DNA of 64,000 bases from Pelagihabitans pacificus. Its GTDB lineage: Bacteria; Bacteroidota; Bacteroidia; Flavobacteriales; Flavobacteriaceae. This document shows, in pieces, positions 1 to 64,000 of this stretch. The notes beneath the pieces are model-generated. The model did no database searches. It had not been told where the DNA came from and worked only from the letters and a program-made list of their open reading frames with translations. Location: the NCBI RefSeq assembly GCF_009371985.2, contig NZ_VIKU02000005.1, positions 186,001 through 250,000 of the forward strand, given 5' to 3'. How positions within the stretch are numbered: position 1 is the first letter of the stretch; every line of letters begins with the position of its first letter. A program made the position numbers and the translations under genes.

Positions 1-155
1 TGAACAAACTATTTTTGTCAAAAAATGAGGCCGCGAAGGCCAAGGCAGAGGAGCTACGGGCTAAAATTGCCCCTAAACAGGGCAAATTAGGTATCTTAGG
101 CCTAGTCGTTGGAACGTGGATGATTATCGCCTCCTTCCTATTCACGATCACTTAA
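1..155 (+). CDS. Partial small membrane protein, 3' end
   Basis: An open frame runs in from the left edge and ends at TAA 153-155. About 50 residues are visible. The N-terminal half is charged and Ala/Lys/Glu-rich (helical), and the C-terminal ~20 residues are hydrophobic ([19 protein letters not shown]), which indicates one membrane segment. The window starts with TG followed by AAC AAA, so if the missing base is A the complete protein would be about 51 aa beginning MNKLF. I do not recognise the family. The next gene starts about 40 nt downstream on the same strand, so they may be cotranscribed. Confidence 0.55.
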
Positions 156-193
156 CAGCATTCATTTTATAAAACCATTAAAAAGCAATGACC

Positions 194-799
194 ATGAAAA
201 AAGGAATTTTGAGTATCATCTTCATTTTGAGCAGTATGGGTATGATGGCACAGACCAATCAAAATCAAATCTCGGTAAGTGGTGTTCATACATACAGTAT
301 CACACCCGAGTATTCTTCTAAAATGATTGTCAGCCTTGCAAATGTCTACTATGATACACAGACGATGGGTATGTCTGAAATAAAATCGGGCTATCTGGAC
401 AAGTTAGCCAAAGTAGGCATTAGTAGCGACCGTTTAACCGAAGACGATCTTTACTATGCCCTTATGGGGTATGACAAGGAAGGAACCATTATAGAATTCA
501 AGACGAACTCACTGGAGGAAATGAAAAAATTCCTGAAGGTGAAGTCCATCGGTGTGACGAAATCAGATGCTACCCTAAAGACGGTGCTGACGGAAGAGCA
601 AATGGCCGAATATGCGAAAGCAGCTTATGGGAATGCGAAAAAGAAGGCGGAGGCAATTGCCAAAAAAATTGGAAGAACCGTTGGGAAGGCGATTTCCATT
701 AACGACTCGAACAGTACCAAAATCAATGAGTCATTATATTATGGAAGTAATTTCGAGTCAAGGGAATATTACATCTCGGTTTCCTTTGAACTATTATAA
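194..799 (+). CDS. SIMPL (DUF541) domain secreted protein
   Basis: This is a protein of about 200 aa with a Sec signal peptide (MKKGILSIIFILSSMGMMAQ), so it is periplasmic or surface-exposed. The mature part has the SIMPL/DUF541 layout: an N-terminal strand with ISVSGVHTYSITPEYSS, alternating helix and strand regions, then a Lys/Ala-rich helix (AYGNAKKKAEAIAKKIGRTVGKAISI) and a terminal strand ending YYISVSFELL. The family is widespread but has no established biochemical activity. An ATG lies two codons upstream (188). I prefer 194 because it gives the usual MKK start. A terminator-like hairpin follows the stop codon. Confidence 0.7.
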   Translation: MKKGILSIIFILSSMGMMAQTNQNQISVSGVHTYSITPEYSSKMIVSLANVYYDTQTMGMSEIKSGYLDKLAKVGISSDRLTEDDLYYALMGYDKEGTIIEFKTNSLEEMKKFLKVKSIGVTKSDATLKTVLTEEQMAEYAKAAYGNAKKKAEAIAKKIGRTVGKAISINDSNSTKINESLYYGSNFESREYYISVSFELL

Positions 800-820
800 A
801 ACTAGTTGGTTGTTTAAATA

Positions 821-880
821 CCCTGTTTACTTGGGAAAGAAAAATCGTTTTCCCGGAGAGTTCGAACAGGGTTCTTTTTA
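821..880 (+). terminator. Intrinsic terminator-like hairpin after the SIMPL gene
   Basis: Arms ACCCTGTT (821-828) and AACAGGGT (865-872) enclose a second pairing (GGGAAA with TTTTCCC). A T-rich tract, TTCTTTTTA, follows to 880. It lies just after the SIMPL stop codon (799) and just before the DUF4846 start (891). No termination assay can be inferred from sequence alone. Confidence 0.5.
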
Positions 881-890
881 TTCATTAGGA

Positions 891-1775
891 ATGGTATACA
901 GAAAGCACGTTACTTTAGGTCTATTGCTGGTTTGTTTTTCCTTCATTGTACCCGGCTGCCGATATTCGGTGTCACAGAAGAAAGTACAGACTGAGGCGCA
1001 AGCGAACGAAAACCTAGGGACTTCCTTTATGAACCCGAACGGGCCTACCATCTTCTCTCGCTTCGAAACACCTAAAGGTTTTGAAAAAGTAGCAGTCGAT
1101 AGCTCCTCTTTTGGGTATTTCCTGAGGAATCTCCCCTTAAAGGAGCCGGATGCCCCCGTACTGTATTACAATGGGGAAGTCAAACCCAATTCAGCCATTT
1201 ACGAGGCCGTAGTAGCCCTTCCTATTGGAAAAAAAGACCTGCATCAGTGTGCCGATGCCATCATTCGATTACGGGCCGACTATCTTTATCAGGAAAAAAA
1301 GTACGACAGCATCCATTTCAATTTTACCAACGGATTCAATGCTGCCTATGCCGAGTGGCGCAAGGGCAAGCGCATTGTGGTCAATGGCAATCGTGTATTT
1401 TGGAAACAAAAAGCCCGGCCCTCCGACCGGCCGGAAGATTTTTGGAACTATCTCGAAATGGTCTTCAGCTACGCCGGTACCGCTTCGCTCGAGAAGGAGC
1501 TCGTATCCATAAGCCCGTACGAACTTCAAATCGGGGATGTTTTCATACAAGGTGGTTTTCCCGGCCATGCGGTTATTGTGGTAGATTTGGCCAGCCATCC
1601 GAACACGGGTGAAAAAATATTTCTCCTGGCACAAAGCTACATGCCCGCCCAAGAAATACAGGTTTTAACAAATCCGAATGACGATACCCTAAGCCCTTGG
1701 TACCGTGCCGAAACAGCTGATCAGGTGACTACCCCCGAATGGATTTTCGAATGGAGGGATTTGAAACGATTTTGA
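891..1775 (+). CDS. DUF4846 family lipoprotein
   Basis: This 294-aa protein starts at ATG 891. The open frame extends further upstream, but that part reads through the preceding gene and its terminator. The start is followed by a lipoprotein signal peptide ending in FIVPGC, so the lipid-bearing Cys is at about residue 20. The body matches DUF4846 as I know it: a TIFSRF...PKGFEK opening, LHQCADAIIRLRADYLY, a WRKGKR segment, FSYAGTASLEKEL, then GDVFIQGGFPGHAVIVVDLA and LLAQSYMPAQEIQVL. The last two motifs carry a conserved His and Gln that look like active-site or ligand positions. The function is unknown. It probably sits at the outer membrane. Confidence 0.75.
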   Translation: MVYRKHVTLGLLLVCFSFIVPGCRYSVSQKKVQTEAQANENLGTSFMNPNGPTIFSRFETPKGFEKVAVDSSSFGYFLRNLPLKEPDAPVLYYNGEVKPNSAIYEAVVALPIGKKDLHQCADAIIRLRADYLYQEKKYDSIHFNFTNGFNAAYAEWRKGKRIVVNGNRVFWKQKARPSDRPEDFWNYLEMVFSYAGTASLEKELVSISPYELQIGDVFIQGGFPGHAVIVVDLASHPNTGEKIFLLAQSYMPAQEIQVLTNPNDDTLSPWYRAETADQVTTPEWIFEWRDLKRF

Positions 1776-1809
1776 GATTCGATATCTTTAAGCAAACCAT
1801 GAGCGATAG

Positions 1810-2055
1810 ATGATTCTCTTTTTCGGAACGAGGCCAGGCAAGACTGAAATAAAACAACTCAACGGCGTAAACTGCCCTTATTGTGGGCAGCAAGGAACGA
1901 TGACCGTCTCACGAACCAGTAATTGGTTTCATCTTTTCTGGATACGGATTTTCAAAATATCCAGTTATAGGATGGCGGAGTGCTCGCATTGCAAAAGGGT
2001 CTTTTATCAAGAAGAATTCACGGAGGCGATGCGGACCGCCATGGAAGGCAAATGA
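1810..2055 (+). CDS. Small zinc-ribbon protein
   Basis: This 81-aa protein has two CxxC pairs, NCPYCG at about residues 22-25 and CSHCKR at about 58-61. They are separated by a hydrophobic linker (NWFHLFWIRIFKI) of the sort seen in bacterial zinc_ribbon_15 proteins, where a ribbon is split by a short membrane-facing hairpin. It lies 34 nt after the DUF4846 gene on the same strand and before a strong terminator, so it is probably the last gene of that unit. The role is unknown. Confidence 0.6.
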   Translation: MILFFGTRPGKTEIKQLNGVNCPYCGQQGTMTVSRTSNWFHLFWIRIFKISSYRMAECSHCKRVFYQEEFTEAMRTAMEGK

Positions 2056-2078
2056 AATTGCTACCGCCCAGATACAGA

Positions 2079-2117
2079 AAATCTTCCCAAAACCATCCAG
2101 AGGTTTTGGGAAGATTT
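2079..2117. terminator. Bidirectional intrinsic terminator
   Basis: Perfect 16-bp arms AAATCTTCCCAAAACC (2079-2094) and GGTTTTGGGAAGATTT (2102-2117) enclose a 7-nt loop. T-rich sequence flanks the hairpin on the plus side (TTTTTTTTT at about 2137-2145) and A-rich sequence flanks the other side. It lies between the convergent zinc-ribbon gene and the minus-strand gene ending at 2144, so it can serve both. Confidence 0.8.
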
Positions 2118-2143
2118 AGCTTTACGCGAATCACCATTTTTTT

Positions 2144-3202
2144 TTACAGATCGAACCGAAGCCCCAAGGAAATATTATGTTGTTCGATAGCTGCATCCTT
2201 AAAAATGGGGCTTAGATCATACTTTGCGTAGAGTTGCACCCCACCGACGCCTATGTAGCCACTAAGCCCATAGACAAAATCGCTGGTGTTGTACCCTCGC
2301 TTCAACTTGTCCTTGACGTTATCCCCATCACGGGTGTATTTCAACTTTTGACGGGTACCTAGGTTAAAACCGCCGTAACCCCCTATTCCCAAACGAAACT
2401 TCCGGTGAATGGAATAGCGAATACGGTCTTCGGTCTCGGATACTCTTGAGGGTCCAAATTCGAAATGCACCGGAAATACAAGATTATCCATACGGAATTT
2501 GGACTTCCTGAGGTCAAAATCGAATTCCTGTAGCGAAGTTTCCCCATTAGTGACCACAAAATATTGATTATCCTTTGGTTTTAGACCATTGAACTGTAAG
2601 GATATCCCATAATGGAACCGCATGAAATTTGAATTCTGAAATACGCGTGTTCGCCAGTTCCAACCTAGTTCAAAGAACCTACTACCTCCAATTTTATAGG
2701 GAGAATCTTCTAGGGACTGCCCTTCGATAATGGCATTGTTAAGTCCGACTGCGACCACGAAATCCGAATAGGTGCGCCGATCGTAACGTGGTTGCCTTCT
2801 TTCAAATACATGCCATGGCTCCCCGTCTACGTTGATACTGAACCCGACACCATCGCTAACAATGGAAAGTTCCGAGTTTTCTTTTAACACCTCTCCTTTG
2901 TTGCGGTCCAATAAAGCGATTTGATTATCGACTATGGCAATTCGATCCTCAATGTTCATTGCTCTTTTTTGGGCAGCACTTTCCTTGAGCACCTTCGCTT
3001 CTTCCAAACTGATCAGCCCTTCATCAAGACGGTCATTGATATCTTCTACTTCCCTTTTCAAGGCTTCCTTTTCCTGTTGGGTAATCTTTTCCTTCAGGGT
3101 CTTCAGCTCCTCTATCCTTTCCTGATAACGTTCTTGGGCAACCAGTTGCGAAGACATATTCGATACCAGTAATGCCATTAAAAAAAGTGTTATTGTTCTC
3201 AT
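2144..3202 (-). CDS. Coiled-coil/outer-membrane barrel-like protein
   Basis: This 352-aa protein has a signal peptide (residues 1-22, ending LVAQ). Residues ~24-105 are a Glu/Lys/Leu-rich stretch predicted to form a coiled coil (EELKTLKEKITQQEKEALKREVEDI...). The second half (~145-352) is rich in alternating aromatic and polar strands and ends with an aromatic-containing strand (NISLGLRFDL), as in outer-membrane beta-barrels. It is the last gene after the ECF sigma factor and the putative anti-sigma gene, a layout common in Flavobacteria, so it may be an envelope-stress output or sensor. I cannot assign a named family. Confidence 0.55.
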   Translation of the reverse strand: MRTITLFLMALLVSNMSSQLVAQERYQERIEELKTLKEKITQQEKEALKREVEDINDRLDEGLISLEEAKVLKESAAQKRAMNIEDRIAIVDNQIALLDRNKGEVLKENSELSIVSDGVGFSINVDGEPWHVFERRQPRYDRRTYSDFVVAVGLNNAIIEGQSLEDSPYKIGGSRFFELGWNWRTRVFQNSNFMRFHYGISLQFNGLKPKDNQYFVVTNGETSLQEFDFDLRKSKFRMDNLVFPVHFEFGPSRVSETEDRIRYSIHRKFRLGIGGYGGFNLGTRQKLKYTRDGDNVKDKLKRGYNTSDFVYGLSGYIGVGGVQLYAKYDLSPIFKDAAIEQHNISLGLRFDL

Positions 3203-3229
3203 TTGTACTTGTTTTTACAGCCCTCCTTA

Positions 3230-3312
3230 CCCCCGAAAGGGGGAGTCGGATTGAAGGCTTGATTAGTGATTGATGAATAAACTTCTCCCTGCCCCATTGC
3301 TACACAATGGGG
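3230..3312. repeat. Intergenic pair of short hairpins (REP-like)
   Basis: Two small GC-rich hairpins lie in the gap between two minus-strand genes: CCCCC-GAAA-GGGGG at 3230-3243 and CCCCATTG-CTACA-CAATGGGG at 3292-3312. The sequence style resembles short dispersed intergenic repeats seen in Bacteroidota, but no second copy is visible in this window. Alternatively they are weak terminators or processing sites within the sigma operon. Confidence 0.35.
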
Positions 3313-3339
3313 TAACTTGTTCTTTTAACTATGCTTGGA

Positions 3340-4110
3340 TTAATCGTTGCGTTGGGCCACCGCAGTACGCACTTTAAGGAAACCCGTTTTTAGCTTTTCG
3401 AGTATTTCATCCCGAAACGATTGATCGAGTTCCTCTTCCACATCGGCCAACAAAGCCATGGCATCTACGGTCTGATCGTTTCTTAATAGCCGATTCGATA
3501 CCAATTCCCTTTGGGCTTGTAGCAATAGTGAATCTACTTCGGCCTCCGTTAGGACAATATCGTTCTCTTCCAAATCATCTACTTTCGCCAGCACCTCGGC
3601 AATCTTTAGATCGATGAATTTTTCTGTATTATCTTTCAAAACTTGTATGTCGGCTTCGACCACGGCACTTTCCACTACCTCATCGGCAACTTTTGAAGGA
3701 TTGGAATCGGTACTGGCCTTCTCATTTAAAAATAGCTCCTGGGAGGTATTCCGGGATGTTTCGCCGGTTTTGGCCATACCCTGTTCTGCAGCTTTTACCA
3801 CGATTTCCTCGACCGTGTTCGTCTCCTTTTTCACCCCTTCCAAAGACGGCTTTTCCACTTTGCTCGCAGGGGTAGTTACGATTTGTGGTTCGTCGACCAC
3901 TACAGATTTAGTAGTATTGAGGTACCATAGTGAAAGTAGCAAAAGAGCGGCTACACTTGCCGCAATGCCCCACCAAAAATTACCCTTGTATTTTGGTTCT
4001 TCGACGGCATCCAGCTCATGGGAAATCTTTTCCCAGGCATTTACCGAGGGTTGTATCTCCCGTCGTCGTAACTGCTCCTTAATGCGCTTTTCAAATTTAT
4101 TCGGTTCCAT
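3340..4110 (-). CDS. Putative anti-sigma factor, single-pass membrane protein
   Basis: This 256-aa protein starts at ATG 4110, inside the end of the upstream sigma-factor gene, so the two are translationally coupled. The N-terminal ~45 residues (FEKRIKEQLRRREIQPSVNAWEKISHEL) resemble the cytoplasmic helical region of flavobacterial anti-sigma-like proteins. A transmembrane segment follows at ~47-66 (FWWGIAASVAALLLLSLWYL). The remaining ~190 residues are acidic and low-complexity and would be periplasmic. No zinc-binding HxxxCxxC motif is present, so it is not a ZAS-type anti-sigma. The function is inferred from position and topology. Confidence 0.6.
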   Translation of the reverse strand: MEPNKFEKRIKEQLRRREIQPSVNAWEKISHELDAVEEPKYKGNFWWGIAASVAALLLLSLWYLNTTKSVVVDEPQIVTTPASKVEKPSLEGVKKETNTVEEIVVKAAEQGMAKTGETSRNTSQELFLNEKASTDSNPSKVADEVVESAVVEADIQVLKDNTEKFIDLKIAEVLAKVDDLEENDIVLTEAEVDSLLLQAQRELVSNRLLRNDQTVDAMALLADVEEELDQSFRDEILEKLKTGFLKVRTAVAQRND

Positions 4111-4660
4111 AACCAATAATATTTTGTTTTCTTAATTGTTCTTGCAACAGTTTTCTTGCCTTGAACAGTTGTGATTTTGATGTACTCTCCGAAACACCCA
4201 GTAATTCTGCAATTTCTTGATGCTTGTACCCCTCTACGGCATACAGTACAAAAACGGTTCGGTACCCATCGGGCAAGGTATCGATCAATGATTGGATATG
4301 TTCCGCGTCTATTTCAGTAGCGGTCACCGCTCTCTTATGGGCCATCTCCTCATATATTTCCCCATCGTACACTACAAATTGTTGTTTTCTAAGGTAGGAA
4401 ATACTCTCGCGAACCATAATTCTTCGAATCCAGCCTTCAAAACTTCCCTCATGCCTAAAACTTCCCAAGTTTTTAAAAACCTTTACAAAACCGTTGATCA
4501 TCACGTCCTCGGCAAATTGGACATCCTTTACGTAACGCCTGCAGACCCCGAGCATTTTTGAAGCATAGGTATCGTACAACCGTTGTTGCGCCTCGCGGTT
4601 TCCCGATGCCGATTTTTTGATCAGCTGCTTTTCATTTTTAAAAAAATGTATGATCTGCAA
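4097..4660 (-). CDS. ECF RNA polymerase sigma factor
   Basis: This 187-aa sigma-70 family protein has region 2 at ~25-95 (AQQRLYDTYASKMLGVCRRYV, then FAEDVMINGFVKVFKNLGSFRHEGSFEGWIRRI) and region 4 at ~125-180 (LPDGYRTVFVLYAVEGYKHQEIAELLGVSESTSKSQLFKARK). There is no in-frame ATG before residue 36, deep inside region 2. I therefore use TTG at 4658-4660. Its 3' end overlaps the putative anti-sigma gene by 14 nt. The factor probably directs a small envelope regulon that includes its own operon. Confidence 0.85.
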   Translation of the reverse strand: MQIIHFFKNEKQLIKKSASGNREAQQRLYDTYASKMLGVCRRYVKDVQFAEDVMINGFVKVFKNLGSFRHEGSFEGWIRRIMVRESISYLRKQQFVVYDGEIYEEMAHKRAVTATEIDAEHIQSLIDTLPDGYRTVFVLYAVEGYKHQEIAELLGVSESTSKSQLFKARKLLQEQLRKQNIIGYGTE

Positions 4661-4776
4661 AACGGTTTTGGTTATCTTCTATTTGGATAGACGCACCGAA
4701 CATTAAAAAAGTTGCCTAGTAGTATGAAAAAAATTAATCGCTCCATTAAGATGCTGAAAATCAATTATCTAAGAGT

Positions 4777-5754
4777 TTATATTTTTCTGTCCACCACATA
4801 ATTTACCATCAATTCCAGGGCACTCTTATATTCCGATTCAGGATAAACGGCCAATAATTGCAACGCTTCTTCCTTAAAGGATAACATTTTCTGAACGGCA
4901 TAATCAAGCCCTCCTTGTTGCTTGACAAAATCGATTACTTCCCTCACTCTTTTTTTATCCTTGTTGTAGTTTTTGACGGAGTTGATCAACCACTTCTTTT
5001 CTTTGGAATTGCAGTTGCCGAGAACATGAATCAGCGGGAGTGTCATTTTCTGTTCCTTGATATCGATACCGGTAGGTTTGCCGATTCGTTCTTCCCCATA
5101 ATCAAAGAGGTCGTCCTTAATTTGAAAGGCCATACCACATAGTTCCCCAAATTTTCTGAATACCGCTACTTGATCTTTATCGGATGATACCGACTGTGCT
5201 CCCATAGCGCAACACGCTGCTATCAAGGTAGCCGTTTTTTGGCGTATGATATCATAGTATACCTCTTCCGTAATATCGAGCCGTCTTGCCTTTTCGATTT
5301 GCAATAGCTCTCCCTCGCTAATCTCCCGCACGGCTACGGAGATAATTTTGAGCAAATCGATATCATCGTGTTCAATACACAGTAGGAGCCCTTTTGAGAA
5401 GAAGTAATCACCTACCAAAACGGCGATTTTATTCTTCCATAATGCATTGATTGAGAAAAATCCCCTTCTTTTATGGCTTTCGTCAACTACATCGTCGTGC
5501 ACCAAGGAGGCGGTGTGTATCAACTCAATGACCGATGCTCCCCGATAGGTACGTTCGTTGACCTTCCCTTGGTTCAACAATTTGGCCGTCAAAAAAACGA
5601 ACATGGGCCGCATCTGTTTGCCCTTTCGGTTTACGATATAGTAAGTAATACGATTAAGGAGTGCCACCTTGGAAGACATCGAATCGCGGAACTTGGTTTC
5701 AAACAGCTCCATTTCGTGCTCAATCGGCTCCCGTATTTGCGATACAACTTTCAA
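4777..5754 (-). CDS. Polyprenyl diphosphate synthase
   Basis: This 325-aa trans-prenyltransferase condenses isopentenyl diphosphate onto allylic primers, most likely to make the menaquinone side chain. Both Asp-rich motifs are present: LVHDDVVDE at about residue 88 and KDDLFDY at about 218, along with GKQMRP near residue 47. The length is normal for the family. The homologous N-terminus (MKVVSQIREPIEHEMELF) begins at a TTG codon (5752-5754). The first ATG would remove 14 conserved residues. Chain length cannot be read reliably from sequence. Confidence 0.85.
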   Translation of the reverse strand: MKVVSQIREPIEHEMELFETKFRDSMSSKVALLNRITYYIVNRKGKQMRPMFVFLTAKLLNQGKVNERTYRGASVIELIHTASLVHDDVVDESHKRRGFFSINALWKNKIAVLVGDYFFSKGLLLCIEHDDIDLLKIISVAVREISEGELLQIEKARRLDITEEVYYDIIRQKTATLIAACCAMGAQSVSSDKDQVAVFRKFGELCGMAFQIKDDLFDYGEERIGKPTGIDIKEQKMTLPLIHVLGNCNSKEKKWLINSVKNYNKDKKRVREVIDFVKQQGGLDYAVQKMLSFKEEALQLLAVYPESEYKSALELMVNYVVDRKI

Positions 5755-5882
5755 TAGGTTCTCTTTAGCCTCTTATCTCTCCGGCGAAGGTTAAAATTAG
5801 GGAAAAGATGACAGTAAACGGTAGAGAGTATTCAGTAATCGGCAATTTTTACCGGTTGACTACTATTGAATACCACTTAGAT

Positions 5883-6926
5883 TCATGACTTGTTGGCCAA
5901 TTGCCCGCAAGCGGCATCGATATCCTTTCCTCGGGAGCGGCGTACCGTGACGGTAATGTGGTTTCTTTCCAGGGTATCTACATACATCTGAATAGCCTTA
6001 TCACTCGCTTGCTGAAATTCTCCATCGTCAATGGGGTTGTATTCGATAAGGTTTACTTTGGAAGGGGCAAACCTGCAAAACTTTACCAGCGCATCGACAT
6101 CTCTTTGGGTATCGTTGATTCCTTGCCATACCACATATTCATAGGTAATCCTACTTTTGGTCTTTTGGAACCAGTATTCCAAGGCTTCCCGGAGATCCGC
6201 CAAGGGGAGGGTGGCATTAAAAGGCATGATTGAAGTCCGAATCTCGTCAATGGCGGAATGTAAGGATACCGCCAGGTTGAACCTTACCTGTTCATCGGCC
6301 ATTTTTTTTATTATTTTGGGTACTCCCGAAGTAGAGACGGTTATCCGTTTCGGGGACATGCCCAGACCTTCGGGTGAGGTTATTTTATCGATCGCTTTCA
6401 GCACATTGTTATAATTCATCAACGGCTCCCCCATACCCATGAACACTATATTACTTAACGGTCTGTCGAAGTAGAGACGACTTTCATTGTCAATAGCGAC
6501 TACTTGATCATAGATTTCATCGGGGTTTAGATTGCGCATGCGCTTTAGGCGTGCCGTCGCGCAGAATTTACAATCCAAACTACAACCAACCTGACTCGAT
6601 ACGCAAGCCGTGGTGCGGGTTCTGGTGGGGATCAATACCGATTCGACGACCAGTCCGTCGTGTAATCGAACCGCATTTTTGATGGTGCCATCTTCGCTGC
6701 GTTGTATCTGATCGACCCGAATATGATTTATTACAAAATAATCTTCCAACAGTGCCCGGGTCTCTTTTGATATATTGGTCATAGCATCGAACGAATGGGC
6801 CGATTTTTGCCACAGCCATTCGTAAACCTGATTGCCGCGGAAGGCTTTGTCGCCCTGCGTCACGAAAAAGTCCCTTAACTGATTTTTGGTCAGGGCCCGG
6901 ATGTCTTTCTTCTTCTCGATCTGCAT
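5883..6926 (-). CDS. rlmN: Dual-specificity RNA methyltransferase RlmN
   Basis: This is a 347-aa radical SAM enzyme that forms 2-methyladenosine at A2503 of 23S rRNA, and usually A37 of some tRNAs. The [4Fe-4S] motif CxxxCxxC is at C115/C119/C122 (GCSLDCKFC). The C-terminal Cys that carries the methyl group in RlmN is at C340 (DAACGQL). The conserved FMGMGEP and ITVSTSG segments are present. The length is normal. It lies downstream of queA, with a hairpin between them. Confidence 0.95.
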   Translation of the reverse strand: MQIEKKKDIRALTKNQLRDFFVTQGDKAFRGNQVYEWLWQKSAHSFDAMTNISKETRALLEDYFVINHIRVDQIQRSEDGTIKNAVRLHDGLVVESVLIPTRTRTTACVSSQVGCSLDCKFCATARLKRMRNLNPDEIYDQVVAIDNESRLYFDRPLSNIVFMGMGEPLMNYNNVLKAIDKITSPEGLGMSPKRITVSTSGVPKIIKKMADEQVRFNLAVSLHSAIDEIRTSIMPFNATLPLADLREALEYWFQKTKSRITYEYVVWQGINDTQRDVDALVKFCRFAPSKVNLIEYNPIDDGEFQQASDKAIQMYVDTLERNHITVTVRRSRGKDIDAACGQLANKS

Positions 6927-6943
6927 ACGCTTTGAAACTAAAA

Positions 6944-6980
6944 ACCCCTCTTTATCTTTTGATGACGGATAGAGGGATTC
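6944..6980 (-). terminator. Terminator-like hairpin between queA and rlmN
   Basis: On the minus strand, CCCTCTATC (6976-6968) can pair with GATAAAGAGGG (with a 2-nt bulge) and is followed by GTTTTT. It lies downstream of queA and about 20 nt before the rlmN start, so it could end or attenuate queA transcription. Confidence 0.45.
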
Positions 6981-7046
6981 TTCAGGTTTTACGGAAACTC
7001 GCTTTGGGTTTCCAGAAAATCTTGCTTTTTTAGGAGCAGCGGTAGG

Positions 7047-8096
7047 TTATAGTATTAACATCGCATCACCGTAGGAGTAGAATTTGTACTGCTCCAAAAT
7101 AGCTTCCTTATAGGCCCTCTTCATCAAGTCATGCCCTATAAAAGCCGATACCATCATTAACAAGGTCGATTTTGGCAAATGAAAATTGGTGACCATTGCA
7201 TTGGCAATGCTAAACTCATAGGGGGGGAAAATGAATTTATTGGTCCACCCATCGAACGTGTTCAACATGTGATCGGAAGAAACCGCACTCTCCAGTCCAC
7301 GCATGGCGGTGGTGCCCACAGCGCAGATCCTTTTCTTCTTCCGCTTGGCATTATTTACAATTTCAGTGGCCTTCTCATCGATAATCAGCTCTTCACTGTC
7401 CATCTTATGTTTTGAAAGATCTTCGACCTCAACCGGGTTAAAAGTCCCAAGACCCACGTGCAACGTCAACTCGGCAAAATCAATTCCCTTAATTTCCAAT
7501 CGCTTTAAAAGATGCTTCGAAAAATGGAGCCCTGCAGTAGGTGCCGCGACAGCTCCTTCGTGTTTGGCATAAATGGTCTGATAACGCTCTTCATCTTCCG
7601 GCTCTACCGTTCTTTTGATATATTTAGGTAAGGGTGTTTCCCCGAGCTCCCTCAACTTTCTGCGAAAATCAATGTACGAACCGTCATAAAGAAAGCGAAG
7701 TGTTCTACCTCGCGAAGTGGTATTGTCGATCACTTCCGCCACCAACGTCTCGTCATCGCCGAAATACAATTTATTCCCAATGCGTATTTTACGGGCAGGA
7801 TCCACCAAAACGTCCCAAAGGCGTTGTTCCTCGTTCAATTCCCTTAAAAGAAATACCTCGATCCTAGCTCCGGTCTTTTCTTTGTTACCGTATAAACGGG
7901 CTGGAAATACCTTTGTATTGTTCAGTACCATCACATCTCCCTCATCGAAATAATCGATCAAGTCTTTGAACATTTTATGTTCAATTTTCCCGGTTTCACG
8001 GTGAATGACCATTAATCGGGACTCATCCCTGTTCTCTGCGGGATATTCTGCTAGTAGATTCTGTGGAAGTTCAAAATTGAAATGCGATAGTTTCAT
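7047..8096 (-). CDS. queA: tRNA preQ1(34) S-adenosylmethionine ribosyltransferase-isomerase
   Basis: This 349-aa enzyme makes epoxyqueuosine from preQ1-modified tRNA, using the ribosyl moiety of SAM. It has family signatures along its length: [19 protein letters not shown] at the start, [14 protein letters not shown], the [10 protein letters not shown] block, [12 protein letters not shown], and a terminal SYGDAMLI. Length and start match the family. A near-consensus flavobacterial promoter lies 30-60 nt upstream. Confidence 0.95.
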
Positions 8097-8127
8097 TGAG
8101 TAAATTTAAGTTGGGCTTTTGCGGCTG

Positions 8128-8159
8128 CAAATATACGACCCGCAAATAGGGGTTGTCAA
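8128..8159 (-). promoter_or_regulatory. Flavobacterial promoter for queA
   Basis: On the minus strand, TTG (8159-8157) is separated by 21 nt from a perfect TAnnTTTG box, TATATTTG (8135-8128). This is the Bacteroidota -33/-7 arrangement. The predicted transcription start is about 8120, giving a short leader to the ATG at 8096. Confidence 0.65.
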
Positions 8160-8182
8160 GTAAATGCATGATTAATTGGAAA

Positions 8183-9412
8183 TTATGTCTTGCGGATATC
8201 TATGCCCAGTTTTTTCAGGTCTTTCCAAAAATCCGGGTATGATTTGGAGACTACCTGCGCATCATTGATGTATAGGGGCGTTTTTAAGGCTAACGGGGCA
8301 AATGCCATTGCCATCCTATGGTCATTGTAGGTATCGATAGCCACATTTTCAACCCTATTTTTCCCAGGTGACAGTGTCAAGCTCTTATCGCTTACCGAAA
8401 TATCGGCCCCAAGTTTTGACAGCTCCGTATCCAATGCCTCCAAGCGATCGGTCTCTTTAATTTTAAGGGTATGCAATCCGGTGAGGTTGCAACCGATTCC
8501 CAGCCCAAAACAGGTAACGGCAATGGTCTGGGCAATGTCCGGGGCATTGGCCAGGTCCAAGTTCAGCGTTTTTGATTTTGGGTTTCCTATTTTCTTGAGT
8601 TGGATTTCGTTTTCATAAAAAACAGTTTTCACTCCTAGATCCCTGTAGATTTCCGCGAGCACACTATCTCCTTGTAGACTGTTCCTTTTATAGGAAGACA
8701 AGATAATTTCGGCACCAAAATCACTGAGGGCCACGATACTATAAAAATAACTGGCAGAACTCCAGTCCGATTCAACGGTAAGCGTTGCAACATCGACGGA
8801 AGCCTTTGGATATATCCTGATACGATTGCCTTCAAAGGAAGTTTTGACCCCGATTTCGTTTAAAAGACCCAAAGTCATTTGGATATAAGGCACCGAAGTG
8901 ATCTTTCCTACCAGTTCTAGCTGGAGTCCGTTCGAAAGGCTGGGCGCGATCAAAATAAGGGCAGAAATATATTGGCTGCTAATGTTGGCAGGAAGACTCA
9001 CCGAATCCTTCAACAACTTTTTCCCTTTGATCCGTATGGGAGGATAGCCCTCTTCTCTCTCATACGAAATCGCTGCCCCTAAACTTTTAAGGGCTTCTAC
9101 CAATACTTTGATAGGGCGCTCCGTCATTCTTTGAGACCCCGTCAACGTAACTTCCTTACCCTCTTGGGAAGCAAAATAGGCGGTTAGAAACCGCATGGCC
9201 GTGCCGGCATGGTGAATATCGACAACACCGTCATGTATCTTCAATCCTTGCTGCATTACCTGAGAATCATCGGAGTTCGATAGGTTATTGATTTCAACAT
9301 TGGGGTACAGTGCCTGTAACAGCAATAGGCGGTTCGACTCACTCTTGGAGCCGGTTATTTGAATTTTTGAATATAACTTTTTCTGTGGCGGACCGGAAAG
9401 GTATAGCTTCAA
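8183..9412 (-). CDS. aroA: 3-phosphoshikimate 1-carboxyvinyltransferase (EPSP synthase)
   Basis: This 409-aa enzyme transfers enolpyruvate from PEP to shikimate-3-phosphate. Visible signatures are ITGSKSESNRLLLLQAL at ~20-36, DIHHAGTAMRFLTAYFA at ~65-82, SQYISALILIAPSL, DWSSASYFYS, and LKIKETDRLEALDTELSKLG with YNDHRMAMAFA near the end. The start is TTG (9410-9412), as there is no ATG in the vicinity. It feeds the shikimate pathway whose other end is the operon at 16-20 kb, but it is not cotranscribed with it. Confidence 0.95.
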   Translation of the reverse strand: MKLYLSGPPQKKLYSKIQITGSKSESNRLLLLQALYPNVEINNLSNSDDSQVMQQGLKIHDGVVDIHHAGTAMRFLTAYFASQEGKEVTLTGSQRMTERPIKVLVEALKSLGAAISYEREEGYPPIRIKGKKLLKDSVSLPANISSQYISALILIAPSLSNGLQLELVGKITSVPYIQMTLGLLNEIGVKTSFEGNRIRIYPKASVDVATLTVESDWSSASYFYSIVALSDFGAEIILSSYKRNSLQGDSVLAEIYRDLGVKTVFYENEIQLKKIGNPKSKTLNLDLANAPDIAQTIAVTCFGLGIGCNLTGLHTLKIKETDRLEALDTELSKLGADISVSDKSLTLSPGKNRVENVAIDTYNDHRMAMAFAPLALKTPLYINDAQVVSKSYPDFWKDLKKLGIDIRKT

Positions 9413-9433
9413 GTTGACGTATTTAAGACCTTA

Positions 9434-9468
9434 AAAAGAAAGCTCAAATATAAAACTATTTGAGCTTT
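9434..9468 (-). terminator. Terminator overlapping the MazG-like stop codon
   Basis: On the minus strand, AAAGCTCAAATA (9468-9457) pairs with TATTTGAGCTTT (9450-9439), followed by CTTTTT. The stop codon of the MazG-like gene (9456-9458) is inside the stem-loop. This separates that gene from aroA downstream. Confidence 0.7.
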
Positions 9469-9782
9469 TTGTTATTCTGGTGCCGATCATGGTCACGCTT
9501 TGCCTTTAGGGCAAGTTTTTTGTCGAAGGCCAACTGCAAGTCTATTCCTGTTTGATTGGCCAGACAAAGTACAACGAAAAGTACATCGGCCAGTTCTTCG
9601 CCCAGGTCTTTTTCCTTATCGGACTCCTTTTCACTTTGTTCGCCATAGCGGCGTGCGATAATCCTAGCGACCTCGCCTACCTCTTCGGTCAGCTGGGCCA
9701 TATTAGTGAGCTCATTGAAGTAACGAACCCCGTGTTCCTTTATCCACTTATCGACCGCGAGCTGTGCATTTTTTATGTCCAT
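9456..9782 (-). CDS. MazG-like nucleotide pyrophosphohydrolase
   Basis: This 108-aa all-alpha NTP-PPase family protein has the metal-binding pairs in place: EEVGEVARI (ExxE) at ~32-40 and GEELADVLFVV (ExxD) at ~62-72, with Lys/Arg-rich ends. Family members hydrolyse non-canonical or excess (d)NTPs to monophosphates. The substrate here is unknown. It follows the DUF3857 gene with a 3-nt gap, so it is probably cotranscribed. Confidence 0.8.
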   Translation of the reverse strand: MDIKNAQLAVDKWIKEHGVRYFNELTNMAQLTEEVGEVARIIARRYGEQSEKESDKEKDLGEELADVLFVVLCLANQTGIDLQLAFDKKLALKAKRDHDRHQNNKKLK

Positions 9783-9785
9783 CGT

Positions 9786-11801
9786 CTAAACTTTGGACAA
9801 AACTACCTTTTCATTCATTTTTTCTATCATTTTTTTATAATATTCTTTTAAGGAACCATAATAAACGGATGGAATGATAGGTTGGTTGATTTCGGAACTC
9901 ACTTTCAATTGTATCATGTTGCCCTTATCGATGATTTCATACTTAAAGCTGCCTAAGGCATCGGGCATGGCCATAGCCATCGGTTCAGGCAAGGTTTCTA
10001 CTTTGTACCCTGCTGGAAGATTGATGGAAGAAATAACACTCCGGCCCGATGGATATCCGAAATCAACCGGAAATTCCCTTTTCTCCAGCTTGAAAGGGTT
10101 TTCGGTAGTCCTTAAAAAAAGCATGGGAGAAAAATAGATCTTATCCGCAACAACGTCAAAGGCACCCTCATCATAATACTCGTAGGAAGTTACGGCCGCC
10201 TTGGAGAGATCATTACGGTTCTTTACGTTGAAATTATCGATTTCAATACCTCCATTCTCGTTTTCCAACTTTTCCAAATAGTCTTCTTCATTTGTCTCGT
10301 TGTAACCTTCTCTAAATTGGATGGCATCGTGATTGGTATAAGAAATACGAATCTTTCCGTTGACATCCCCATTTTCTTCCATAACTGCGCTGCAGAATAT
10401 TTTCTTGGAACTGTTTTCTTGCGGATACAGGTCTACCAGTGAAGAGCTACCATCCTTTTTGATAATTCTGCCTTCCCAGTTCAAAGTTCGAAAAGGAAGC
10501 ACATTGGGTGTGCTGTACGCATGGGTCGCATCCAACAACACCGTACCACCCTGTAACTGCACCCCGCAAATGACATAGTCGTACCCTTCCCGGGTCGGAA
10601 ATATCGGAATACCATGCTTTCTCGTACTGACCAATACGGGATTGGCATCCAAACCTGCGTAGCGCAACATCGAAGTAAGCATTAAATTGATCTCAGCGAC
10701 ATTACCAGTGCGTTCCTTAAAGGCTTTTTTTACACCATCGCTGGTGTACTTACCATAAAAACCATTCCATTTTACCTTGGATTTTATAAAGCTAAAAATG
10801 ATTGCCAATTTTTCGACATCGGTGGTGGCCGCCGCTACCAAAGGATCTATTTCATCCTCAAAATAACCGGTTTTTTTAAGTTCGGCCCCGAAACCGGGAT
10901 TTTCGTAGATCGATTTCACTACGGCTTCCCAATCGGTGGCGTATTGTTTCATCGGGCTGTTCGGAAACTTGGTATAGCTCAGCTCATATTTCATTCCCGA
11001 CCGATAATTATCGATAGACCCAACATGTGGTTCCTCGTGGAGTGCCGGAATATTTTCCAAATTGTAATGCGCTATAGTAATTCGATAGTTGATGGTGCCC
11101 TGCTCGGTGGTACTTCTTGGGCCGATCCAATTACCCGTTGCAACCTTTTGGGCGATATTCACTGTTTTGAGGGTGTTTTCGACCTTGGGCACAACACTCA
11201 AAAAGCCTTTGGTATTTACCCTATAATTGAAGTACTCCGGCATCTCCATCGATGCTTCCAACTTGTTGACGGGTATATCATGCTGAAAAACGAACTCATC
11301 TACTTGGGCTATAAAGGGGGATGAAATTTTGTATTTATATTCGATGACTGAACCCTCTTTCAGATTGGGCATGGTAAATGATTTTTCATACCAGCTCTCG
11401 GTGAGTTCCATGGTAAACTCCCCATCTTTTCCCAATTTCACATCCTTCACTTTTCCTCCCTCCAGATTATAGGTATATGCTTTGAGCCCGGAAATCGTTT
11501 CCCGATCACTACCATCTTCGTACAGCCGTATTTTTTTGGTAGCATAATCAAACCCGGCCGGGTCATAAATTTTAACACGCTCGTGTACATCGGTATTCAG
11601 TTGAAACCCTTGTCCATTGACATAATCGAAATAGGTTCTGCGATACTTGTACAAATAGGCCGCGACCGCAGCAGTATCTCTGGGATGTGTCTTTTCTTCG
11701 AGCTCAGCCTTTGAAACTTTGCCAAATTTGAAATCCTGGGCAAAAAGGCCGTTTACGACAAACAAACATGTCGCTAAAAGGGGGAAGGGGAAATGTTTCA
11801 T
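9786..11801 (-). CDS. DUF3857 protein with degenerate transglutaminase-like domain
   Basis: This 671-aa secreted protein has a signal peptide (1-21). The DUF3857 beta-sandwich comes first (~45-260), then a transglutaminase-like core (~325-430), then C-terminal strands (~500-671). In the core, the position that normally carries the catalytic Cys in GDCxG reads GNVAE (residues 366-370), so the enzyme triad is not intact. It is paired with a paralogue upstream that keeps the triad. This Cys-less form may be a structural or binding partner. The role is unknown and it is probably periplasmic. Confidence 0.75.
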   Translation of the reverse strand: MKHFPFPLLATCLFVVNGLFAQDFKFGKVSKAELEEKTHPRDTAAVAAYLYKYRRTYFDYVNGQGFQLNTDVHERVKIYDPAGFDYATKKIRLYEDGSDRETISGLKAYTYNLEGGKVKDVKLGKDGEFTMELTESWYEKSFTMPNLKEGSVIEYKYKISSPFIAQVDEFVFQHDIPVNKLEASMEMPEYFNYRVNTKGFLSVVPKVENTLKTVNIAQKVATGNWIGPRSTTEQGTINYRITIAHYNLENIPALHEEPHVGSIDNYRSGMKYELSYTKFPNSPMKQYATDWEAVVKSIYENPGFGAELKKTGYFEDEIDPLVAAATTDVEKLAIIFSFIKSKVKWNGFYGKYTSDGVKKAFKERTGNVAEINLMLTSMLRYAGLDANPVLVSTRKHGIPIFPTREGYDYVICGVQLQGGTVLLDATHAYSTPNVLPFRTLNWEGRIIKKDGSSSLVDLYPQENSSKKIFCSAVMEENGDVNGKIRISYTNHDAIQFREGYNETNEEDYLEKLENENGGIEIDNFNVKNRNDLSKAAVTSYEYYDEGAFDVVADKIYFSPMLFLRTTENPFKLEKREFPVDFGYPSGRSVISSINLPAGYKVETLPEPMAMAMPDALGSFKYEIIDKGNMIQLKVSSEINQPIIPSVYYGSLKEYYKKMIEKMNEKVVLSKV

Positions 11802-11828
11802 ATTACAAAAAATTGGTCATTACAAAGC

Positions 11829-13742
11829 TTATGGATTGGTTTTTACGAGCACGATCTGCGCATTGTCATTTCGTGCCACCTGTTTTCTGAAATCCCTGTA
11901 TAGATTGTATTTTTCCTTAGGATAAAAACCTTGTTTAATGAGCAGGCTTCTTTGGTATTGTACCGTATTCATCTCGGGATGATATTGGATACGCATAGTA
12001 TAGCGGCCGAACTCGGTATCGATCTGTTTTGGTTCGGGTATTGCCTCCACATTAAATCCTTCCGGGAGTTTGACAAGGAATTCATCCTCATCAAAGAATC
12101 CCCGTTGTATGTCAAATGGCTGTCTTCGATTTCGGTACCTATCAGGGATGTACGAATTTCTGTTGAAGGCATTGACGGTGAATAGGATGCGGTCACCACT
12201 CAAAGTAGCGTAGTTAACGGCGTTGAAGGGCACCTTTTCGGTAAAAACTATACTATCTCGATTGTTTTCAAAACGATACGTCCCGATCTTTAGATTATTG
12301 ATGTTATCCCAATAGTCTTTGTAATGTTTCACGACCTCGTCGTGATCCAGCGTTTCGAGCTTGAAATGGTTGTCATATTGTATGCCCTCCGTTTCGATCC
12401 GTGCCTCGCCTGAAATATGCCCTTCGTGCGAAAGGGTATAATCAGCCGTTGTTTTTTGATAGTTCTGTTCGTTCAGATACGAAACGGTACGAACGATTTT
12501 ACCTCCTTCCGGAGTTACGATCAGGGCATTCCTATCATCTGTAAAATCACCGACAAAACCAAAGGGATGTACCTGAGAGGTACAATCGATCCAATAGTAT
12601 TGCCCTTTATAAGGAATAGCCAAAATAGCGTGATTTCCCTGCAATCTTGCAAAGTCGGAATCAAAATCCACTTTTCGTTCTCCTGCATGGATTACGGTGT
12701 AAAAGGATGCCACGTCGACTGCCTTCAACAGGGCGTGGGTATAATTGGACAGTCCCTTACAGTCCCCGTACTTGACGCGATCAACATCGATAGCACTTAT
12801 GGGCTTCCATCCTCCGATTCCAATCTGTACGCTTACATATCTGGTGTTTTCCTGAACGTATTTGTAAACAATCTTGGCTTTTTGCAAGTCATCTGTTTCA
12901 CCTTTTACCAAATTCCTTACCTTGGCAATTGTTTCTTCATTCAAGATGTCCCTATCTTTCAGCAAGGTATTGTCGATCCAACCACCTAATTGCTTCCAAT
13001 CGGCTACCGAGGCATCATGCCCCTTTAACGTAAAATCCTTTAAACGTACGGCCAATCTAGGTGCGATACTTCTAAAACCCGGACTCAGGCTTTCCGGTCT
13101 AATGGCCGGAATATTCGTGGCCGTAAACAGGAGCTGTCCAGGTTCTTCCTTTTCGACCAGGGAAAGACCCTCCAAATTGTATTTCTTTATATCCGGCTTC
13201 AGCCCAGGATCATCATAGGTGATTTCGTAATGACTTTTTTCAACGCTCGACAAATAACCTCCCAAGAAGTACCATGGTGGAAAAAAGCCCGTATCGGATG
13301 TCTCTACCTCATACCTGAATTCAAGGGTATATGGGTACTGAATAGGCGTATAGTCAAATGTCAGCAAGCGGTCATCAGTATACAGCGAAAAACCGTCAAC
13401 GGCACTAAGATCCCGAAAGTCTTTCTTTTTGATATGCTCGATTTCCCGACCCTGACGGTCGTAAACAAATGCCTCGATTTTTTTTATGTGGGTTTCCTTA
13501 TCATGGGAAGCGGTGGTTCTTACGTGACGATTGCCCCTCTTATTCATTACGGTTACTGCCCGCCTAACCGTGTAGGTCATTTTTTGGGGAGAACCGATAT
13601 GTATTTTCATATAGTCTAACCGTACTACCGCATTGGCATTATCGGTAAGACTTTTATCCAATAAAAGGGCTTGGTATTTATTTTCTTGTGCAGACGACAC
13701 GAACATGCAAAGGAGGGAACTTGCAAGAAAAATAAAACGCAT
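11829..13742 (-). CDS. DUF3857 transglutaminase-like protein
   Basis: This 637-aa protein starts at ATG 13742 (MRFIFLASSLLCMFVSSAQ, a signal peptide). An upstream extension of the frame adds 20 residues with no signal character. DUF3857 covers ~40-240. The transglutaminase core (~280-400) keeps a plausible triad: C328 in KYGDCKG, H371 in QGNHAIL and D386 in YYWIDCTS. The family is common in Bacteroidota and may act on envelope proteins or peptidoglycan-linked peptides, but no substrate is established. It lies 27 nt upstream of a Cys-less paralogue, so the pair is probably one unit. Confidence 0.8.
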   Translation of the reverse strand: MRFIFLASSLLCMFVSSAQENKYQALLLDKSLTDNANAVVRLDYMKIHIGSPQKMTYTVRRAVTVMNKRGNRHVRTTASHDKETHIKKIEAFVYDRQGREIEHIKKKDFRDLSAVDGFSLYTDDRLLTFDYTPIQYPYTLEFRYEVETSDTGFFPPWYFLGGYLSSVEKSHYEITYDDPGLKPDIKKYNLEGLSLVEKEEPGQLLFTATNIPAIRPESLSPGFRSIAPRLAVRLKDFTLKGHDASVADWKQLGGWIDNTLLKDRDILNEETIAKVRNLVKGETDDLQKAKIVYKYVQENTRYVSVQIGIGGWKPISAIDVDRVKYGDCKGLSNYTHALLKAVDVASFYTVIHAGERKVDFDSDFARLQGNHAILAIPYKGQYYWIDCTSQVHPFGFVGDFTDDRNALIVTPEGGKIVRTVSYLNEQNYQKTTADYTLSHEGHISGEARIETEGIQYDNHFKLETLDHDEVVKHYKDYWDNINNLKIGTYRFENNRDSIVFTEKVPFNAVNYATLSGDRILFTVNAFNRNSYIPDRYRNRRQPFDIQRGFFDEDEFLVKLPEGFNVEAIPEPKQIDTEFGRYTMRIQYHPEMNTVQYQRSLLIKQGFYPKEKYNLYRDFRKQVARNDNAQIVLVKTNP

Positions 13743-13825
13743 TGGTGTTGGTTTGGTTTGGTACTTATATAGAAAACGGTAATTCCTACAATTTGTGCGC
13801 AAATCTAAAAAAAATCTTAAAATTC

Positions 13826-14278
13826 CTATTCCTTATTCTTGGTATCTACGATGATTGTCACGGGACCATCGTTCAACAGCGCAACTTTCATATCGGCACC
13901 GAATATACCAGTCCCTACCTTACGACCCAGATCGCTTTCCAATTGCTTTATAAAAGTCTCGTATAAAGGAATGGCAATGGTCGGCTTCGAAGCTTTGATG
14001 TAAGAGGGGCGGTTGCCTTTCTTGGTGGAGGCGTGTAGGGTAAATTGGCTTACGACAATTGCATCTCCTCCTACCTCTACCAACGAATGGTTCATCACTC
14101 CGTCGCTATCATTAAAAATCCGTAGGCAGACGATTTTTCTCGTAAGCCATTCGATATCCTCCAAATTGTCGCCGTCTTCGATACCCAATAGAATTAGGAG
14201 TCCGTTTTCAATTTCGGAAACCACCTCTTTATTAACGGTAACGCTTGCCTTTGCAACTCTCTGTATTACTGCTCTCAT
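13826..14278 (-). CDS. dtd: D-aminoacyl-tRNA deacylase
   Basis: This 150-aa enzyme removes D-amino acids (and Gly from tRNA-Ala) from mischarged tRNA. Both family motifs are present: VVSQFTLHA (SQxxLxA) at ~75-83 and a C-terminal NDGPVTIIVD (GPVT). The start MRAVIQRVAKASVTV is typical. The length is normal. It follows rsgA by 21 nt and is probably cotranscribed. Confidence 0.95.
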   Translation of the reverse strand: MRAVIQRVAKASVTVNKEVVSEIENGLLILLGIEDGDNLEDIEWLTRKIVCLRIFNDSDGVMNHSLVEVGGDAIVVSQFTLHASTKKGNRPSYIKASKPTIAIPLYETFIKQLESDLGRKVGTGIFGADMKVALLNDGPVTIIVDTKNKE

Positions 14279-14299
14279 AGTCGCTTTGCCATACTTTAC

Positions 14300-15259
14300 T
14301 TACTGGGATGCTTTAGGATCGTGATCATCAATTCGGTGAATATTTTCCTCGTCGGAGACCATCTGTACGTAACTTTTGTAACGGCTCCATGCTACCTCAT
14401 TGTTTTCAAGTGCCTTTTTGACCGCACATTGCGGCTCATCGATGTGCAGGCAGTTGTTGAACTTACAGTCGCTTTTCAATCGAAAGAATTCCGGAAAATA
14501 ATCCCCGATTTCATCTTTTTCCATATCTACGATTCCGAATCCTTTGATACCTGGGGTATCGATAATCTGCCCACCAAAGTCTAAATCGTACATTTCGGCG
14601 AAGGTAGTAGTGTGTTGGCCCTGCAAGTGTTGTAGCGATATTTCGGAAGTTTTAAGGGATAGGGCCGGTTGTATGGCATTGATCAAAGTCGATTTACCGA
14701 CCCCGGAATTACCCGCGAACATACTGGTCTTGTCTTTCATCAATTCGCGCACCTTATTGATATTCTTACCGGTCTTTGCCGAAATGCCAATACAGGTATA
14801 CCCGATAGTTCGGTACAAAGAGGCCAAATACTTCACTTCGGCCAATTCCTCATCATTATAGGTGTCGACCTTATTAAAAAGTAATACCACGGGGACATCG
14901 TAGGCCTCGGCCGTTGCCAGAAACCGGTCGATAAAGAGCGTGTAGGTAACCGGATTGTTTAAGGTAACCATTAAAAAAACTTGGTCTAAATTGGCTGCGA
15001 TGATATGGGTTTGCTTCGATAATTTGACCGATTTTCTGATGATATAGTTCCTCCTATCACCAATGGCTGAAATTGTTCCCACCTCCGCATCACCCATTCT
15101 TTCTATCTCAAAGGTTACGTTATCCCCTACCGCTATAGGATTAGTGCTTTTGATTCCTTGAATACGAAACTTGCCCTTAATACGACATTCGTAAAAAGCA
15201 CCATCCTCGGCCTTAACGCTATACCAACTACCGGTCGATTTATATACTTTGCCCTTCAT
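14300..15259 (-). CDS. rsgA: Ribosome small subunit-dependent GTPase RsgA
   Basis: This 319-aa circularly permuted GTPase acts in 30S subunit maturation. An N-terminal OB fold (1-65) is followed by the GTPase motifs in permuted order: G4 (LFNKVD, ~128-133), then the P-loop GNSGVGKST (~183-191), then G3 DTPGIKGFG (~230). A C-terminal Cys/His zinc finger follows (CKFNNCLHIDEPQC, ~262-275). Length and order match the family. Confidence 0.95.
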   Translation of the reverse strand: MKGKVYKSTGSWYSVKAEDGAFYECRIKGKFRIQGIKSTNPIAVGDNVTFEIERMGDAEVGTISAIGDRRNYIIRKSVKLSKQTHIIAANLDQVFLMVTLNNPVTYTLFIDRFLATAEAYDVPVVLLFNKVDTYNDEELAEVKYLASLYRTIGYTCIGISAKTGKNINKVRELMKDKTSMFAGNSGVGKSTLINAIQPALSLKTSEISLQHLQGQHTTTFAEMYDLDFGGQIIDTPGIKGFGIVDMEKDEIGDYFPEFFRLKSDCKFNNCLHIDEPQCAVKKALENNEVAWSRYKSYVQMVSDEENIHRIDDHDPKASQ

Positions 15260-15482
15260 TCATCAGTGCAGTTTCAAAACTTATGACAAAATAACGGTTT
15301 TTTGACCATACATACCCTTATCGTTGGCCTTTAAAAGAAAGGCGCGGCAACCGGTCTGCTACCCATATACTGGTAGTGGGTTCTCACGGATTTCCAGTAT
15401 TTCAGCATATTTTGAAGTAAATGATTTTAAAAACTGATGCCGAGTCTTTAACTTCATTCGCTAATCATAAAAACAGACCGTT

Positions 15483-15923
15483 ATGAAAAAAATCTCCTTG
15501 TTCGCCTTGCTTTTTGTTGTCGCCCTTTTTGATATGACCGCTCAACAGTATAAGGTCATCACCAGTGTAGAATCGATCGTACCTAACGGATTGGGACGTT
15601 CAAGAATCGTAGATTCCCAGGAAGAAAAAGATTTTTCACAGTTTACCTCCGAACAAACCGAGGAAGACAATTCGCGAAATAAATCAAAACGCAAGGAAAT
15701 TCGAGTGAAGAATTTCGAGGAGACCAAGCTTTTGAATTTCTACAATCTCGGGGGCATCCGATTTCAGAATATCGCCGCCAATGATGCGGTTATCTCTTCA
15801 AAAATCAATGCCCTTGTCGCAGACGGTTGGGAACTGGCCTTTGTAGTCAGTGGAGTAGAAAGTAATGCCGGCACCGAAGACGGACAGGGTATTTTTATTA
15901 CCCGGTACATTTTCAAAAAATAA
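15483..15923 (+). CDS. Secreted hypothetical protein
   Basis: This 146-aa protein has a signal peptide (MKKISLFALLFVVALFDMTAQ). A charged, Ser/Glu/Lys-rich middle (~45-80) is followed by a compact C-terminal region with the pattern KINALVADGWELAFVVSGVE...GIFITRYIFKK. This resembles the short domain found in DUF4177-like proteins. I do not recognise a specific family. It stands alone between the rsgA promoter region and the convergent aromatic operon. Confidence 0.6.
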   Translation: MKKISLFALLFVVALFDMTAQQYKVITSVESIVPNGLGRSRIVDSQEEKDFSQFTSEQTEEDNSRNKSKRKEIRVKNFEETKLLNFYNLGGIRFQNIAANDAVISSKINALVADGWELAFVVSGVESNAGTEDGQGIFITRYIFKK

Positions 15924-15935
15924 TAAAAGCAAGTA

Positions 15936-15979
15936 ACCGATACCGGTCAAAGCGAATCATCGTTTTGACCGGCATCGGT
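15936..15979. terminator. Hairpin between convergent genes
   Basis: ACCGATACCGGTCAAA (15936-15951) pairs with TTTGACCGGCATCGGT (15964-15979) with a single G-T mismatch. The loop is 12 nt. It sits between the secreted protein (+) and the DAHP synthase gene (-, ending at 16000). There is no long T-run, so termination is inferred from position and stem strength. Confidence 0.5.
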
Positions 15980-15999
15980 ATGACTCCGCCAAAGATGCA

Positions 16000-17082
16000 C
16001 TATGCATTAATAATCTTCTCCTGGTGATTAATCGACTCTTGGTGGATTGCCTTGAACATCTTCAAAACAAATTCTTCGCTCAATCCTTTGGTCTCACCCT
16101 CTAAAATCATCGCCCCTAAAATTTGGTTCCATCGGTTTGACTGAAGTACCGCAACGTTCTTTTGCTTTTTCAACTGTCCTATCCCATCGGAGACCTTCAT
16201 TCGTTTTCCCAATGTCTCGATCAACTGGTGGTCCAAAATATCAATTTGCGCCCTTAAGTTGCTAAGTTTGCGGGTATACTCGGCCTCGCTATCGGTTTCT
16301 TTCCTTATTTTTAAATCCTTCATAATCTGTACTAGGCGGGCCGGGGTCACCTGTTGTGCCGCATCGCTCCACGCATTGTCGGGATCGTGATGCGTTTCGA
16401 TCATCAAACCATCAAAATTCAAATCCAAAGCGGTTTGGGAAACATCAAAAATCATATCACGTTTTCCGGTAATGTGGGAAGGGTCATTAATTATCGGTAA
16501 GTCGGGAAACCTGGTCTGCAGATCGATAGCTAACTGCCACTCCGGGATATTCCGATACTTCGTTCTTTCATAACTTGAAAACCCTCGGTGTATTACCCCT
16601 AATTTTTTGATATTCGCCGTATGTAGTCGCTCTACGGCCCCTAGCCAGAGCGAAAGGTCGGGGTTTACAGGATTCTTGATCAACACCACTTTGTCGGTAC
16701 CTTCCAGAGCATCGGCGATTTCCTGAACGATAAACGGACTCACGGTTGACCTAGCGCCTATCCACAACAAGTCGACATCGTGTTCCAAGGCCAATTCAAC
16801 GTGGGCACGGTTGGCCACTTCAGTAGCCGTTTTTAAACCGGTTTCCGCCTTTACCTTTTGAAGCCATTTTAGTCCAAGCGCCCCTACGCCTTCAAAATTG
16901 CCGGGTCTCGTACGCGGTTTCCAAATACCTGCCCGGTAATAGTTGACATCGGTATCTTTCAATTCATTGGCGATACGCAATACTTGCGCTTCGGTTTCGG
17001 CACTACAGGGCCCGGCAATTACAAGGGGATGACCGAGATTCATGTCATCTAACCAGGACCTCATTTCTTTTGTATTTTCCAT
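16000..17082 (-). CDS. DAHP synthase / chorismate mutase type II fusion
   Basis: This 360-aa bifunctional enzyme has an N-terminal domain (~1-262) that condenses PEP and erythrose-4-phosphate. It carries GPCSAETEAQ, YYRAGIWKPRTRPGNFEG, LLWIGARSTVSPF and NDPSHITGKR. The C-terminal domain (~270-350) is an AroQ-type chorismate mutase (LSNLRAQIDILDHQLIETLGKRM...IGQLKK). The fusion is typical of Bacteroidota and lets the mutase domain act as the feedback sensor. It is the last gene of the aromatic operon, so it should fall under the leader attenuator at 20.1 kb. Confidence 0.92.
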   Translation of the reverse strand: MENTKEMRSWLDDMNLGHPLVIAGPCSAETEAQVLRIANELKDTDVNYYRAGIWKPRTRPGNFEGVGALGLKWLQKVKAETGLKTATEVANRAHVELALEHDVDLLWIGARSTVSPFIVQEIADALEGTDKVVLIKNPVNPDLSLWLGAVERLHTANIKKLGVIHRGFSSYERTKYRNIPEWQLAIDLQTRFPDLPIINDPSHITGKRDMIFDVSQTALDLNFDGLMIETHHDPDNAWSDAAQQVTPARLVQIMKDLKIRKETDSEAEYTRKLSNLRAQIDILDHQLIETLGKRMKVSDGIGQLKKQKNVAVLQSNRWNQILGAMILEGETKGLSEEFVLKMFKAIHQESINHQEKIINA

Positions 17083-17200
17083 CGTTCTATAATTCGTTTT
17101 TAGTATGGCTTTTCTATGTTCAACTATGTATCCTTGGAGAGGAAATATACTTAGTGCAAATCACTAAACCCAATCCGTATAGGTCAATTTCAAGTAATGC

Positions 17201-18061
17201 TTATTTCTTGGTCAACGGTATTCCGTCTAAAATTTCCTTTATCTTGTTCGTATCGTTCATTTCCTTGTAGATACCCTCATAATCTTGCCTGAGCAGCAAT
17301 TCCTTAAAGGCTTCCAAGTTGGCAATATACTCTTCCAAGGTCTCTATCACGTTTTCCTTGTTCTGCTCAAAAATCGGCGTCCACATTGCCGGGGAACTTT
17401 TGGCAAGACGCACCGTGCTTTCAAAACCACTACCTGCCATGTCAAAAATATCGCGTTCGTTTTTTTCTTTCTCGATAACGGTCTTTCCCAACATAAAAGA
17501 GCTGATATGTGATAAATGCGACACGTAGGCGATATGTTTATCGTGCGCCTCGGGATTCATATAGCGAATGCGCATCCCCATTTCCCTGAACAGTTCCAAG
17601 GCCCTTTCCTGCAACTTAAAAGCCGTTTTTTCCACTTCGCAGATGATATTGGTCTTGCCTTCATATAAATGTTCAATTGCCGCCGAGGGGCCTGAAAATT
17701 CGGTTCCTGCAATGGGGTGACATGCGAGGAAATTACGTCTTTTGTGATGGTCTTCCAGTGCCTTACAAATTAGGTTTTTGGTTGAACCTCCATCGAACAC
17801 TACGCAATCGTCGTTCACCAGCTCCAAGATTTTGGGAAGCTCCGTTACCGAAGCATCCACTGGAATACTTACCAAAACCATATCGGCCTTTTCCAGTTCT
17901 TCATAGGCTGACATGAAGTCGATCAGTTTCAAATCCAACGCCTGCTGCAAGTGATCTTTATCGGTATCGATACCGTAAATTTTACTTTCGGGGTGTAGGC
18001 GTTTGATATCCTTTGCAAAAGACCCCCCGATCAAACCGATACCGATGATGAATACGTTCAT
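17201..18061 (-). CDS. tyrA: Prephenate dehydrogenase
   Basis: This 286-aa NAD(P)-dependent enzyme oxidatively decarboxylates prephenate toward tyrosine. The Rossmann motif GIGLIGGSFAKDI is at ~7-19, and VSIPVDASV and FDGGSTKNLI follow. The HPIAGTEFSGP block at ~115-125 carries the catalytic His, and SHLSHISSFML sits at ~180. There is no C-terminal ACT domain, so allosteric Tyr control is not evident. It lies between the aminotransferase and the DAHP synthase genes on the same strand. Confidence 0.92.
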   Translation of the reverse strand: MNVFIIGIGLIGGSFAKDIKRLHPESKIYGIDTDKDHLQQALDLKLIDFMSAYEELEKADMVLVSIPVDASVTELPKILELVNDDCVVFDGGSTKNLICKALEDHHKRRNFLACHPIAGTEFSGPSAAIEHLYEGKTNIICEVEKTAFKLQERALELFREMGMRIRYMNPEAHDKHIAYVSHLSHISSFMLGKTVIEKEKNERDIFDMAGSGFESTVRLAKSSPAMWTPIFEQNKENVIETLEEYIANLEAFKELLLRQDYEGIYKEMNDTNKIKEILDGIPLTKK

Positions 18062-18123
18062 TTTCCAGATATTAGCTACTAGCTATTCACTAAAGCGTTT
18101 CTTCCTTGATTATACCCAAATTG

Positions 18124-19269
18124 CTAAAACCTTTCAATGGCTTCCGTTATTTTTTCCTCCTTTACACAAAGCGAGAAGCGAATATATCCTTCCCCATTGC
18201 TACCAAAAATTGTTCCCGGTGCTATAAAGATATTTTTTTCGTAGAGGACGTCATCTATAAATGCCTCGGCCGATTTGCTGCCTTTGGGCAACCTCGCCCA
18301 CACAAACATCCCTACCGCATTCCTATCGTAACTACAACCGAGTTTATCGACCAATCGGAACATTAAATTTCTCCTATTCCCGTAGATAACGTCCAATTTC
18401 TCGAACCATTCCTTTCCACTTCGCAACGCTTCGATAGCCCCTTTTTGAATGCCGTAGAACATTCCTGAATCCATATTGCTTTTCACTTTTAAAATAGCAT
18501 CGATGTGGTCGGCGCTTCCCAATACCATTCCGACACGCCACCCGGCCATATTGAATGTCTTACTGAGTGAATTCAGTTCCAAAGCAACTTCCTTGGCTCC
18601 CTCCATCGCCAACAGACTATTCGGATTTTTACTCAAAACAAAGCTATACGGATTGTCATTGACCAACAGCATATTATTTTCTTTGGCAAAGTCGACCAGC
18701 TCTTGTAATTGATTGGAATTGGCCGTAGCACCGGTTGGCATATGTGGATAACTTACCCACATCAATTTCACCTTGGACAAATCTTGGGAACGCAGATCTG
18801 CTAAGTCGGGGAACCATCCATTTTCTTCCGACAAATGATATAATTTAGGAGTGCCACCGACCAATTTAGTGACCGCCATATAGGTGGGATAGCCCGGATT
18901 GGGTATCAACACCTCATCGCCCTCGTTTAAAAAAGCCATGCTGATGTGCATGATACCCTCTTTGGAACCCATTAGGGGCAAGACTTCCGAACCTGGATCT
19001 ACCACTACCCCGAACTTGGACTCGTAAAAATCGGCAATCGCCTGTCGCAACTCCGGTAAGCCCTGATAACTCTGATATTGATGCGCCCCCACCTCAACAA
19101 TCGATTCCTTAAAGGAAGCGATGACCGCATCGGAAGGCGCCAGATCGGGACTTCCAATGCCCATGTTGATGATCGGTCGACCTTTGGCAATGAGTCCACG
19201 TACCTCCCTCAGTTTTTTGGAGAAGTAATATTCCTCGACGGTATGTAAACGATCCGCGGTGCGTATCAT
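18124..19269 (-). CDS. PLP-dependent aromatic/aspartate-type aminotransferase
   Basis: This is a 381-aa fold-type I class I/II aminotransferase. The PLP lysine motif SLSKTFNMAGWRVGM is at ~232-246, and NPGYPTYMA, YPHMPTG and a terminal RFSLCV (substrate-carboxylate Arg) are present. Within this operon it most likely transaminates phenylpyruvate and 4-hydroxyphenylpyruvate. LL-diaminopimelate-type activity is the main alternative. Its ATG overlaps the pheA stop codon (ATGA at 19269-19266), so translation is coupled. Confidence 0.85.
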   Translation of the reverse strand: MIRTADRLHTVEEYYFSKKLREVRGLIAKGRPIINMGIGSPDLAPSDAVIASFKESIVEVGAHQYQSYQGLPELRQAIADFYESKFGVVVDPGSEVLPLMGSKEGIMHISMAFLNEGDEVLIPNPGYPTYMAVTKLVGGTPKLYHLSEENGWFPDLADLRSQDLSKVKLMWVSYPHMPTGATANSNQLQELVDFAKENNMLLVNDNPYSFVLSKNPNSLLAMEGAKEVALELNSLSKTFNMAGWRVGMVLGSADHIDAILKVKSNMDSGMFYGIQKGAIEALRSGKEWFEKLDVIYGNRRNLMFRLVDKLGCSYDRNAVGMFVWARLPKGSKSAEAFIDDVLYEKNIFIAPGTIFGSNGEGYIRFSLCVKEEKITEAIERF

Positions 19270-20093
19270 ATTCGTGCGTTTTTATATTCACCCAACACCC
19301 TAAAGTCTTCCGACATGATGTTCAAAAGTGATTTCGCCTTATCGAAATGGTCGTATTCCTCAAAAGTAACATCCACGAAAAAGGCATACTTCCATGGCGT
19401 TTTAATTATCGGAAGGGATTGTATTTTGGTCAAATTCAGATTGCAATCGCTCATAACGTTCAGTACAGTTGCCAAACTACCCCGTTTATGGTCGGTAATA
19501 AATCGGATGGAAGCCTTATTGATTTCAGCTTTTGGCAGTTCCTTATTTTTTGTCTTTACAATGATAAAACGGGTAGCATTATTTTTAATGGTCTGTATCT
19601 CCGCAGCTACGATGTCCAAATCATACAAATCTGCCGCTACTTTGGGGGCGATTGCTGCGATTCCCTTTAATTTTTGTTCTTGAATCCGTTTTGCAGTCTC
19701 CGCGGTATCGACATCTTCCACCAGTTTGATGTTCGGATGGTCTTTAAAAAACTCCTTACACTGCAACAATGCCATCGGATGGGAGCGTACCTCTTCGATA
19801 TCATCCATGGTCTGCCCCCTTAACACCATAAGATTATGATGAATGTTCAGGTAGTGTTCCCCGATAATATGAAGATTGTTCCGGTAAACCAATGCATAAT
19901 TGGGAATAATGGATCCGGCAATTGAATTTTCAATGGCCATAACCCCCTTGTCAGACGAGCCATCGAGGAGGCGTTCTACCAACGAATCGAACGACATACA
20001 TTCAACCAGATCGACCTCGTTGCCATAATATTCCCTGACCACTTGGTGATGGTTCGAACCCTTTATTCCTTGAATCGCTATTTTTAGACGCAT
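19266..20093 (-). CDS. pheA: Prephenate dehydratase
   Basis: This 275-aa enzyme converts prephenate to phenylpyruvate. It carries GIKGSNHHQV near the start, IENSIAGSIIPNYAL (~54-68), and the catalytic NNATRFIIV (TRF at 174-176). The ACT domain is at ~193-270. The ACT positions that bind Phe in the well-studied family (GALV and ESRP) read GSLA (205-208) and QSLP (225-228), so Phe feedback at the protein level may be weak. It is the first enzyme gene of the operon, 24 nt after an attenuator-type terminator. Confidence 0.92.
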   Translation of the reverse strand: MRLKIAIQGIKGSNHHQVVREYYGNEVDLVECMSFDSLVERLLDGSSDKGVMAIENSIAGSIIPNYALVYRNNLHIIGEHYLNIHHNLMVLRGQTMDDIEEVRSHPMALLQCKEFFKDHPNIKLVEDVDTAETAKRIQEQKLKGIAAIAPKVAADLYDLDIVAAEIQTIKNNATRFIIVKTKNKELPKAEINKASIRFITDHKRGSLATVLNVMSDCNLNLTKIQSLPIIKTPWKYAFFVDVTFEEYDHFDKAKSLLNIMSEDFRVLGEYKNARI

Positions 20094-20116
20094 CTCTTGC
20101 TAATATGGATGAAATG

Positions 20117-20144
20117 AAAAAAGTCCCGCTTATCGCGGGACTTT
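20117..20144 (-). terminator. Attenuator terminator upstream of pheA
   Basis: Read on the minus strand, AAAGTCCCGC (20144-20135), loop GATAA, GCGGGACTTT (20129-20120), then a run of Ts to 20117. This is a textbook intrinsic terminator located in the leader, 24 nt before the pheA ATG rather than after a gene. Its 5' arm can alternatively pair with GCGGGACT at 20182-20175, inside the end of the leader peptide frame. Both pairings use the same AGTCCCGC segment, as expected for terminator/antiterminator switching. Confidence 0.88.
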
Positions 20145-20167
20145 ATATCATATCACTTTTCAATATC

Positions 20168-20236
20168 CTATAACAGTCCCGCTTCTCTTTTAAAGAAGTA
20201 AAAAAAGAAACCGTTATAGAAATACTGTCTTGTCAT
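20168..20236 (-). CDS. Phe/Tyr leader peptide of the aromatic operon
   Basis: This is a 22-codon frame from ATG (20236-20234) to TAG (20170-20168), just upstream of the pheA attenuator. Residues 5-15 contain nine aromatic residues: Tyr 5, 7 and 13, and Phe 6, 10, 11, 12, 14 and 15 (core FFFYFF). The frame ends in KREAGLL, whose codons include the GCGGGACT antiterminator arm. Ribosome stalling at the Phe/Tyr codons when charged tRNA is scarce would free that arm to pair with the terminator's 5' arm. The peptide itself probably has no function beyond regulation. Confidence 0.85.
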   Translation of the reverse strand: MTRQYFYNGFFFYFFKREAGLL

Positions 20237-20375
20237 TGTACACTTAAACTTTGGCTAAAGTAACAATTAAATTTAGAAATCATATTCCCGAGTACTATTT
20301 TTTTGATTTTTTTAGATTAAGGGGATTCCCATTGCGAATCAATAAAACATACTGTTCGTTTATTGAGAATACGCG

Positions 20376-20409
20376 TTGGTCCCAAATCGGTGGTTATTGT
20401 TTATTTTTG
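20376..20409 (+). promoter_or_regulatory. Flavobacterial promoter for gldA
   Basis: TTG (20376-20378) is followed after 23 nt by TATTTTTG (20402-20409), a perfect TAnnTTTG -7 box. The spacer is at the long end of the usual range. The predicted start is about 20416, leaving a leader of roughly 11 nt before the ATG at 20427. Confidence 0.5.
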
Positions 20410-20426
20410 AATTTAAAATAAAGGCA

Positions 20427-21320
20427 ATGTCTATCACCGTCAAAAATATTACCAAGACTTTTGGTACCCAAAAAGCACTCGACCATGTATCGTTTGAATT
20501 GGCAAAGGGGGAAATTGTTGGGTTTCTTGGTCCGAACGGCGCGGGTAAGTCGACCATGATGAAGGTGTTGACCACCTATCATGTAGCAGATGAGGGCGAG
20601 GCCACGGTTAACTCGTTCGATGTCTTGAAAGACAAAAAAAAGGTACAAGAAAGTGTCGGTTATCTACCGGAGCACAATCCCTTGTATCTAGACATGTATG
20701 TAAAGGAGTACCTTGTTTTTAACGCCAACGTATATAAGGTGGATAAAGATCGAATTGCCGAAGTCATCGAAAAAACAGGGCTTGCACCGGAAGCCCATAA
20801 AAAAATAGGGCAACTCTCCAAAGGATATCGCCAACGGGTGGGGCTGGCGGCTGCAATGCTCCATGATCCCGACGTTTTGATATTGGACGAACCAACTACC
20901 GGTCTCGATCCGAACCAGTTGCTGGAAATAAGAAAACTCATTCGGGAAGTCGGAAAAGAAAAAACCATTTTGCTTTCAACACATATCATGAAAGAGGTAG
21001 AAGCTGTATGTGATCGAGTATTGATTATCAACAAAGGGGTGTTAGTGGCCGATAAAAAATTATCGGAATTACGTGAAGATGAGGATCAAATCATCGAAGT
21101 GGAATTTGATTACCGCGTAGAAGAGGCATTTTTAAACAGACTTCCCCATGTAACCCATGTAAAGAATGTGAGCGGCTTTGTCTATCACATCACCTTCAGT
21201 ACATCGAATGATATGCGCCCAGCGGTATTCGATTTTGCGCACGACAACCAGCTCAAAACACTTCAGTTAAGTAGAAAAAGTAAAAATCTGGAGAGTTTGT
21301 TCAGCGAATTGACTTCTTGA
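20427..21320 (+). CDS. gldA: Gliding motility-type ABC transporter ATP-binding protein
   Basis: This 297-aa ABC ATPase starts at ATG 20427, and the preceding open frame covers the promoter. It has Walker A GPNGAGKS (~37-44), a Q-loop at GYLPEHNPLYLDMYV, an LSKGYRQRVGLAAAMLHDPDVLILDEPT signature/Walker B region at ~133-160, and the H-loop LLSTHIM. The overall sequence matches GldA, the ATP-binding subunit that works with GldF and GldG in Flavobacterium gliding and type IX secretion. gldF and gldG are not in this window, so the assignment rests on sequence resemblance alone. Confidence 0.75.
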   Translation: MSITVKNITKTFGTQKALDHVSFELAKGEIVGFLGPNGAGKSTMMKVLTTYHVADEGEATVNSFDVLKDKKKVQESVGYLPEHNPLYLDMYVKEYLVFNANVYKVDKDRIAEVIEKTGLAPEAHKKIGQLSKGYRQRVGLAAAMLHDPDVLILDEPTTGLDPNQLLEIRKLIREVGKEKTILLSTHIMKEVEAVCDRVLIINKGVLVADKKLSELREDEDQIIEVEFDYRVEEAFLNRLPHVTHVKNVSGFVYHITFSTSNDMRPAVFDFAHDNQLKTLQLSRKSKNLESLFSELTS

Positions 21321-21334
21321 CCCCTAACGACCAA

Positions 21335-22876
21335 TCATAGTTCCTCCGTCAAAATCGCTATCATCGTCTTTATTCCTTCCCGATAGTTTCCCAGTCTTAG
21401 GTTTTCATTCGGACTGTGCTGATTGTTATCCCGATTGACCGTCGGAACCGTTACGGCAGGAATGTTCAAGGTGGTCACAAAAGGGGATATCGGAATCGAG
21501 CCGCCACTCATTCGAATCATGATGGGTTCTTCTCCGAAAGCCTTTTTCAACGCTTTCCGAAGCCATTTCCCAACCTCGGAATCAAAATCGGTACGAAAAG
21601 ACTGGTACGATATCTCCGAGGTGAAGGTAGCTATCTTCTCGTTGGACAACCGCTCATCCTTGGTCGGCACTCTATCGATTACCTTATATCCTTGATTTTC
21701 AATATGTTCTTTTATAAGCAGCAGTAGCCGTTCCGGGTCTGTTTCCAAAACAAGGCGCACATCGATTTCAGCCCTTGCCCAAGCAGGTATGATGGTTCGT
21801 ACTTTTTCATCGATCCAACCAGACTGCATCCCACGAATATTGAGTGAGGGGTATTGAATGGCTTCTTGGTAGTAGCTTCCCACTTTGTCGGTAGAAGCGA
21901 TTTGAAGTCGTTCCTTTATCCGCTCTTCATTGTCGGGTACCTTTCTCAAGACGCGTTCGGTCTCGGCGTCGATGGAGACTCCATCATAGAAACCTGGAAT
22001 CGTCACGCGTCCCACATCGTCTTTCATGGAAGCCAACAACTTTGATAAGCGGAGGGCAGGATTTGGGGCATAGTTTCCAAAATGACCACTGTGCTGGGGA
22101 ACCACGGGGCCGTAGGTGGTAAGGGTAATCGTTGCGATACCACGGGCACCGAATGTGAGCGTTGGTTTGTTGGTAATATGCCTGGGACCATCAAAGATGA
22201 TGAGCATATCGGCTTTCAGGGCTTCTTCATTTTCTATGACCGCCTTGGGCAGATGGGGGGACCCCAACTCTTCCTCAAAGTCCATAATTACCTTAATGTT
22301 GTAGTTGGGAACACTATTTTGGGAAGCAGTGGCGTCCAACGCCGCCAAAAACATGGCCACCGGTCCTTTGGCATCGCTGGCAGATCGAGCAAAAACCCTG
22401 TAATCATCCTCAAAGGATGTGGTATCGTCCCACACTATTTGTTCCCATTCCCCTGTTCCATCGGGCTTTTTGAGTACGGGCTCATAGGCACTTTTTTGAA
22501 ACCATCGGGTGCTATCGACCGGCTGTCCATCCAATTGCAAATAGATAAGGACCGTTTTTTTGGCCTTGGGATGCGATCGCTGTGCCAGCAATAAGGGAAC
22601 CGTTGGTGTTCGCAAACGTCGGGTATCAAAGCCACGGTTCTCAAATGCTTTTTCGCACCAAACAATGTTCCGCTCGATATCGTCAGGATAGAAGGCGTCA
22701 TTGGGGATGCTGAGCAATTCCCTTAGTAATGGGAGGGACTCTGTTGCATATTTGGCGGATAAACGGTCTATTTCGGTTGTCTGCTGTGCCCTACTGGAAG
22801 TAGCAAGCAACAAACAGAAGATGAAAACGCATTGAAATTGGGTGATAGTTTTGAAACAAGTACCGTTATAAATCAT
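21335..22876 (-). CDS. M20-family dipeptidase-like protein lacking the first zinc His
   Basis: This 513-aa secreted protein has a signal peptide (~10-30). It has the M20/M25/M40 layout with a catalytic domain split by a dimerisation domain (~220-390). D168 (SASDAKG), the Glu pair E201-E203 (DFEEELGSP) and the C-terminal RDNNQHSPNE His are present. The motif that normally reads GHxDxQP is YLQLDGQPVD, with Gln114 where the first zinc ligand should be and Asp116 retained. Family members hydrolyse peptides or N-acyl amino acids. Whether this one binds two metals is doubtful. Confidence 0.8.
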   Translation of the reverse strand: MIYNGTCFKTITQFQCVFIFCLLLATSSRAQQTTEIDRLSAKYATESLPLLRELLSIPNDAFYPDDIERNIVWCEKAFENRGFDTRRLRTPTVPLLLAQRSHPKAKKTVLIYLQLDGQPVDSTRWFQKSAYEPVLKKPDGTGEWEQIVWDDTTSFEDDYRVFARSASDAKGPVAMFLAALDATASQNSVPNYNIKVIMDFEEELGSPHLPKAVIENEEALKADMLIIFDGPRHITNKPTLTFGARGIATITLTTYGPVVPQHSGHFGNYAPNPALRLSKLLASMKDDVGRVTIPGFYDGVSIDAETERVLRKVPDNEERIKERLQIASTDKVGSYYQEAIQYPSLNIRGMQSGWIDEKVRTIIPAWARAEIDVRLVLETDPERLLLLIKEHIENQGYKVIDRVPTKDERLSNEKIATFTSEISYQSFRTDFDSEVGKWLRKALKKAFGEEPIMIRMSGGSIPISPFVTTLNIPAVTVPTVNRDNNQHSPNENLRLGNYREGIKTMIAILTEEL

Positions 22877-22917
22877 CTTAGCGACCGTTTGGAATTAAAC
22901 CCAAGGGTCGCTAAGAT
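22875..22917 (-). promoter_or_regulatory. Perfect 12-bp inverted repeat enclosing the M20 start
   Basis: ATCTTAGCGACC (22875-22886) and GGTCGCTAAGAT (22906-22917) are exact reverse complements with a 19-nt loop. On the minus strand the 3' arm ends AAGAT, and the gene's ATG begins within it (22876-22874). In mRNA this stem would sequester the start codon. It could instead be the terminator of the gene ending at 22963, but no T-run follows. Confidence 0.5.
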
Positions 22918-22962
22918 ACTATAATTCCCAGGTCGATACGAAAGGGGAAGTAAAAAATACCC

Positions 22963-23430
22963 TTAGAACTTTAAAGCCAGCCCAAACCCATTTTCATTGC
23001 TGGTCGGCACTAATCGATAAGAGGTTTTTGAACCTAAGGCATCATTGTATTCAAGAATCGCTTTTTTCTTGTTTTTTTTGGCCGCGTTAAAGAAAATCGA
23101 GCTGATGATAGCAGTACCGGCAAAAGCAATGGCCGGAGCCGTCACTACCTTGTCATCGTTATATTCCACTATGAACCAAATGCCCGCTCCGAGATTGGCC
23201 GTTCCGGCGATGAGTCCGCCCAACGACTGCTTTTTATACTTCTGCCAGTTCATTTCGGCTACCGTGCTCTCGGTCATAATGGCGTCAATTTCTTTCCAAC
23301 TTAACCTCTTTTTATCCTGGTAATATTCATCGCCCCACGAACCTTGAAATGAGGTGATTTCCTGGGCACTTAAACCAAAGGCGAAAGTAGCAATGAACAA
23401 AACAGTGAGGGCAAACTTTGAATACTTCAT
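22963..23430 (-). CDS. Secreted hypothetical protein with hydrophobic middle
   Basis: This 155-aa protein has a signal peptide (ending GLSAQ, ~residue 23). A short charged region (DEYYQDKKRLSWKEIDAIM) is followed by two hydrophobic helices at ~70-88 and ~94-113 (VVTAPAIAFAGTAIISSIFF), and the C-terminus ends GFGLALKF. I recognise the overall style from Bacteroidota envelope proteins but not the family. It lies downstream of the TonB-receptor-like gene on the same strand. Confidence 0.55.
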   Translation of the reverse strand: MKYSKFALTVLFIATFAFGLSAQEITSFQGSWGDEYYQDKKRLSWKEIDAIMTESTVAEMNWQKYKKQSLGGLIAGTANLGAGIWFIVEYNDDKVVTAPAIAFAGTAIISSIFFNAAKKNKKKAILEYNDALGSKTSYRLVPTSNENGFGLALKF

Positions 23431-23495
23431 CTCTTTTTTGTTTAAAGATACTTGTTTTTTATTAAACAGATTGATATTTAACCTTGATCTAACAA

Positions 23496-25823
23496 TTATC
23501 GTATCCTATCTAATCCTTGGTCTATATCCTTATTTTTATAGTTTAGGTCTTTCACTTTTCCAAAGGAGTATTTGAGTGAAAGGACAATCTCCCGTGCATC
23601 GGCAAAGTAAGCACCTTGGGCCTCGACCCCATCTACTGCATAGCTTTCCTCAAAGTTCATGGCCCTTGTGATATCGTTGAATCGCAAGGAACAATCTAGT
23701 TTCTCAAAAAAAGTCTTGGTGATCGCCGCTTCGAGAACGAGCAATCCGTTTCTTTTGAAAACTCCTTCGTAACGATCGGTTAGCCCCCAACCTCCAAAAG
23801 CCAAGGTCATATCTTTTCCAACTTTGAACTGATGATTCGTATAGAGGTAAAAGTAAGGTTTTGAACTGCCCATGGCAGCATCCGGATCCTCTATTCGCCG
23901 CATCGAAAGGGTACCGTAGTTGGTGGAAGTCCATATACCGCTCGTGAACGGCATATTCAAAGCTAGTTCTAAAAAATACTCCTTATCAAGATTCCTTTGT
24001 GAAAGCACCGCACGCTCTAGTTGATCATCATAGGCAATGGTAAAATAGGTAGGATTCTCTATGCTCGAATAACTGATCGTAAACGAATTGTTCTTTAATT
24101 GAAAAACCGTCGATAGTTCTTCGGTAAGGGTCGGGACCAGGTTTACATTACCGGAACCCTCTAAAAAAGGATTGATGAATGCGGTAATCGAACTTGCCCT
24201 GGAATAATTCGGTCGTGTTATATTTTTTGCATAATTGACCGTGATGCTTTTCGTGCTGTCCAATGCGATATTGAACATGGCTTTGGGAAAAAAATTGGTT
24301 TGCTGCCGATCGACCAACGGTATCGTTTGGGTCGTTTCCCCACCCTTGACGTTATTTTTTTCCACCCTTAGCCCCGCGTTAAAGTTCATCTTTTCACCGA
24401 CCCCAACGGATAATTGCGTATAACTCGCATAAAGTTGTTCCGAATAATCATAGTCGATTGTTGAAAGGCTGTCTGGCTGAAAAAATAGGATTTCGGTAAA
24501 TGCATTCGCACGGGCCTCACTCAGGTTTGCACCGATTTCCCATTTAAAGTTGTTACCAAAGGTCTTTTCGATATCAAACCGATAGGCTAATACCCCTATG
24601 CGATACTTTTGATATCTATCTTGGGCATTAAAAAGTCCTGTATCATTAAAGTTATTAAAAATATCAGTGTCCAACTCTTGAACAAAAGATGAATATTGTA
24701 GTCCGGTAAAGACGTTCATGCCATTACCCAATTTCTTGTTATAATTGAGATTCGCGCTTACGAAATCCTTACTGTTATCATTCAAGGTCCGGGTGACGAT
24801 GGTATCTTCAATAAGCCCTTGTCGAAGAAAGGTATCGGTATCTATCGGGAAGGTATCGGTCTGCAATCGGATATTGGTATTCGCCGAAAAGTAGTCGGTT
24901 TCGTTTATTTCGTAGGAAAGGCCGACTCCCATATTGATTTGTTTCCTATCATTGGCCTCTATCAATACCAAATAGTCCGAAAAAGCATTTTGGGCAGGAA
25001 TGGAAAATTCGAAACTGTTGCTCTCCCAGGTTTGCAAATCATTGTATCCAAAACTGGTCTTCAGGCTCAATTTATTTCTACCCAGATTAAGATTGATTCC
25101 GTTGTAGTTGTTAAAATTTCTTTTGAACGAGAGCATTTCCGATAAATTGACCATCACGCCCTCGCTGTCCATAGACTTACTGGTTATCAATAATACTGCC
25201 CTCCCTTCAGCTTCATATTTTGCCGACGGATTTCTAACAATCTCGATGCTGCTGATAGTTGCTACCGATAAGGCTTTGAATTCTTCCAAAGATATGCGTT
25301 GATTCCCTAGATAAATTAATGGAATCCCCTTGCCTAGAACGGTTATCGATTCCCTATCCGGACTTATCCGAATGCCCGGAAACTTCGACAGCAAGTCAAC
25401 GGGATCCGGAATTGAGGAAAATACGGGATTCGTAACGTCTATTTCCAGGTTTCCGTTTCGGTTAGTGACCATCGGTTTGGCCGCCGTAACCGTAACCTCG
25501 TCCAAATCGGTTCTGCTTTCCTGTAAGCGGATTGTGAACAATTGGTCACTATCAACCACTACATGCAGCTCTTCCACCTCATAACCCAAACAGGAAATTT
25601 GTAAACGATACCTACCGAAAGGAATCGCCTCGAATAAAAATCGTCCCTTGTTCACCGTAGTGTATTGGAGCAACGCATCATTATCCTTTTCATATAACAA
25701 AATATCACCCACCGCGACGGGTGTATTTTGTTCATCGGTAATCTTGCCGGAAATTAAGTAGTGGGTCTGACCGAATCCAGATAAATTGGCGAACAATAAA
25801 ATGATCAAACACGATCGATACAT
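23496..25823 (-). CDS. TonB-dependent receptor-like outer-membrane protein
   Basis: This 775-aa protein has a signal peptide (1-18). A carboxypeptidase-like regulatory domain (~22-105) matches SGKITDEQNTPVAVGDILLYEKD...FGRYRLQISCLGYEVEELHV. A plug-like segment with DLLSKFPGIRISPDRESITVLGKG and IEIVRNPSAKYEAEGRAVLLI spans ~120-215. A long aromatic-rich barrel (~230-775) then ends in SLKYSFGKVKDL. This is the outer-membrane beta-barrel family common in Bacteroidota. There is no SusD partner next to it, so a SusCD-type glycan importer is unlikely. The substrate is unknown. The LuxR-type regulator immediately upstream may control it. Confidence 0.8.
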   Translation of the reverse strand: MYRSCLIILLFANLSGFGQTHYLISGKITDEQNTPVAVGDILLYEKDNDALLQYTTVNKGRFLFEAIPFGRYRLQISCLGYEVEELHVVVDSDQLFTIRLQESRTDLDEVTVTAAKPMVTNRNGNLEIDVTNPVFSSIPDPVDLLSKFPGIRISPDRESITVLGKGIPLIYLGNQRISLEEFKALSVATISSIEIVRNPSAKYEAEGRAVLLITSKSMDSEGVMVNLSEMLSFKRNFNNYNGINLNLGRNKLSLKTSFGYNDLQTWESNSFEFSIPAQNAFSDYLVLIEANDRKQINMGVGLSYEINETDYFSANTNIRLQTDTFPIDTDTFLRQGLIEDTIVTRTLNDNSKDFVSANLNYNKKLGNGMNVFTGLQYSSFVQELDTDIFNNFNDTGLFNAQDRYQKYRIGVLAYRFDIEKTFGNNFKWEIGANLSEARANAFTEILFFQPDSLSTIDYDYSEQLYASYTQLSVGVGEKMNFNAGLRVEKNNVKGGETTQTIPLVDRQQTNFFPKAMFNIALDSTKSITVNYAKNITRPNYSRASSITAFINPFLEGSGNVNLVPTLTEELSTVFQLKNNSFTISYSSIENPTYFTIAYDDQLERAVLSQRNLDKEYFLELALNMPFTSGIWTSTNYGTLSMRRIEDPDAAMGSSKPYFYLYTNHQFKVGKDMTLAFGGWGLTDRYEGVFKRNGLLVLEAAITKTFFEKLDCSLRFNDITRAMNFEESYAVDGVEAQGAYFADAREIVLSLKYSFGKVKDLNYKNKDIDQGLDRIR

Positions 25824-25905
25824 GGTTTTCGTTTGCTACGCAAGTAACAAAGTGAATTGTATGTATCGAAAACAACAGGGTCCTATTTAAGGACTAGTAC
25901 CCCTA

Positions 25906-26895
25906 CTAATTTTGATGTCGTTGCAGCAACTCCTTTCTTCCGGACACCTGTAATTTGTTGTAGATATTGGTGATGTGTGTCTTGACCGTACTAAGACTGA
26001 TAAAGAGTTCTTCGGCAATCTGTTTATTGCTCTTGCCCTGCAGGATGAGCTGTTGCACATTTTGTTCCTGTTTGCTCAAATCGTTTAGGGGAGGTAGTTT
26101 GCCCGAGCTCCGTATGCGAAAAGTCATGACCAAAAGTGCTACCAGTAACATGCATAGGATGATATTCACGATAGCACTGGTCCGATAACGACGCTCGGCT
26201 ATTTCGGTTGTTAGAAAAGCCAGTTTATTTTCCAAAAACAGGTATTCCCCCCGGTCAATATCGCTCTTCTTCAACTCGCTCAACAAGGCCAAATAATAGT
26301 CGGGGTTTTTGGCAATATCTTTTTCCAATAATTGCTGATAATCCAGCTGTTTGATTCCGATCAATTTTACCATTAAAATTTGCAGCGAGTCCTTGGCATA
26401 ACTTTTCAAATTGAGTACATAAGCACTTGAAAGACTATCCTCTTTTTTGACTTCAACGGCCCGCAAAGCGGTTTCATACCTGCGTAACCGTCGCCATTCG
26501 CGATCAGCTATGTTGGTATTCGTATAATCAGCAAATGGGATACCGCTTCTTTTAAAATAAATGCTGTCGTTCCTTGAAAAAATGAACAGCTGTTCGGTCC
26601 GAAGGGTGCGCCTCAAGGCATTTTCCACTTGTTCGATATAAATGCGATAGATGGCATCCTTATCGGTTATTTTCAACTTTTTAAATGAAAAGAAGCCGTT
26701 TTCGTCAACGGCGGAACGAGCAATAGGGGTTTCCTGGCCATTATCGGACAGGTCTTCCAACGCTACCCGACTCAAATATACATGTCCATTGGGTATGGAA
26801 ACCGCTTCCAAGTCTAGATGGCCCGAAATATGGGTTTGGGCAGCGAGTTGGAAACCGCCCAACAGAATAACAACCACAAATGCTAGCCTAACCAT
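25906..26895 (-). CDS. Membrane-tethered LuxR-family regulator
   Basis: This 329-aa protein has an N-terminal signal sequence or membrane segment (1-20), an extracytoplasmic region (~21-240) with helical repeats in its second half, one transmembrane helix (~241-261) and a C-terminal LuxR/GerE helix-turn-helix (~272-328, KQEQNVQQLILQGKSNKQIAEEL...STVKTHITNIYNKL). It therefore looks like a one-component regulator that senses a periplasmic signal and binds DNA while anchored. It lies 82 nt upstream of the TonB-receptor-like gene, a plausible target. Confidence 0.8.
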   Translation of the reverse strand: MVRLAFVVVILLGGFQLAAQTHISGHLDLEAVSIPNGHVYLSRVALEDLSDNGQETPIARSAVDENGFFSFKKLKITDKDAIYRIYIEQVENALRRTLRTEQLFIFSRNDSIYFKRSGIPFADYTNTNIADREWRRLRRYETALRAVEVKKEDSLSSAYVLNLKSYAKDSLQILMVKLIGIKQLDYQQLLEKDIAKNPDYYLALLSELKKSDIDRGEYLFLENKLAFLTTEIAERRYRTSAIVNIILCMLLVALLVMTFRIRSSGKLPPLNDLSKQEQNVQQLILQGKSNKQIAEELFISLSTVKTHITNIYNKLQVSGRKELLQRHQN

Positions 26896-26988
26896 AGGTC
26901 TAAGTTAATCGATTCCAAAAAGAATGGCAACTCGAAATACGGGTCCTGACTTTCGGCATCCTATAAGCACTGTTGCTGAAGCCATTTT

Positions 26989-28389
26989 TCAATCTTTGGA
27001 TAAGGAGACACTTGCTTCCGGGACGAGATAAAATGGAATCGACCATTCCGAGACCACTTCTTTTTCAAATTTTTTCTTCACACGGAGCACATTTTTACCG
27101 GCGTTCATTTGCCCGGTATCCAGGTAACAGATCACACCAAACTGACCTGTTTCCGGATGGTTCTGTTTAATAAAATCGACCCGGATTCTTACTTCGTCCA
27201 CGAATATTTGGTTGTACTGCTGGTAGCAGTCAAGGTATTGGGCCCGTATGAGCCTGGTGTTTTCGTCCTGATTCCGGTTCTCGTCCTCCTCGAAGGGTCC
27301 ACATATTTTCTCCTGATATTTCCGCTCGTTACCGTAAATGGGAATAAAAAGTTTCAACACCTTGGATTCTATCACGTCGGAATCGATTTCCGGGGTCAAT
27401 AAAAACCCGCTGTCCCCATTTTGATTGCGATAATATTCCTTGTACACCGTATCCTTATAAAACCGATCTGGTCGAACCAGATGTACCATATCGGACTTGG
27501 CCCCCATCACCACCGATACCACCATTCCACAAAATAAAAATAGGAGCAATAGGCCTATCAAGGGTTTCTTTTTTTTGAAATTGGAGCCGAAGGTCATGGT
27601 GATTTGCAGCAATATCTTGTACAATGGTCCGTACATGGCCATGGATCCAACCCGAACGATCCTGTACATCCAAGTCTGCACGATTACATTTTCCTTGAAT
27701 ATTTTAAGGTTGCCCACAATACCCATTACCGTCTGAATAATGAACAGCAGCGCTATGGCTCCTATCGGTATCAGCAATAATTCCTTGGGAATATACTCCG
27801 ATAGCACGTTGAACGCAAAGAGGTAGATACTCAAGGTAATGGCCAGATAAGCGTAAATTAATAGCAGGCAAAAAGCCGCAGCGAAGATAACACTGCAAAG
27901 TTCGTCTACTTTTTGGATGGTTTCCTCCTGCTTCGGAAGAATCGAAAGAATTTTTTCAGTATATATCTTGGAATACGCACTGTCTTCCAGACTGTAGTCC
28001 GGAAATACGGAATTCAGACCCACAAGACCCACCCAAAATGCCCTCAAAAAGAAGTGGATAACAAACATGGAAACCAAAATACTGACCGCCAGCAAACCTG
28101 AAATAACAATAAAATAACCGAGAGGGTACTGTTTCGGGGGAAGGAGGTCGATAAAACGATAGGTTGCCCAAAAAACAACATCGAACAATTGAAACGTTCC
28201 GAAGGTAGCTATCGCGGAAACCAGTAGCTCTGCTTCCCAACTTTCATCCTTCAAACGTTGTAGCCAATGGCTCGATCTCGCACCGGTCGGTTCTTGGGCA
28301 GGGCTCTTCTCTTCTCCTTTCATATTTCGGTCAACTTTTGGTCGGTTAAGAATCATGTCCACCTCCCCATCATTTTCCCGGACATCCAT
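26989..28389 (-). CDS. Polytopic inner-membrane protein, unknown function
   Basis: This protein of up to 466 aa has hydrophobic segments at about 56-78, 91-118, 165-195, 204-228 and 277-297. A soluble C-terminal domain (~300-466) contains two conserved-looking Cys (CGPFEEDEN and CYQQYNQIF) and ends with strands (WSIPFYLVPEASV). The N-terminal 40 residues are polar, and ATG codons at 28356 or 28323 are alternative starts. I do not recognise the family. It sits between a serine hydrolase and the LuxR-type regulator, all on the minus strand. Confidence 0.6.
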   Translation of the reverse strand: MDVRENDGEVDMILNRPKVDRNMKGEEKSPAQEPTGARSSHWLQRLKDESWEAELLVSAIATFGTFQLFDVVFWATYRFIDLLPPKQYPLGYFIVISGLLAVSILVSMFVIHFFLRAFWVGLVGLNSVFPDYSLEDSAYSKIYTEKILSILPKQEETIQKVDELCSVIFAAAFCLLLIYAYLAITLSIYLFAFNVLSEYIPKELLLIPIGAIALLFIIQTVMGIVGNLKIFKENVIVQTWMYRIVRVGSMAMYGPLYKILLQITMTFGSNFKKKKPLIGLLLLFLFCGMVVSVVMGAKSDMVHLVRPDRFYKDTVYKEYYRNQNGDSGFLLTPEIDSDVIESKVLKLFIPIYGNERKYQEKICGPFEEDENRNQDENTRLIRAQYLDCYQQYNQIFVDEVRIRVDFIKQNHPETGQFGVICYLDTGQMNAGKNVLRVKKKFEKEVVSEWSIPFYLVPEASVSLSKD

Positions 28390-28467
28390 GGGGAATGAAC
28401 CAACGAGGTCGGTAGAACCATATGGTAATATACTTTTTTTTGGCGATTTCTTCCAAAAGGGATTTTC

Positions 28468-29580
28468 TTAAAAGGAAGGTTTCTTTGACGTCATCAAGAG
28501 GTTGACTGTTGTATCCAATACGTCCTGCACCTTTGGGTCGGTACAGTTGATGAGAATAGCAACAACCATCTGCTCATTTGGATACACAAAAAAGTTCGAA
28601 TACCCCCCAACCCCATTACCTACATGTCCGTAATAGGAACGGCCCTTGGTATCCTCGCTCACTTGCCAACCAAGTCCGTAATAGGTCGGGGTCCCATTGA
28701 TGTTTTGGGAAGTCAAGAAAGGCTGCAAGGTTTTTTTGTCCAAAATTTTCCCTTCCAGATAAGCTTGACCCAATTTAGCTATGTCCCCAGAGGTCGACAG
28801 ATACCCGCCTCCGGCAAGTTTATAATGATTGTTTACCGGAATCGCCTCCCGAAACCCTAATCGATTCCTTGAATAGGAGGTAGCCAATCGATGTGCTCCC
28901 GGCCAAGTGTCGGAACCCTTCTTGGCGGTGGGTGCGAACGTATGGTCCATTCCCAAGGGCTCCAATACCTTCTCGTGTACATACTCTACAAACGGTATAC
29001 CACTTGCCTCCTGCATCGCCAAGGAAATCAACACCCAGTCATAGCTATTGTAGTGGTAACCGGTACCTGGCTCAAAAAGTAAGGGGTCATTCTTAAAAAG
29101 GTCGATACCTTCCTTAATGGAATAGGGTCTGTTGAGCCCATATTCGGTTCCGCGATAGCTACGTATCCCCGCCGTATGACTTGCTAACTGCCGAATCGTG
29201 AAATCGTATTTCTTTTTGGGATAATAGGGTACATAGGTACGGAAAGAAGCATCCAGATCAATGATTCCTTCTACTACCATATGCGCCAAGGCCGTCGCCG
29301 CGATGGGTTTGGAAACACTGGCAACACGAAAAACCGTCTCTTCCGGTATGATTCGGGTTTTTGCTTCCAAATCGGCATGGCCGTAGCCCTTTTGAAAGAT
29401 GGTTTTCCCTTCTTCAAGCACCGTTACCGATAAACCGGGAATCTTTTGTTGATTTACCAAATCGGCTAAAAGGTCGTCTGCTTTGACTAGCCCCTCCAAA
29501 CGGGTATCATCACCGAGAATCCTTTTCTTGGCAAAGAGGTTATTTAGATATTTGGCAATTGGATTCACAGCTCTAGGCAC
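28468..29580 (-). CDS. Beta-lactamase-family serine hydrolase
   Basis: This 370-aa protein has the class C beta-lactamase/D,D-peptidase fold signatures. The SxxK motif is VASVSKPIA at about residue 90. The second motif reads YHYNSYDW at about 170 (Y-N-S, as in LACTB-like hydrolases rather than Y-S-N). The third is HVGNGVGG (HxG) at about 320. The start is GTG (29578-29580). I see no signal peptide, so a cytoplasmic or non-classical location is possible. Members include esterases, peptidases and LACTB-like proteases, and real beta-lactam resistance should not be assumed. Confidence 0.8.
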   Translation of the reverse strand: MPRAVNPIAKYLNNLFAKKRILGDDTRLEGLVKADDLLADLVNQQKIPGLSVTVLEEGKTIFQKGYGHADLEAKTRIIPEETVFRVASVSKPIAATALAHMVVEGIIDLDASFRTYVPYYPKKKYDFTIRQLASHTAGIRSYRGTEYGLNRPYSIKEGIDLFKNDPLLFEPGTGYHYNSYDWVLISLAMQEASGIPFVEYVHEKVLEPLGMDHTFAPTAKKGSDTWPGAHRLATSYSRNRLGFREAIPVNNHYKLAGGGYLSTSGDIAKLGQAYLEGKILDKKTLQPFLTSQNINGTPTYYGLGWQVSEDTKGRSYYGHVGNGVGGYSNFFVYPNEQMVVAILINCTDPKVQDVLDTTVNLLMTSKKPSF

Positions 29581-29617
29581 TTTTACATCTTACTTGACAT
29601 CCTTCAAAAGTGAGTGA

Positions 29618-30370
29618 TCAGTCTTTAAAGAGCAATCTTCCCTTATACAATTCCTCCACCGCTATTTCGTCGGGTCGTGTGTTACTGATCACGTCCCCGG
29701 TTCCCCGAATCACCCCTCGTATCGATAGTTGGGGATCTACCAGGATGTCGTTCGAACCGCGGTGGTTCACTACCACATTCTGTACCATTAAATCCTCGGC
29801 CTCGATACGGGAATCGCCCGCGGCGATAGTAATATTAAAAGTTTCACTGGTTCCCCTCAGCTTAAAATAGGCAATGCCGTTTACAACCACATTGAGGTTC
29901 TCGGCAGCTACTTCCAAATCGAAGGCTCCGTCGGTCGTCTCGGATTCCGTATTAACAAAACTCTCTGAAATCAATCGTAAGTCAGCATAGGACAAAACAC
30001 TATCGCTTTCTACGGGCCAACCGGTACTACTCCGTATTTCGGTCAGGTTCGGCACCGTTACGTATACCTTGGTGACCCCGTATTCCCGAAAAAAATTACA
30101 GTCGTTGGTATCGCGCAATAGTAGGCGGCTTCCACTGACCACAGCGGTCACTTCCTCACGGAGATTGTCGCCGGTTTCGATTTCGACTTTCTGGGTCTCC
30201 CCCTGTTTTACGATGAGTGATATATTTTCGAAAACGGTAATTTCTGTAAAGGGGTCGACCATCACCTCCTCCCTGATAAGCTCACCGGTGCTTTGAAAAC
30301 AATCCAGGGCCGATTCCGAGTTACAGGATGCAATTAAAAAACCAGCTAGCGCATAAAAAATTATTTTCAC
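29618..30370 (-). CDS. GIN-domain (DUF2807) lipoprotein
   Basis: This 250-aa protein, if started at GTG 30370, begins VKIIFYALAGFLIASC with a lipobox ending at Cys16. The frame continues upstream to ATG 30478, but that adds ~36 residues before the signal peptide. The mature part is a repetitive right-handed beta structure (DPFTEITVFENISLIVKQG, EVTAVVSGSRLLLRD, LNVVVNGIAYFKLRGTSETFNI...) of the putative auto-transporter adhesin head family. It probably sits at the cell surface or outer membrane. The function is unknown. Confidence 0.7.
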   Translation of the reverse strand: MKIIFYALAGFLIASCNSESALDCFQSTGELIREEVMVDPFTEITVFENISLIVKQGETQKVEIETGDNLREEVTAVVSGSRLLLRDTNDCNFFREYGVTKVYVTVPNLTEIRSSTGWPVESDSVLSYADLRLISESFVNTESETTDGAFDLEVAAENLNVVVNGIAYFKLRGTSETFNITIAAGDSRIEAEDLMVQNVVVNHRGSNDILVDPQLSIRGVIRGTGDVISNTRPDEIAVEELYKGRLLFKD

Positions 30371-30549
30371 CGCCTTCGGGAATACCCCCTTTTTGTATAG
30401 TTGGCTTTCTCCCACTTCGGTCGAGCGATGCCGATCAAGGGAGAAACGCAGTGTACCGAATTTTAGATGTATTCGCATATTCAGCTGTTTATGGCACGAG
30501 TCAAATCGTCTTAAGTCTTGGCTCTTACCCCTGTTTCCCATTTCCCAAA

Positions 30550-31644
30550 TTACAGGCGCACCCCTACCCCGAATTCTACGGCTTCAGCGGCGGCGGCATG
30601 TGATTTCAACGTGATGGCGCCAAACCATTTTTTTCCAAAATACCGTTTCAATCCAATCCGGTTGTAGACCCTTCCCTCAAAATCGAAGGGATAGTACACA
30701 TAGTATCCAAGCTGTGTGATGACACTCAATTTATTAATAAAAAGCTCATGGCCCAAGAAAAGTCCGACCCGCTTGAAATCGGTATCCGCCGAGACATTGT
30801 TTTCAGGAAAAGAAATACTTTGATAGCGGATCAACTCCTTTAGAAAATTACTAAAAAAAATATCCGTCCCCAGTTGAAGGGCACTTTTACGACCTAATCT
30901 TTTATCGGTATAGGCCGAAACAATGTAAAAGGGAAACTGCCCGGCCCCAATATTATCACTTTCGTTGATTCCGGACCTAAAAACCAAGTTATAGCGCAAA
31001 GGCTCCTTAACTTTTGGTTTCTCCCTAGTGATATATTCGTTTGCCTCGTCCCCGATGGAGTAAATCAACCCCGCATTGAATGCCAGCGTATTCGTCGAGG
31101 TGTTCGGCGCCCTAACATTCGCGTTGGAATAATGAACCACCGTAATACCGGCCTTCAGCCCTAGACCATCTAAAATATACTCTCTTCGGTAGTTCAAGGT
31201 CAAATAAGTACTACTCAACAACCGAGATCCATAGGCATTGTTTCTGAAATTCTCCGTTCTATCGTAGGGATTGGTTGCAAAAGAGATCCCCTGACCTATC
31301 CGAAATTGGAGATTTCGCTTAAAAAAGTAAAAATTATAGTGGGCATAGAGTCCGAAGGTTTTTCCCAAAGTTGGGTTGTGGGTATCCTGGTAAACGAACG
31401 AGGCACCCGAATCCGGGTAGTTATACCATTGTTGCCATTCTTCTTCGCCAAAGGTTTTTCTACTATATCCCAGAATAATACCGGAAGGGTGTTCCGAAAT
31501 AAGATGTGAGATATCGGTATTGTGCAAAAGAATAGATCCGTAAAAGGCATTGGCGTCCAAGGTGTACTTTTTCGCTACTCCTCCTTCTTGGGAAAAACAC
31601 CAACCTATCGAAAAAAGAGAAATTAGCAGTACCCTGGGGCTCAT
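30550..31644 (-). CDS. Acyloxyacyl hydrolase (PagL-like lipid A deacylase)
   Basis: This 364-aa outer-membrane barrel starts at ATG 31644, since the TTG three codons upstream seems less likely. A signal peptide (~1-19) precedes the barrel. The PagL-type active-site segment VVHYSNANVRAPNTSTN (~190-206) carries the His-Ser pair used for removing the 3-O acyl chain from lipid A. Bacteroidota homologues are usually annotated as acyloxyacyl hydrolase with extra barrel strands, as here. The LPS substrate is inferred from the family. Confidence 0.75.
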   Translation of the reverse strand: MSPRVLLISLFSIGWCFSQEGGVAKKYTLDANAFYGSILLHNTDISHLISEHPSGIILGYSRKTFGEEEWQQWYNYPDSGASFVYQDTHNPTLGKTFGLYAHYNFYFFKRNLQFRIGQGISFATNPYDRTENFRNNAYGSRLLSSTYLTLNYRREYILDGLGLKAGITVVHYSNANVRAPNTSTNTLAFNAGLIYSIGDEANEYITREKPKVKEPLRYNLVFRSGINESDNIGAGQFPFYIVSAYTDKRLGRKSALQLGTDIFFSNFLKELIRYQSISFPENNVSADTDFKRVGLFLGHELFINKLSVITQLGYYVYYPFDFEGRVYNRIGLKRYFGKKWFGAITLKSHAAAAEAVEFGVGVRL

Positions 31645-31722
31645 GGGGGTCAAAGGTAAAAATATTCAAGGTGTAAAGTTCCAGGTTTGGTGTAATATTA
31701 TTTGCACCCTAAACCGAAAATT

Positions 31723-32676
31723 TTAGAAGACCTTGCTAGCGATCGCCTTGATATTATCCGATTTTCCCATCGAGTAATAATGCAATACGGGTACCCCGGC
31801 CGCTTTCAATTCCTTTGATTGTTCAATGGCCCATTCGATACCTACTTGCCGTACCGCCTTATTGTCTTTGCAAGCTTCTACCGAATCGATCAAATCTTGA
31901 GGCAAGTCAATTCGGAATACTTGGGGTAGTAACTGTAAATGCCGCTTCACCGCGATGGGCTTTATCCCCGGAATAATAGGCACCTCGATTCCCATTTGCT
32001 TGGCAGCCTCCACGAATTCAAAATACTTTTTATTGTCGAAGAACATTTGGGTCACCACATAGTCGGCCCCTGCATCTACCTTTTCCTTTAAACGGATGAG
32101 GTCCGATTTCAACGAAGGTGCTTCCAAATGTTTTTCGGGATAGCCGGCCACTCCAATACAGAAATCGGAGCAGTTATCCGTTTCGATGACCTCGTGCAAA
32201 TACTTGCCACAGTTCAGGTTTTGAATCTGTTCCACGAGATTCAAGGCATAGGGGTGGCCTCCTTTTGTGGGCTGAAAGTACTTTTCCTCCCGCATGGCAT
32301 CCCCACGGAGAGCCATTACATTATCGATGCCCAAGTAGTGGCAGTCGACCAACAAATACTCGGTCTCTTCCTTGGTAAAACCACCACAGAGTACGTGGGG
32401 TACGGTATCCACGTCGTATTTGTGCTTGATAGAGGCACAGATTCCCACGGTGCCCGGCCGCATTCGGGTCAGCTTTTTATCCAGAAGTCCATCACGGTCG
32501 ATGTACACGTATTCCTCCCGTGAAGTAGTTACATCGATAAAGGGTGGTTTGAACTCCATCAGTGGATCTATATTGCCATATAGCTCTTCAATGCTACGCC
32601 CCTTTACCGGCGGAATAATTTCAAAGGAGAACAAGGTGTTCCCCGCCGCTGCTTCAATATGATCTGTTACTTTCAT
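31723..32676 (-). CDS. metF: Methylenetetrahydrofolate reductase
   Basis: This 317-aa flavoprotein reduces 5,10-methylene-THF to 5-methyl-THF, the methyl donor for MetH. FSFEIIPPVKGRSIEELY at the start, VTTSREE, the MALRGD loop (~140) and DAGADYVVTQMFFDN (~215) are diagnostic. The length is normal. It is downstream of both metH parts on the same strand, so it probably shares the SAM-I riboswitch at 36.9 kb, although a 283-nt spacer with a structured repeat intervenes. Confidence 0.93.
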   Translation of the reverse strand: MKVTDHIEAAAGNTLFSFEIIPPVKGRSIEELYGNIDPLMEFKPPFIDVTTSREEYVYIDRDGLLDKKLTRMRPGTVGICASIKHKYDVDTVPHVLCGGFTKEETEYLLVDCHYLGIDNVMALRGDAMREEKYFQPTKGGHPYALNLVEQIQNLNCGKYLHEVIETDNCSDFCIGVAGYPEKHLEAPSLKSDLIRLKEKVDAGADYVVTQMFFDNKKYFEFVEAAKQMGIEVPIIPGIKPIAVKRHLQLLPQVFRIDLPQDLIDSVEACKDNKAVRQVGIEWAIEQSKELKAAGVPVLHYYSMGKSDNIKAIASKVF

Positions 32677-32746
32677 AATCCTCTCCCCTCGCCCTCTCCA
32701 AACGGAGGAGTGCTTCCCGGGATTTATTTAATTAATATTTCATTAA

Positions 32747-32854
32747 GGGCGTTACCCTGACAAAAGTTGTCGTTTTGTCCGGGCCGGGCTTTCGGCAGTC
32801 GCTTCCCGAGACCGCTCGGGAGCGCTTCAACAATGCCTCTATCCCTGACGCGGG
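32747..32854. repeat. Structured intergenic repeat-like element between metH and metF
   Basis: This GC-rich island lies in an otherwise AT-leaning spacer. It begins GGGCGTTACCCT and ends TCCCTGACGCGGG. Inside are a GACAA-AAG-TTGTC hairpin (about 32758-32770) and a TCCCGAG-ACCG-CTCGGGA hairpin (about 32804-32821). The end pattern resembles dispersed intergenic elements that I recall from Flavobacteria. No second copy is visible in this window, so repeat status is inferred. No convincing protein is encoded in 32677-32959. Confidence 0.4.
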
Positions 32855-32959
32855 CCTCTCCGAAAGCACGGGAAGCCATTTCACCAAAGTCCCTTTTTAC
32901 CAAACTGTTACGAGCACCCCAAAAGTCCCAAAACTTTAGAAATCTCTTTTGTACCATCC

Positions 32960-35647
32960 TTAGTCCGCGATATTGGGCGCCAGCCATTTAGCAGCTTCAT
33001 CAATACTGATTCCTTTTCGCTCGGCAAAATCCCGCACCTGGTCTTCCTTTATCTTTCCGAGACCAAAATACCGTGCTTTCGGGTTTCCAAAATAATATCC
33101 ACTAACCGAAGCCGCTGGCCACATGGCCAGACTTTCGGTCAATTTTACCCCAATGCGTTGTTCGACCTGCATCATTTCCCAAATCGTCAATTTCTCCAAG
33201 TGGTCCGGACAGGCCGGATACCCTGGTGCAGGGCGAATGCCTTTGTACGATTCGTTGATCAATTCCTGATTACTCAAATCCTCACCATCCGCATAGCCCC
33301 AATGACGGGTACGTACCTCCTTATGAAGGTATTCGGCGAACGCTTCGGCCAATCGATCGGCCAAAGCCTTTATCATAATCGAACTGTAGTCGTCGTGATT
33401 TTTTTCATATTCCGCCGCTACCGTTTCCGTACCGAATCCTGTGGTGACGCAAAAACAACCGATGTAGTCCTGAATACCCGATTCCTTGGGTGCAATAAAA
33501 TCGGCAAGGGCATGGTCGGGCACCCCTTCTTTTCGTTGCAACTGCTGTCTTAACGTCCGGAACACATGCGTTTCTTCATTTACACGAACCTCGATGTCAT
33601 CGTCATCAACACTGTTGGCGGGAAAAAGACCAAAAATTCCTTTGGCCTTTAATTGCTTTTTGGCCAGTATCTCCCGCAGCATCTTTTGGGCATCGGCAAA
33701 AAGCTCGTTCGCCTGGGAACCAACCACTTCATCCGTTAGGATATCCGGATATTTACCATGCAAGTCCCAGCTCCTGAAAAAAGGTGTCCAGTCGATAAAG
33801 GGTACCAACTTTGTTAGATCGAGGTCCTCGATGACCTGGATGCCCAATTCGTTGGGTTCTACGATTTGCGCCGTTTGCCAGTCTATCTTGAACTTATTGG
33901 CCCTAGCGACTTCAATCGGCTTATACTCCTTTTGAACAGATCTTTTCAGGAATTTGTCACGGAAAACCTCATAATCTTCCTTAATCGTTCGTTTATAGGC
34001 ATCCTTGCTTTCCTTTTGTAGGAGGTCGCCAACTACCGTCACCGCTCTTGAGGCATCGTTCACGTGCACAACCGCAGCTTCGTAGTGTGGGTCGATCTTG
34101 ACGGCGGTATGGGCTTTGCTGGTAGTCGCCCCACCAATCAATAAGGGAACGGTGAAGTTCTTTCGTTGCATTTCTTTTGCCAGGTGCACCATCTCATCCA
34201 AAGAGGGCGTAATCAGCCCACTTAGCCCTATGATATCAACATTGTGGGCGATGGCTTCCGCGATGATTTTTTCCGGAGGCACCATCACGCCTAGGTCCAC
34301 TATTTCATAGTTATTACAAGCCAGCACCACACTTACGATGTTCTTACCAATGTCATGTACATCGCCCTTTACGGTAGCCATCAAAATTTTTCCCGCCCCT
34401 TGGGTGTCCCCCACTTGTGGATTGTTCAGTTTCTCTTCCTCTATATAGGGCAATAGGTAAGCCACTGCTTTTTTCATAACCCGGGCGGACTTCACCACTT
34501 GTGGCAAAAACATTTTTCCACTTCCAAAGAGATCCCCTACGACGTTCATTCCGGTCATCAAATGACCCTCGATAACCTCAATGGGTTTATCAACATTTTG
34601 CCGGGCTTCTTCAACGTCTTCCTCGATATACTGGTCGATTCCTTTGACCAAGGCACGTGTTATACGATCTTGTAACGGTTCCTTTCTCCAAGAAAGGTCT
34701 ACTTTGCTTTCCTTGGCCCTGCCTACCACCGATTCGGCGAAGTCGAGCAGCCGTTCCGTGGCATCTTCCCTTCGATTCAGGATAACATCCTCCACACGTT
34801 CCAACAGGTCGTTGGGAATATCGTCGTACACTTCCAACATGGTAGGATTAACGATGCCCATATTCATCCCGGATCTGATGGCATGGTAGAGAAAAACCGA
34901 ATGCATCGCCTCCCTGACCGGATTGTTCCCCCGAAAACTAAAGGAAACGTTGCTCACTCCCCCGCTTACACTACAGTGCGGAAGGTTCTCACGAACCCAT
35001 TTGGTGGCCTCGATAAAATCGATGGCATTGCGTTTGTGTTCCTCCATTCCGGTTGCGACCGGAAAAATGTTCAAATCGAAAATGATATCTTCCGGCGGAA
35101 AACCTACCTTGTTCACCAAAATATCGTAGGAACGCTTTGAAATTTCGATTCTCCTGTCGTAATTGTCGGCCTGGCCCACCTCATCAAAAGCCATCACAAT
35201 CACCGCGGCACCATATCTTTTAATGCGTGTTGCCTGATAAATAAACTGCTCTTCCCCCTCTTTCAGACTTATCGAATTTACAACGCATTTTCCTTGAACA
35301 ACCTGTAATCCGGCTTCGATTATCTCCCATTTAGAGCTATCGATCATGATAGGTACACGGGCAATGTCGGGTTCGGCGATAACGAGGTTCAGAAACTTCA
35401 CCATAGCCTCCTTGCCATCGATGAGTCCGTCATCCATATTAATATCGATAATCTGTGCACCACCTTCTACCTGTTCACGGGCCACATCCAGGGCCTCTTC
35501 GAATTTCTCTTCCTTTACCAGGCGAAGAAACTTTTTTGAACCGGCCACATTGGTACGCTCCCCCACATTAATAAAATTGCTTTCAGGAGTAATGACCAAA
35601 GGCTCCAGACCGGATAATTTGAGATATTTGGGTTTAGTTTCGTTCAT
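32960..35647 (-). CDS. metH: Cobalamin-dependent methionine synthase, folate/B12/activation part
   Basis: This 895-aa protein covers the C-terminal three modules of MetH. The pterin-binding domain is at ~1-270 ([30 protein letters not shown]). The cap and cobalamin domains are at ~330-580, with the cofactor-ligating DVHDIGKNI (DxHxxG) at about 430. The activation domain (~600-895) has [23 protein letters not shown] and [14 protein letters not shown]. The homocysteine-binding domain is encoded separately just upstream (35779-36789), so the enzyme is split into two chains. It makes methionine from homocysteine and 5-methyl-THF. Confidence 0.95.
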
Positions 35648-35778
35648 TATTGATTGTGCAATACTTCGATAAAAGGTTTATAAAAATGATGCAAGGGTCT
35701 TTTTCGTTATTGATATCGGCGTGAATGTTGAACTTGTCCTTCGGTGCTTGTACCTCCGTAATTCCGACAGACCTGCCA

Positions 35779-36789
35779 TCATACCGAAACGTATTCGCCC
35801 TCAATGGGTCGGGGAGCATATTCACCGACCAACCGTGCAATCGCAGCGATATGCTCGGGAGTAGTTCCACAACATCCGCCCACGATGTTTACCAACCCTT
35901 TTTCTACATACTCCTTGATTTGGGCCGCCATTTGTTCGGGCGACTCATCGTACTCGCCGAACGCATTTGGCAAACCTGCATTCGGGTGAGCAGAAACCGC
36001 ATAATCCGTGCGACCGGACAACACCTCTAGGTGGGGCACCAATTGACTCGCCCCCAAGGCACAGTTAAACCCGACCGAAAGTAAAGGAATGTGGGAAATC
36101 GAAATCAGGAAGGCTTCGGCCGTTTGTCCCGATAAGGTTCTCCCGGAAGCGTCGGTTATCGTACCGCTAACCATAATAGGGACTTCGATACCGCGTTCCT
36201 CTTTTACTTCTTCGATGGCAAATAGGGCCGCTTTGGCATTCAATGTATCAAAAATAGTCTCCACCAAAAGAATGTCGGCGCCACCATCGAGCAAGGCTTC
36301 CACTTGTTGTTTATACGCAATCCGCAATTCTTCAAAAGAGATTGCCCGAAACCCTGGGTCGTTGACGTCTGGTGACATGCTGGCGGTCTTGTTCGTTGGA
36401 CCGATGCTCCCCGCAACAAATCGAGGCTTATCGGGCTCCTTGGCGGTAAATTCCTCCGCCACCTTTTTGGCTATTTTGGCCGATTCATAGTTGAGCTCAT
36501 ATACGAGGTCCTCCATATGGTAATCCGCCATCGCAATCGTAGTTCCGGAAAATGTATTTGTCTCCACAATATCGGCACCTGCTGCAAAATACTTTCGGTG
36601 CACCTCTGCGATTGCTTCCGGTTGGGTCAACGACAATAGGTCATTGTTTCCCTGTAACGGGTGTTCCCAATCTTTAAAACGTTCGCCACGAAAGTCTTCT
36701 TCTTGAAACTTATAACGCTGCAGCATGGTACCCATGGCACCATCCAATACCAATATCCGCTGTTTTAATACCTCTTGAATCTTGCTCAT
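35779..36789 (-). CDS. metH: MetH homocysteine S-methyltransferase subunit
   Basis: This 336-aa protein corresponds to the N-terminal Hcy-binding barrel of MetH ([39 protein letters not shown]). The zinc-binding Cys residues are in GFNCALG (~245) and [11 protein letters not shown] (~312). It lies 131 nt upstream of the rest of MetH and first after a SAM-I riboswitch. Split MetH is common in Flavobacteria, so this is probably not a frameshift: the downstream gene has its own ATG and the spacer has stops. Confidence 0.92.
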
Positions 36790-36891
36790 TGATCTCGTTT
36801 ATACTATTGCGCTCAAAAAAACCTTTGTAAATCGAACAATCGTTACGTAGTAATGCTATCAAGTAAGGGAAGAGAAGGAAATACTCCTTGA

Positions 36892-37006
36892 GTTATCTGC
36901 CTGGATACCGGGCTGAACCCGATAGCAGGTAGAATGTAGCACCTTCTTTAAAGTAAAGGGTTGCTAAGGCTTCGTAGGGTCTAATCCCTCCACCTTTCTT
37001 GATAAC
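36892..37006 (-). promoter_or_regulatory. SAM-I (S-box) riboswitch upstream of metH
   Basis: Read on the minus strand from 37006. P1 is closed by GTTATC (37006-37001) and GATAAC (36897-36892). The conserved SAM-I core follows in order: AAGAAAGGTGGAGGGA, ACCCTACGAAGCC, TTAGCAACCC, then AAGGTGCTACATTCTACC. Between the aptamer and the metH start (36789) there is a short AAGGAG...CTCCTT-like pairing and a T-run (GGTTTTTTTG), but no classical terminator, so the output mode is unclear. The remainder of the 392-nt gap holds a possible promoter (37036-37066) and nothing coding. Confidence 0.92.
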
Positions 37007-37035
37007 TTATTACAAATTTTCTAATGAACTGGGTG

Positions 37036-37066
37036 CAAAGTAACGGCACCCGCGATTCAAAAGCAA
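37036..37066 (-). promoter_or_regulatory. Possible promoter for the metH transcript
   Basis: On the minus strand, TTG (37066-37064) is followed after 21 nt by TACTTTG (37042-37036), one base short of the TAnnTTTG consensus. It lies about 30 nt upstream of the SAM-I aptamer, a suitable position for a riboswitch-controlled promoter. Confidence 0.4.
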
Positions 37067-37181
37067 GGAATGTGTTCGCTTTTTGGAACTTATTGGGTGA
37101 ATGGCGTTTAACCATCGACCAAATTAAAGTCCCCTGAATCCTAAAATCACAGAGGCCTCGGCACTAAATGGATATGCTTGA

Positions 37182-38243
37182 TCAAGCGATAGGTTGCACC
37201 ACTTCTTTTTTGGCTTCCTTCCTACTACCATCAAAACCCTCGACTCCCCCTACCGTGGTGTATTTCATCACATAGCGTTTTCCCGGATTGATTATTTGAT
37301 AAGCGTACTGGCACATGACCGCCGCCTCATGAAAACCGGAAAGTATTAGTTTCAACTTGCCTTCATAGGTGTTGACGTCACCGATAGCGAATACCCCGGG
37401 AATATTGGTCTGATAGTCCTTGGCATTGTTCACCTTAATCGCATTTTTTTCAATTTCCAGACCCCAATCACCGATAGGGCCTAATTTTGGAGAAAGTCCG
37501 AACAGGGGGATAAAGGCATTGGTCTCCACATAGGTCTCCCCTTTATCGGTATCGTTATGTCTGATGACGACCGCTTCCAAATGTTCGTCTCCGTATAGTT
37601 TTTTCACCTCCGCTTCCGTATACAACTTGATTTTTCCCTGTTTCGCAAGTTCGCTTGCTCTTTCAACCGAATCCAGGGCCCCTCGAAACTCTTTTCTTCT
37701 ATGTACCAATGACACTTCAGATGCCACATCGGCAAGATAAATCGCCCAGTCCAAGGCGGAATCCCCGCCACCGGCAATGACCACCTTTTTATTTCGATAG
37801 GTTTCGGGGTCCTTGATTATGTAGGACACCCCTTTTTCCTCAAAATCGGTAATCGAATCTATGGGAGGTTTTCGCGGTTCAAAGGAGCCCAATCCTCCTG
37901 CAATGACGACGACCCGGGCATGATGACGTGTTCCTTTATTGGTGGTTACAATGAACGAACCATCGTCTTGCCGATCTAACGTTTCGGCTCGTTCGCCAAG
38001 CGTGAATCCGGGATTGAAAGGGCCAATCTGTTCCATCAGGTTGTCGATTAACTGCCCCGCCAAAATCTCTGGAAAAGCCGGGATATCGTAAATGGGTTTC
38101 TTGGGGTAAATTTCTGAACATTGCCCCCCTGGCTGCGGCAAAGCGTCGATCAGATGGCATTTAAGTTTTAGGAGTCCGGCTTCGAACACTGTGAAAAGTC
38201 CGGTCGGACCTGCGCCGATAATGAGTATATCTGTTTGAATCAT
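37182..38243 (-). CDS. Thioredoxin reductase-like ferredoxin/flavodoxin-NADP+ reductase
   Basis: This 353-aa FAD/NADP protein has GAGPTGLFTVFEAG at ~10-23 (FAD), GGGDSALDWAIYL at ~158-170 (NADPH) and AIGDVNTYEG near 291. There is no CxxC redox pair, which separates it from thioredoxin reductases and places it with the TrxR-like ferredoxin-NADP reductases. Being last in the cys operon, it probably supplies electrons (via ferredoxin or directly) to the sulfite reductase. That role is inferred from context. Confidence 0.82.
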   Translation of the reverse strand: MIQTDILIIGAGPTGLFTVFEAGLLKLKCHLIDALPQPGGQCSEIYPKKPIYDIPAFPEILAGQLIDNLMEQIGPFNPGFTLGERAETLDRQDDGSFIVTTNKGTRHHARVVVIAGGLGSFEPRKPPIDSITDFEEKGVSYIIKDPETYRNKKVVIAGGGDSALDWAIYLADVASEVSLVHRRKEFRGALDSVERASELAKQGKIKLYTEAEVKKLYGDEHLEAVVIRHNDTDKGETYVETNAFIPLFGLSPKLGPIGDWGLEIEKNAIKVNNAKDYQTNIPGVFAIGDVNTYEGKLKLILSGFHEAAVMCQYAYQIINPGKRYVMKYTTVGGVEGFDGSRKEAKKEVVQPIA

Positions 38244-38308
38244 CCTTTAATTTTTTGCTTCATCCGAAGCTATTGTTTTTACCTAATAACTGTTCACTAT
38301 AATTGATG

Positions 38309-39133
38309 CTATACCGCCAATAGCTCCCTGCTTGCGATGGTTTCCGATAAGCGGTTCATCGCTTGCCGATGCCGTACGACTTCCCCTATGATAATGATTG
38401 CCGGGTTCGACACTTTCTGTTTCACTACTTCACGGTCTATGGTCTTAATAGTACCTATGGCTACTTTTTCATTCTTCATGGTGCCATTTTGAATGATGGC
38501 AACCGGTGTATCTCCCTTACCCCCCTCTTTGAAAAGGGTCGTGATCTCTTGAAGCTTTCCCATTCCCATCAAAATCACGACCGTGGCGTTGCTCTTTGCC
38601 GCTAGTCGTACGTCCGAGGATAAGCGATGATCTTTGGTGGTCCCCGTAATCACCCAAAAGCTCTCGGTAAGACCTCTTTTGGTCACTGGTATTTGTTGAC
38701 TTGCAGGCACGGCCAAGCAGGATGATATGCCCGGAACCATGGCGACCTCCAAACCATTGGCCGCCGCATACTCCATCTCCTCTGCCCCACGACCGAATAC
38801 AAAGGGATCCCCTCCCTTTAATCGGACTACATGGCCATGAGTCCTGCCTAGACTGACGATAAGTTCATTGATCTGCTCTTGTTGGTAGGAATAGCACCCC
38901 TTGCGTTTCCCCACAAAAATTTGATCCGCCTGGGGTGCATATTCCATCAACTTGGGGTCGATCAATGCGTCATATAGAACAACGTCGGCACTTTGCAATG
39001 CCTTTATTGCTTTAAGGGTAATCAATTCCACGTCACCGGGGCCTGCACCGACCACCGTTAGTTTTCCGTCATTTCTTTCCTGTCCCCCGGAGGTAGACAG
39101 GGGCAAATCTGTACCATGTGTAGGATAGCCCAT
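38309..39133 (-). CDS. cobA: Uroporphyrinogen-III C-methyltransferase (siroheme branch)
   Basis: This 274-aa SAM-dependent enzyme methylates uroporphyrinogen III to precorrin-2, the first step to siroheme, the cofactor of the neighbouring sulfite reductase. It carries LTVVGAGPGDVELITLKA (~25-42), VRLKGGDPFVFGRGAEE (~107-123), VVPGISS-type VPGISSCLAVPA and the ITGTTKDH block. It has no CysG dehydrogenase/ferrochelatase domain, so those steps come from elsewhere. The start is 1 nt beyond the sulfite reductase stop, so the two are tightly coupled. Confidence 0.92.
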   Translation of the reverse strand: MGYPTHGTDLPLSTSGGQERNDGKLTVVGAGPGDVELITLKAIKALQSADVVLYDALIDPKLMEYAPQADQIFVGKRKGCYSYQQEQINELIVSLGRTHGHVVRLKGGDPFVFGRGAEEMEYAAANGLEVAMVPGISSCLAVPASQQIPVTKRGLTESFWVITGTTKDHRLSSDVRLAAKSNATVVILMGMGKLQEITTLFKEGGKGDTPVAIIQNGTMKNEKVAIGTIKTIDREVVKQKVSNPAIIIIGEVVRHRQAMNRLSETIASRELLAV

Positions 39134-39134
39134 A

Positions 39135-41225
39135 TTATACTTCTTGGAGTTCCCGGGTTCGGTATTGCCCCGCGACTTTCAGAAAGTCACAAGCTTGTGC
39201 CATGTACGTTTGGGCAAAACGCTCCGATGGAGCATTTTTATTCAGTTGTAAGACCAAGTCTTCGAATGAACCCTGTTGGGATATTCTTCCCGTATCGATG
39301 AATTTCGTATCAAAATCCTTGATGATACTTGCGTGGGTATTGGTCTTGGTTCTTTCAGCGGTCAATAGAGCTTTGGCAGCGTTGACCATTGAAGAATAGG
39401 AATAATAGATACTCGCAGCCCATTTTTCCGCCTCTAGCGCTTCTGCTGCACGCTGTATTTTTTCGTCACTTTCCAACAGGAGGGTCGCCACCAAATCTAT
39501 GACAACCCCGGCGCATTCCCCGACTCCGATAGCCTTGCGATAGGTCTTGGTCGTTCCCCAATCGATAAAGTCTTCAGGTACCAAGTTATCGACCGATGTA
39601 AGTGTTTTGAGCAAATCGTAAAAGTATTGCTCCCCTTTTTTTACATAATAGTCCGTGTAGGTAAGGCCCTGTCCGTATGAATCATAGTCATCGAGTACAA
39701 GCCGTAAAGCCTGTGGGCCGCGTTTACTGGGGATCTTTACCACCTTATCGGCAAAACGTCCCTTCCCGTTACCGTAGTTGCCTCCTCCCAAAAGAACTTG
39801 TAGTGCCGGGGCGACCAATTTGTCCTTGGTGCGAATGCTCATCCCTTGAAAACCTATATGGGCCATCGTGTGTTGTCCGCAGGCGTTCATACAACCACTG
39901 ATCTTGATGATCACATCGGGATTATCGATGTACCGTGGATATTCCGCTTTGATAACGCGTTCCAATTCCCGGGCAATTCCTGTGCTGCTGGCAATGCCCA
40001 GATTACAGGTATCGGTTCCAGGGCAGGCGGTGATGTCCAAGGCTGTATTATATCCCGTTTCAGCAAAACCCAATTTTCTTAATTCGCTGTAAAAAAAAGA
40101 AATCGATGCTTCGGGTACAAACGGTACCAAAATATTCTGGCGTAAGGATAGTCGGAGTTCACCCCTTGCATATTTCTCCACCAACCGGGCTAATAATCTT
40201 GCCTTATCGGTATAGAAATCACCTAAAGGCACTTTGATCCCTATAGCGACATAGCCTGATTGTTTTTGAGGTACCAAGTTGGTCTTTTTCCATCGTTCAA
40301 AGGTCTTTGTATCCTGTATCGTAACGATTGGGGCTACGGTTTTGGGAGCCTTGACTGTGGGAGCGGTATCCGGGTCGATGATTACGGATTTATGGGGAAT
40401 CGCCTTTTCCTCGTTCCTCAGTAGCCTTTTGAAGCTATCGAGGCCTATATCCTTCAATAAGAACTTCATACGTGCCTTGGCCCTACTTTTTCGTTCCCCA
40501 TAGCGATCAAAGACCCGAACCACCCCTTCCATCAACGGAATAATCTTATCGGTCGGCAAAAAGCCGTACAGTACATCGGCGTGCCGCGGTTGCGATCCCA
40601 GGCCACCTCCTATCAATACCTTAAATCCTCGAACACCATTTTTCATTTTAGCGATGAAACCTAAATCGTGCATATAGGATAAGCCTGTATCGGAATCGCT
40701 CGCCGAAAACGACACCTTGAATTTCCGCCCCATTTCCTGCCCGATAGGGTTTCGAAGAAAATATTTGAAGATTGCATCGGCGTAAGGAGAAACATCGAAT
40801 GGTTCATCAACATCGATACCGGCGGTTTCACTTGCAGTTACATTTCGTACGGTATTGCCGCAGGCTTCCCGGAGGGTCACCTCATCCTTTTCCAATTGTG
40901 CCCACAATTCTGGAGTTCGGTCGAGGTCTACATAGTGTATTTGAATATCCTGACGTGTGGTAATATGAAGCCTTCCGGTAGAATATTCATCGGCTACATC
41001 ACTGATGCGCCTCAATTGACGGGCCGTGACCCTCCCATAGGGCAATTTTATGCGGATCATCTGTACCCCTTGTTGCCGCTGTCCATAGACCCCTCGTGCC
41101 AAACGCAGACTACGGAATTTTTCCCCATCGATAGTTCCTTCCTTGAACTGGCGGATTTTGGCTTCCAGTTCAATGATATCTTTCTCCACAATCGGATTCT
41201 CTATTTCCGTCCTAAAGCTTCGCAT
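39135..41225 (-). CDS. Siroheme [4Fe-4S] sulfite reductase with C-terminal HEPN domain
   Basis: This 696-aa protein has two ferredoxin-like/siroheme repeats: ~45-250 (GVYGQRQQGVQMIRIKLPYGRVTARQ, TTRQDIQIHYVDL) and ~320-540. Siroheme/[4Fe-4S] Cys ligands are at C401 and C407 (TACPGTDTCNLG) and at C445 and C449 (SGCMNACGQH). The last ~110 residues (~585-695) form a helical HEPN-like domain with R625 and H631 (ERTKTNTH, an R-x5-H spacing). The context (cysDNH, cobA) makes sulfite rather than nitrite the likely substrate. It probably forms sulfide in the cytoplasm. Confidence 0.88.
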   Translation of the reverse strand: MRSFRTEIENPIVEKDIIELEAKIRQFKEGTIDGEKFRSLRLARGVYGQRQQGVQMIRIKLPYGRVTARQLRRISDVADEYSTGRLHITTRQDIQIHYVDLDRTPELWAQLEKDEVTLREACGNTVRNVTASETAGIDVDEPFDVSPYADAIFKYFLRNPIGQEMGRKFKVSFSASDSDTGLSYMHDLGFIAKMKNGVRGFKVLIGGGLGSQPRHADVLYGFLPTDKIIPLMEGVVRVFDRYGERKSRAKARMKFLLKDIGLDSFKRLLRNEEKAIPHKSVIIDPDTAPTVKAPKTVAPIVTIQDTKTFERWKKTNLVPQKQSGYVAIGIKVPLGDFYTDKARLLARLVEKYARGELRLSLRQNILVPFVPEASISFFYSELRKLGFAETGYNTALDITACPGTDTCNLGIASSTGIARELERVIKAEYPRYIDNPDVIIKISGCMNACGQHTMAHIGFQGMSIRTKDKLVAPALQVLLGGGNYGNGKGRFADKVVKIPSKRGPQALRLVLDDYDSYGQGLTYTDYYVKKGEQYFYDLLKTLTSVDNLVPEDFIDWGTTKTYRKAIGVGECAGVVIDLVATLLLESDEKIQRAAEALEAEKWAASIYYSYSSMVNAAKALLTAERTKTNTHASIIKDFDTKFIDTGRISQQGSFEDLVLQLNKNAPSERFAQTYMAQACDFLKVAGQYRTRELQEV

Positions 41226-41305
41226 TTTATATCTGTTTTCCTATCGGTTAAATAGGTAATTATCTTTTGTTCCTGCCAGATTTTTTCGTTCGAATAAACA
41301 TGCCC

Positions 41306-42553
41306 TTAACCGATGAACCCCGCCCCTACGGTATTATTGGTTTGGGAATCGATTATGATAAAGGATCCGTTTGTTCGATGCTCTTTAAACCTATCAAAGA
41401 AAATGGGCTTGTTCAACCTAAAACTTACCTCTGCAATATCATTCATTCCCAAAGTGCTTACGTTGGGATCCACTCCCGAATAATCCGGTTCGATCTTGTG
41501 GTGGATGGTCTCCACTTTCCCCAAGACCTTGTTGACCCCATGTTGTACGATGTATCTGTTACCTACGGTCAAATCTTGGGAATCCATCCAGGAGACCGTA
41601 GCTGTAAATCGTTTGTCGACCATCGGTAGGTCACCAACCTTTACCAACATGTCGCCCCTGCTTAGATTGATTTCGTCTTCTAAGGTAATCGTTACCGAAG
41701 ATCTTCTGGAGGCCGTACCACACTGTTGATCATAAAACCAGATTTCCTTGATTTTGCTACGTGTCTGCGACGGAAGGGCCACTACCTCATCACCGACGTT
41801 CAATTCGCCACCGTATACTTTCCCGGCAAAACCCCTAAAATCGTGGTGCGCCTCCGTTTTAGGACGGATGACATATTGTATCGGAAAACGCGGTGTACCC
41901 ACATTGTAAATGTCTTTGTTATCCAAGGCTTCCAGATGCTGCAACAAGGTTGGCCCATTATACCAAGGGGTGCGTACCGATTTGTGTACAACATTATCGC
42001 CTTGGAGGGCACTTACCGGAATAAAGGAAATCTGCTGTTCCTGATACTCCCTTTTTTGCATCAGCTTCTGAAAGTCAGCTTTGATTTCGTTGTATTGGTC
42101 CTCCGAAAAATCGACCAGATCCATTTTATTGATGGCTACCACAACATCCTTGATACGCAAAAGGTTGTTGATAAAAAAGTGGCGATGGGTTTGTTCGATG
42201 ACTCCTTTTCGAGCGTCGATCAAGATGATGGCCGCTTGGGAGGTCGAAGCTCCGGTAACCATGTTTCTTGTGTATTCCACATGGCCGGGTGTATCCGCAA
42301 TAATGTAACTTTTCGTATCGGTGGAAAAATAAATATGTGCCACATCGATGGTGATCCCTTGTTCCCGTTCCGCGACCAAGCCATCAGTGGCCAAGGAAAA
42401 ATCCAAATAATCATAGCCGTTTTTCTTACTGGTTCGCTCGATGGCCTCCAGTTTATCGGTAGTCAGTGATTTGGTGTCGTACAAAAGCCTACCGATCAAG
42501 GTACTTTTGCCATCGTCTACACTTCCTGCCGTTGCTATTTTTAATACTTCCAT
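41306..42553 (-). CDS. cysN: Sulfate adenylyltransferase large (GTPase) subunit
   Basis: This 415-aa EF-Tu-like GTPase couples GTP hydrolysis to APS formation by CysD. It has the G1 motif AGSVDDGKSTLIGRLLYD (~9-26), G2/REQGITIDVAH (~63-73), DTPGHVEYTRNM (~89-100), NKMDLVDF (~143-150) and SALQGDN. The protein stops after the third domain: no APS kinase (CysC) domain is fused, unlike NodQ-type proteins. It lies 53 nt after cysD. Confidence 0.95.
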   Translation of the reverse strand: MEVLKIATAGSVDDGKSTLIGRLLYDTKSLTTDKLEAIERTSKKNGYDYLDFSLATDGLVAEREQGITIDVAHIYFSTDTKSYIIADTPGHVEYTRNMVTGASTSQAAIILIDARKGVIEQTHRHFFINNLLRIKDVVVAINKMDLVDFSEDQYNEIKADFQKLMQKREYQEQQISFIPVSALQGDNVVHKSVRTPWYNGPTLLQHLEALDNKDIYNVGTPRFPIQYVIRPKTEAHHDFRGFAGKVYGGELNVGDEVVALPSQTRSKIKEIWFYDQQCGTASRRSSVTITLEDEINLSRGDMLVKVGDLPMVDKRFTATVSWMDSQDLTVGNRYIVQHGVNKVLGKVETIHHKIEPDYSGVDPNVSTLGMNDIAEVSFRLNKPIFFDRFKEHRTNGSFIIIDSQTNNTVGAGFIG

Positions 42554-42606
42554 TTCTTGGTATTTAAGGGGCTGTACATGGTAGCGCCCACCTATTTGTT
42601 TAGTAG

Positions 42607-43506
42607 TTAAAAGTACCCTTGCTGTTTTCTTTTTTCCATGGCGGCCTCCGAACGCTTATCGTCAATTCGGGCACCGCGTTCAGACAGGGTCGACTCGCGT
42701 ATCTCCTCGACTACTGAAGCGATATCGGCAGCCTCGGAGAACACTGCCGCCGTACAACTCATATCCCCAACCGTGCGAAAACGGACCATTCGTTCCAAGA
42801 CTTCTTCATCTTCCTCTTGAAATACGTAGTCGGAATGGGACCAAATCAATCCGTCCCTTAAAAAGACCTTACGTTTGTGGGCGAAGTAAATCGAGGGGAT
42901 TTCTATTTTTTCTTTTTCGATATAGGACCAAACATCGAGTTCGGTCCAGTTCGAAATTGGAAAAACCCTTACATTTTGACCTAGTTCAATCTGGCCATTG
43001 AGCATATCGAACAATTCGGGACGTTGGTTTTTTTCATCCCATTGTCCGAAATCATCACGGACGGAGAAGATACGTTCCTTAGCCCGTGCCTTCTCCTCAT
43101 CCCTTCGAGCCCCTCCGATACACGCATCGAACTTGAATTCTTCGATGGCATCCAGTAAGGTGGTGGTCTGCAACGAATTTCTACTGGAATATTTCCCCGA
43201 TTCCTCTTTCACCTTTCCTTGATCGATAGAGTCCTGCACCTTTCTTACAATCAACTCCAATCCGAGTTCCTCGACCATCCGGTCTCGAAAATCGATTGTT
43301 TCCGGAAAATTATGACCGGTATCGATATGTAGTAAAGGAAACGGAATTTTTGCTGGCCAAAAAGCTTTTTGTGCCAATCGGACAAGGGTTATCGAGTCTT
43401 TTCCTCCCGAAAACAACAGTACGGGGCGCTCGAACTGAGCGGCCACCTCCCGTAAAATATAGATGGCTTCGTTTTCCAAAGGATTTATATGTGATGTGTC
43501 TTTCAT
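42607..43506 (-). CDS. cysD: Sulfate adenylyltransferase small subunit
   Basis: This 299-aa ATP-pyrophosphatase family enzyme makes APS and PPi from sulfate and ATP with CysN. It starts at ATG 43506 (MKDTSHINPLENEAIYILRE). The PP-loop LFSGGKDSITLVRL is at ~30-43 and ARRDEEKARAKERIFS at ~135-150. The C-terminus RGARIDDKRSEAAMEKRKQQGYF is characteristic. A TTG six codons upstream opens the frame further but is not needed. Confidence 0.95.
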   Translation of the reverse strand: MKDTSHINPLENEAIYILREVAAQFERPVLLFSGGKDSITLVRLAQKAFWPAKIPFPLLHIDTGHNFPETIDFRDRMVEELGLELIVRKVQDSIDQGKVKEESGKYSSRNSLQTTTLLDAIEEFKFDACIGGARRDEEKARAKERIFSVRDDFGQWDEKNQRPELFDMLNGQIELGQNVRVFPISNWTELDVWSYIEKEKIEIPSIYFAHKRKVFLRDGLIWSHSDYVFQEEDEEVLERMVRFRTVGDMSCTAAVFSEAADIASVVEEIRESTLSERGARIDDKRSEAAMEKRKQQGYF

Positions 43507-43638
43507 TATAAAGTTCAAATTCAAGTATCAAGTTCAAGTGTCAAATTCAAGCGCGGGTTCACATTTTTAGAATGTACTCCGCCGTACTACCGCAATCATC
43601 TTAGTTTCTTCTCTTTTCTCTTTCCGCCTTCCTATTTT

Positions 43639-44262
43639 CTAAGTATGCAGACCACATTCCCTGTTCCCAAGAACCTTGGTCGGATCGAAATAGCGGTGCT
43701 CATTGGGAAGACCGTGCTCCTTTAGGTACGCATCCAACTGGGTATCGCTCCAATGGTAAAACGGACTCACTTTCAGCACCCCATCTTTGCCAAGACTCAA
43801 AATATCCAAGGAATCACGCAATGCAGTCTGGCCTTTTCTCAAATTCGTAAACCATATGTCGGGCCGATACTTATCCATGGCCCTTCGAAATGGCTCCAGT
43901 TTTACCTGTTCGGTAAACTTCGCATGTCTCGGGTCTTCTATCCCAGGAACCCCCATTAGCACATCTCGATGTGCCGATGTTTGTTTGGGAACAAATAGAT
44001 CGATATTCAAGTGCAACCTGCCAATCAATTCTTCCGCATGTCGATATGTGTCCTGGGTATTATAGCCGGTATCGCACCAGATAACCGGAATGTCTTGCTT
44101 TACCGCTACCACCGCGTGCAGTATTGCTACTTCATAGGGGCGAAAATTGGTAGTTACTACGGCCCGGTCGGATTGGTTCACTGCCCATGAAATGATTTCT
44201 TTTGGTGAAATACCTTGAAACTGCCCATTCAGTTTTTTAATTTGTTCCTTTATCAATGACAT
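43639..44262 (-). CDS. cysH: (Phospho)adenylyl-sulfate reductase without Fe-S cysteines
   Basis: This 207-aa CysH-family protein has AVVTTNFRPYEVAILHAV (PP-loop-like), WCDTGYNTQDTYRHAE and WFTNLRKGQTALRD. The catalytic Cys is in the C-terminal NRECGLHT motif. The CC and CxxC pairs that bind [4Fe-4S] in bacterial APS reductases are absent, which by family rules points to PAPS as substrate. However, no APS kinase gene lies in this window. It either uses PAPS from an unlinked kinase or is a cluster-free APS reductase. Confidence 0.88.
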   Translation of the reverse strand: MSLIKEQIKKLNGQFQGISPKEIISWAVNQSDRAVVTTNFRPYEVAILHAVVAVKQDIPVIWCDTGYNTQDTYRHAEELIGRLHLNIDLFVPKQTSAHRDVLMGVPGIEDPRHAKFTEQVKLEPFRRAMDKYRPDIWFTNLRKGQTALRDSLDILSLGKDGVLKVSPFYHWSDTQLDAYLKEHGLPNEHRYFDPTKVLGNRECGLHT

Positions 44263-44268
44263 GGTTAT

Positions 44269-44538
44269 TTATTTTGTTTTTCCCCAAGAAATCTTATTCC
44301 AAATACGTTCGTGAAAAAAATAAAGCACCATCTTGGTAATGAAGTCAATACTGGCAATCGACGCCGCTAGAACAACCTTTCCGGTAAGTAGATAAGATAT
44401 CAATAACGTGTCCATAGTGCCAATGAAGCGCCAGCTTACCGCCTTTGCTACACTTCGAATGGGCTTTTCTGAATTCTTGTCTGAGGTATAATGACTTTTA
44501 GACGATTTTTTATCCAGTACGAGTTGGTCTACAATCAT
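44269..44538 (-). CDS. DUF2061 small membrane protein
   Basis: This 89-aa protein has a charged N-terminus (1-28), followed by the DUF2061 core RSVAKAVSWRFIGTMDTLLISYLLTG and a second hydrophobic helix (VVLAASIASIDFITKMVLYF), ending in HERIWNKISWGK. These features predict two membrane passes. DUF2061 genes often sit with sulfate-assimilation genes. The function is unknown, with a transport or membrane-assembly role possible. It is the first gene of the cys operon, 6 nt before cysH. Confidence 0.8.
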   Translation of the reverse strand: MIVDQLVLDKKSSKSHYTSDKNSEKPIRSVAKAVSWRFIGTMDTLLISYLLTGKVVLAASIASIDFITKMVLYFFHERIWNKISWGKTK

Positions 44539-44556
44539 GAAAATGTATTATTCTAA

Positions 44557-44576
44557 TTACCCTATATATTTAGTAG
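44557..44576. promoter_or_regulatory. Candidate cys operator, copy 1
   Basis: TTACCCTATATATTTAGTAG is 18/20 identical to a second copy at 44637-44656, exactly 80 bp away. The right part forms an imperfect dyad (CTAT-N7-GTAG). It lies between the presumed -7 box and the DUF2061 start, at about the transcription start. It is probably bound by the Rrf2 regulator encoded next door, by inference. Confidence 0.6.
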
Positions 44577-44582
44577 GAATAT

Positions 44583-44617
44583 CAAAACTAATTTTATTCT
44601 ACTATCTAGTACGTCAA
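44583..44617 (-). promoter_or_regulatory. Presumed promoter of the cys operon
   Basis: On the minus strand, TAGTTTTG (44590-44583) is a perfect TAnnTTTG box. TTG at 44617-44615 lies 24 nt upstream, slightly far for a -33 element. It is bracketed by the two 20-bp repeats, and the first gene starts at 44538. Confidence 0.5.
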
Positions 44618-44636
44618 AAACCATTAAAAATTACTT

Positions 44637-44656
44637 TTACCCTATAGATTTAATAG
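44637..44656. promoter_or_regulatory. Candidate cys operator, copy 2
   Basis: TTACCCTATAGATTTAATAG is the second copy of the repeat at 44557. Its CTATAGATTTAATAG part is a dyad with CTAT/ATAG ends and an AT-rich centre. It lies about 20 bp upstream of the presumed -33 element, so the two copies flank the promoter on about the same helical face (80 bp, roughly 7.6 turns, so near but not exactly in phase). Confidence 0.6.
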
Positions 44657-44728
44657 ATTAATAAAAAAATGCCCTGATTATTGAGGATAATTTACTTGTT
44701 TTGAATAAAACGAATGAAAAAAAGGGTA

Positions 44729-45139
44729 CTACTTGACCAAATCGGCCAGCGTATTATTACGATACACTTCCAAGGTGCTATCCCGCACCTTGAGCATCAG
44801 GGTATGTACCGAACAAGCATCCTCATCGGGACAGTCATCGCACTTTTCATAGAAATTAAGGCTTACACATGGCACCATGGCAATTGGTCCTTCCAAGACC
44901 CTCATAACATCCGTCATCAGCACTTCCTCGGGTTTCTTTATGAGATAATATCCTCCGCCCTTGCCTTTTTTAGAACCCAAAAAACCCGATTTACGTAGCG
45001 ACAATAAAATGCTCTCCAAAAACTTTTGGGAGATATTCTCATGTTGGGCAATTTCAGAAATCTGTACGGGCGTGTTCCCTTTTTGGGAAGCCAGATATGT
45101 CAGTGCCTTTAGCCCGTATTTTGTTTTTTTCGAGAGCAT
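44729..45139 (-). CDS. Rrf2-family transcriptional regulator
   Basis: This 136-aa protein starts at ATG 45139 (MLSKKTKYGLKALTYLA). The open frame continues 73 codons upstream with no similarity to Rrf2. The winged helix is at ~1-80 (ISEIAQHENISQKFLESILLSLRKSGFLGSKKGKGGGYYL). A Cys cluster with spacing C-x8-C-x2-C-x5-C spans ~95-115 (PCVSLNFYEKCDDCPDEDAC). IscR and related proteins bind an Fe-S cluster with Cys in this region, although the spacing differs. The location suggests control of the cys operon in response to cysteine, sulfide or Fe-S status. Confidence 0.88.
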   Translation of the reverse strand: MLSKKTKYGLKALTYLASQKGNTPVQISEIAQHENISQKFLESILLSLRKSGFLGSKKGKGGGYYLIKKPEEVLMTDVMRVLEGPIAMVPCVSLNFYEKCDDCPDEDACSVHTLMLKVRDSTLEVYRNNTLADLVK

Positions 45140-45394
45140 GGAACGAAGATAGCAAATAAAACATTCCTGAAGCCAAAGCTGCTTTTGGCAAGTCGGTACG
45201 ACCGTCAAAAGAAGTTTGCACCGAAATCCTATGGCTCGAACGGAATAGCCATTGGAATCCTTCGGTTCCAAACCGCCAATTGGAGCAAGCCGACCACGGC
45301 TTTTACGAAACAAGAACCATTGGTCGAAAAAACGGTTTTGCAGATACGTTTTTAACACTCCATACGTTCTCGTAATCTACCAAATCATTTAGGA

Positions 45395-45931
45395 ATGAAA
45401 AAACTACACCTTATCGTATTTTTGGCAACTGCTTCCCTTTTCGTTGCTTGTGAAAAAGATAGCACCGAGGAGTCTATTAAAGAGGTTGCTGTGGAGCAAT
45501 CGGCACTTTTGGGCACTTGGGAAGTGACGGGCTATGAAATCGAGGAAGGTAAGTCGGTCACCGAAGCCGACGGACAGCGTATTACACAGGAATACACTTC
45601 CTACGGAAAGGACTATGACATGACGGTAGAGTTTAACGAAGACCCGCGGACCGTTGTAAGCAATGGTTCTTATACCGCTGTCATCACCTATTCCTTGTTG
45701 GGACAGAAATATACGCAAGAGGTCCCTGCTTATTCCCTATTCGAAAGTGCTGCGTGGAGCTTGGAGGGTTCCGAAATCGTCATAGGGAATGATGGGGAGG
45801 AAACGCGCGCCAAGATTATCGAGATGTTGGAAACAAAGTTGGTGATGACTTGGGACTACGATGAAGTTCTGGAAACAGATGGCGCTATGGTCACCACAAC
45901 CGGAAAGTTAACCCTCACTTTGGAGCGGTAA
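45395..45931 (+). CDS. Lipocalin-like lipoprotein
   Basis: This 178-aa protein has a lipoprotein signal (MKKLHLIVFLATASLFVAC, Cys19). The body is an alternating-strand fold starting LLGTWEVTGYEIEEG and ending MTTTGKLTLTLER-like strands, in the style of Bacteroidota lipocalin-like/DUF5004 lipoproteins, whose GxW motif is present. It is the only plus-strand gene inside the sulfur cluster. The ligand is unknown. The spacer 45140-45394 holds no other gene I can support. Confidence 0.6.
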   Translation: MKKLHLIVFLATASLFVACEKDSTEESIKEVAVEQSALLGTWEVTGYEIEEGKSVTEADGQRITQEYTSYGKDYDMTVEFNEDPRTVVSNGSYTAVITYSLLGQKYTQEVPAYSLFESAAWSLEGSEIVIGNDGEETRAKIIEMLETKLVMTWDYDEVLETDGAMVTTTGKLTLTLER

Positions 45932-45985
45932 ACCATCTTTAAAAAACAGATTCAAAAGGTTGGTTCTTTTAAAGTACCGGCTTTC

Positions 45986-47149
45986 TTATCGTAAGGCATG
46001 GTCGATATCGGAGATAATATCGTCGATATGTTCCAAACCTACCGAGATACGTACCATTCCGTCAGAAATACCCACAGCAGCCCGCTCCTCTGATGATAGC
46101 TTACTATGGGTGGTAGAAGCTGGGTGTGTTACAATACTGCGTGAATCTCCCAAATTTGCCGATAACGATAGGAGTCCGATCTTGTCGAAAAATTCCCTTC
46201 CAGCCTTTTTCCCCCCTTTGATTTCAAAGGCGACCACACAGCCCCCCGCCTTCATTTGCCTTTTGGCAACTTCATAGTTGGGATGGGATTTGAGAAAAGG
46301 ATATTTCACCCAATTCACCTTTTCATGACCTTCCAAAAACGTAGCCAATTTCAAAGCGTTGTTACAATGCCTATCCACACGAACAGCCAATGTTTCCAGG
46401 CTCTTGGAGAGCATCCAAGCGTTAAACGGGGATAAGGCGGGACCGGTTATCCTGGAAAATCTGTATATTTTATCTATTAAGTCCCTTCTTCCGACCGTTA
46501 TACCTGCGAGCACCCTACCTTGTCCGTCCATTAACTTGGTCCCGGAATGAATGACCAGATCCGCACCGAAGGTAATAGGTTGCTGCAAGTAAGGGGAGGC
46601 AAAACAATTGTCGATGATCAACATCAAATTATGCCTTTTTGCAATCTTGGCCAGTGCCTCCAAATCGAGAATATCAACCCCTGGATTGGTCGGTGATTCG
46701 GCGTATATCAATTTGGTCTTCGGGGTAATCATCGCCTCGATCTTCTCCAAGGCATCTATTCTAAAGTAGGAATGGTCGATGTTCCATTTGGGAAAGAAAT
46801 TGGTCAACAATGAATGGGTCGATCCAAAAATACTTCGGGCCGACAGTATGTGGTCTCCACTCTCCAACAGTGCCGCAAAAGTTGAAAATACCGCTGCCAT
46901 CCCCGAGGCAAAAGCAAACCCGTCTTCAGCCCCTTCCATCTGGCATACCTTCCGGATAAACTCCGTCGAATTGGGATTGGAATATCGTGAGTAAATGTTC
47001 CTGTCTTTCTCCTCCGCAAAAGATGCCCGCATATCCTCGGCATCCTCAAAAACAAAACTGGAGGTAAGGTACAACGGCACGGAATGCTCCAGAAATTGCG
47101 TTCGTTCAATTTGTGTGCGTACGGCGTTGGTTTCGAATTTATGATTCAT
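45986..47149 (-). CDS. metZ: Cys/Met metabolism PLP enzyme (O-succinylhomoserine sulfhydrylase type)
   Basis: This 387-aa fold-type I trans-sulfuration enzyme has YSRYSNPNSTEFIRKVCQMEGAE at ~53-75 and AGDHI-like ESGDHILSARSIFGST. The Schiff-base Lys sits in VIHSGTKLMDGQGRVLAG (~202-219), and RSIVTHPASTTHSKLS is near the end. Its sequence resembles MetZ, which makes homocysteine directly from activated homoserine and sulfide. With a MetX-type acyltransferase upstream, the natural substrate may be O-acetylhomoserine. Cystathionine synthase/lyase activity is an alternative. Confidence 0.82.
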   Translation of the reverse strand: MNHKFETNAVRTQIERTQFLEHSVPLYLTSSFVFEDAEDMRASFAEEKDRNIYSRYSNPNSTEFIRKVCQMEGAEDGFAFASGMAAVFSTFAALLESGDHILSARSIFGSTHSLLTNFFPKWNIDHSYFRIDALEKIEAMITPKTKLIYAESPTNPGVDILDLEALAKIAKRHNLMLIIDNCFASPYLQQPITFGADLVIHSGTKLMDGQGRVLAGITVGRRDLIDKIYRFSRITGPALSPFNAWMLSKSLETLAVRVDRHCNNALKLATFLEGHEKVNWVKYPFLKSHPNYEVAKRQMKAGGCVVAFEIKGGKKAGREFFDKIGLLSLSANLGDSRSIVTHPASTTHSKLSSEERAAVGISDGMVRISVGLEHIDDIISDIDHALR

Positions 47150-47250
47150 CTTATTTTCTCATTTACAGTGATGGAACCTCTTTCAACCTGTTAAATTTTG
47201 ATTGATAATTTTCTAAGACCAAAGACAAGAAATCGAAGAAAATAGGACAT

Positions 47251-47311
47251 ATGATAGGGCCGCCACCGTTTTATCTTTCTTTACTTGGATCAATCTTCTC
47301 CGCCCTATCAT
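47251..47311. repeat. Long-range inverted repeat between metZ and the MetX fusion gene
   Basis: ATGATAGGGC (47251-47260) and GCCCTATCAT (47302-47311) are exact 10-bp complements separated by 41 nt, in the 176-nt gap between two minus-strand genes. There is no T-run after either arm on the minus strand. It could be a processing or regulatory structure before metZ, or chance. Confidence 0.35.
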
Positions 47312-47325
47312 CTTTTTTCTCCGCA

Positions 47326-50300
47326 TTACCCCTTTTCAGCTATCCTTAGAATATCCCCGAACACCCCTCTGGCGGTCACCGCGGCCCCTGCTCCCGCTCC
47401 TTGGATAACCAAGGGATTTTGACCATATGACTCGGTATAGATCTCGATTATGGAATCGGAGCCTTTCACCTGTCCGAGGGCACTTTCCTTGGGAACCGAG
47501 ATAAGTTGTACATCGAGTATTCCCTTTTCTTTCTGGAGGTTTCCATGAAGGTCACCGACATAGCGTAAGACCCTTCCGGGCTTCTGATTTTTTTTGATTT
47601 CGTTGAACGTATCGTCGAGCACGTCCAAGTTGTTCAGGAAAAATTCAACTGATTCCGACCGCAACACTTCCGGAATCAAGTTTTGGATATTGATATCATA
47701 AAACTCATTGTGCAGATCCAACTCCCTTGCCAATATCAACAATTTTCGACCTACGTCGTTGCCCGAAAGATCTTCCCGGGGATCAGGCTCGGTAAATCCT
47801 TTTCGCATCGCATCTTTCAGGATGACCGAAAATGGGGCATCCACCTCGGAAAACGTATTGAAAATGTAACTTAGGGAACCCGAAAACACCCCTTTGATCC
47901 GAGTGATGTTCTCTCCTGATAGATGCAACAGCTTAATGGTATCGATTAGCGGAAGCCCTGCTCCCACATTGGTTTCATATAGATACTGTTTTTGATTTTT
48001 TGAAAGTTCGTCCCGCAATAGTTGGTAGTAATCGAATCCCAACGTATTGGCAATCTTATTGGACGATACCAAATCAAATCCGTTTTCGGTAAAATCGAAG
48101 TAATGGGCCACAAAATCAACACTGGCGGTATTGTCAACAGCGATCAAATTCTCCAAGTGATGTTGTTTGGCATAGCGGAAGACATCTGTCATTTCATACG
48201 ATTTCCCCTTATCCTTGATAGCCGATTTCCATCCTTTTTTGATACCATCCTTGTTCAACAGTATTTTTTTGGAATTGGCTACAGCAAAAATGTTTAAATC
48301 GATACCCTTTCGTTTTTCAATCGTGACGGCAGATTTTAGAATTTGATCGATTAGGGTACCCCCCACATTTCCGTGACCGAATAGCGCTAGATTTACTTTT
48401 TTACTGATTCCAAATATCTGCCCGTGCATCACATTTAAGGCTTTGTGCAAATCGGACTTCCTGACCACAAGACTCACATTCTTTCCCGAAACCGTATTAT
48501 TGAACAACAGGGGTATGATCTGGTTCTTGATCAAGGCGTTATAAGGCTTGTGGAATGTACTTAAATCCTGACCGATAATTGAAATAACCGAAACTTCGCC
48601 AACCACCGTGATAGTATTGATGTCCTTGGATTTAAAATCGGTACTAAATTCGTTATCAAGGGCTCTCTTGGCGTCCTTGGCCCTGTTTTGGGGTACTACC
48701 AAACCGATTCCCCTCTCTGAAGATCCCTGGGAAATTATACTTACACTAATGTTATTCGCCTCGAGTGTCTTAAAGATACGGGCATCGATGCCTACTTTTC
48801 CCAATAAGCCCCTACCTTCCAAATTAATCAACGCGACATCCTCTATTACGGAAAGCGATTTGATTCCGTCTTTGCTCGACTTCGCGCTGATAAGGGTTCC
48901 CTCGTTATCCCCATTATAGGTATTCAAAATTCGAAGCGGAATGTTTTTTTCTATCAATGGAATGATTGTCTTCGCATGTAGTATGGTCGCCCCAAAGTTC
49001 GCGAGTTCGTTCGCTTCACTGTAGGATAGATTGGCGATGCGTTTCGCCTCGGGAACCAAATCGGGATCGGCCGTATAGATGCCATCGACATGGGTATAAT
49101 TCTGTAATTCCTCGGCATCCAAAAAATTGGCCAACAGGGCCGCCGTGTAGTTGCTGCCGTTGCGCCCGAGGGTGGTCGTTTCACCAGCTTCGGTCGAGGC
49201 GATAAACCCGGTGATGACCGGCACCGTATCAGGACCCAGTTTTGCAAATCGTAGCAAAACGTTCTCCTTGGATGGCTCATCGAGCAATTTTGCATCACCG
49301 AAGGTATCATCGGTTTTGATGAGTTCCCTGGCATCCAACAATTGGGCCCTTGCCCCCTTGCCGATCAATAATTTGGTAATCAACTTAGCGGAAATCAGTT
49401 CTCCGTAGGCCAGCACCTCATCCTTTATCTTCCCGCTGTAGTCCCCTAACAGCGATACACCTTCAAAAAGCTGTGCCAAACCCCTGAACTCGTCGGACAA
49501 CTTTACGTTCGAAAACGTATGCTGTTGGTATTTCTCGAAGATTTCGAAATCTTCTTTATAATCCTCCCCATTGGCCGCTTTGGTCAAAATGGTTTCCAAC
49601 TGATCGGTCGCCTTTTCCCTTGCCGACAAAACCACGGCAATATGCTCCCCTGCCTTTGCTTTGGCTTCTATGATATCCAACACCCTACCAAGTCCTTCAC
49701 CGTTACTAAGTGATTTTCCCCCGAATTTCAGAATTTTTATTTTTTTGGAGCGCCCATTCCTGTTGAAAATGTTGTACAACAGTTTTTCCATCTGCTCGAA
49801 CTCCATCAAAAAGGCATCATGCCCATGCAACGACTGCACCTCGCCGTAGGTTACGTTGCTATTGGCCTGAGCCAATTGCTTAAAGGTTTCCTTGTTCTCG
49901 TTGGCGGTAAAAAACAAATCGGAATCAACACCGATAATATGGATATTGGTATTGCTGTTCTGAAGGTTGATAAAATTGTCGTCACCATGCCTGGTGATAT
50001 CAATGGTTTTGAGCAATTGGTTCATCAACTTGTAGGCAGACAGCTGGAAACGCTCTTGCAGTTTTTTTCCATGATGCATCAACCAACTCTCCACATTGAA
50101 TATCTGCAGTTCTTCATTGGTGCTTCGCTTGAAGCGTTCCTTGAAGGATTCCGGAGTACGGTAACACAACATGGCATGCATCCGTGCGTCATGCACTGGC
50201 TGACTTGAATTGACCAAAAATTGCTCTTGAATTTGGCAGTTGGCAATCAACCAGTCGGTAGATTTCCAATCGGATGCCACTGGAACCAGATGTTCGGTTA

Positions 50301-50712
50301 TCGTTGGATTTAAAGCTGCCATTTCCCACGCAATGCCCCCGCCCAGGGAGCCTCCGATGATGGCAAAAAGCTTCTTGATTTTCAACTGTTCCAAACCCAA
50401 AAGAAAAATTTGGGCAATATCACCTGCCACAAAATCCTTGTAGTTATCAATAACAAACTTATCATAACCGTTACCGGGGATATTGAAAGCCAATATGGTA
50501 TAGCTATTGGTGTCTATACACTTACCAGGTCCGATCAAGGCCGACCACCAACCTTCTTCCCCAGCCACATTGGAATTTCCGGTGAGGGCATGGTTGACCA
50601 GAACCACCGGAGCCGAATGAAGATCCCTACCGAATATTTGGTAGGAAAGTTCGATATCCTGGATTGCCCCACTTAGTGCGGTATAATGAGGTAAACTAAG
50701 GTGATTTAGCAT
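47326..50712 (-). CDS. MetX - aspartate kinase - homoserine dehydrogenase trifunctional fusion
   Basis: This 1128-aa protein has three enzymes in order. (1) Residues ~1-318 are a MetX-type alpha/beta hydrolase with VNHALTG, nucleophile Ser122 in GGSLGG, Asp265 (GVDSDLFF) and His298 (LHGHDAF). (2) Residues ~325-790 are an aspartate kinase (KILKFGGKSLSN, GRNGSNYTAALLA) with paired ACT domains. (3) Residues ~800-1128 are a homoserine dehydrogenase (ALFGHGNVGGTLI, VSSNKIANTLG, GVFSGSLSYIFNTF). It would make aspartyl phosphate, homoserine and O-acetylhomoserine in one chain, with aspartate-semialdehyde dehydrogenase missing. It lies between metY and metZ, downstream of a SAM-I riboswitch. Confidence 0.88.
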   Translation of the reverse strand: MLNHLSLPHYTALSGAIQDIELSYQIFGRDLHSAPVVLVNHALTGNSNVAGEEGWWSALIGPGKCIDTNSYTILAFNIPGNGYDKFVIDNYKDFVAGDIAQIFLLGLEQLKIKKLFAIIGGSLGGGIAWEMAALNPTITEHLVPVASDWKSTDWLIANCQIQEQFLVNSSQPVHDARMHAMLCYRTPESFKERFKRSTNEELQIFNVESWLMHHGKKLQERFQLSAYKLMNQLLKTIDITRHGDDNFINLQNSNTNIHIIGVDSDLFFTANENKETFKQLAQANSNVTYGEVQSLHGHDAFLMEFEQMEKLLYNIFNRNGRSKKIKILKFGGKSLSNGEGLGRVLDIIEAKAKAGEHIAVVLSAREKATDQLETILTKAANGEDYKEDFEIFEKYQQHTFSNVKLSDEFRGLAQLFEGVSLLGDYSGKIKDEVLAYGELISAKLITKLLIGKGARAQLLDARELIKTDDTFGDAKLLDEPSKENVLLRFAKLGPDTVPVITGFIASTEAGETTTLGRNGSNYTAALLANFLDAEELQNYTHVDGIYTADPDLVPEAKRIANLSYSEANELANFGATILHAKTIIPLIEKNIPLRILNTYNGDNEGTLISAKSSKDGIKSLSVIEDVALINLEGRGLLGKVGIDARIFKTLEANNISVSIISQGSSERGIGLVVPQNRAKDAKRALDNEFSTDFKSKDINTITVVGEVSVISIIGQDLSTFHKPYNALIKNQIIPLLFNNTVSGKNVSLVVRKSDLHKALNVMHGQIFGISKKVNLALFGHGNVGGTLIDQILKSAVTIEKRKGIDLNIFAVANSKKILLNKDGIKKGWKSAIKDKGKSYEMTDVFRYAKQHHLENLIAVDNTASVDFVAHYFDFTENGFDLVSSNKIANTLGFDYYQLLRDELSKNQKQYLYETNVGAGLPLIDTIKLLHLSGENITRIKGVFSGSLSYIFNTFSEVDAPFSVILKDAMRKGFTEPDPREDLSGNDVGRKLLILARELDLHNEFYDINIQNLIPEVLRSESVEFFLNNLDVLDDTFNEIKKNQKPGRVLRYVGDLHGNLQKEKGILDVQLISVPKESALGQVKGSDSIIEIYTESYGQNPLVIQGAGAGAAVTARGVFGDILRIAEKG

Positions 50713-50764
50713 TGGCTATGGGTATTGGCACCCAAAGATTTAACTCTTTGGGTGCTACAAAGTG

Positions 50765-52057
50765 TTAGGCAAAAACCGATTTGTCAATGGTGGAAAAGGC
50801 ACTGACCAAATCGGCCTTCAAATCTTCCACATCTTCCAGACCTACCGACAAACGAATTAGGTCTTTCGTGACACCGGTAGACTCCTGTGCCGTATCGTCC
50901 AATTGTTGGTGCGTGGTACTGGCCGGATGGATAATCAAGGACTTGGTATCCCCAATGTTGGCCAGTAAGGAAAAAATCTTGGTTTCGTCGGCTATTTTCT
51001 TGGCCGATTCAAAACCGCCCTTCACCCCGAAGGTAACGATACCACTTTGACCCTTGGGTAAATAGGCTTCCGCTTGGGCGTAGTATTTACTGCTTTTAAG
51101 ACCGGGATAGTTGACCCAGGCAACTTCCGGTCTACTTTCCAACCATTCGGCGAGTGCCAAAGCGTTTTCGCTATGCTTTTTCATGCGCACGGAAAGGGTT
51201 TCCAAGCCTTGAATAATCTGCCATGAATTGAACGGGCTTGGAGCTCCGCCGAAATCCCGCAATCCTTCGATACGTACTTTGGCGATAAAGGCTGCAGGTC
51301 CAAGCGCCTCATGATATACCAAACCGTGGTATCCCGGGGAGGGTTCCGTGAACTCCGGGAACTTACCGTTACCATAGTCAAAGGTTCCTGCATCTATGAT
51401 GATTCCGCCCAAGGAGGTTCCATTTCCATTGATATATTTGGTCAAAGAATGTATAACAATGTTCGCCCCATGCTCAATAGGATTCAAGAGCGCAGGCGTC
51501 GCTACGGTGTTGTCCACTATAAAAGGTACCTTGGCGGCCTTGGCCTCGGAAGAAATTGCTTTTAGATCAAGTACATCCAACTTCGGGTTTCCTAGGGATT
51601 CGGCAAAAACCGCCCGAGTATTCCCTTGCACCGCTTTTCCAAAATTGGTGGGATCTTCCGGGTCTACAAAGGTTGTCGTAATGCCCAACCTCGGTAAGGT
51701 ATTCGCCAATAGATTATAGGTTCCCCCATAAAGACTATTGGAGGCGACAATATGATCTCCGGCACGTAAGAGCACCAGAAGAGCAGTCGAAATGGCCGCC
51801 GTTCCCGATGCCGTAGCCACTGCTGCGATACCACCCTCCAAGGCTGCAAGCCGCTGCTCCAGCACATCATTGGTAGGGTTGTTCAAACGTGTGTAGATAA
51901 AGCCTGGTTCGGAAAGGTTGAACAGATTGGCCGCGTGATCGGCATTGTTGAATACATAGGCCGTACTTTGGTAAATGGGGACTGCCCTAGTTCCACCATT
52001 GGCGGCTACGTCGTGTCCGGCATGTAATGCGTTGGTTGAAAATTTTTGTTCGCTCAT
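50765..52057 (-). CDS. metY: O-acetylhomoserine sulfhydrylase
   Basis: This 430-aa PLP enzyme makes homocysteine from O-acetylhomoserine and sulfide. FSTNALHAGHD at the start, TRLNNPTNDVLEQRLAALEGG (~57-77), the PLP-Lys motif HSLTKYINGNGTSLGG (~203-218) and SLIIHPASTTHQQL near the end are diagnostic for MetY. The length (430) is longer than MetZ or MetB because of MetY-specific inserts. It is the first gene after a SAM-I riboswitch and is followed by the MetX fusion, which makes its substrate. Confidence 0.93.
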   Translation of the reverse strand: MSEQKFSTNALHAGHDVAANGGTRAVPIYQSTAYVFNNADHAANLFNLSEPGFIYTRLNNPTNDVLEQRLAALEGGIAAVATASGTAAISTALLVLLRAGDHIVASNSLYGGTYNLLANTLPRLGITTTFVDPEDPTNFGKAVQGNTRAVFAESLGNPKLDVLDLKAISSEAKAAKVPFIVDNTVATPALLNPIEHGANIVIHSLTKYINGNGTSLGGIIIDAGTFDYGNGKFPEFTEPSPGYHGLVYHEALGPAAFIAKVRIEGLRDFGGAPSPFNSWQIIQGLETLSVRMKKHSENALALAEWLESRPEVAWVNYPGLKSSKYYAQAEAYLPKGQSGIVTFGVKGGFESAKKIADETKIFSLLANIGDTKSLIIHPASTTHQQLDDTAQESTGVTKDLIRLSVGLEDVEDLKADLVSAFSTIDKSVFA

Positions 52058-52177
52058 GATTTTGTTTTTTAATCGTTAAACATCAAATTAAAAAAGCCAA
52101 ACCTTCCCCACCGTCGTTGCGGACAAGTAAAATCAAAGAGTTATAAGAAAGCTTAAATTACAGAAGTAACTTGTTGC

Positions 52178-52299
52178 GTTATCTGTCACGCCTCAGGCGT
52201 GATAGAATTTAGCACCTTCTCCGTATCTGACAAGCCGTCTGGATAACAAAGGGTTGCTAAGGCTTCAAAGGGTCTATTCCCTCCACCTTTCTTGATAAC
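52178..52299 (-). promoter_or_regulatory. SAM-I (S-box) riboswitch upstream of metY
   Basis: Minus strand from 52299: GTTATC (52299-52294) pairs with GATAAC (52183-52178) to close P1. AAGAAAGGTGGAGGGA, CCCTTTGAAGCC, TTAGCAACCC and AAGGTGCTAAATTCTA follow in the SAM-I order. The P4 arm is TCACGCC-TGA-GGCGTGA. It lies between metK and metY. The expression platform (52058-52177) ends in a T-run (GGCTTTTTT) without a clearly defined preceding stem. The 319-nt gap contains no gene. Confidence 0.93.
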
Positions 52300-52329
52300 T
52301 ATTCAATACGTGTTTGAACTTTGGAAATA

Positions 52330-52337
52330 CAAATATA
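52330..52337 (-). promoter_or_regulatory. -7 box upstream of the metY riboswitch
   Basis: TATATTTG (minus, 52337-52330) is a perfect TAnnTTTG element placed between the metK terminator and the SAM-I aptamer. The predicted transcript start is about 52322, some 23 nt before the aptamer. No TTG lies at the ideal distance because the terminator stem occupies that region. Confidence 0.5.
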
Positions 52338-52338
52338 T

Positions 52339-52364
52339 AAGGGGGGAATGGAAAATCCCCCCTT
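52339..52364. terminator. Terminator after metK
   Basis: AAGGGGGGA (52339-52347) pairs with TCCCCCCTT (52356-52364) around an 8-nt loop. It starts 13 nt after the metK stop codon. T-rich sequence follows on both strands. It separates metK from the riboswitch-controlled metY transcript. Confidence 0.7.
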
Positions 52365-52376
52365 TTTTTCAAAAAA

Positions 52377-53633
52377 TTACAGCTTAAAGGCTTTTTTTAC
52401 CTTGTCTACCATATCCAATTTTTCCCAGGTAAAAAGTTCTACTTCTTTCTCAATACGGCCATTATAGGGAGACTCATAAACTTTTTTCACCGTCTTCGGT
52501 TCTTTACCCATATGGCCGTACGCAGCGGATTCCAAATAAATCGGATTTCGTAACTTCAAACGCTTTTCAATGGCAAACGGGCGCATATCAAATAATTTTT
52601 CGACTTTTTTAGCAATCTCCCCATCGGTCAGATCGACCTTTGCCCTACCGTAGGTATCCACGAAAATCGAGGTGGGTTCCACCACTCCGATCGCATAACT
52701 TACTTGCACCAAAATCTCATCGGAAACTCCGGCAGCCACTAAATTCTTTGCAATATGCCTTGAAGCATACGCCGCACTTCTATCTACCTTACTGGGGTCT
52801 TTGCCACTAAAGGCACCACCGCCATGTGCCCCTTTCCCCCCATAGGTATCCACAATAATTTTGCGTCCTGTCAATCCAGAATCCCCATGGGGACCACCGA
52901 TCACAAATTTTCCCGTTGGGTTGATATGGTACTTAATTTGGTCGTCGAATAAATTCTGAATCTTCTTCGGCAATTGCTTTTTAACTTTGGGAATGACAAT
53001 TTCAATGATGTCTTTCTTAATTTTTTCCAACATCTTTTTATCGCTTTTGTCGAAGGCATCATGTTGGGTGGATACTACAATGGTATCAATCCGCTGTGGC
53101 ACGTTATCATCCGAATATTCGATTGTTACCTGCGACTTGGCATCGGGCCTTAGGTAATCGATTTGATTCTTAGCTTTTCTTAAATCGGCGAGCACCTGTA
53201 ATATCTTGTGCGAGATGTCCAAAGCTAAGGGCATATAGTTTGAAGTCTCGGTGGTCGCATAACCGAACATCATTCCCTGATCTCCAGCACCTTGCTCTTC
53301 TTTTTTTCCACGATCGACCCCTTGATTAATGTCTTGCGACTGCTCATGGATCAATGAGATGACCCCACAGGAATCGCCGCTGAACTGATAGGCACCTTTC
53401 GTATATCCTATTTGGTTAATGACGCCTCTCGCGATGTTTTGAACATCCAAATAGGTCTTGCTTTTTACCTCCCCGGCAAGGACTACCTGTCCTGTAGTAA
53501 CCAAGGTTTCACAAGCGACCTTGCTTTCCGGGTCGAATGCTAAAAAATGATCCAAAAGTGCGTCGCTAATTTGATCGGCCACCTTATCAGGATGTCCTTC
53601 ACTTACAGATTCAGAAGTAAATAAGTATGACAT
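52377..53633 (-). CDS. metK: S-adenosylmethionine synthetase
   Basis: This 418-aa methionine adenosyltransferase carries [20 protein letters not shown] at the start, [12 protein letters not shown] (~120), [21 protein letters not shown] (~250-270) with the catalytic loop, and [19 protein letters not shown]. It is longer than the ~384-aa enterobacterial enzyme because of a ~30-residue Lys-rich insert (~200-235), which is usual in Bacteroidota. It produces the SAM sensed by the neighbouring riboswitches. A SAM-II-like RNA fold lies in its own leader. Confidence 0.95.
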
Positions 53634-53706
53634 AGTCTATAATTTTTTTTGAAGGGATTTGACGATGTCGCTAAAAGAAGAATGATATGGATATGGTATC
53701 TATATC

Positions 53707-53820
53707 AACTGCTTTAGCATTTTTTAATGTCGATTTTAATTCGACAGCTGTCTTTTATGAGACAGGTTCTGAAACTTATTCAGAACTTAGAGGTTGCAAT
53801 CAGTCAAATCCTTCCTCCTT
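53707..53820 (-). promoter_or_regulatory. SAM-II-like pseudoknot with long insert upstream of metK
   Basis: On the minus strand, P1 is GGAGG (53818-53814) with CCTCT (53793-53789). The loop core GATTTGACTGATTGCA (53810-53795) closely matches the SAM-II core (known form TGATTTAACCGTATTGCA). A 3' element GCTAAA (53718-53713) is followed by CAGTT (53711-53707), which pairs with GACTG (53805-53801) as the SAM-II pseudoknot does. Between them lie three hairpins: GTTCTGAA/TTCAGAAC (53786-53766), CTGTC/GACAG, and TGTCGA/TCGACA. The element ends 73 nt before the metK ATG. The assignment is by eye. Confidence 0.6.
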
Positions 53821-53831
53821 TGTTATCCGGG

Positions 53832-53839
53832 CAAAAATA
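53832..53839 (-). promoter_or_regulatory. -7 box upstream of the metK leader element
   Basis: TATTTTTG (minus, 53839-53832) is a perfect TAnnTTTG box a few nt before the P1 arm of the SAM-II-like element, so the RNA would begin almost at the aptamer. No TTG -33 element is evident at the usual spacing. The rest of the gap, 53840-54179, shows nothing I can support as a gene. Confidence 0.45.
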
Positions 53840-54179
53840 AGAAAATACTTTTGTCTTGAAAGCTATTCTTTTGAGAATTGTTCAAACTACCATAAATTTC
53901 GATATAATACCGGAATATCAAAACTTGCCCCTGTAAGGGGATTGTCCTATATTTCTGAATGGAATCGGTCTATGCCCTATTGGGATTTGTCCTGTACCCT
54001 TTCAAATTTAGGTGACACTTTCAACGTCATTTTAGGCCCTGGCGTACCACTGTTCTAAAACTTTTGCCATAAGCTATTTTCAAGGTATTTGGGCGTATAT
54101 TTTTTCCCAAACTGGATATACTTCGTATATTGTGTGCCATCTCTTTAAGCAGATAACCAACCCTTAAAATAACGCGATA

Positions 54180-54794
54180 ATGCACATTGCAGTTGCAGGA
54201 AACATAGGTGCCGGCAAGACTACCTTGACAAAATTATTGGCCAAACATTACAAATGGGAAGCCCATTTCGAGGAAGTAGTCGACAACCCCTATCTAGATG
54301 ATTTTTACACACAAATGGAGCGTTGGAGCTTTAACCTGCAAATCTACTTTCTGAACCACCGGTACCGCCAGATTTTGAAAATTAGGGAAAGTGGTAAAAA
54401 CGTTATCCAGGACCGTACTATTTATGAGGATGCTTTTATCTTTGCCCCGAACCTTCATGCCATGGGGCTCATGACCAATAGGGACTTTACCAACTACAAA
54501 AGCCTGTTCGAATTGATGGAAAGCTTGGTACAACCGCCGGACCTATTGATCTATCTCCAAAGCTCCATACCCAATCTCGTCAATCAGATTCATAAACGGG
54601 GCAGGGAATATGAAAATTCGATTTCCATTGATTACCTCAGCCGTTTGAACGAACGTTACGAAGCCTGGGTACATACCTATGAAAAAGGGAATCTTTTGAT
54701 CATCAACGTCGACAATCTAAACTTTGTCGACAACCCCGAAGACTTAGGAACGGTAATCAACAAGATCGATGCGGAAATCAACGGCCTATTTTAA
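54180..54794 (+). CDS. Deoxynucleoside kinase
   Basis: This 204-aa protein of the deoxyribonucleoside kinase family phosphorylates deoxynucleosides for salvage. The P-loop GNIGAGKTT is at ~7-15. The EEVVDNPYLDDFY motif (~35-47) carries the substrate-binding Glu. The ERS-like region reads QDRTIYEDAFIFA (~82-94), with the catalytic Asp-Arg, and RGREYENSISIDYL is the lid with Arg. The substrate preference (dA/dG versus others) is not readable. It stands alone and diverges from metK. Confidence 0.88.
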   Translation: MHIAVAGNIGAGKTTLTKLLAKHYKWEAHFEEVVDNPYLDDFYTQMERWSFNLQIYFLNHRYRQILKIRESGKNVIQDRTIYEDAFIFAPNLHAMGLMTNRDFTNYKSLFELMESLVQPPDLLIYLQSSIPNLVNQIHKRGREYENSISIDYLSRLNERYEAWVHTYEKGNLLIINVDNLNFVDNPEDLGTVINKIDAEINGLF

Positions 54795-54852
54795 CCGATA
54801 GCAGGTCTCATCGCACAAGACCTATCGCAGAAAACATGCGCTTGCCAACATG

Positions 54853-55851
54853 TTAAATTAGACCCAGTTGTTTCGCGTGAATACCGGCTTGGCCGCTGTC
54901 TTCCACAAAGGAAACAGGCGTATGGTATTCTTTGAATAACATCCTGATCCTTCTCATACGTTTCCGGTGGCCGACATCACGTAGATAAATGGCAATAATT
55001 CTATTCGGATACCGTTCGTTAATGGCCTTGTAGATATCCGCATCGTGTTCCCCGCTATCGCCAATAAGGACAAAACGGAGTTTTGGATAGGTATTGAGAA
55101 TATTCTCTATTTCATGTGTTTTATGGGGCTTTTCCGTTTTACGATTGCCTAGGGTGGCCGCCATACTTCGTAAGAGGATCGGGCCCTTTGGAAAACGGTT
55201 CTTGTTTAAGAAAAACTCCAAGTAACGATAAAGGTTCCATGGACTATTACTTACATAAAAAATGGGATTGGCTTTGTCGCCCGATTTTCCCCGATGCAGT
55301 TGATGGTAGAATTCGGCGGCACCTTCCAGAGGTATTCGAATGGAAGCGTTTTTGAAAAAGGTATTATATAGGGCTTTCCATTTCAGGAAAGAGGCCACTC
55401 CAGTATGGAGAATGGTATCGTCAATATCACTAATGACGCCAAAATCCGCTGTTGACGAGGGAATCAACATTTCCCCTGGGAAACGATTTCCTTTTTTGAT
55501 TTTTCTTCCTAAAAAGGGATTCGAGTAAGATAATTCATAAGAGAGCCATCCTTCACTATTGGTAAGTTCGCCCAGACCCGAGAGGGACTCGTCAAGCAAA
55601 TAATATCCATGCTTGTCGGTAAAGGTATCAACCGATTTCCCATTCGGAAGTAAGACGTCCAAAGGAGCGTGTTTGATCTCATCGGTTTCGAAGCGTCTAT
55701 AGGTATTCCGTAGAATCCCGTACCAGCCTTTTTCGGCCAAATCGATTTCCTCGTCCTCTAGGGCCCTACCTCTTAAATAAAGGTGTTCGTCGGTACCATA
55801 GGTCTGGAAGGCGATAATTTGTAACTCGTCTTTCTTGCCGAAAATTCGCAT
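54853..55851 (-). CDS. APP1-type (DUF2183) phosphatidate phosphatase-like protein
   Basis: This 332-aa protein has an N-terminal strand-rich domain (~1-125). An APP1 catalytic domain (~130-310) follows with the HAD-type DxDxT motif GVISDIDDTILHTGV (~137-151), YVSNSPWNLYRYLEFFL, and FVLIGDSGEHDADIY (~258-272). Yeast App1 is a phosphatidate phosphatase, and bacterial members are uncharacterised. There is no signal peptide. Confidence 0.82.
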   Translation of the reverse strand: MRIFGKKDELQIIAFQTYGTDEHLYLRGRALEDEEIDLAEKGWYGILRNTYRRFETDEIKHAPLDVLLPNGKSVDTFTDKHGYYLLDESLSGLGELTNSEGWLSYELSYSNPFLGRKIKKGNRFPGEMLIPSSTADFGVISDIDDTILHTGVASFLKWKALYNTFFKNASIRIPLEGAAEFYHQLHRGKSGDKANPIFYVSNSPWNLYRYLEFFLNKNRFPKGPILLRSMAATLGNRKTEKPHKTHEIENILNTYPKLRFVLIGDSGEHDADIYKAINERYPNRIIAIYLRDVGHRKRMRRIRMLFKEYHTPVSFVEDSGQAGIHAKQLGLI

Positions 55852-55891
55852 GGCTTAAAGATAGGGGTAAATGAATTGATGGCTTTCAAAT

Positions 55892-56065
55892 TTAAATTAA
55901 AACGAACACCGCTAGTACTATCATTGCCAGTAAAATATACGTTGTTTTGAGTATCCTTTCCGGATAAATATGTCCTATCTCCCTACGGTTCGAACCACCG
56001 TTCAATTGGCAGCGTCCAACATGATTCCAATTTTTCCCATTCCCTCGATCAAAAGCCGACTTCAC
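55892..56065 (-). CDS. Candidate 57-aa single-pass membrane peptide
   Basis: An open frame runs from GTG (56065-56063) to TAA (55894-55892). It is preceded in frame by a stop codon and has no ATG start. The first 38 residues are polar and end NRREIGHIYPERILKT. The last ~16 are strongly hydrophobic (YILLAMIVLAVFVLI) and end at the stop, as in tail-anchored peptides. I do not recognise a family. It fills most of a 357-nt gap, and nothing else coding is visible there. It may be real, a remnant, or chance. Confidence 0.4.
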   Translation of the reverse strand: MKSAFDRGNGKNWNHVGRCQLNGGSNRREIGHIYPERILKTTYILLAMIVLAVFVLI

Positions 56066-56208
56066 TCATTGGCCCTAGTAATCCAGCTCCTGATCGCCTA
56101 GGTTTGAAGTGTACCAACCTATTGGCCTACCATCGATCCGGATAGATGGTCGACTTTTTAAATCAGTATAAAACCAGCTTGTAGATAACAGGCACAAAAC
56201 TTAGGGAA

Positions 56209-56913
56209 ATGGAACTAAAAAAGAACAAGAAAGCGGACCTGAACAGAAATCGGGGTCTTTATTTTATCACTGGTCTGGTGTTGGTTATGGCTTTGTCATA
56301 CATCGCCTTGGAGTGGAAGACCTATGATGACCCCACGAAATTTGACACCGGACTACACATTCAGGACGAGTTGACCGAACCCGTCCCCATAATTTTGCCG
56401 AATACCCCACCCCCACCTCCACCCCCTATCGCTCCAACGGTAATAGAGGTGACACCCGACGATGACCCAGTGGAGGAAACTGTCATAGAAAGTAGCGAAC
56501 CAGACCCCAAAGAAGAAATTTTGGATGTGCGCGAGATAAAAACGGAGGAAGTAGAGGAGGATGTGCCCGTTTCATTTATCGTAGTGGAAGATGTGCCTAT
56601 TTTCCCGGGTTGTGAAGAAGCCACTGACAAAAGAGGTTGCTTCCAAACAATGATGAAAAAGCATATTGAGAAACATTTTAGGTATCCGGAAATTGAAAGG
56701 GAAATGGGAATCCAGGGCAAAGTATCGGTGCTATTTGAAATACAAAAAGATGGAAGCATCGGGAATGTTCGGATGCGTGGTCCTAATGAAAACTTGGAAA
56801 ACGAGGCTGCGCGTATTATTTATAAACTACCAAAAATGACTCCCGGAAAGCAACGGGGGACCCCTGTTCGTGTGCCTTTTGCACAACCCATTGTCTTCCG
56901 ATTACAAAATTAA
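56209..56913 (+). CDS. TonB-family energy transducer
   Basis: This 234-aa protein has a short cytoplasmic tail (1-16), one membrane helix (~17-36, LYFITGLVLVMALSYIALEW), a Pro/Glu-rich periplasmic linker (~60-110, including an eight-Pro tract) and a C-terminal TonB domain (~150-234: KHIEKHFRYPEIEREMGIQGKVSVLFEIQKDGSI...VPFAQPIVFRL). It would couple the proton motive force to outer-membrane receptors. There is no ExbB or ExbD beside it. Two Cys (GCEEATDKRGC) before the domain may form a disulfide, as in many Bacteroidota TonB proteins. Confidence 0.88.
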   Translation: MELKKNKKADLNRNRGLYFITGLVLVMALSYIALEWKTYDDPTKFDTGLHIQDELTEPVPIILPNTPPPPPPPIAPTVIEVTPDDDPVEETVIESSEPDPKEEILDVREIKTEEVEEDVPVSFIVVEDVPIFPGCEEATDKRGCFQTMMKKHIEKHFRYPEIEREMGIQGKVSVLFEIQKDGSIGNVRMRGPNENLENEAARIIYKLPKMTPGKQRGTPVRVPFAQPIVFRLQN

Positions 56914-56936
56914 TCAGCAGCTTTTTCTAGACAGCA

Positions 56937-56973
56937 AAAAAAGGATGCAACCTTGACCGTTGCATCCTTTTTT
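56937..56973. terminator. Bidirectional terminator between the TonB gene and hppA
   Basis: Perfect 15-bp arms AAAAAAGGATGCAAC (56937-56951) and GTTGCATCCTTTTTT (56959-56973) enclose a 7-nt loop. The A/T tails make it an intrinsic terminator in both directions for these convergent genes. Confidence 0.88.
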
Positions 56974-56994
56974 AGTGGGTAGTATCTCAAAAAC

Positions 56995-59388
56995 TTATTT
57001 CCGGATGTCTCCCTTTTCGATGGTAACTTCCGTCTCTGTTCCTTTTGTATTTACAGTAGCAGTTTCGAATTCCTCGATTTGCTTTTTTACTTCGGCCTTT
57101 GTTCCTGTAAAGGTTTTTTCTTCGGTTACTTTTTCCCCGTTTACAACACTGGTATATGCGATGGTAGCTTCCGCCAAGTCAGAACTTGTGGTATCCATGG
57201 TCACGGTGATCGTTTTTTCCTCCTGATGGATGTCACCGGCCATACCGGTTACGCTCAAAGCGATACTCGGTGCGATAACCAGGGCTACGACCGACATGAG
57301 TTTCAACAAGATGTTCAGGGAAGGGCCCGAGGTATCTTTAAAGGGATCACCGACCGTATCACCAACAACGGCTGCTTTATGCGCATCGGTTCCTTTTCTA
57401 CCTTGCTCCTCGATCATCTTCTTCGCATTGTCCCAGGCACCACCGGCGTTGGACTGGAAAATCGCCATCAATACACCACAGGTGGTCACCCCTGCCAACA
57501 ATCCACCAAGCATTTCGGCCCCCCCAATGAAACCGACCGCAACGGGAACAGCAATGGCCAATAGACCCGGAAGTACCATTTCCTTTATCGAGGCAGTGGT
57601 GGAAATCGCCACACACTTATCGTATTCGGCAACGCCATCGGCTGCATCAAAGGTAGCGCGTTGAGCAGGAGTTGCCTTGGACATGTCGGAATCAAGGTCA
57701 CGCATGACCTCCAAAGCCGCTTTCAATTGTGGGATATCCCTAAACTGTCGCCGTACCTCCTCGATCATGGCCATAGCAGCGCGACCAACGGCGTTCATCG
57801 ACAGTGCCGAAAATACAAAGGGGAGCATTCCCCCGACCAACAGACCTGCCATCACCGTGGGTTTGGAAACATCGATTGCGGTAACATTGGCGGTTTGCAT
57901 AAAGGCAGCGAACAATGCCAAAGCGGTCAAGGCCGCAGAAGCGATCGCGAATCCTTTTCCAATGGCGGCCGTTGTGTTCCCGACCGCATCCAATTTATCG
58001 GTACGCTCACGAACCTCACTTGGCAATTCGGCCATTTCGGCGATGCCCCCCGCGTTATCGGAAATGGGTCCGTAGGCATCTACGGCCAACTGGATGCCAG
58101 TATTGGCCAACATCCCTACCGCCGCAATCGCAATTCCATATAAGCCTGCAAAATGATGGGATACCAGAATCGCAATGGCAATTAAAATAATAGGAATCAT
58201 AGTCGACATCATTCCGACACCGAGACCTGCAATGATATTGGTTGCCGCTCCCGTTTCGGATTGCCGAACAATCGCCGTTACGGGTTTTGTGCCTGTCCCT
58301 GTATAATATTCGGTAACCTTACCAACCGCCAATCCGGCGACAAGTCCTGCAAGTACCGCAAAGAAAACACCGATTGCGCTATACTCGGTACCGCCAAACA
58401 TCCAGCTTTCCGGCAGCATGGTGGTGATAATGAAGTATGAAGCTACCAACATAAGCGCAGCCGATCCGAATTCCCCTATATTAAGGGCAGTCTGTGGATT
58501 ACCACCGTCCTTTACCTTTACAAAGAAGGTTCCGATAATCGACATGATAATTCCGATAGCAGCCAGCACCAAGGGAAGATACACCGCTCCAAGCCCATCA
58601 AAAGCTCCTGTAAAAGCGGGAATTTGGGTAAAAGCGGCACCCAATACCATGGTACCAATGATAGAACCTACATAGGATTCAAAAAGGTCGGCCCCCATTC
58701 CGGCCACATCCCCAACGTTATCCCCCACGTTATCCGCAATAGTCGCCGGGTTCAACGGGTGATCTTCAGGAATACCGGCTTCCACTTTCCCAACCAAGTC
58801 GGCACCGACGTCGGCAGCTTTGGTATAGATACCTCCACCAACACGGGCAAACAGCGCAATAGAGGAAGCCCCCAAGGAAAATCCCGACAATACGTTCAAC
58901 ACTTCACCGATTTCCCATCCTTGACCACTGTATAGCATAAATAATCCGCTTAGGCCCAAAACCCCGAGTCCGACCACTCCGAGTCCCATTACGGCACCTC
59001 CCGCAAAAGCAACTTCCAAGGCTTTTCCCAAGGAAGTCCTAGCGGCTTGGGTAGTACGAACGTTCGCCTTTGTGGCGACGCGCATACCGATAAATCCGGC
59101 CAATGCGGAACAAATCGCGCCAACGATAAACGATACCGACACCATTCCGTTGGAACCTTCCTCGTTACTTCCCTTGAAGAATAATAGAATGGCTACCGCC
59201 ACCACAAAAATGGACAATATCTTGTACTCGGATTTGAGGAACGACATGGCACCGTCGGCGATATTTTTCGCGATTCGGGCCATTTTGGCGTCACCGACTT
59301 CTTGCTTGGCAACCCATGCATTTTTAATGCCTACAAAGACCAGGGCTAGAATTCCAAATGCTGGTAAAAACTGAACAATATACTCCAT
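56995..59388 (-). CDS. hppA: Membrane-bound ion-pumping pyrophosphatase
   Basis: This 797-aa polytopic enzyme couples PPi hydrolysis to cation export. Catalytic motifs are [38 protein letters not shown] (DVGADLVGK at ~197-205) and [17 protein letters not shown]. The segment [20 protein letters not shown] has Ala where K+-independent H+-pumps carry Lys, so it belongs to the K+-dependent group, most of which pump Na+. After the last helix there is an ~80-residue Thr/Glu/Lys-rich extension ([15 protein letters not shown]...[11 protein letters not shown]) not found in typical family members. Confidence 0.93.
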
Positions 59389-59499
59389 GTTGTTTAAGTT
59401 GTTTTAAGTTTTTTTTAACGGCTGCTAAAGTAAGAAAAACGAACAGAATAAAAAAAGCCGTTTTTTCAGGTGAAATGACTCTTAAAAACAACCTCTTTT

Positions 59500-60027
59500 T
59501 TAGATGGTAAAAGAGCGTTTCTTTTTGTGTTCACTTTCTTCGTAGCGCTGTACACAATTATGATAGATTTCAATTGCTTCTTTCGCATCTCCCCAGCCTC
59601 CGACGTCTACCTTCTTCTTTTCCAAATCTTTATAGACCTGAAAAAAATGTTCGATTTCCTTCAATCGATGTGGGTTGATATCGCTGATATCGTTTCTCTT
59701 ATTCCATATCGGGTCGGAGACCGGCACACAGATGAGCTTTTCATCAGGGCCCTTTTCATCGGCCATATGAAAGACCCCGATGGGTTTCACCTCCATCACG
59801 ACCATGGGATAGGTAGGTTCGGTGCCCAGAACGAGCACATCAAGCGGGTCGTGATCCAAGGCCAAGGTCTCGGGTACGAATCCGTAATCTCCAGGATACA
59901 TCATCGACGAAAATAGCGTTCTGTCGAACCTTATTTTATGCAAGGTAAAATCGTATTCGTACTTATTTCGGCTTCCTTTCGGGATTTCGATCAATACATC
60001 AAAAACTACTTGCTTCTTTTTACTCAT
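59500..60027 (-). CDS. ppa: Soluble inorganic pyrophosphatase
   Basis: This 175-aa family I PPase hydrolyses PPi to phosphate. EIPKGSRNKYEYD at ~14-26, YPGDYGFVPETLALDHDPLDVLVL (~45-68, with DHDPLD metal ligands) and the later DISDINPHRLKEIEHFF are diagnostic. It lies 111 nt upstream of the membrane pyrophosphatase on the same strand, so both PPi-consuming enzymes may be coexpressed. Confidence 0.95.
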   Translation of the reverse strand: MSKKKQVVFDVLIEIPKGSRNKYEYDFTLHKIRFDRTLFSSMMYPGDYGFVPETLALDHDPLDVLVLGTEPTYPMVVMEVKPIGVFHMADEKGPDEKLICVPVSDPIWNKRNDISDINPHRLKEIEHFFQVYKDLEKKKVDVGGWGDAKEAIEIYHNCVQRYEESEHKKKRSFTI

Positions 60028-60136
60028 TTCGGAATCTTTTATTAGTCTTTTTGTGTATGCAACGAAACGAATTTAAAACATCGAAATTGCCTTTTGTCCA
60101 AGGTTAATTTTTCAACCGTGTTTTGTTAATAGTGTA

Positions 60137-60158
60137 GGGGGAAATAAGCATTTTCCCC
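60137..60158 (-). terminator. Weak hairpin after the DUF5686 gene
   Basis: GGGGAAA-ATGCTTA-TTTCCCC forms on the minus strand in the gap between the DUF5686 gene (ending at 60181) and ppa. There is no clear T-run, so it may be a terminator or part of the ppa promoter region. Confidence 0.3.
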
Positions 60159-60180
60159 TTCGCGGAAATGAAATTGGTTT

Positions 60181-62673
60181 TTAGAAGCTGAACCCAAACG
60201 TACCCGTTACTGCAAACGGTCGTGCATTCGGACGATCCAAATAGTTGCCCCTAAAGTTAAAATCGATCCGGAATATTTTGAAAATATTACCGATTCCGAC
60301 CGAATATTCGTAATAGATCCGCTCGTCAGGGGAGATCAACGGAATATTGGTCGGGGCGTTCAATGCAATGTTACTATCTGACAATTCTCCCCAAACCCCG
60401 CGTAGACCAACTATTTCCCTTAGATTAAGCTTTCTCAGTAATGGAATTCGTGAGAAAAGTCTTCCGTTGAAGTTGTGCTCCAGGTGGACCGCCGCATAGG
60501 TGTCGGAAACGAATTCATAGAAATCCATATTCGCAAAGGTACCATAAGTGGTGAAGAGCGTCTGGTTCCCCGGAATGACATTCAACAGGCTCAACGGTAC
60601 ATCACCGAAGGTTTTGCCTAGTTCAATGGTGCTGTACAAACGTCCGAAACCGCCTATCTGCCACGGCTGGCTATAGGAAAACTGTAGTTTATTGTAATTG
60701 AAATCACTTCCCCACGGGCCCTCGATACCTCTTGTATAATTTAATAATATTGTACTGTAGGTGTCGTTGATATCCCGCCGTTCCACTCCGTATCCGATGG
60801 TTCTTTTTCCAGGGGTGTAAATGACCACGGTACTTACATCGAGCTGTTTTGTTTCGGAAGCGACAGTGTCGGTATCGGGATCGATATAATCTAAACTAAA
60901 GTCCTCCGGGAGCGCGGAGCGCAGTGTTCGAAAGGTAGAACCCAATCGAAAACGGACATTGGTAATCGGTTCGATCTCCAAACCAAAGGCGCTCAAATTA
61001 ATATTGGTAAGCCTGTTGTTGGCCCCTACGGTCAGTACTGCCGAAGATGCGATACTTCTCCCCAACACATCGTTGGTCGCCGTAAGGCTAACCCCCAACT
61101 GCTCGATATCCCTGCGGTGGCCCCCGGAGACGATCAAGCGACTTTGTTTGTCCAACAAAAACTTACCCGAAATACCGTGTTTGAATTTTTTATCGCTGAA
61201 CCCGTAAGCCATATAACCTTCCAAACGCCATGGATCGTTTTCCCCAAAATAGGTACGGGCTCCCAAACGGATTCTGGGGCCTTCGGCATCATTGAAGCCA
61301 AAAACATCGTACACGCTGCCGATATCCATATTCCATTTATCGATTTCCACATATCCGGAAGCCAAAATACTGACCAAGTTGTAGTACGATTTAAACTTGG
61401 GAACCGTTTTGAGCGTATCGAGCAATTGGTAAATGCCCTTTTCATCCTTATTTAATTCTTCAAGCCGATTTCGGGCCCAAAAAACGCTATCTTGGTTCAT
61501 CACCGATGGATCGAACGGATTTCGGTCTTTTCGATAGAATTCCTTCGGTTTTTCCTCGTCAAAAACATAATTGTTGTAAACCGTTGTGCGCTTTCCGTAA
61601 ACACCCCTGGATTTTTCCTTTTTCTGAAAACTAAAGTCACTTAGCATGTAATCGCGCTTCAATAGAAATACGGAATCGTTTACCACATCGAACTCCTGCT
61701 CGATATAAATTTCCTTCACCCAATTGATATTGGCACTTTTGGTGACCTCCAAATTGATATTCTTGATAGCGAAGGTAGAGTCGTTGACCCAAAAATCGCC
61801 CTTGAAGGTCAGTTCGTTTTTTCGGCGTGGATAGTAGACTATATTATAGCACCATTTATTATCGATATAGGCACTATCGCGCAACGCGTAGTTATAGGTA
61901 TCGATGCCGGTACGCGATAACGGACTCGTAAAACTCTTGTCAAAAAATTTAAGGTAGTTGTTGTAGATATCGTAGTCCTGATACAGGTCGTCGACAAAGG
62001 CGATAATTGCCTGATTATTGTCGAAACCTGAATTCTTGTTCCCAAGGATTTGTTCCTTTTCCTCGTTGAGGATATTATCGCCATGCACCTTACTAAAGGT
62101 TTCATTGAGGAAAATAGGAAGATACGTTTTACCCGTAATGCGCGAAGTATCCAAATCTTGAAACACGAACTCGAGTCCCTTAAAAATCTTGCGCTGCATC
62201 AAGGCACTGTCGATGGTGTTCAGATCGAACTCGACCTTTTCATACTTATCATAAGCGTATTGTTTGAACTTCCGAATGCCGTTCTGTCTTTTTTTCGCCC
62301 AGATTTTCTTCAAAATCTCTACCGCAGGATTGTTCTTCTTCGACTGTTTTCCGGATATGACCACTACCTCTTTCAACTGCTGGGTCGATTCCTTGAGTAC
62401 CACCTTCATATTATAGGTAACCCTTGAGGTCAAAGGAATTTCCAAATCTTCGTACCCTATGAAAGAAATGAGAAGGGCGTCATGGGTTTTATCCGATTCC
62501 ATATAAAAACGGCCATCGTCGTTCGTAATGGTACCCTCGAAGGAATTTTTGAAGATCACATTGGCGAAGGCAACCGGGTTGTCGAACTCATCGACCACCA
62601 TACCCCCCACCTTGGTCTGTGCGCTGATACTGACGGTAAATAGAAGGATAAGTGGTAAAAGAAGGTTTTTCAT
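60181..62673 (-). CDS. DUF5686/carboxypeptidase-regulatory-like outer-membrane protein
   Basis: This 830-aa protein starts at ATG 62673 (MKNLLLPLILLFTVSISAQ). ATG 62682 is equally possible, but the still longer frame begins inside a terminator. A CarboxypepD_reg-like domain (~20-100: GMVVDEFDNPVAFANVIFKN, LISFIGYEDLEIPL) is followed by the DUF5686 region with NNPAVEILKKIWAKKRQNGIRKFKQYAYDKYEKVEFDL. A long C-terminal barrel (~420-830) ends GTFGFSF. It is an outer-membrane protein found across Bacteroidota. The substrate and role are unknown. Confidence 0.85.
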   Translation of the reverse strand: MKNLLLPLILLFTVSISAQTKVGGMVVDEFDNPVAFANVIFKNSFEGTITNDDGRFYMESDKTHDALLISFIGYEDLEIPLTSRVTYNMKVVLKESTQQLKEVVVISGKQSKKNNPAVEILKKIWAKKRQNGIRKFKQYAYDKYEKVEFDLNTIDSALMQRKIFKGLEFVFQDLDTSRITGKTYLPIFLNETFSKVHGDNILNEEKEQILGNKNSGFDNNQAIIAFVDDLYQDYDIYNNYLKFFDKSFTSPLSRTGIDTYNYALRDSAYIDNKWCYNIVYYPRRKNELTFKGDFWVNDSTFAIKNINLEVTKSANINWVKEIYIEQEFDVVNDSVFLLKRDYMLSDFSFQKKEKSRGVYGKRTTVYNNYVFDEEKPKEFYRKDRNPFDPSVMNQDSVFWARNRLEELNKDEKGIYQLLDTLKTVPKFKSYYNLVSILASGYVEIDKWNMDIGSVYDVFGFNDAEGPRIRLGARTYFGENDPWRLEGYMAYGFSDKKFKHGISGKFLLDKQSRLIVSGGHRRDIEQLGVSLTATNDVLGRSIASSAVLTVGANNRLTNINLSAFGLEIEPITNVRFRLGSTFRTLRSALPEDFSLDYIDPDTDTVASETKQLDVSTVVIYTPGKRTIGYGVERRDINDTYSTILLNYTRGIEGPWGSDFNYNKLQFSYSQPWQIGGFGRLYSTIELGKTFGDVPLSLLNVIPGNQTLFTTYGTFANMDFYEFVSDTYAAVHLEHNFNGRLFSRIPLLRKLNLREIVGLRGVWGELSDSNIALNAPTNIPLISPDERIYYEYSVGIGNIFKIFRIDFNFRGNYLDRPNARPFAVTGTFGFSF

Positions 62674-62716
62674 GTAGTTCATTCGGTTCCTGGCACTTCC
62701 AATCAAAGAATGTACC

Positions 62717-62750
62717 AAAAAAAAACTTCGCCTACTGTGGGTCGGCGAAG
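62717..62750 (-). terminator. Intrinsic terminator after the PDH E1 beta gene
   Basis: On the minus strand, CTTCGCC (62750-62744) pairs with GGCGAAG (62732-62726), followed by nine Ts (62725-62717). It lies about 28 nt past the stop of the E1 beta gene and 35-44 nt before the DUF5686 start, so the two genes are separate units. Confidence 0.88.
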
Positions 62751-62777
62751 CAAATGTACCTTACAAAAAGGTTTATT

Positions 62778-63755
62778 TTATCGATATAACACTTTATTAA
62801 CAGCTTTGATCACGTCCTCGTGGTTGGGAAGCCACTCCTCCAACAACACAGGGGAATAGGGGGCTGGAGTATCCGCAGTATTGATACGTTGAATGGGGGC
62901 GTCCAGATAATCAAAGGCGTTTTCCTGCACGTGATAGGTGATTTCGGTCGATACGTTTCCAAAAGGCCACGCTTCCTCTACGATCACGAGACGGTTCGTT
63001 TTTTTTACGGAATTCACCACGGCATCATAATCTAGAGGCTTTACGGTACGCAGGTCGATAATCTCACAACTAATGCCTTCCTTCCCAAGCTCATCGGCAG
63101 CCTTATCGGCTTCCTTGATAATTTTTCCAAAGGAAACGATGGTCACGTCACTGCCTTCCCTGCGTATGTCGGCTACCCCCAGCGGAATGGTGTATTCCCC
63201 TTCGGGCACTTCTCCCTTATCCCCGTACATCTGCTCGGATTCCATAAAAATAACCGGGTCATCATCGCGAATAGCGGATTTTAACAAGCCCTTGGCATCG
63301 GCAGGATTTGAAGGTACTACCACTTTGAGACCGGGACAGTTGGCATACCAGCTCTCAAATGCTTGGGAATGGGTCGCTGCCAATTGACCCGCAGAGGCGG
63401 TAGGGCCACGGAAAACGATAGGGCAGGGAAACTGCCCGCCAGACATTTGCCTGATTTTTGCCGCATTATTGATAATCTGATCGATACCTACCAAGGCAAA
63501 ATTAAACGTCATAAATTCGATGATGGGACGGTTACCGGTCATCGTAGAACCCACGCCGACACCAGCAAAACCCAATTCCGAAATAGGCGTGTCGATGACT
63601 CGTTTGTCGCCGAACTCGTCCAACATTCCTTTGGAAGCTTTATAGGCTCCGTTGTATTCGGCAACCTCCTCGCCCATTAAGTAAATGGTTTCATCCCTTC
63701 TCATTTCTTCGGACATGGCTTCGGCAATCGCTTCCCTAAATTGTAATGTCTTCAT
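62778..63755 (-). CDS. pdhB: Pyruvate dehydrogenase E1 component, beta subunit
   Basis: This 325-aa transketolase-like protein is the beta chain of the heterotetrameric E1 that decarboxylates pyruvate. LQFREAIAEAMSEEMRRDETIYLMGEEVAEYNGAYKASKG is the N-terminal signature. NNAAKIRQMSGGQFPCPIVFRGP, HSQAFESWYANCPGLKVVVPS and RLVIVEEAWPFGNVS follow. The alpha subunit and E2 are not in the window. A branched-chain dehydrogenase beta subunit is the alternative, but the PYR-type motifs favour pyruvate. Confidence 0.88.
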   Translation of the reverse strand: MKTLQFREAIAEAMSEEMRRDETIYLMGEEVAEYNGAYKASKGMLDEFGDKRVIDTPISELGFAGVGVGSTMTGNRPIIEFMTFNFALVGIDQIINNAAKIRQMSGGQFPCPIVFRGPTASAGQLAATHSQAFESWYANCPGLKVVVPSNPADAKGLLKSAIRDDDPVIFMESEQMYGDKGEVPEGEYTIPLGVADIRREGSDVTIVSFGKIIKEADKAADELGKEGISCEIIDLRTVKPLDYDAVVNSVKKTNRLVIVEEAWPFGNVSTEITYHVQENAFDYLDAPIQRINTADTPAPYSPVLLEEWLPNHEDVIKAVNKVLYR

Positions 63756-63789
63756 AAGTGTGTGACGTATCTTTGATTAAAAATGCACG

Positions 63790-63797
63790 CAAAAATA
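63790..63797 (-). promoter_or_regulatory. -7 box for the PDH E1 beta gene
   Basis: TATTTTTG (minus, 63797-63790) is a perfect TAnnTTTG box 35 nt upstream of the ATG. No TTG is present at the usual -33 distance, suggesting an activator or a weak promoter. Confidence 0.4.
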
Positions 63798-63846
63798 GGA
63801 AAATATCCATTGAGTTTGGGAAGTATGGAATCAAAAAAAGAGACAA

Positions 63847-63872
63847 AATTTACTATGCATGCATAGTAAATT
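63847..63872. promoter_or_regulatory. 26-bp perfect palindrome in the pdhB-etfB intergenic region
   Basis: This is a perfect inverted repeat with no spacer and core ACTATGCATGCATAGT. It is centred about 67 bp before the etfB start and about 104 bp from the pdhB start. It overlaps the expected -33 region of an etfB promoter whose -7 box may be TATCTTAG (63886-63893). The form is typical of a homodimeric repressor operator (TetR or MarR type). The regulator is not in the window. Confidence 0.65.
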
Positions 63873-63925
63873 GGTTAAAATTCCCTATCTTAGCCCGAGA
63901 AATTAAACGACTAAAACGTATTTGA

Positions 63926-64000
63926 ATGAAAATATTAGTTTGTATCAGTAATGTCCCCGATACCACCTCGAAAATCAACTTTACCGATGGTGATACCAAA
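63926..64000 (+). CDS. etfB: Electron transfer flavoprotein beta subunit, 5' end
   Basis: This frame starts at ATG 63926 and runs off the right edge, with 25 residues visible. MKILVCISNVPDTTSKINF matches the N-terminus of EtfB, which with EtfA carries electrons from acyl-CoA dehydrogenases to the quinone pool. The assignment rests on this short segment, which is well conserved in Flavobacteria. Confidence 0.75.
   Translation, partial: MKILVCISNVPDTTSKINFTDGDTK

Follow-up and report, generated by a model that had tools for sequence, protein, structure and literature searches.

The window, by which we mean the whole 64,000-nucleotide stretch of Pelagihabitans pacificus DNA analysed in this work, carries in front of an operon for aromatic amino acid synthesis an element which, judged by its sequence, is very probably an attenuator of transcription mediated by the ribosome, like those of E. 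coli trp and pheA. The four segments known from that classical design are all present, and they can pair either as 1:2 and 3:4 together or as 2:3. The frame, the arms, their conservation and covariation and the geometry that relates them can be read directly in the DNA of the window and its relatives. The element is a conserved candidate regulator of aromatic amino acid synthesis in a large bacterial group, and the window leader is recognised by none of the curated Pfam, NCBIfam and Rfam models at their cut-offs. The mechanism itself is ordinary; what is notable is the mixture of aromatic codons, the spread of the element and its implication for the coupling of transcription and translation.

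Results

The preliminary description of this DNA had proposed a 22-codon frame on the minus strand with nine Phe/Tyr codons among residues 5-15, and this is what we found: the frame at 20236-20168 encodes MTRQYFYNGFFFYFFKREAGLL followed by a stop, so a short frame rich in codons for the end products lies 5' of the operon (Table 1). The selection on its codons, described below, argues that it is translated. Judged by these codons, the leader would sense charged tRNA-Phe and tRNA-Tyr jointly. Three leader peptides compared with the Pfam and NCBIfam HMMs gave no match at E up to 1, HMMER being weak on such short peptides. Between the frame and pheA, 23 nt before the gene, stands the perfect terminator that had also been described, with a 10-bp stem, a 5-nt loop and a U-run, and by its sequence it is of the intrinsic type. 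Next to the leader on its upstream side an ABC transporter gene is read divergently (frame 20376-21320, plus strand). The closest minus-strand gene upstream stops at 21335, about 1.2 kb short of the terminator, which leaves the terminator without another obvious client.

Table 1. Features of the leader and the operon in the window
Feature	Position	Strand	Remarks
Promoter -7-like box TACTTTAG	20255..20262	minus	26 nt 5' of leader ATG; candidate by sequence
Leader peptide frame, 22 codons + TAG	20236..20168	minus	Control codons (Phe/Tyr) 5-7 and 10-15
Segment 1, protector arm inside leader frame	20207..20227	minus	Partner: segment 2; minimum-energy fold, swap test, pair counts
Segment 2, spanning end of frame, stop codon and spacer	20161..20182	minus	Partner: segment 1 or 3
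Segment 3	20135..20153	minus	Partner: segment 2 in the antiterminator, segment 4 in the terminator
Intrinsic terminator hairpin, segments 3:4	20120..20144	minus	U-run ends at 20117
pheA, prephenate dehydratase (PDT)	19266..20093	minus	Domain match; ACT match weak
Class I/II aminotransferase	18124..19269	minus	Domain match, gene order
tyrA, prephenate dehydrogenase	17201..18061	minus	Domain match, gene order
DAHP synthase/chorismate mutase (type II) fusion	16000..17082	minus	Domain match, gene order

An alternative pairing between the end of the frame and the 5' arm of the terminator had been pointed out as well, and GCGGGACT (20182-20175) is indeed complementary to AGTCCCGC of that arm. These 8 bp form the core of the antiterminator, and the helix is longer than had been supposed: 2:3 runs on past the stop codon and into the spacer, comprises 18 pairs (-20 kcal/mol, z -6.8) and excludes the terminator. 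The preliminary description had missed the fourth segment, a protector arm at 20227-20207. When the leader is folded to minimum energy (z -6.6), segment 2 pairs with this arm and the terminator is kept, and the resulting 1:2 hairpin and the antiterminator are mutually exclusive; two of the five pair-count measures for 1:2, given below, did not rise above shuffles. The gene names proposed for the operon agree with the domain matches (prephenate dehydratase, aminotransferase I/II, prephenate dehydrogenase, DAHP synthase with chorismate mutase type II), the ACT match of the prephenate dehydratase being weak at 23.8 bits, under Pfam's 27.

We gathered 110 pheA loci, six pairs of which share identical leader stretches. 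The 80 named relatives among them (L001-L080) belong to Maribacter, Zobellia, Arenibacter, Flagellimonas/Allomuricauda and other Flavobacteriaceae, several being labelled only as uncultured, and in all 69 full-length loci of this group the four genes follow in the order pheA-aminotransferase-tyrA-DAHP synthase/chorismate mutase on one strand. Within the 350 nt upstream of pheA, 107 of the 110 loci have an ATG frame, 10-40 codons long, in which a stretch of 12 includes six or more aromatic codons, as against 6/110 on the opposite strand and 84/2200 shuffles; the three loci below this threshold are L102, L105 and L109. The closer set (L001-L093) has the frame at 93 of 93 loci. Six of these leaders are identical to another one and were left out, which gives 87 distinct leaders in the alignment; once trimmed, it has 86 different rows. 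Phe, Tyr or Trp occupies 851 of the 868 cells that make up the control block (codons 5-7 and 10-16) of these 87 leaders. Single changes within the block were synonymous in 86 cases and of another kind in 33, with 28 of the latter affecting the second base of the codon. At codon 7, 50 leaders have Trp, 23 have Tyr and 14 have Phe, so that 50 of the 87 close leaders contain a Trp codon in addition. Insertions and deletions inside the aromatic block are whole codons; in L024 a one-base gap 3' of the block leads to an earlier stop. A separate observation concerns codons 13-15 (alignment columns 49-60), whose third bases are nearly fixed even though they lie outside the main arms (TTC in 87/87, TTT in 84/85, TAC in 73/87). 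These codons may form a hairpin with the codons that follow, for which covariation gave no support.

Upstream of the frame, the box TACTTTAG resembles the flavobacterial sigma-A box, stated in PMC9723704 to be TAnnTTTG, with A instead of T as its seventh base. The form TAnn(n)TTAG is found 18-32 nt 5' of the leader ATG at 70 of the 93 closer loci and in 68 of 4650 shuffles, and the strict TAnnTTTG box occurs at just 3 of the 93 and is absent at the window locus. A covariance model of the leader found one strong match in the window's own genome (129 bits); since the second match reached only 33.7 bits, the element appears to be single-copy there. In a search of 249 genomes of the family the model had matches at E up to 1 in at least 242, a figure which includes weak matches and which we do not take as a count of true members.

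The arms of the 87 close leaders fit each other better than they fit foreign arms. When arms were exchanged among the leaders, own arms were on average superior for each helix (1:2, -14.2 against -11.7 kcal/mol; 2:3, -14.7 against -13.3; 3:4, -14.9 against -12.5) and in each case none of 1000 permutations was as good, relatedness being uncorrected in this test and in the shuffles used for pair counts. The terminator has 95.1% of its cells paired and double changes at 7 of 10 pairs (2.7 in shuffles), and the antiterminator 79.9% and 13 of 18 pairs (shuffle mean 9.1). The AU-rich outer part of 2:3 has 65% of its cells paired, and 35% of foreign arms pair there better than the own arm. For 1:2, with 85.4% of cells paired, the leaders exceeded shuffles in paired cells, in double-change cells (88 against 46) and in the covariation score; no excess was seen in how many pairs had double changes (8 of 20, 8.1 in shuffles) or in the number of pair types. 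Shifting the partners by 1-3 columns strongly lowered both the paired cells and the covariation score of all three helices. In some leaders a single change is carried through segments 2, 3 and 4 jointly (L043 and L060; L031 and L091). The aromatic codons and shared, covarying arms which the preliminary description proposed to look for in relatives are accordingly there. An inner hairpin considered in the loop of 1:2 showed no clear covariation and is unsupported.

The position of the ribosome was modelled by masking it on an RNA which ends at segment 3, mimicking a polymerase that has not yet reached segment 4. In the window leader the probability of 2:3 in this nascent fold is 0.87-0.99 with the A site at codons 5-15 and 0.00 from codon 16 onward, codon 16 being the first after the control block. 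Over the 87 leaders the mean is 0.80 at aromatic codons (0.77 and 0.80 in two further settings of footprint and temperature), at the stop codon the probability falls below 0.1 in all 87, and the difference between the two positions exceeds 0.2 in 85. Without a ribosome, 2:3 has a mean probability of 0.51 over the 87 leaders and of 0.25 in the window leader; because stalling raises it by more than 0.2 above this state in only 42 of 87, termination without translation is only partial in the model. The equilibrium fold of the full leader behaved otherwise, the terminator dominating at every position of the masked ribosome: the mean probability of 3:4 was 0.81 in the stalled state and 0.90 at the stop codon, and the change exceeded 0.2 in only 11 of 87. 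In the models, then, the stall position decides the hairpin on the nascent RNA and not at full-leader equilibrium, so the switch would have to be kinetic and not purely thermodynamic.

Could the terminator instead be governed by a protein or by a small-molecule aptamer, the aromatic frame being a by-product of a T-rich stretch? Phe codons are cheap in T-rich DNA, as is evident from the shuffles which reach six aromatic codons in 12. However, third-base changes dominate in the leader codons, the block changes its length by whole codons, no Rfam family reaches its cut-off in the leader region, and the aromatic block ends just where stalling ceases to free segment 2. We regard such control as highly unlikely. 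A constitutive leader terminator which sets a basal level only, standing among the remains of an attenuator, would fit the dominance of the terminator at equilibrium, but the selection on codons and alternative helices in 87 leaders speaks against it and makes it extremely improbable.

Leaders beyond the close relatives were sought in a sample of the class, comprising 158 genomes at least 90% complete, 44 of which have a prephenate dehydratase domain. The wider set consists of 55 loci, namely 42 of these 44, the window's own and one partial match being left out, and 13 further relatives. The latter come from 15 relatives until then without a locus, of which 14 were added (one also belongs to the class-level loci) and one with a broken frame was left out. 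An aromatic ATG frame, by the same measure of six in 12 codons within 350 nt, precedes pheA at 39 of the 55 loci (opposite strand 2/55, shuffles 17/1100): at 10 of 10 loci within the family, 29 of 45 outside it and 24 of 37 outside the order. No such frame was found at the other 16. At 7 of these an open frame 100 or more codons long, on the same strand, ends within 200 nt upstream, and pheA may there lie inside an operon; no such frame is present at the remaining 9.

The arms of divergent leaders were examined in 47 leaders with a terminator, drawn from the wider loci and L094-L110 (6 of 53 leaders, which lack a terminator usable by the pattern, were left out), and the search was started past the final aromatic codon in the best 12-codon stretch. 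In 39 of the 47 the stretch 3' of the aromatic block complements the 5' arm of the terminator at z < -2, the other 8 falling short of this value, and swapped arms were as good in none of 2000 permutations. With the start placed past the final aromatic residue anywhere in the peptide, 33 of 47 reached z < -2; in leaders ending in LYV or similar this start skips segment 2. Measured from the last aromatic codon in the block, the pairing begins at a median distance of 10 nt (quartiles 8 and 11.5), which is about the forward reach of a ribosome. All 53 divergent leaders have both Phe and Tyr codons and 22 of them have Trp. The peptides, compared by eye and unaligned, share no residue pattern beyond their aromatic content, so in sequence terms the leaders found at 29 of the 45 pheA loci outside the family represent the same design in unrelated sequence. 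This constant spacing in the face of unrelated sequence is, to our mind, the best evidence for a switch that would be worked by a stalled ribosome.

The same leaders bear on whether the peptide itself could be the signal, a nascent chain which together with free Phe, Tyr or Trp as ligand stalls the ribosome from within the exit tunnel and so sets the hairpins. TnaC is a case of peptide arrest with Trp as the ligand, the window peptide is hydrophobic and aromatic, and close relatives strongly keep the sequence around YF(W/Y/F)NGFYFYFFF. The divergent leaders, in contrast, keep the aromatic content and its position and no common residue pattern, which fits codon sensing better, and a stall caused by a plentiful amino acid would presumably have the wrong sign for a biosynthetic operon. 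Peptide arrest is in our opinion very improbable.

Discussion

How would the attenuator work? RNA polymerase would start just 5' of the leader frame with a ribosome following it. If charged tRNA-Phe or tRNA-Tyr, and in many relatives also tRNA-Trp, were in short supply, the ribosome would halt in codons 5-15 and cover or disrupt segment 1. Segment 2, being free, would then pair with segment 3, and with the terminator blocked the operon from pheA to the DAHP synthase/chorismate mutase gene would be transcribed. With charged tRNAs plentiful, the ribosome would proceed to the stop codon and cover segment 2, so that 3:4 would stop transcription at about 20117. After release of the ribosome, or without translation, 1:2 could form, which would also favour termination. 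The transcription start, the termination, the stalling, the coupling and the identity of the sensed tRNAs are what we infer from the leader.

Leader attenuation in Bacteroidota is already in print in outline, and the mechanism is textbook; here it is predicted in many relatives. The preliminary description was right to call it little described in this phylum, while "undescribed" would have been wrong, given the Bacteroid-trp RNA (RF01692) and a statement on Flavobacterium psychrophilum which places leader attenuation in the phylum (PMC9723704). The same source states that the translation start in this group does not rest on Shine-Dalgarno sites. Leader-like short frames are mentioned for Bacteroides thetaiotaomicron, with another gene as the example (PMC7366714). 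In the open-licence text of PubMed Central, where most matches were judged from listings, we found no paper describing a pheA leader in Bacteroidota. The Bacteroid-trp RNA, which appears in a table of PMC2864571 and has been likened to the trp leader attenuation of E. coli (PMC6414381), belongs to the same phylum as a predicted leader of the trp operon and differs from the window leader in operon and amino acid. It exceeded the cut-off in 8 of 37 genomes searched, was not found in the window's genome at E 0.001 and is absent from the 24 matches listed at E up to 10 for the leader region.

Among the closest known systems is the Phe_leader (RF01859, pheL-pheA of E. coli and relatives), which likewise precedes pheA and has the same order of parts and the same exclusive hairpins. 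The model aligns to the window leader over its full length (1-125), with 37.9 bits against a gathering cut-off of 55. We rejected membership of this Rfam family for the window leader: its score was obtained in a search of 141 bases, and in a search of 120 genomes of the window's family none had a match over the cut-off, whereas matches of about 35-42 bits, counted irrespective of context, were common elsewhere in them. Of 14 control genomes one had a match over the cut-off, and E. coli was among the six with matches. Unlike that of pheL-pheA, the window operon spans Phe, Tyr and the first shikimate step. Mixed-codon attenuators are familiar from E. coli ilvGMEDA and thrABC, where a single leader responds to several amino acids from the same pathway; their codons are branched-chain or Thr/Ile, whereas those of the window are aromatic. 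According to the review PMC11802643, pheL answers to charged tRNA-Phe, while the window has mixed Phe and Tyr codons and many relatives have Trp in addition. The AroR leader before aroF of Corynebacterium glutamicum, as summarized in the same review, has Phe-Tyr-Phe, ribosome stalling and a DAHP synthase gene in common with our case; it belongs to another phylum and operon, and its reported response is to limitation of Phe and not of Tyr (PMC11802643).

Other biosynthetic operons have leaders of a related kind. Upstream of hisG in the window's own genome (L214, contig C16, near 414567, minus strand) is a His-rich leader, MINKKVHHHFYCCAQAR, followed by a terminator, and at least three His codons in 12 together with a terminator were found at all 12 hisG loci (L207-L218) from 13 genomes searched (opposite strand 0/12, shuffles 20/600, both controls scored for His alone). 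At least nine Ile/Leu/Val codons in 12 with a terminator precede ilvD at 4 of 12 loci (L222 and L227-L229), for example MKRILLIVILSIVVP, as against 0/12 on the opposite strand and 4/600 shuffles; L220 and L221 are weaker and the window's genome shows no clear case. The pheA leader, like that of hisG, suggests that in these genomes further terminators standing just 5' of operons for biosynthesis may be attenuators too. We think it reasonably probable that a single ancestral attenuator of the window's class, which we take to be Bacteroidia, reads Phe, Tyr and Trp in one leader on behalf of the whole Phe/Tyr branch and DAHP synthase, within a wider network of leader attenuation (aromatic, His, Ile/Leu/Val and Trp) in bacteria whose translation start is independent of Shine-Dalgarno sites. 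If this is true, tight transcription-translation coupling would be required, at least at the 5' ends of these operons, and the leaders would be its natural reporters. Because a leader attenuator needs a ribosome close behind RNA polymerase, coupling in this phylum could be tested with reporters.

The window also contains riboswitch aptamers. Two SAM riboswitch aptamers (RF00162) exceed the cut-off at 36890-37008 and 52176-52301 on the minus strand, as does a SAM-II aptamer in its long-loop form (RF01726) at 53704-53823 on the same strand. Between the latter and a SAM (S box) aptamer there are 1.4 kb, so that two aptamer classes for one ligand lie near each other.
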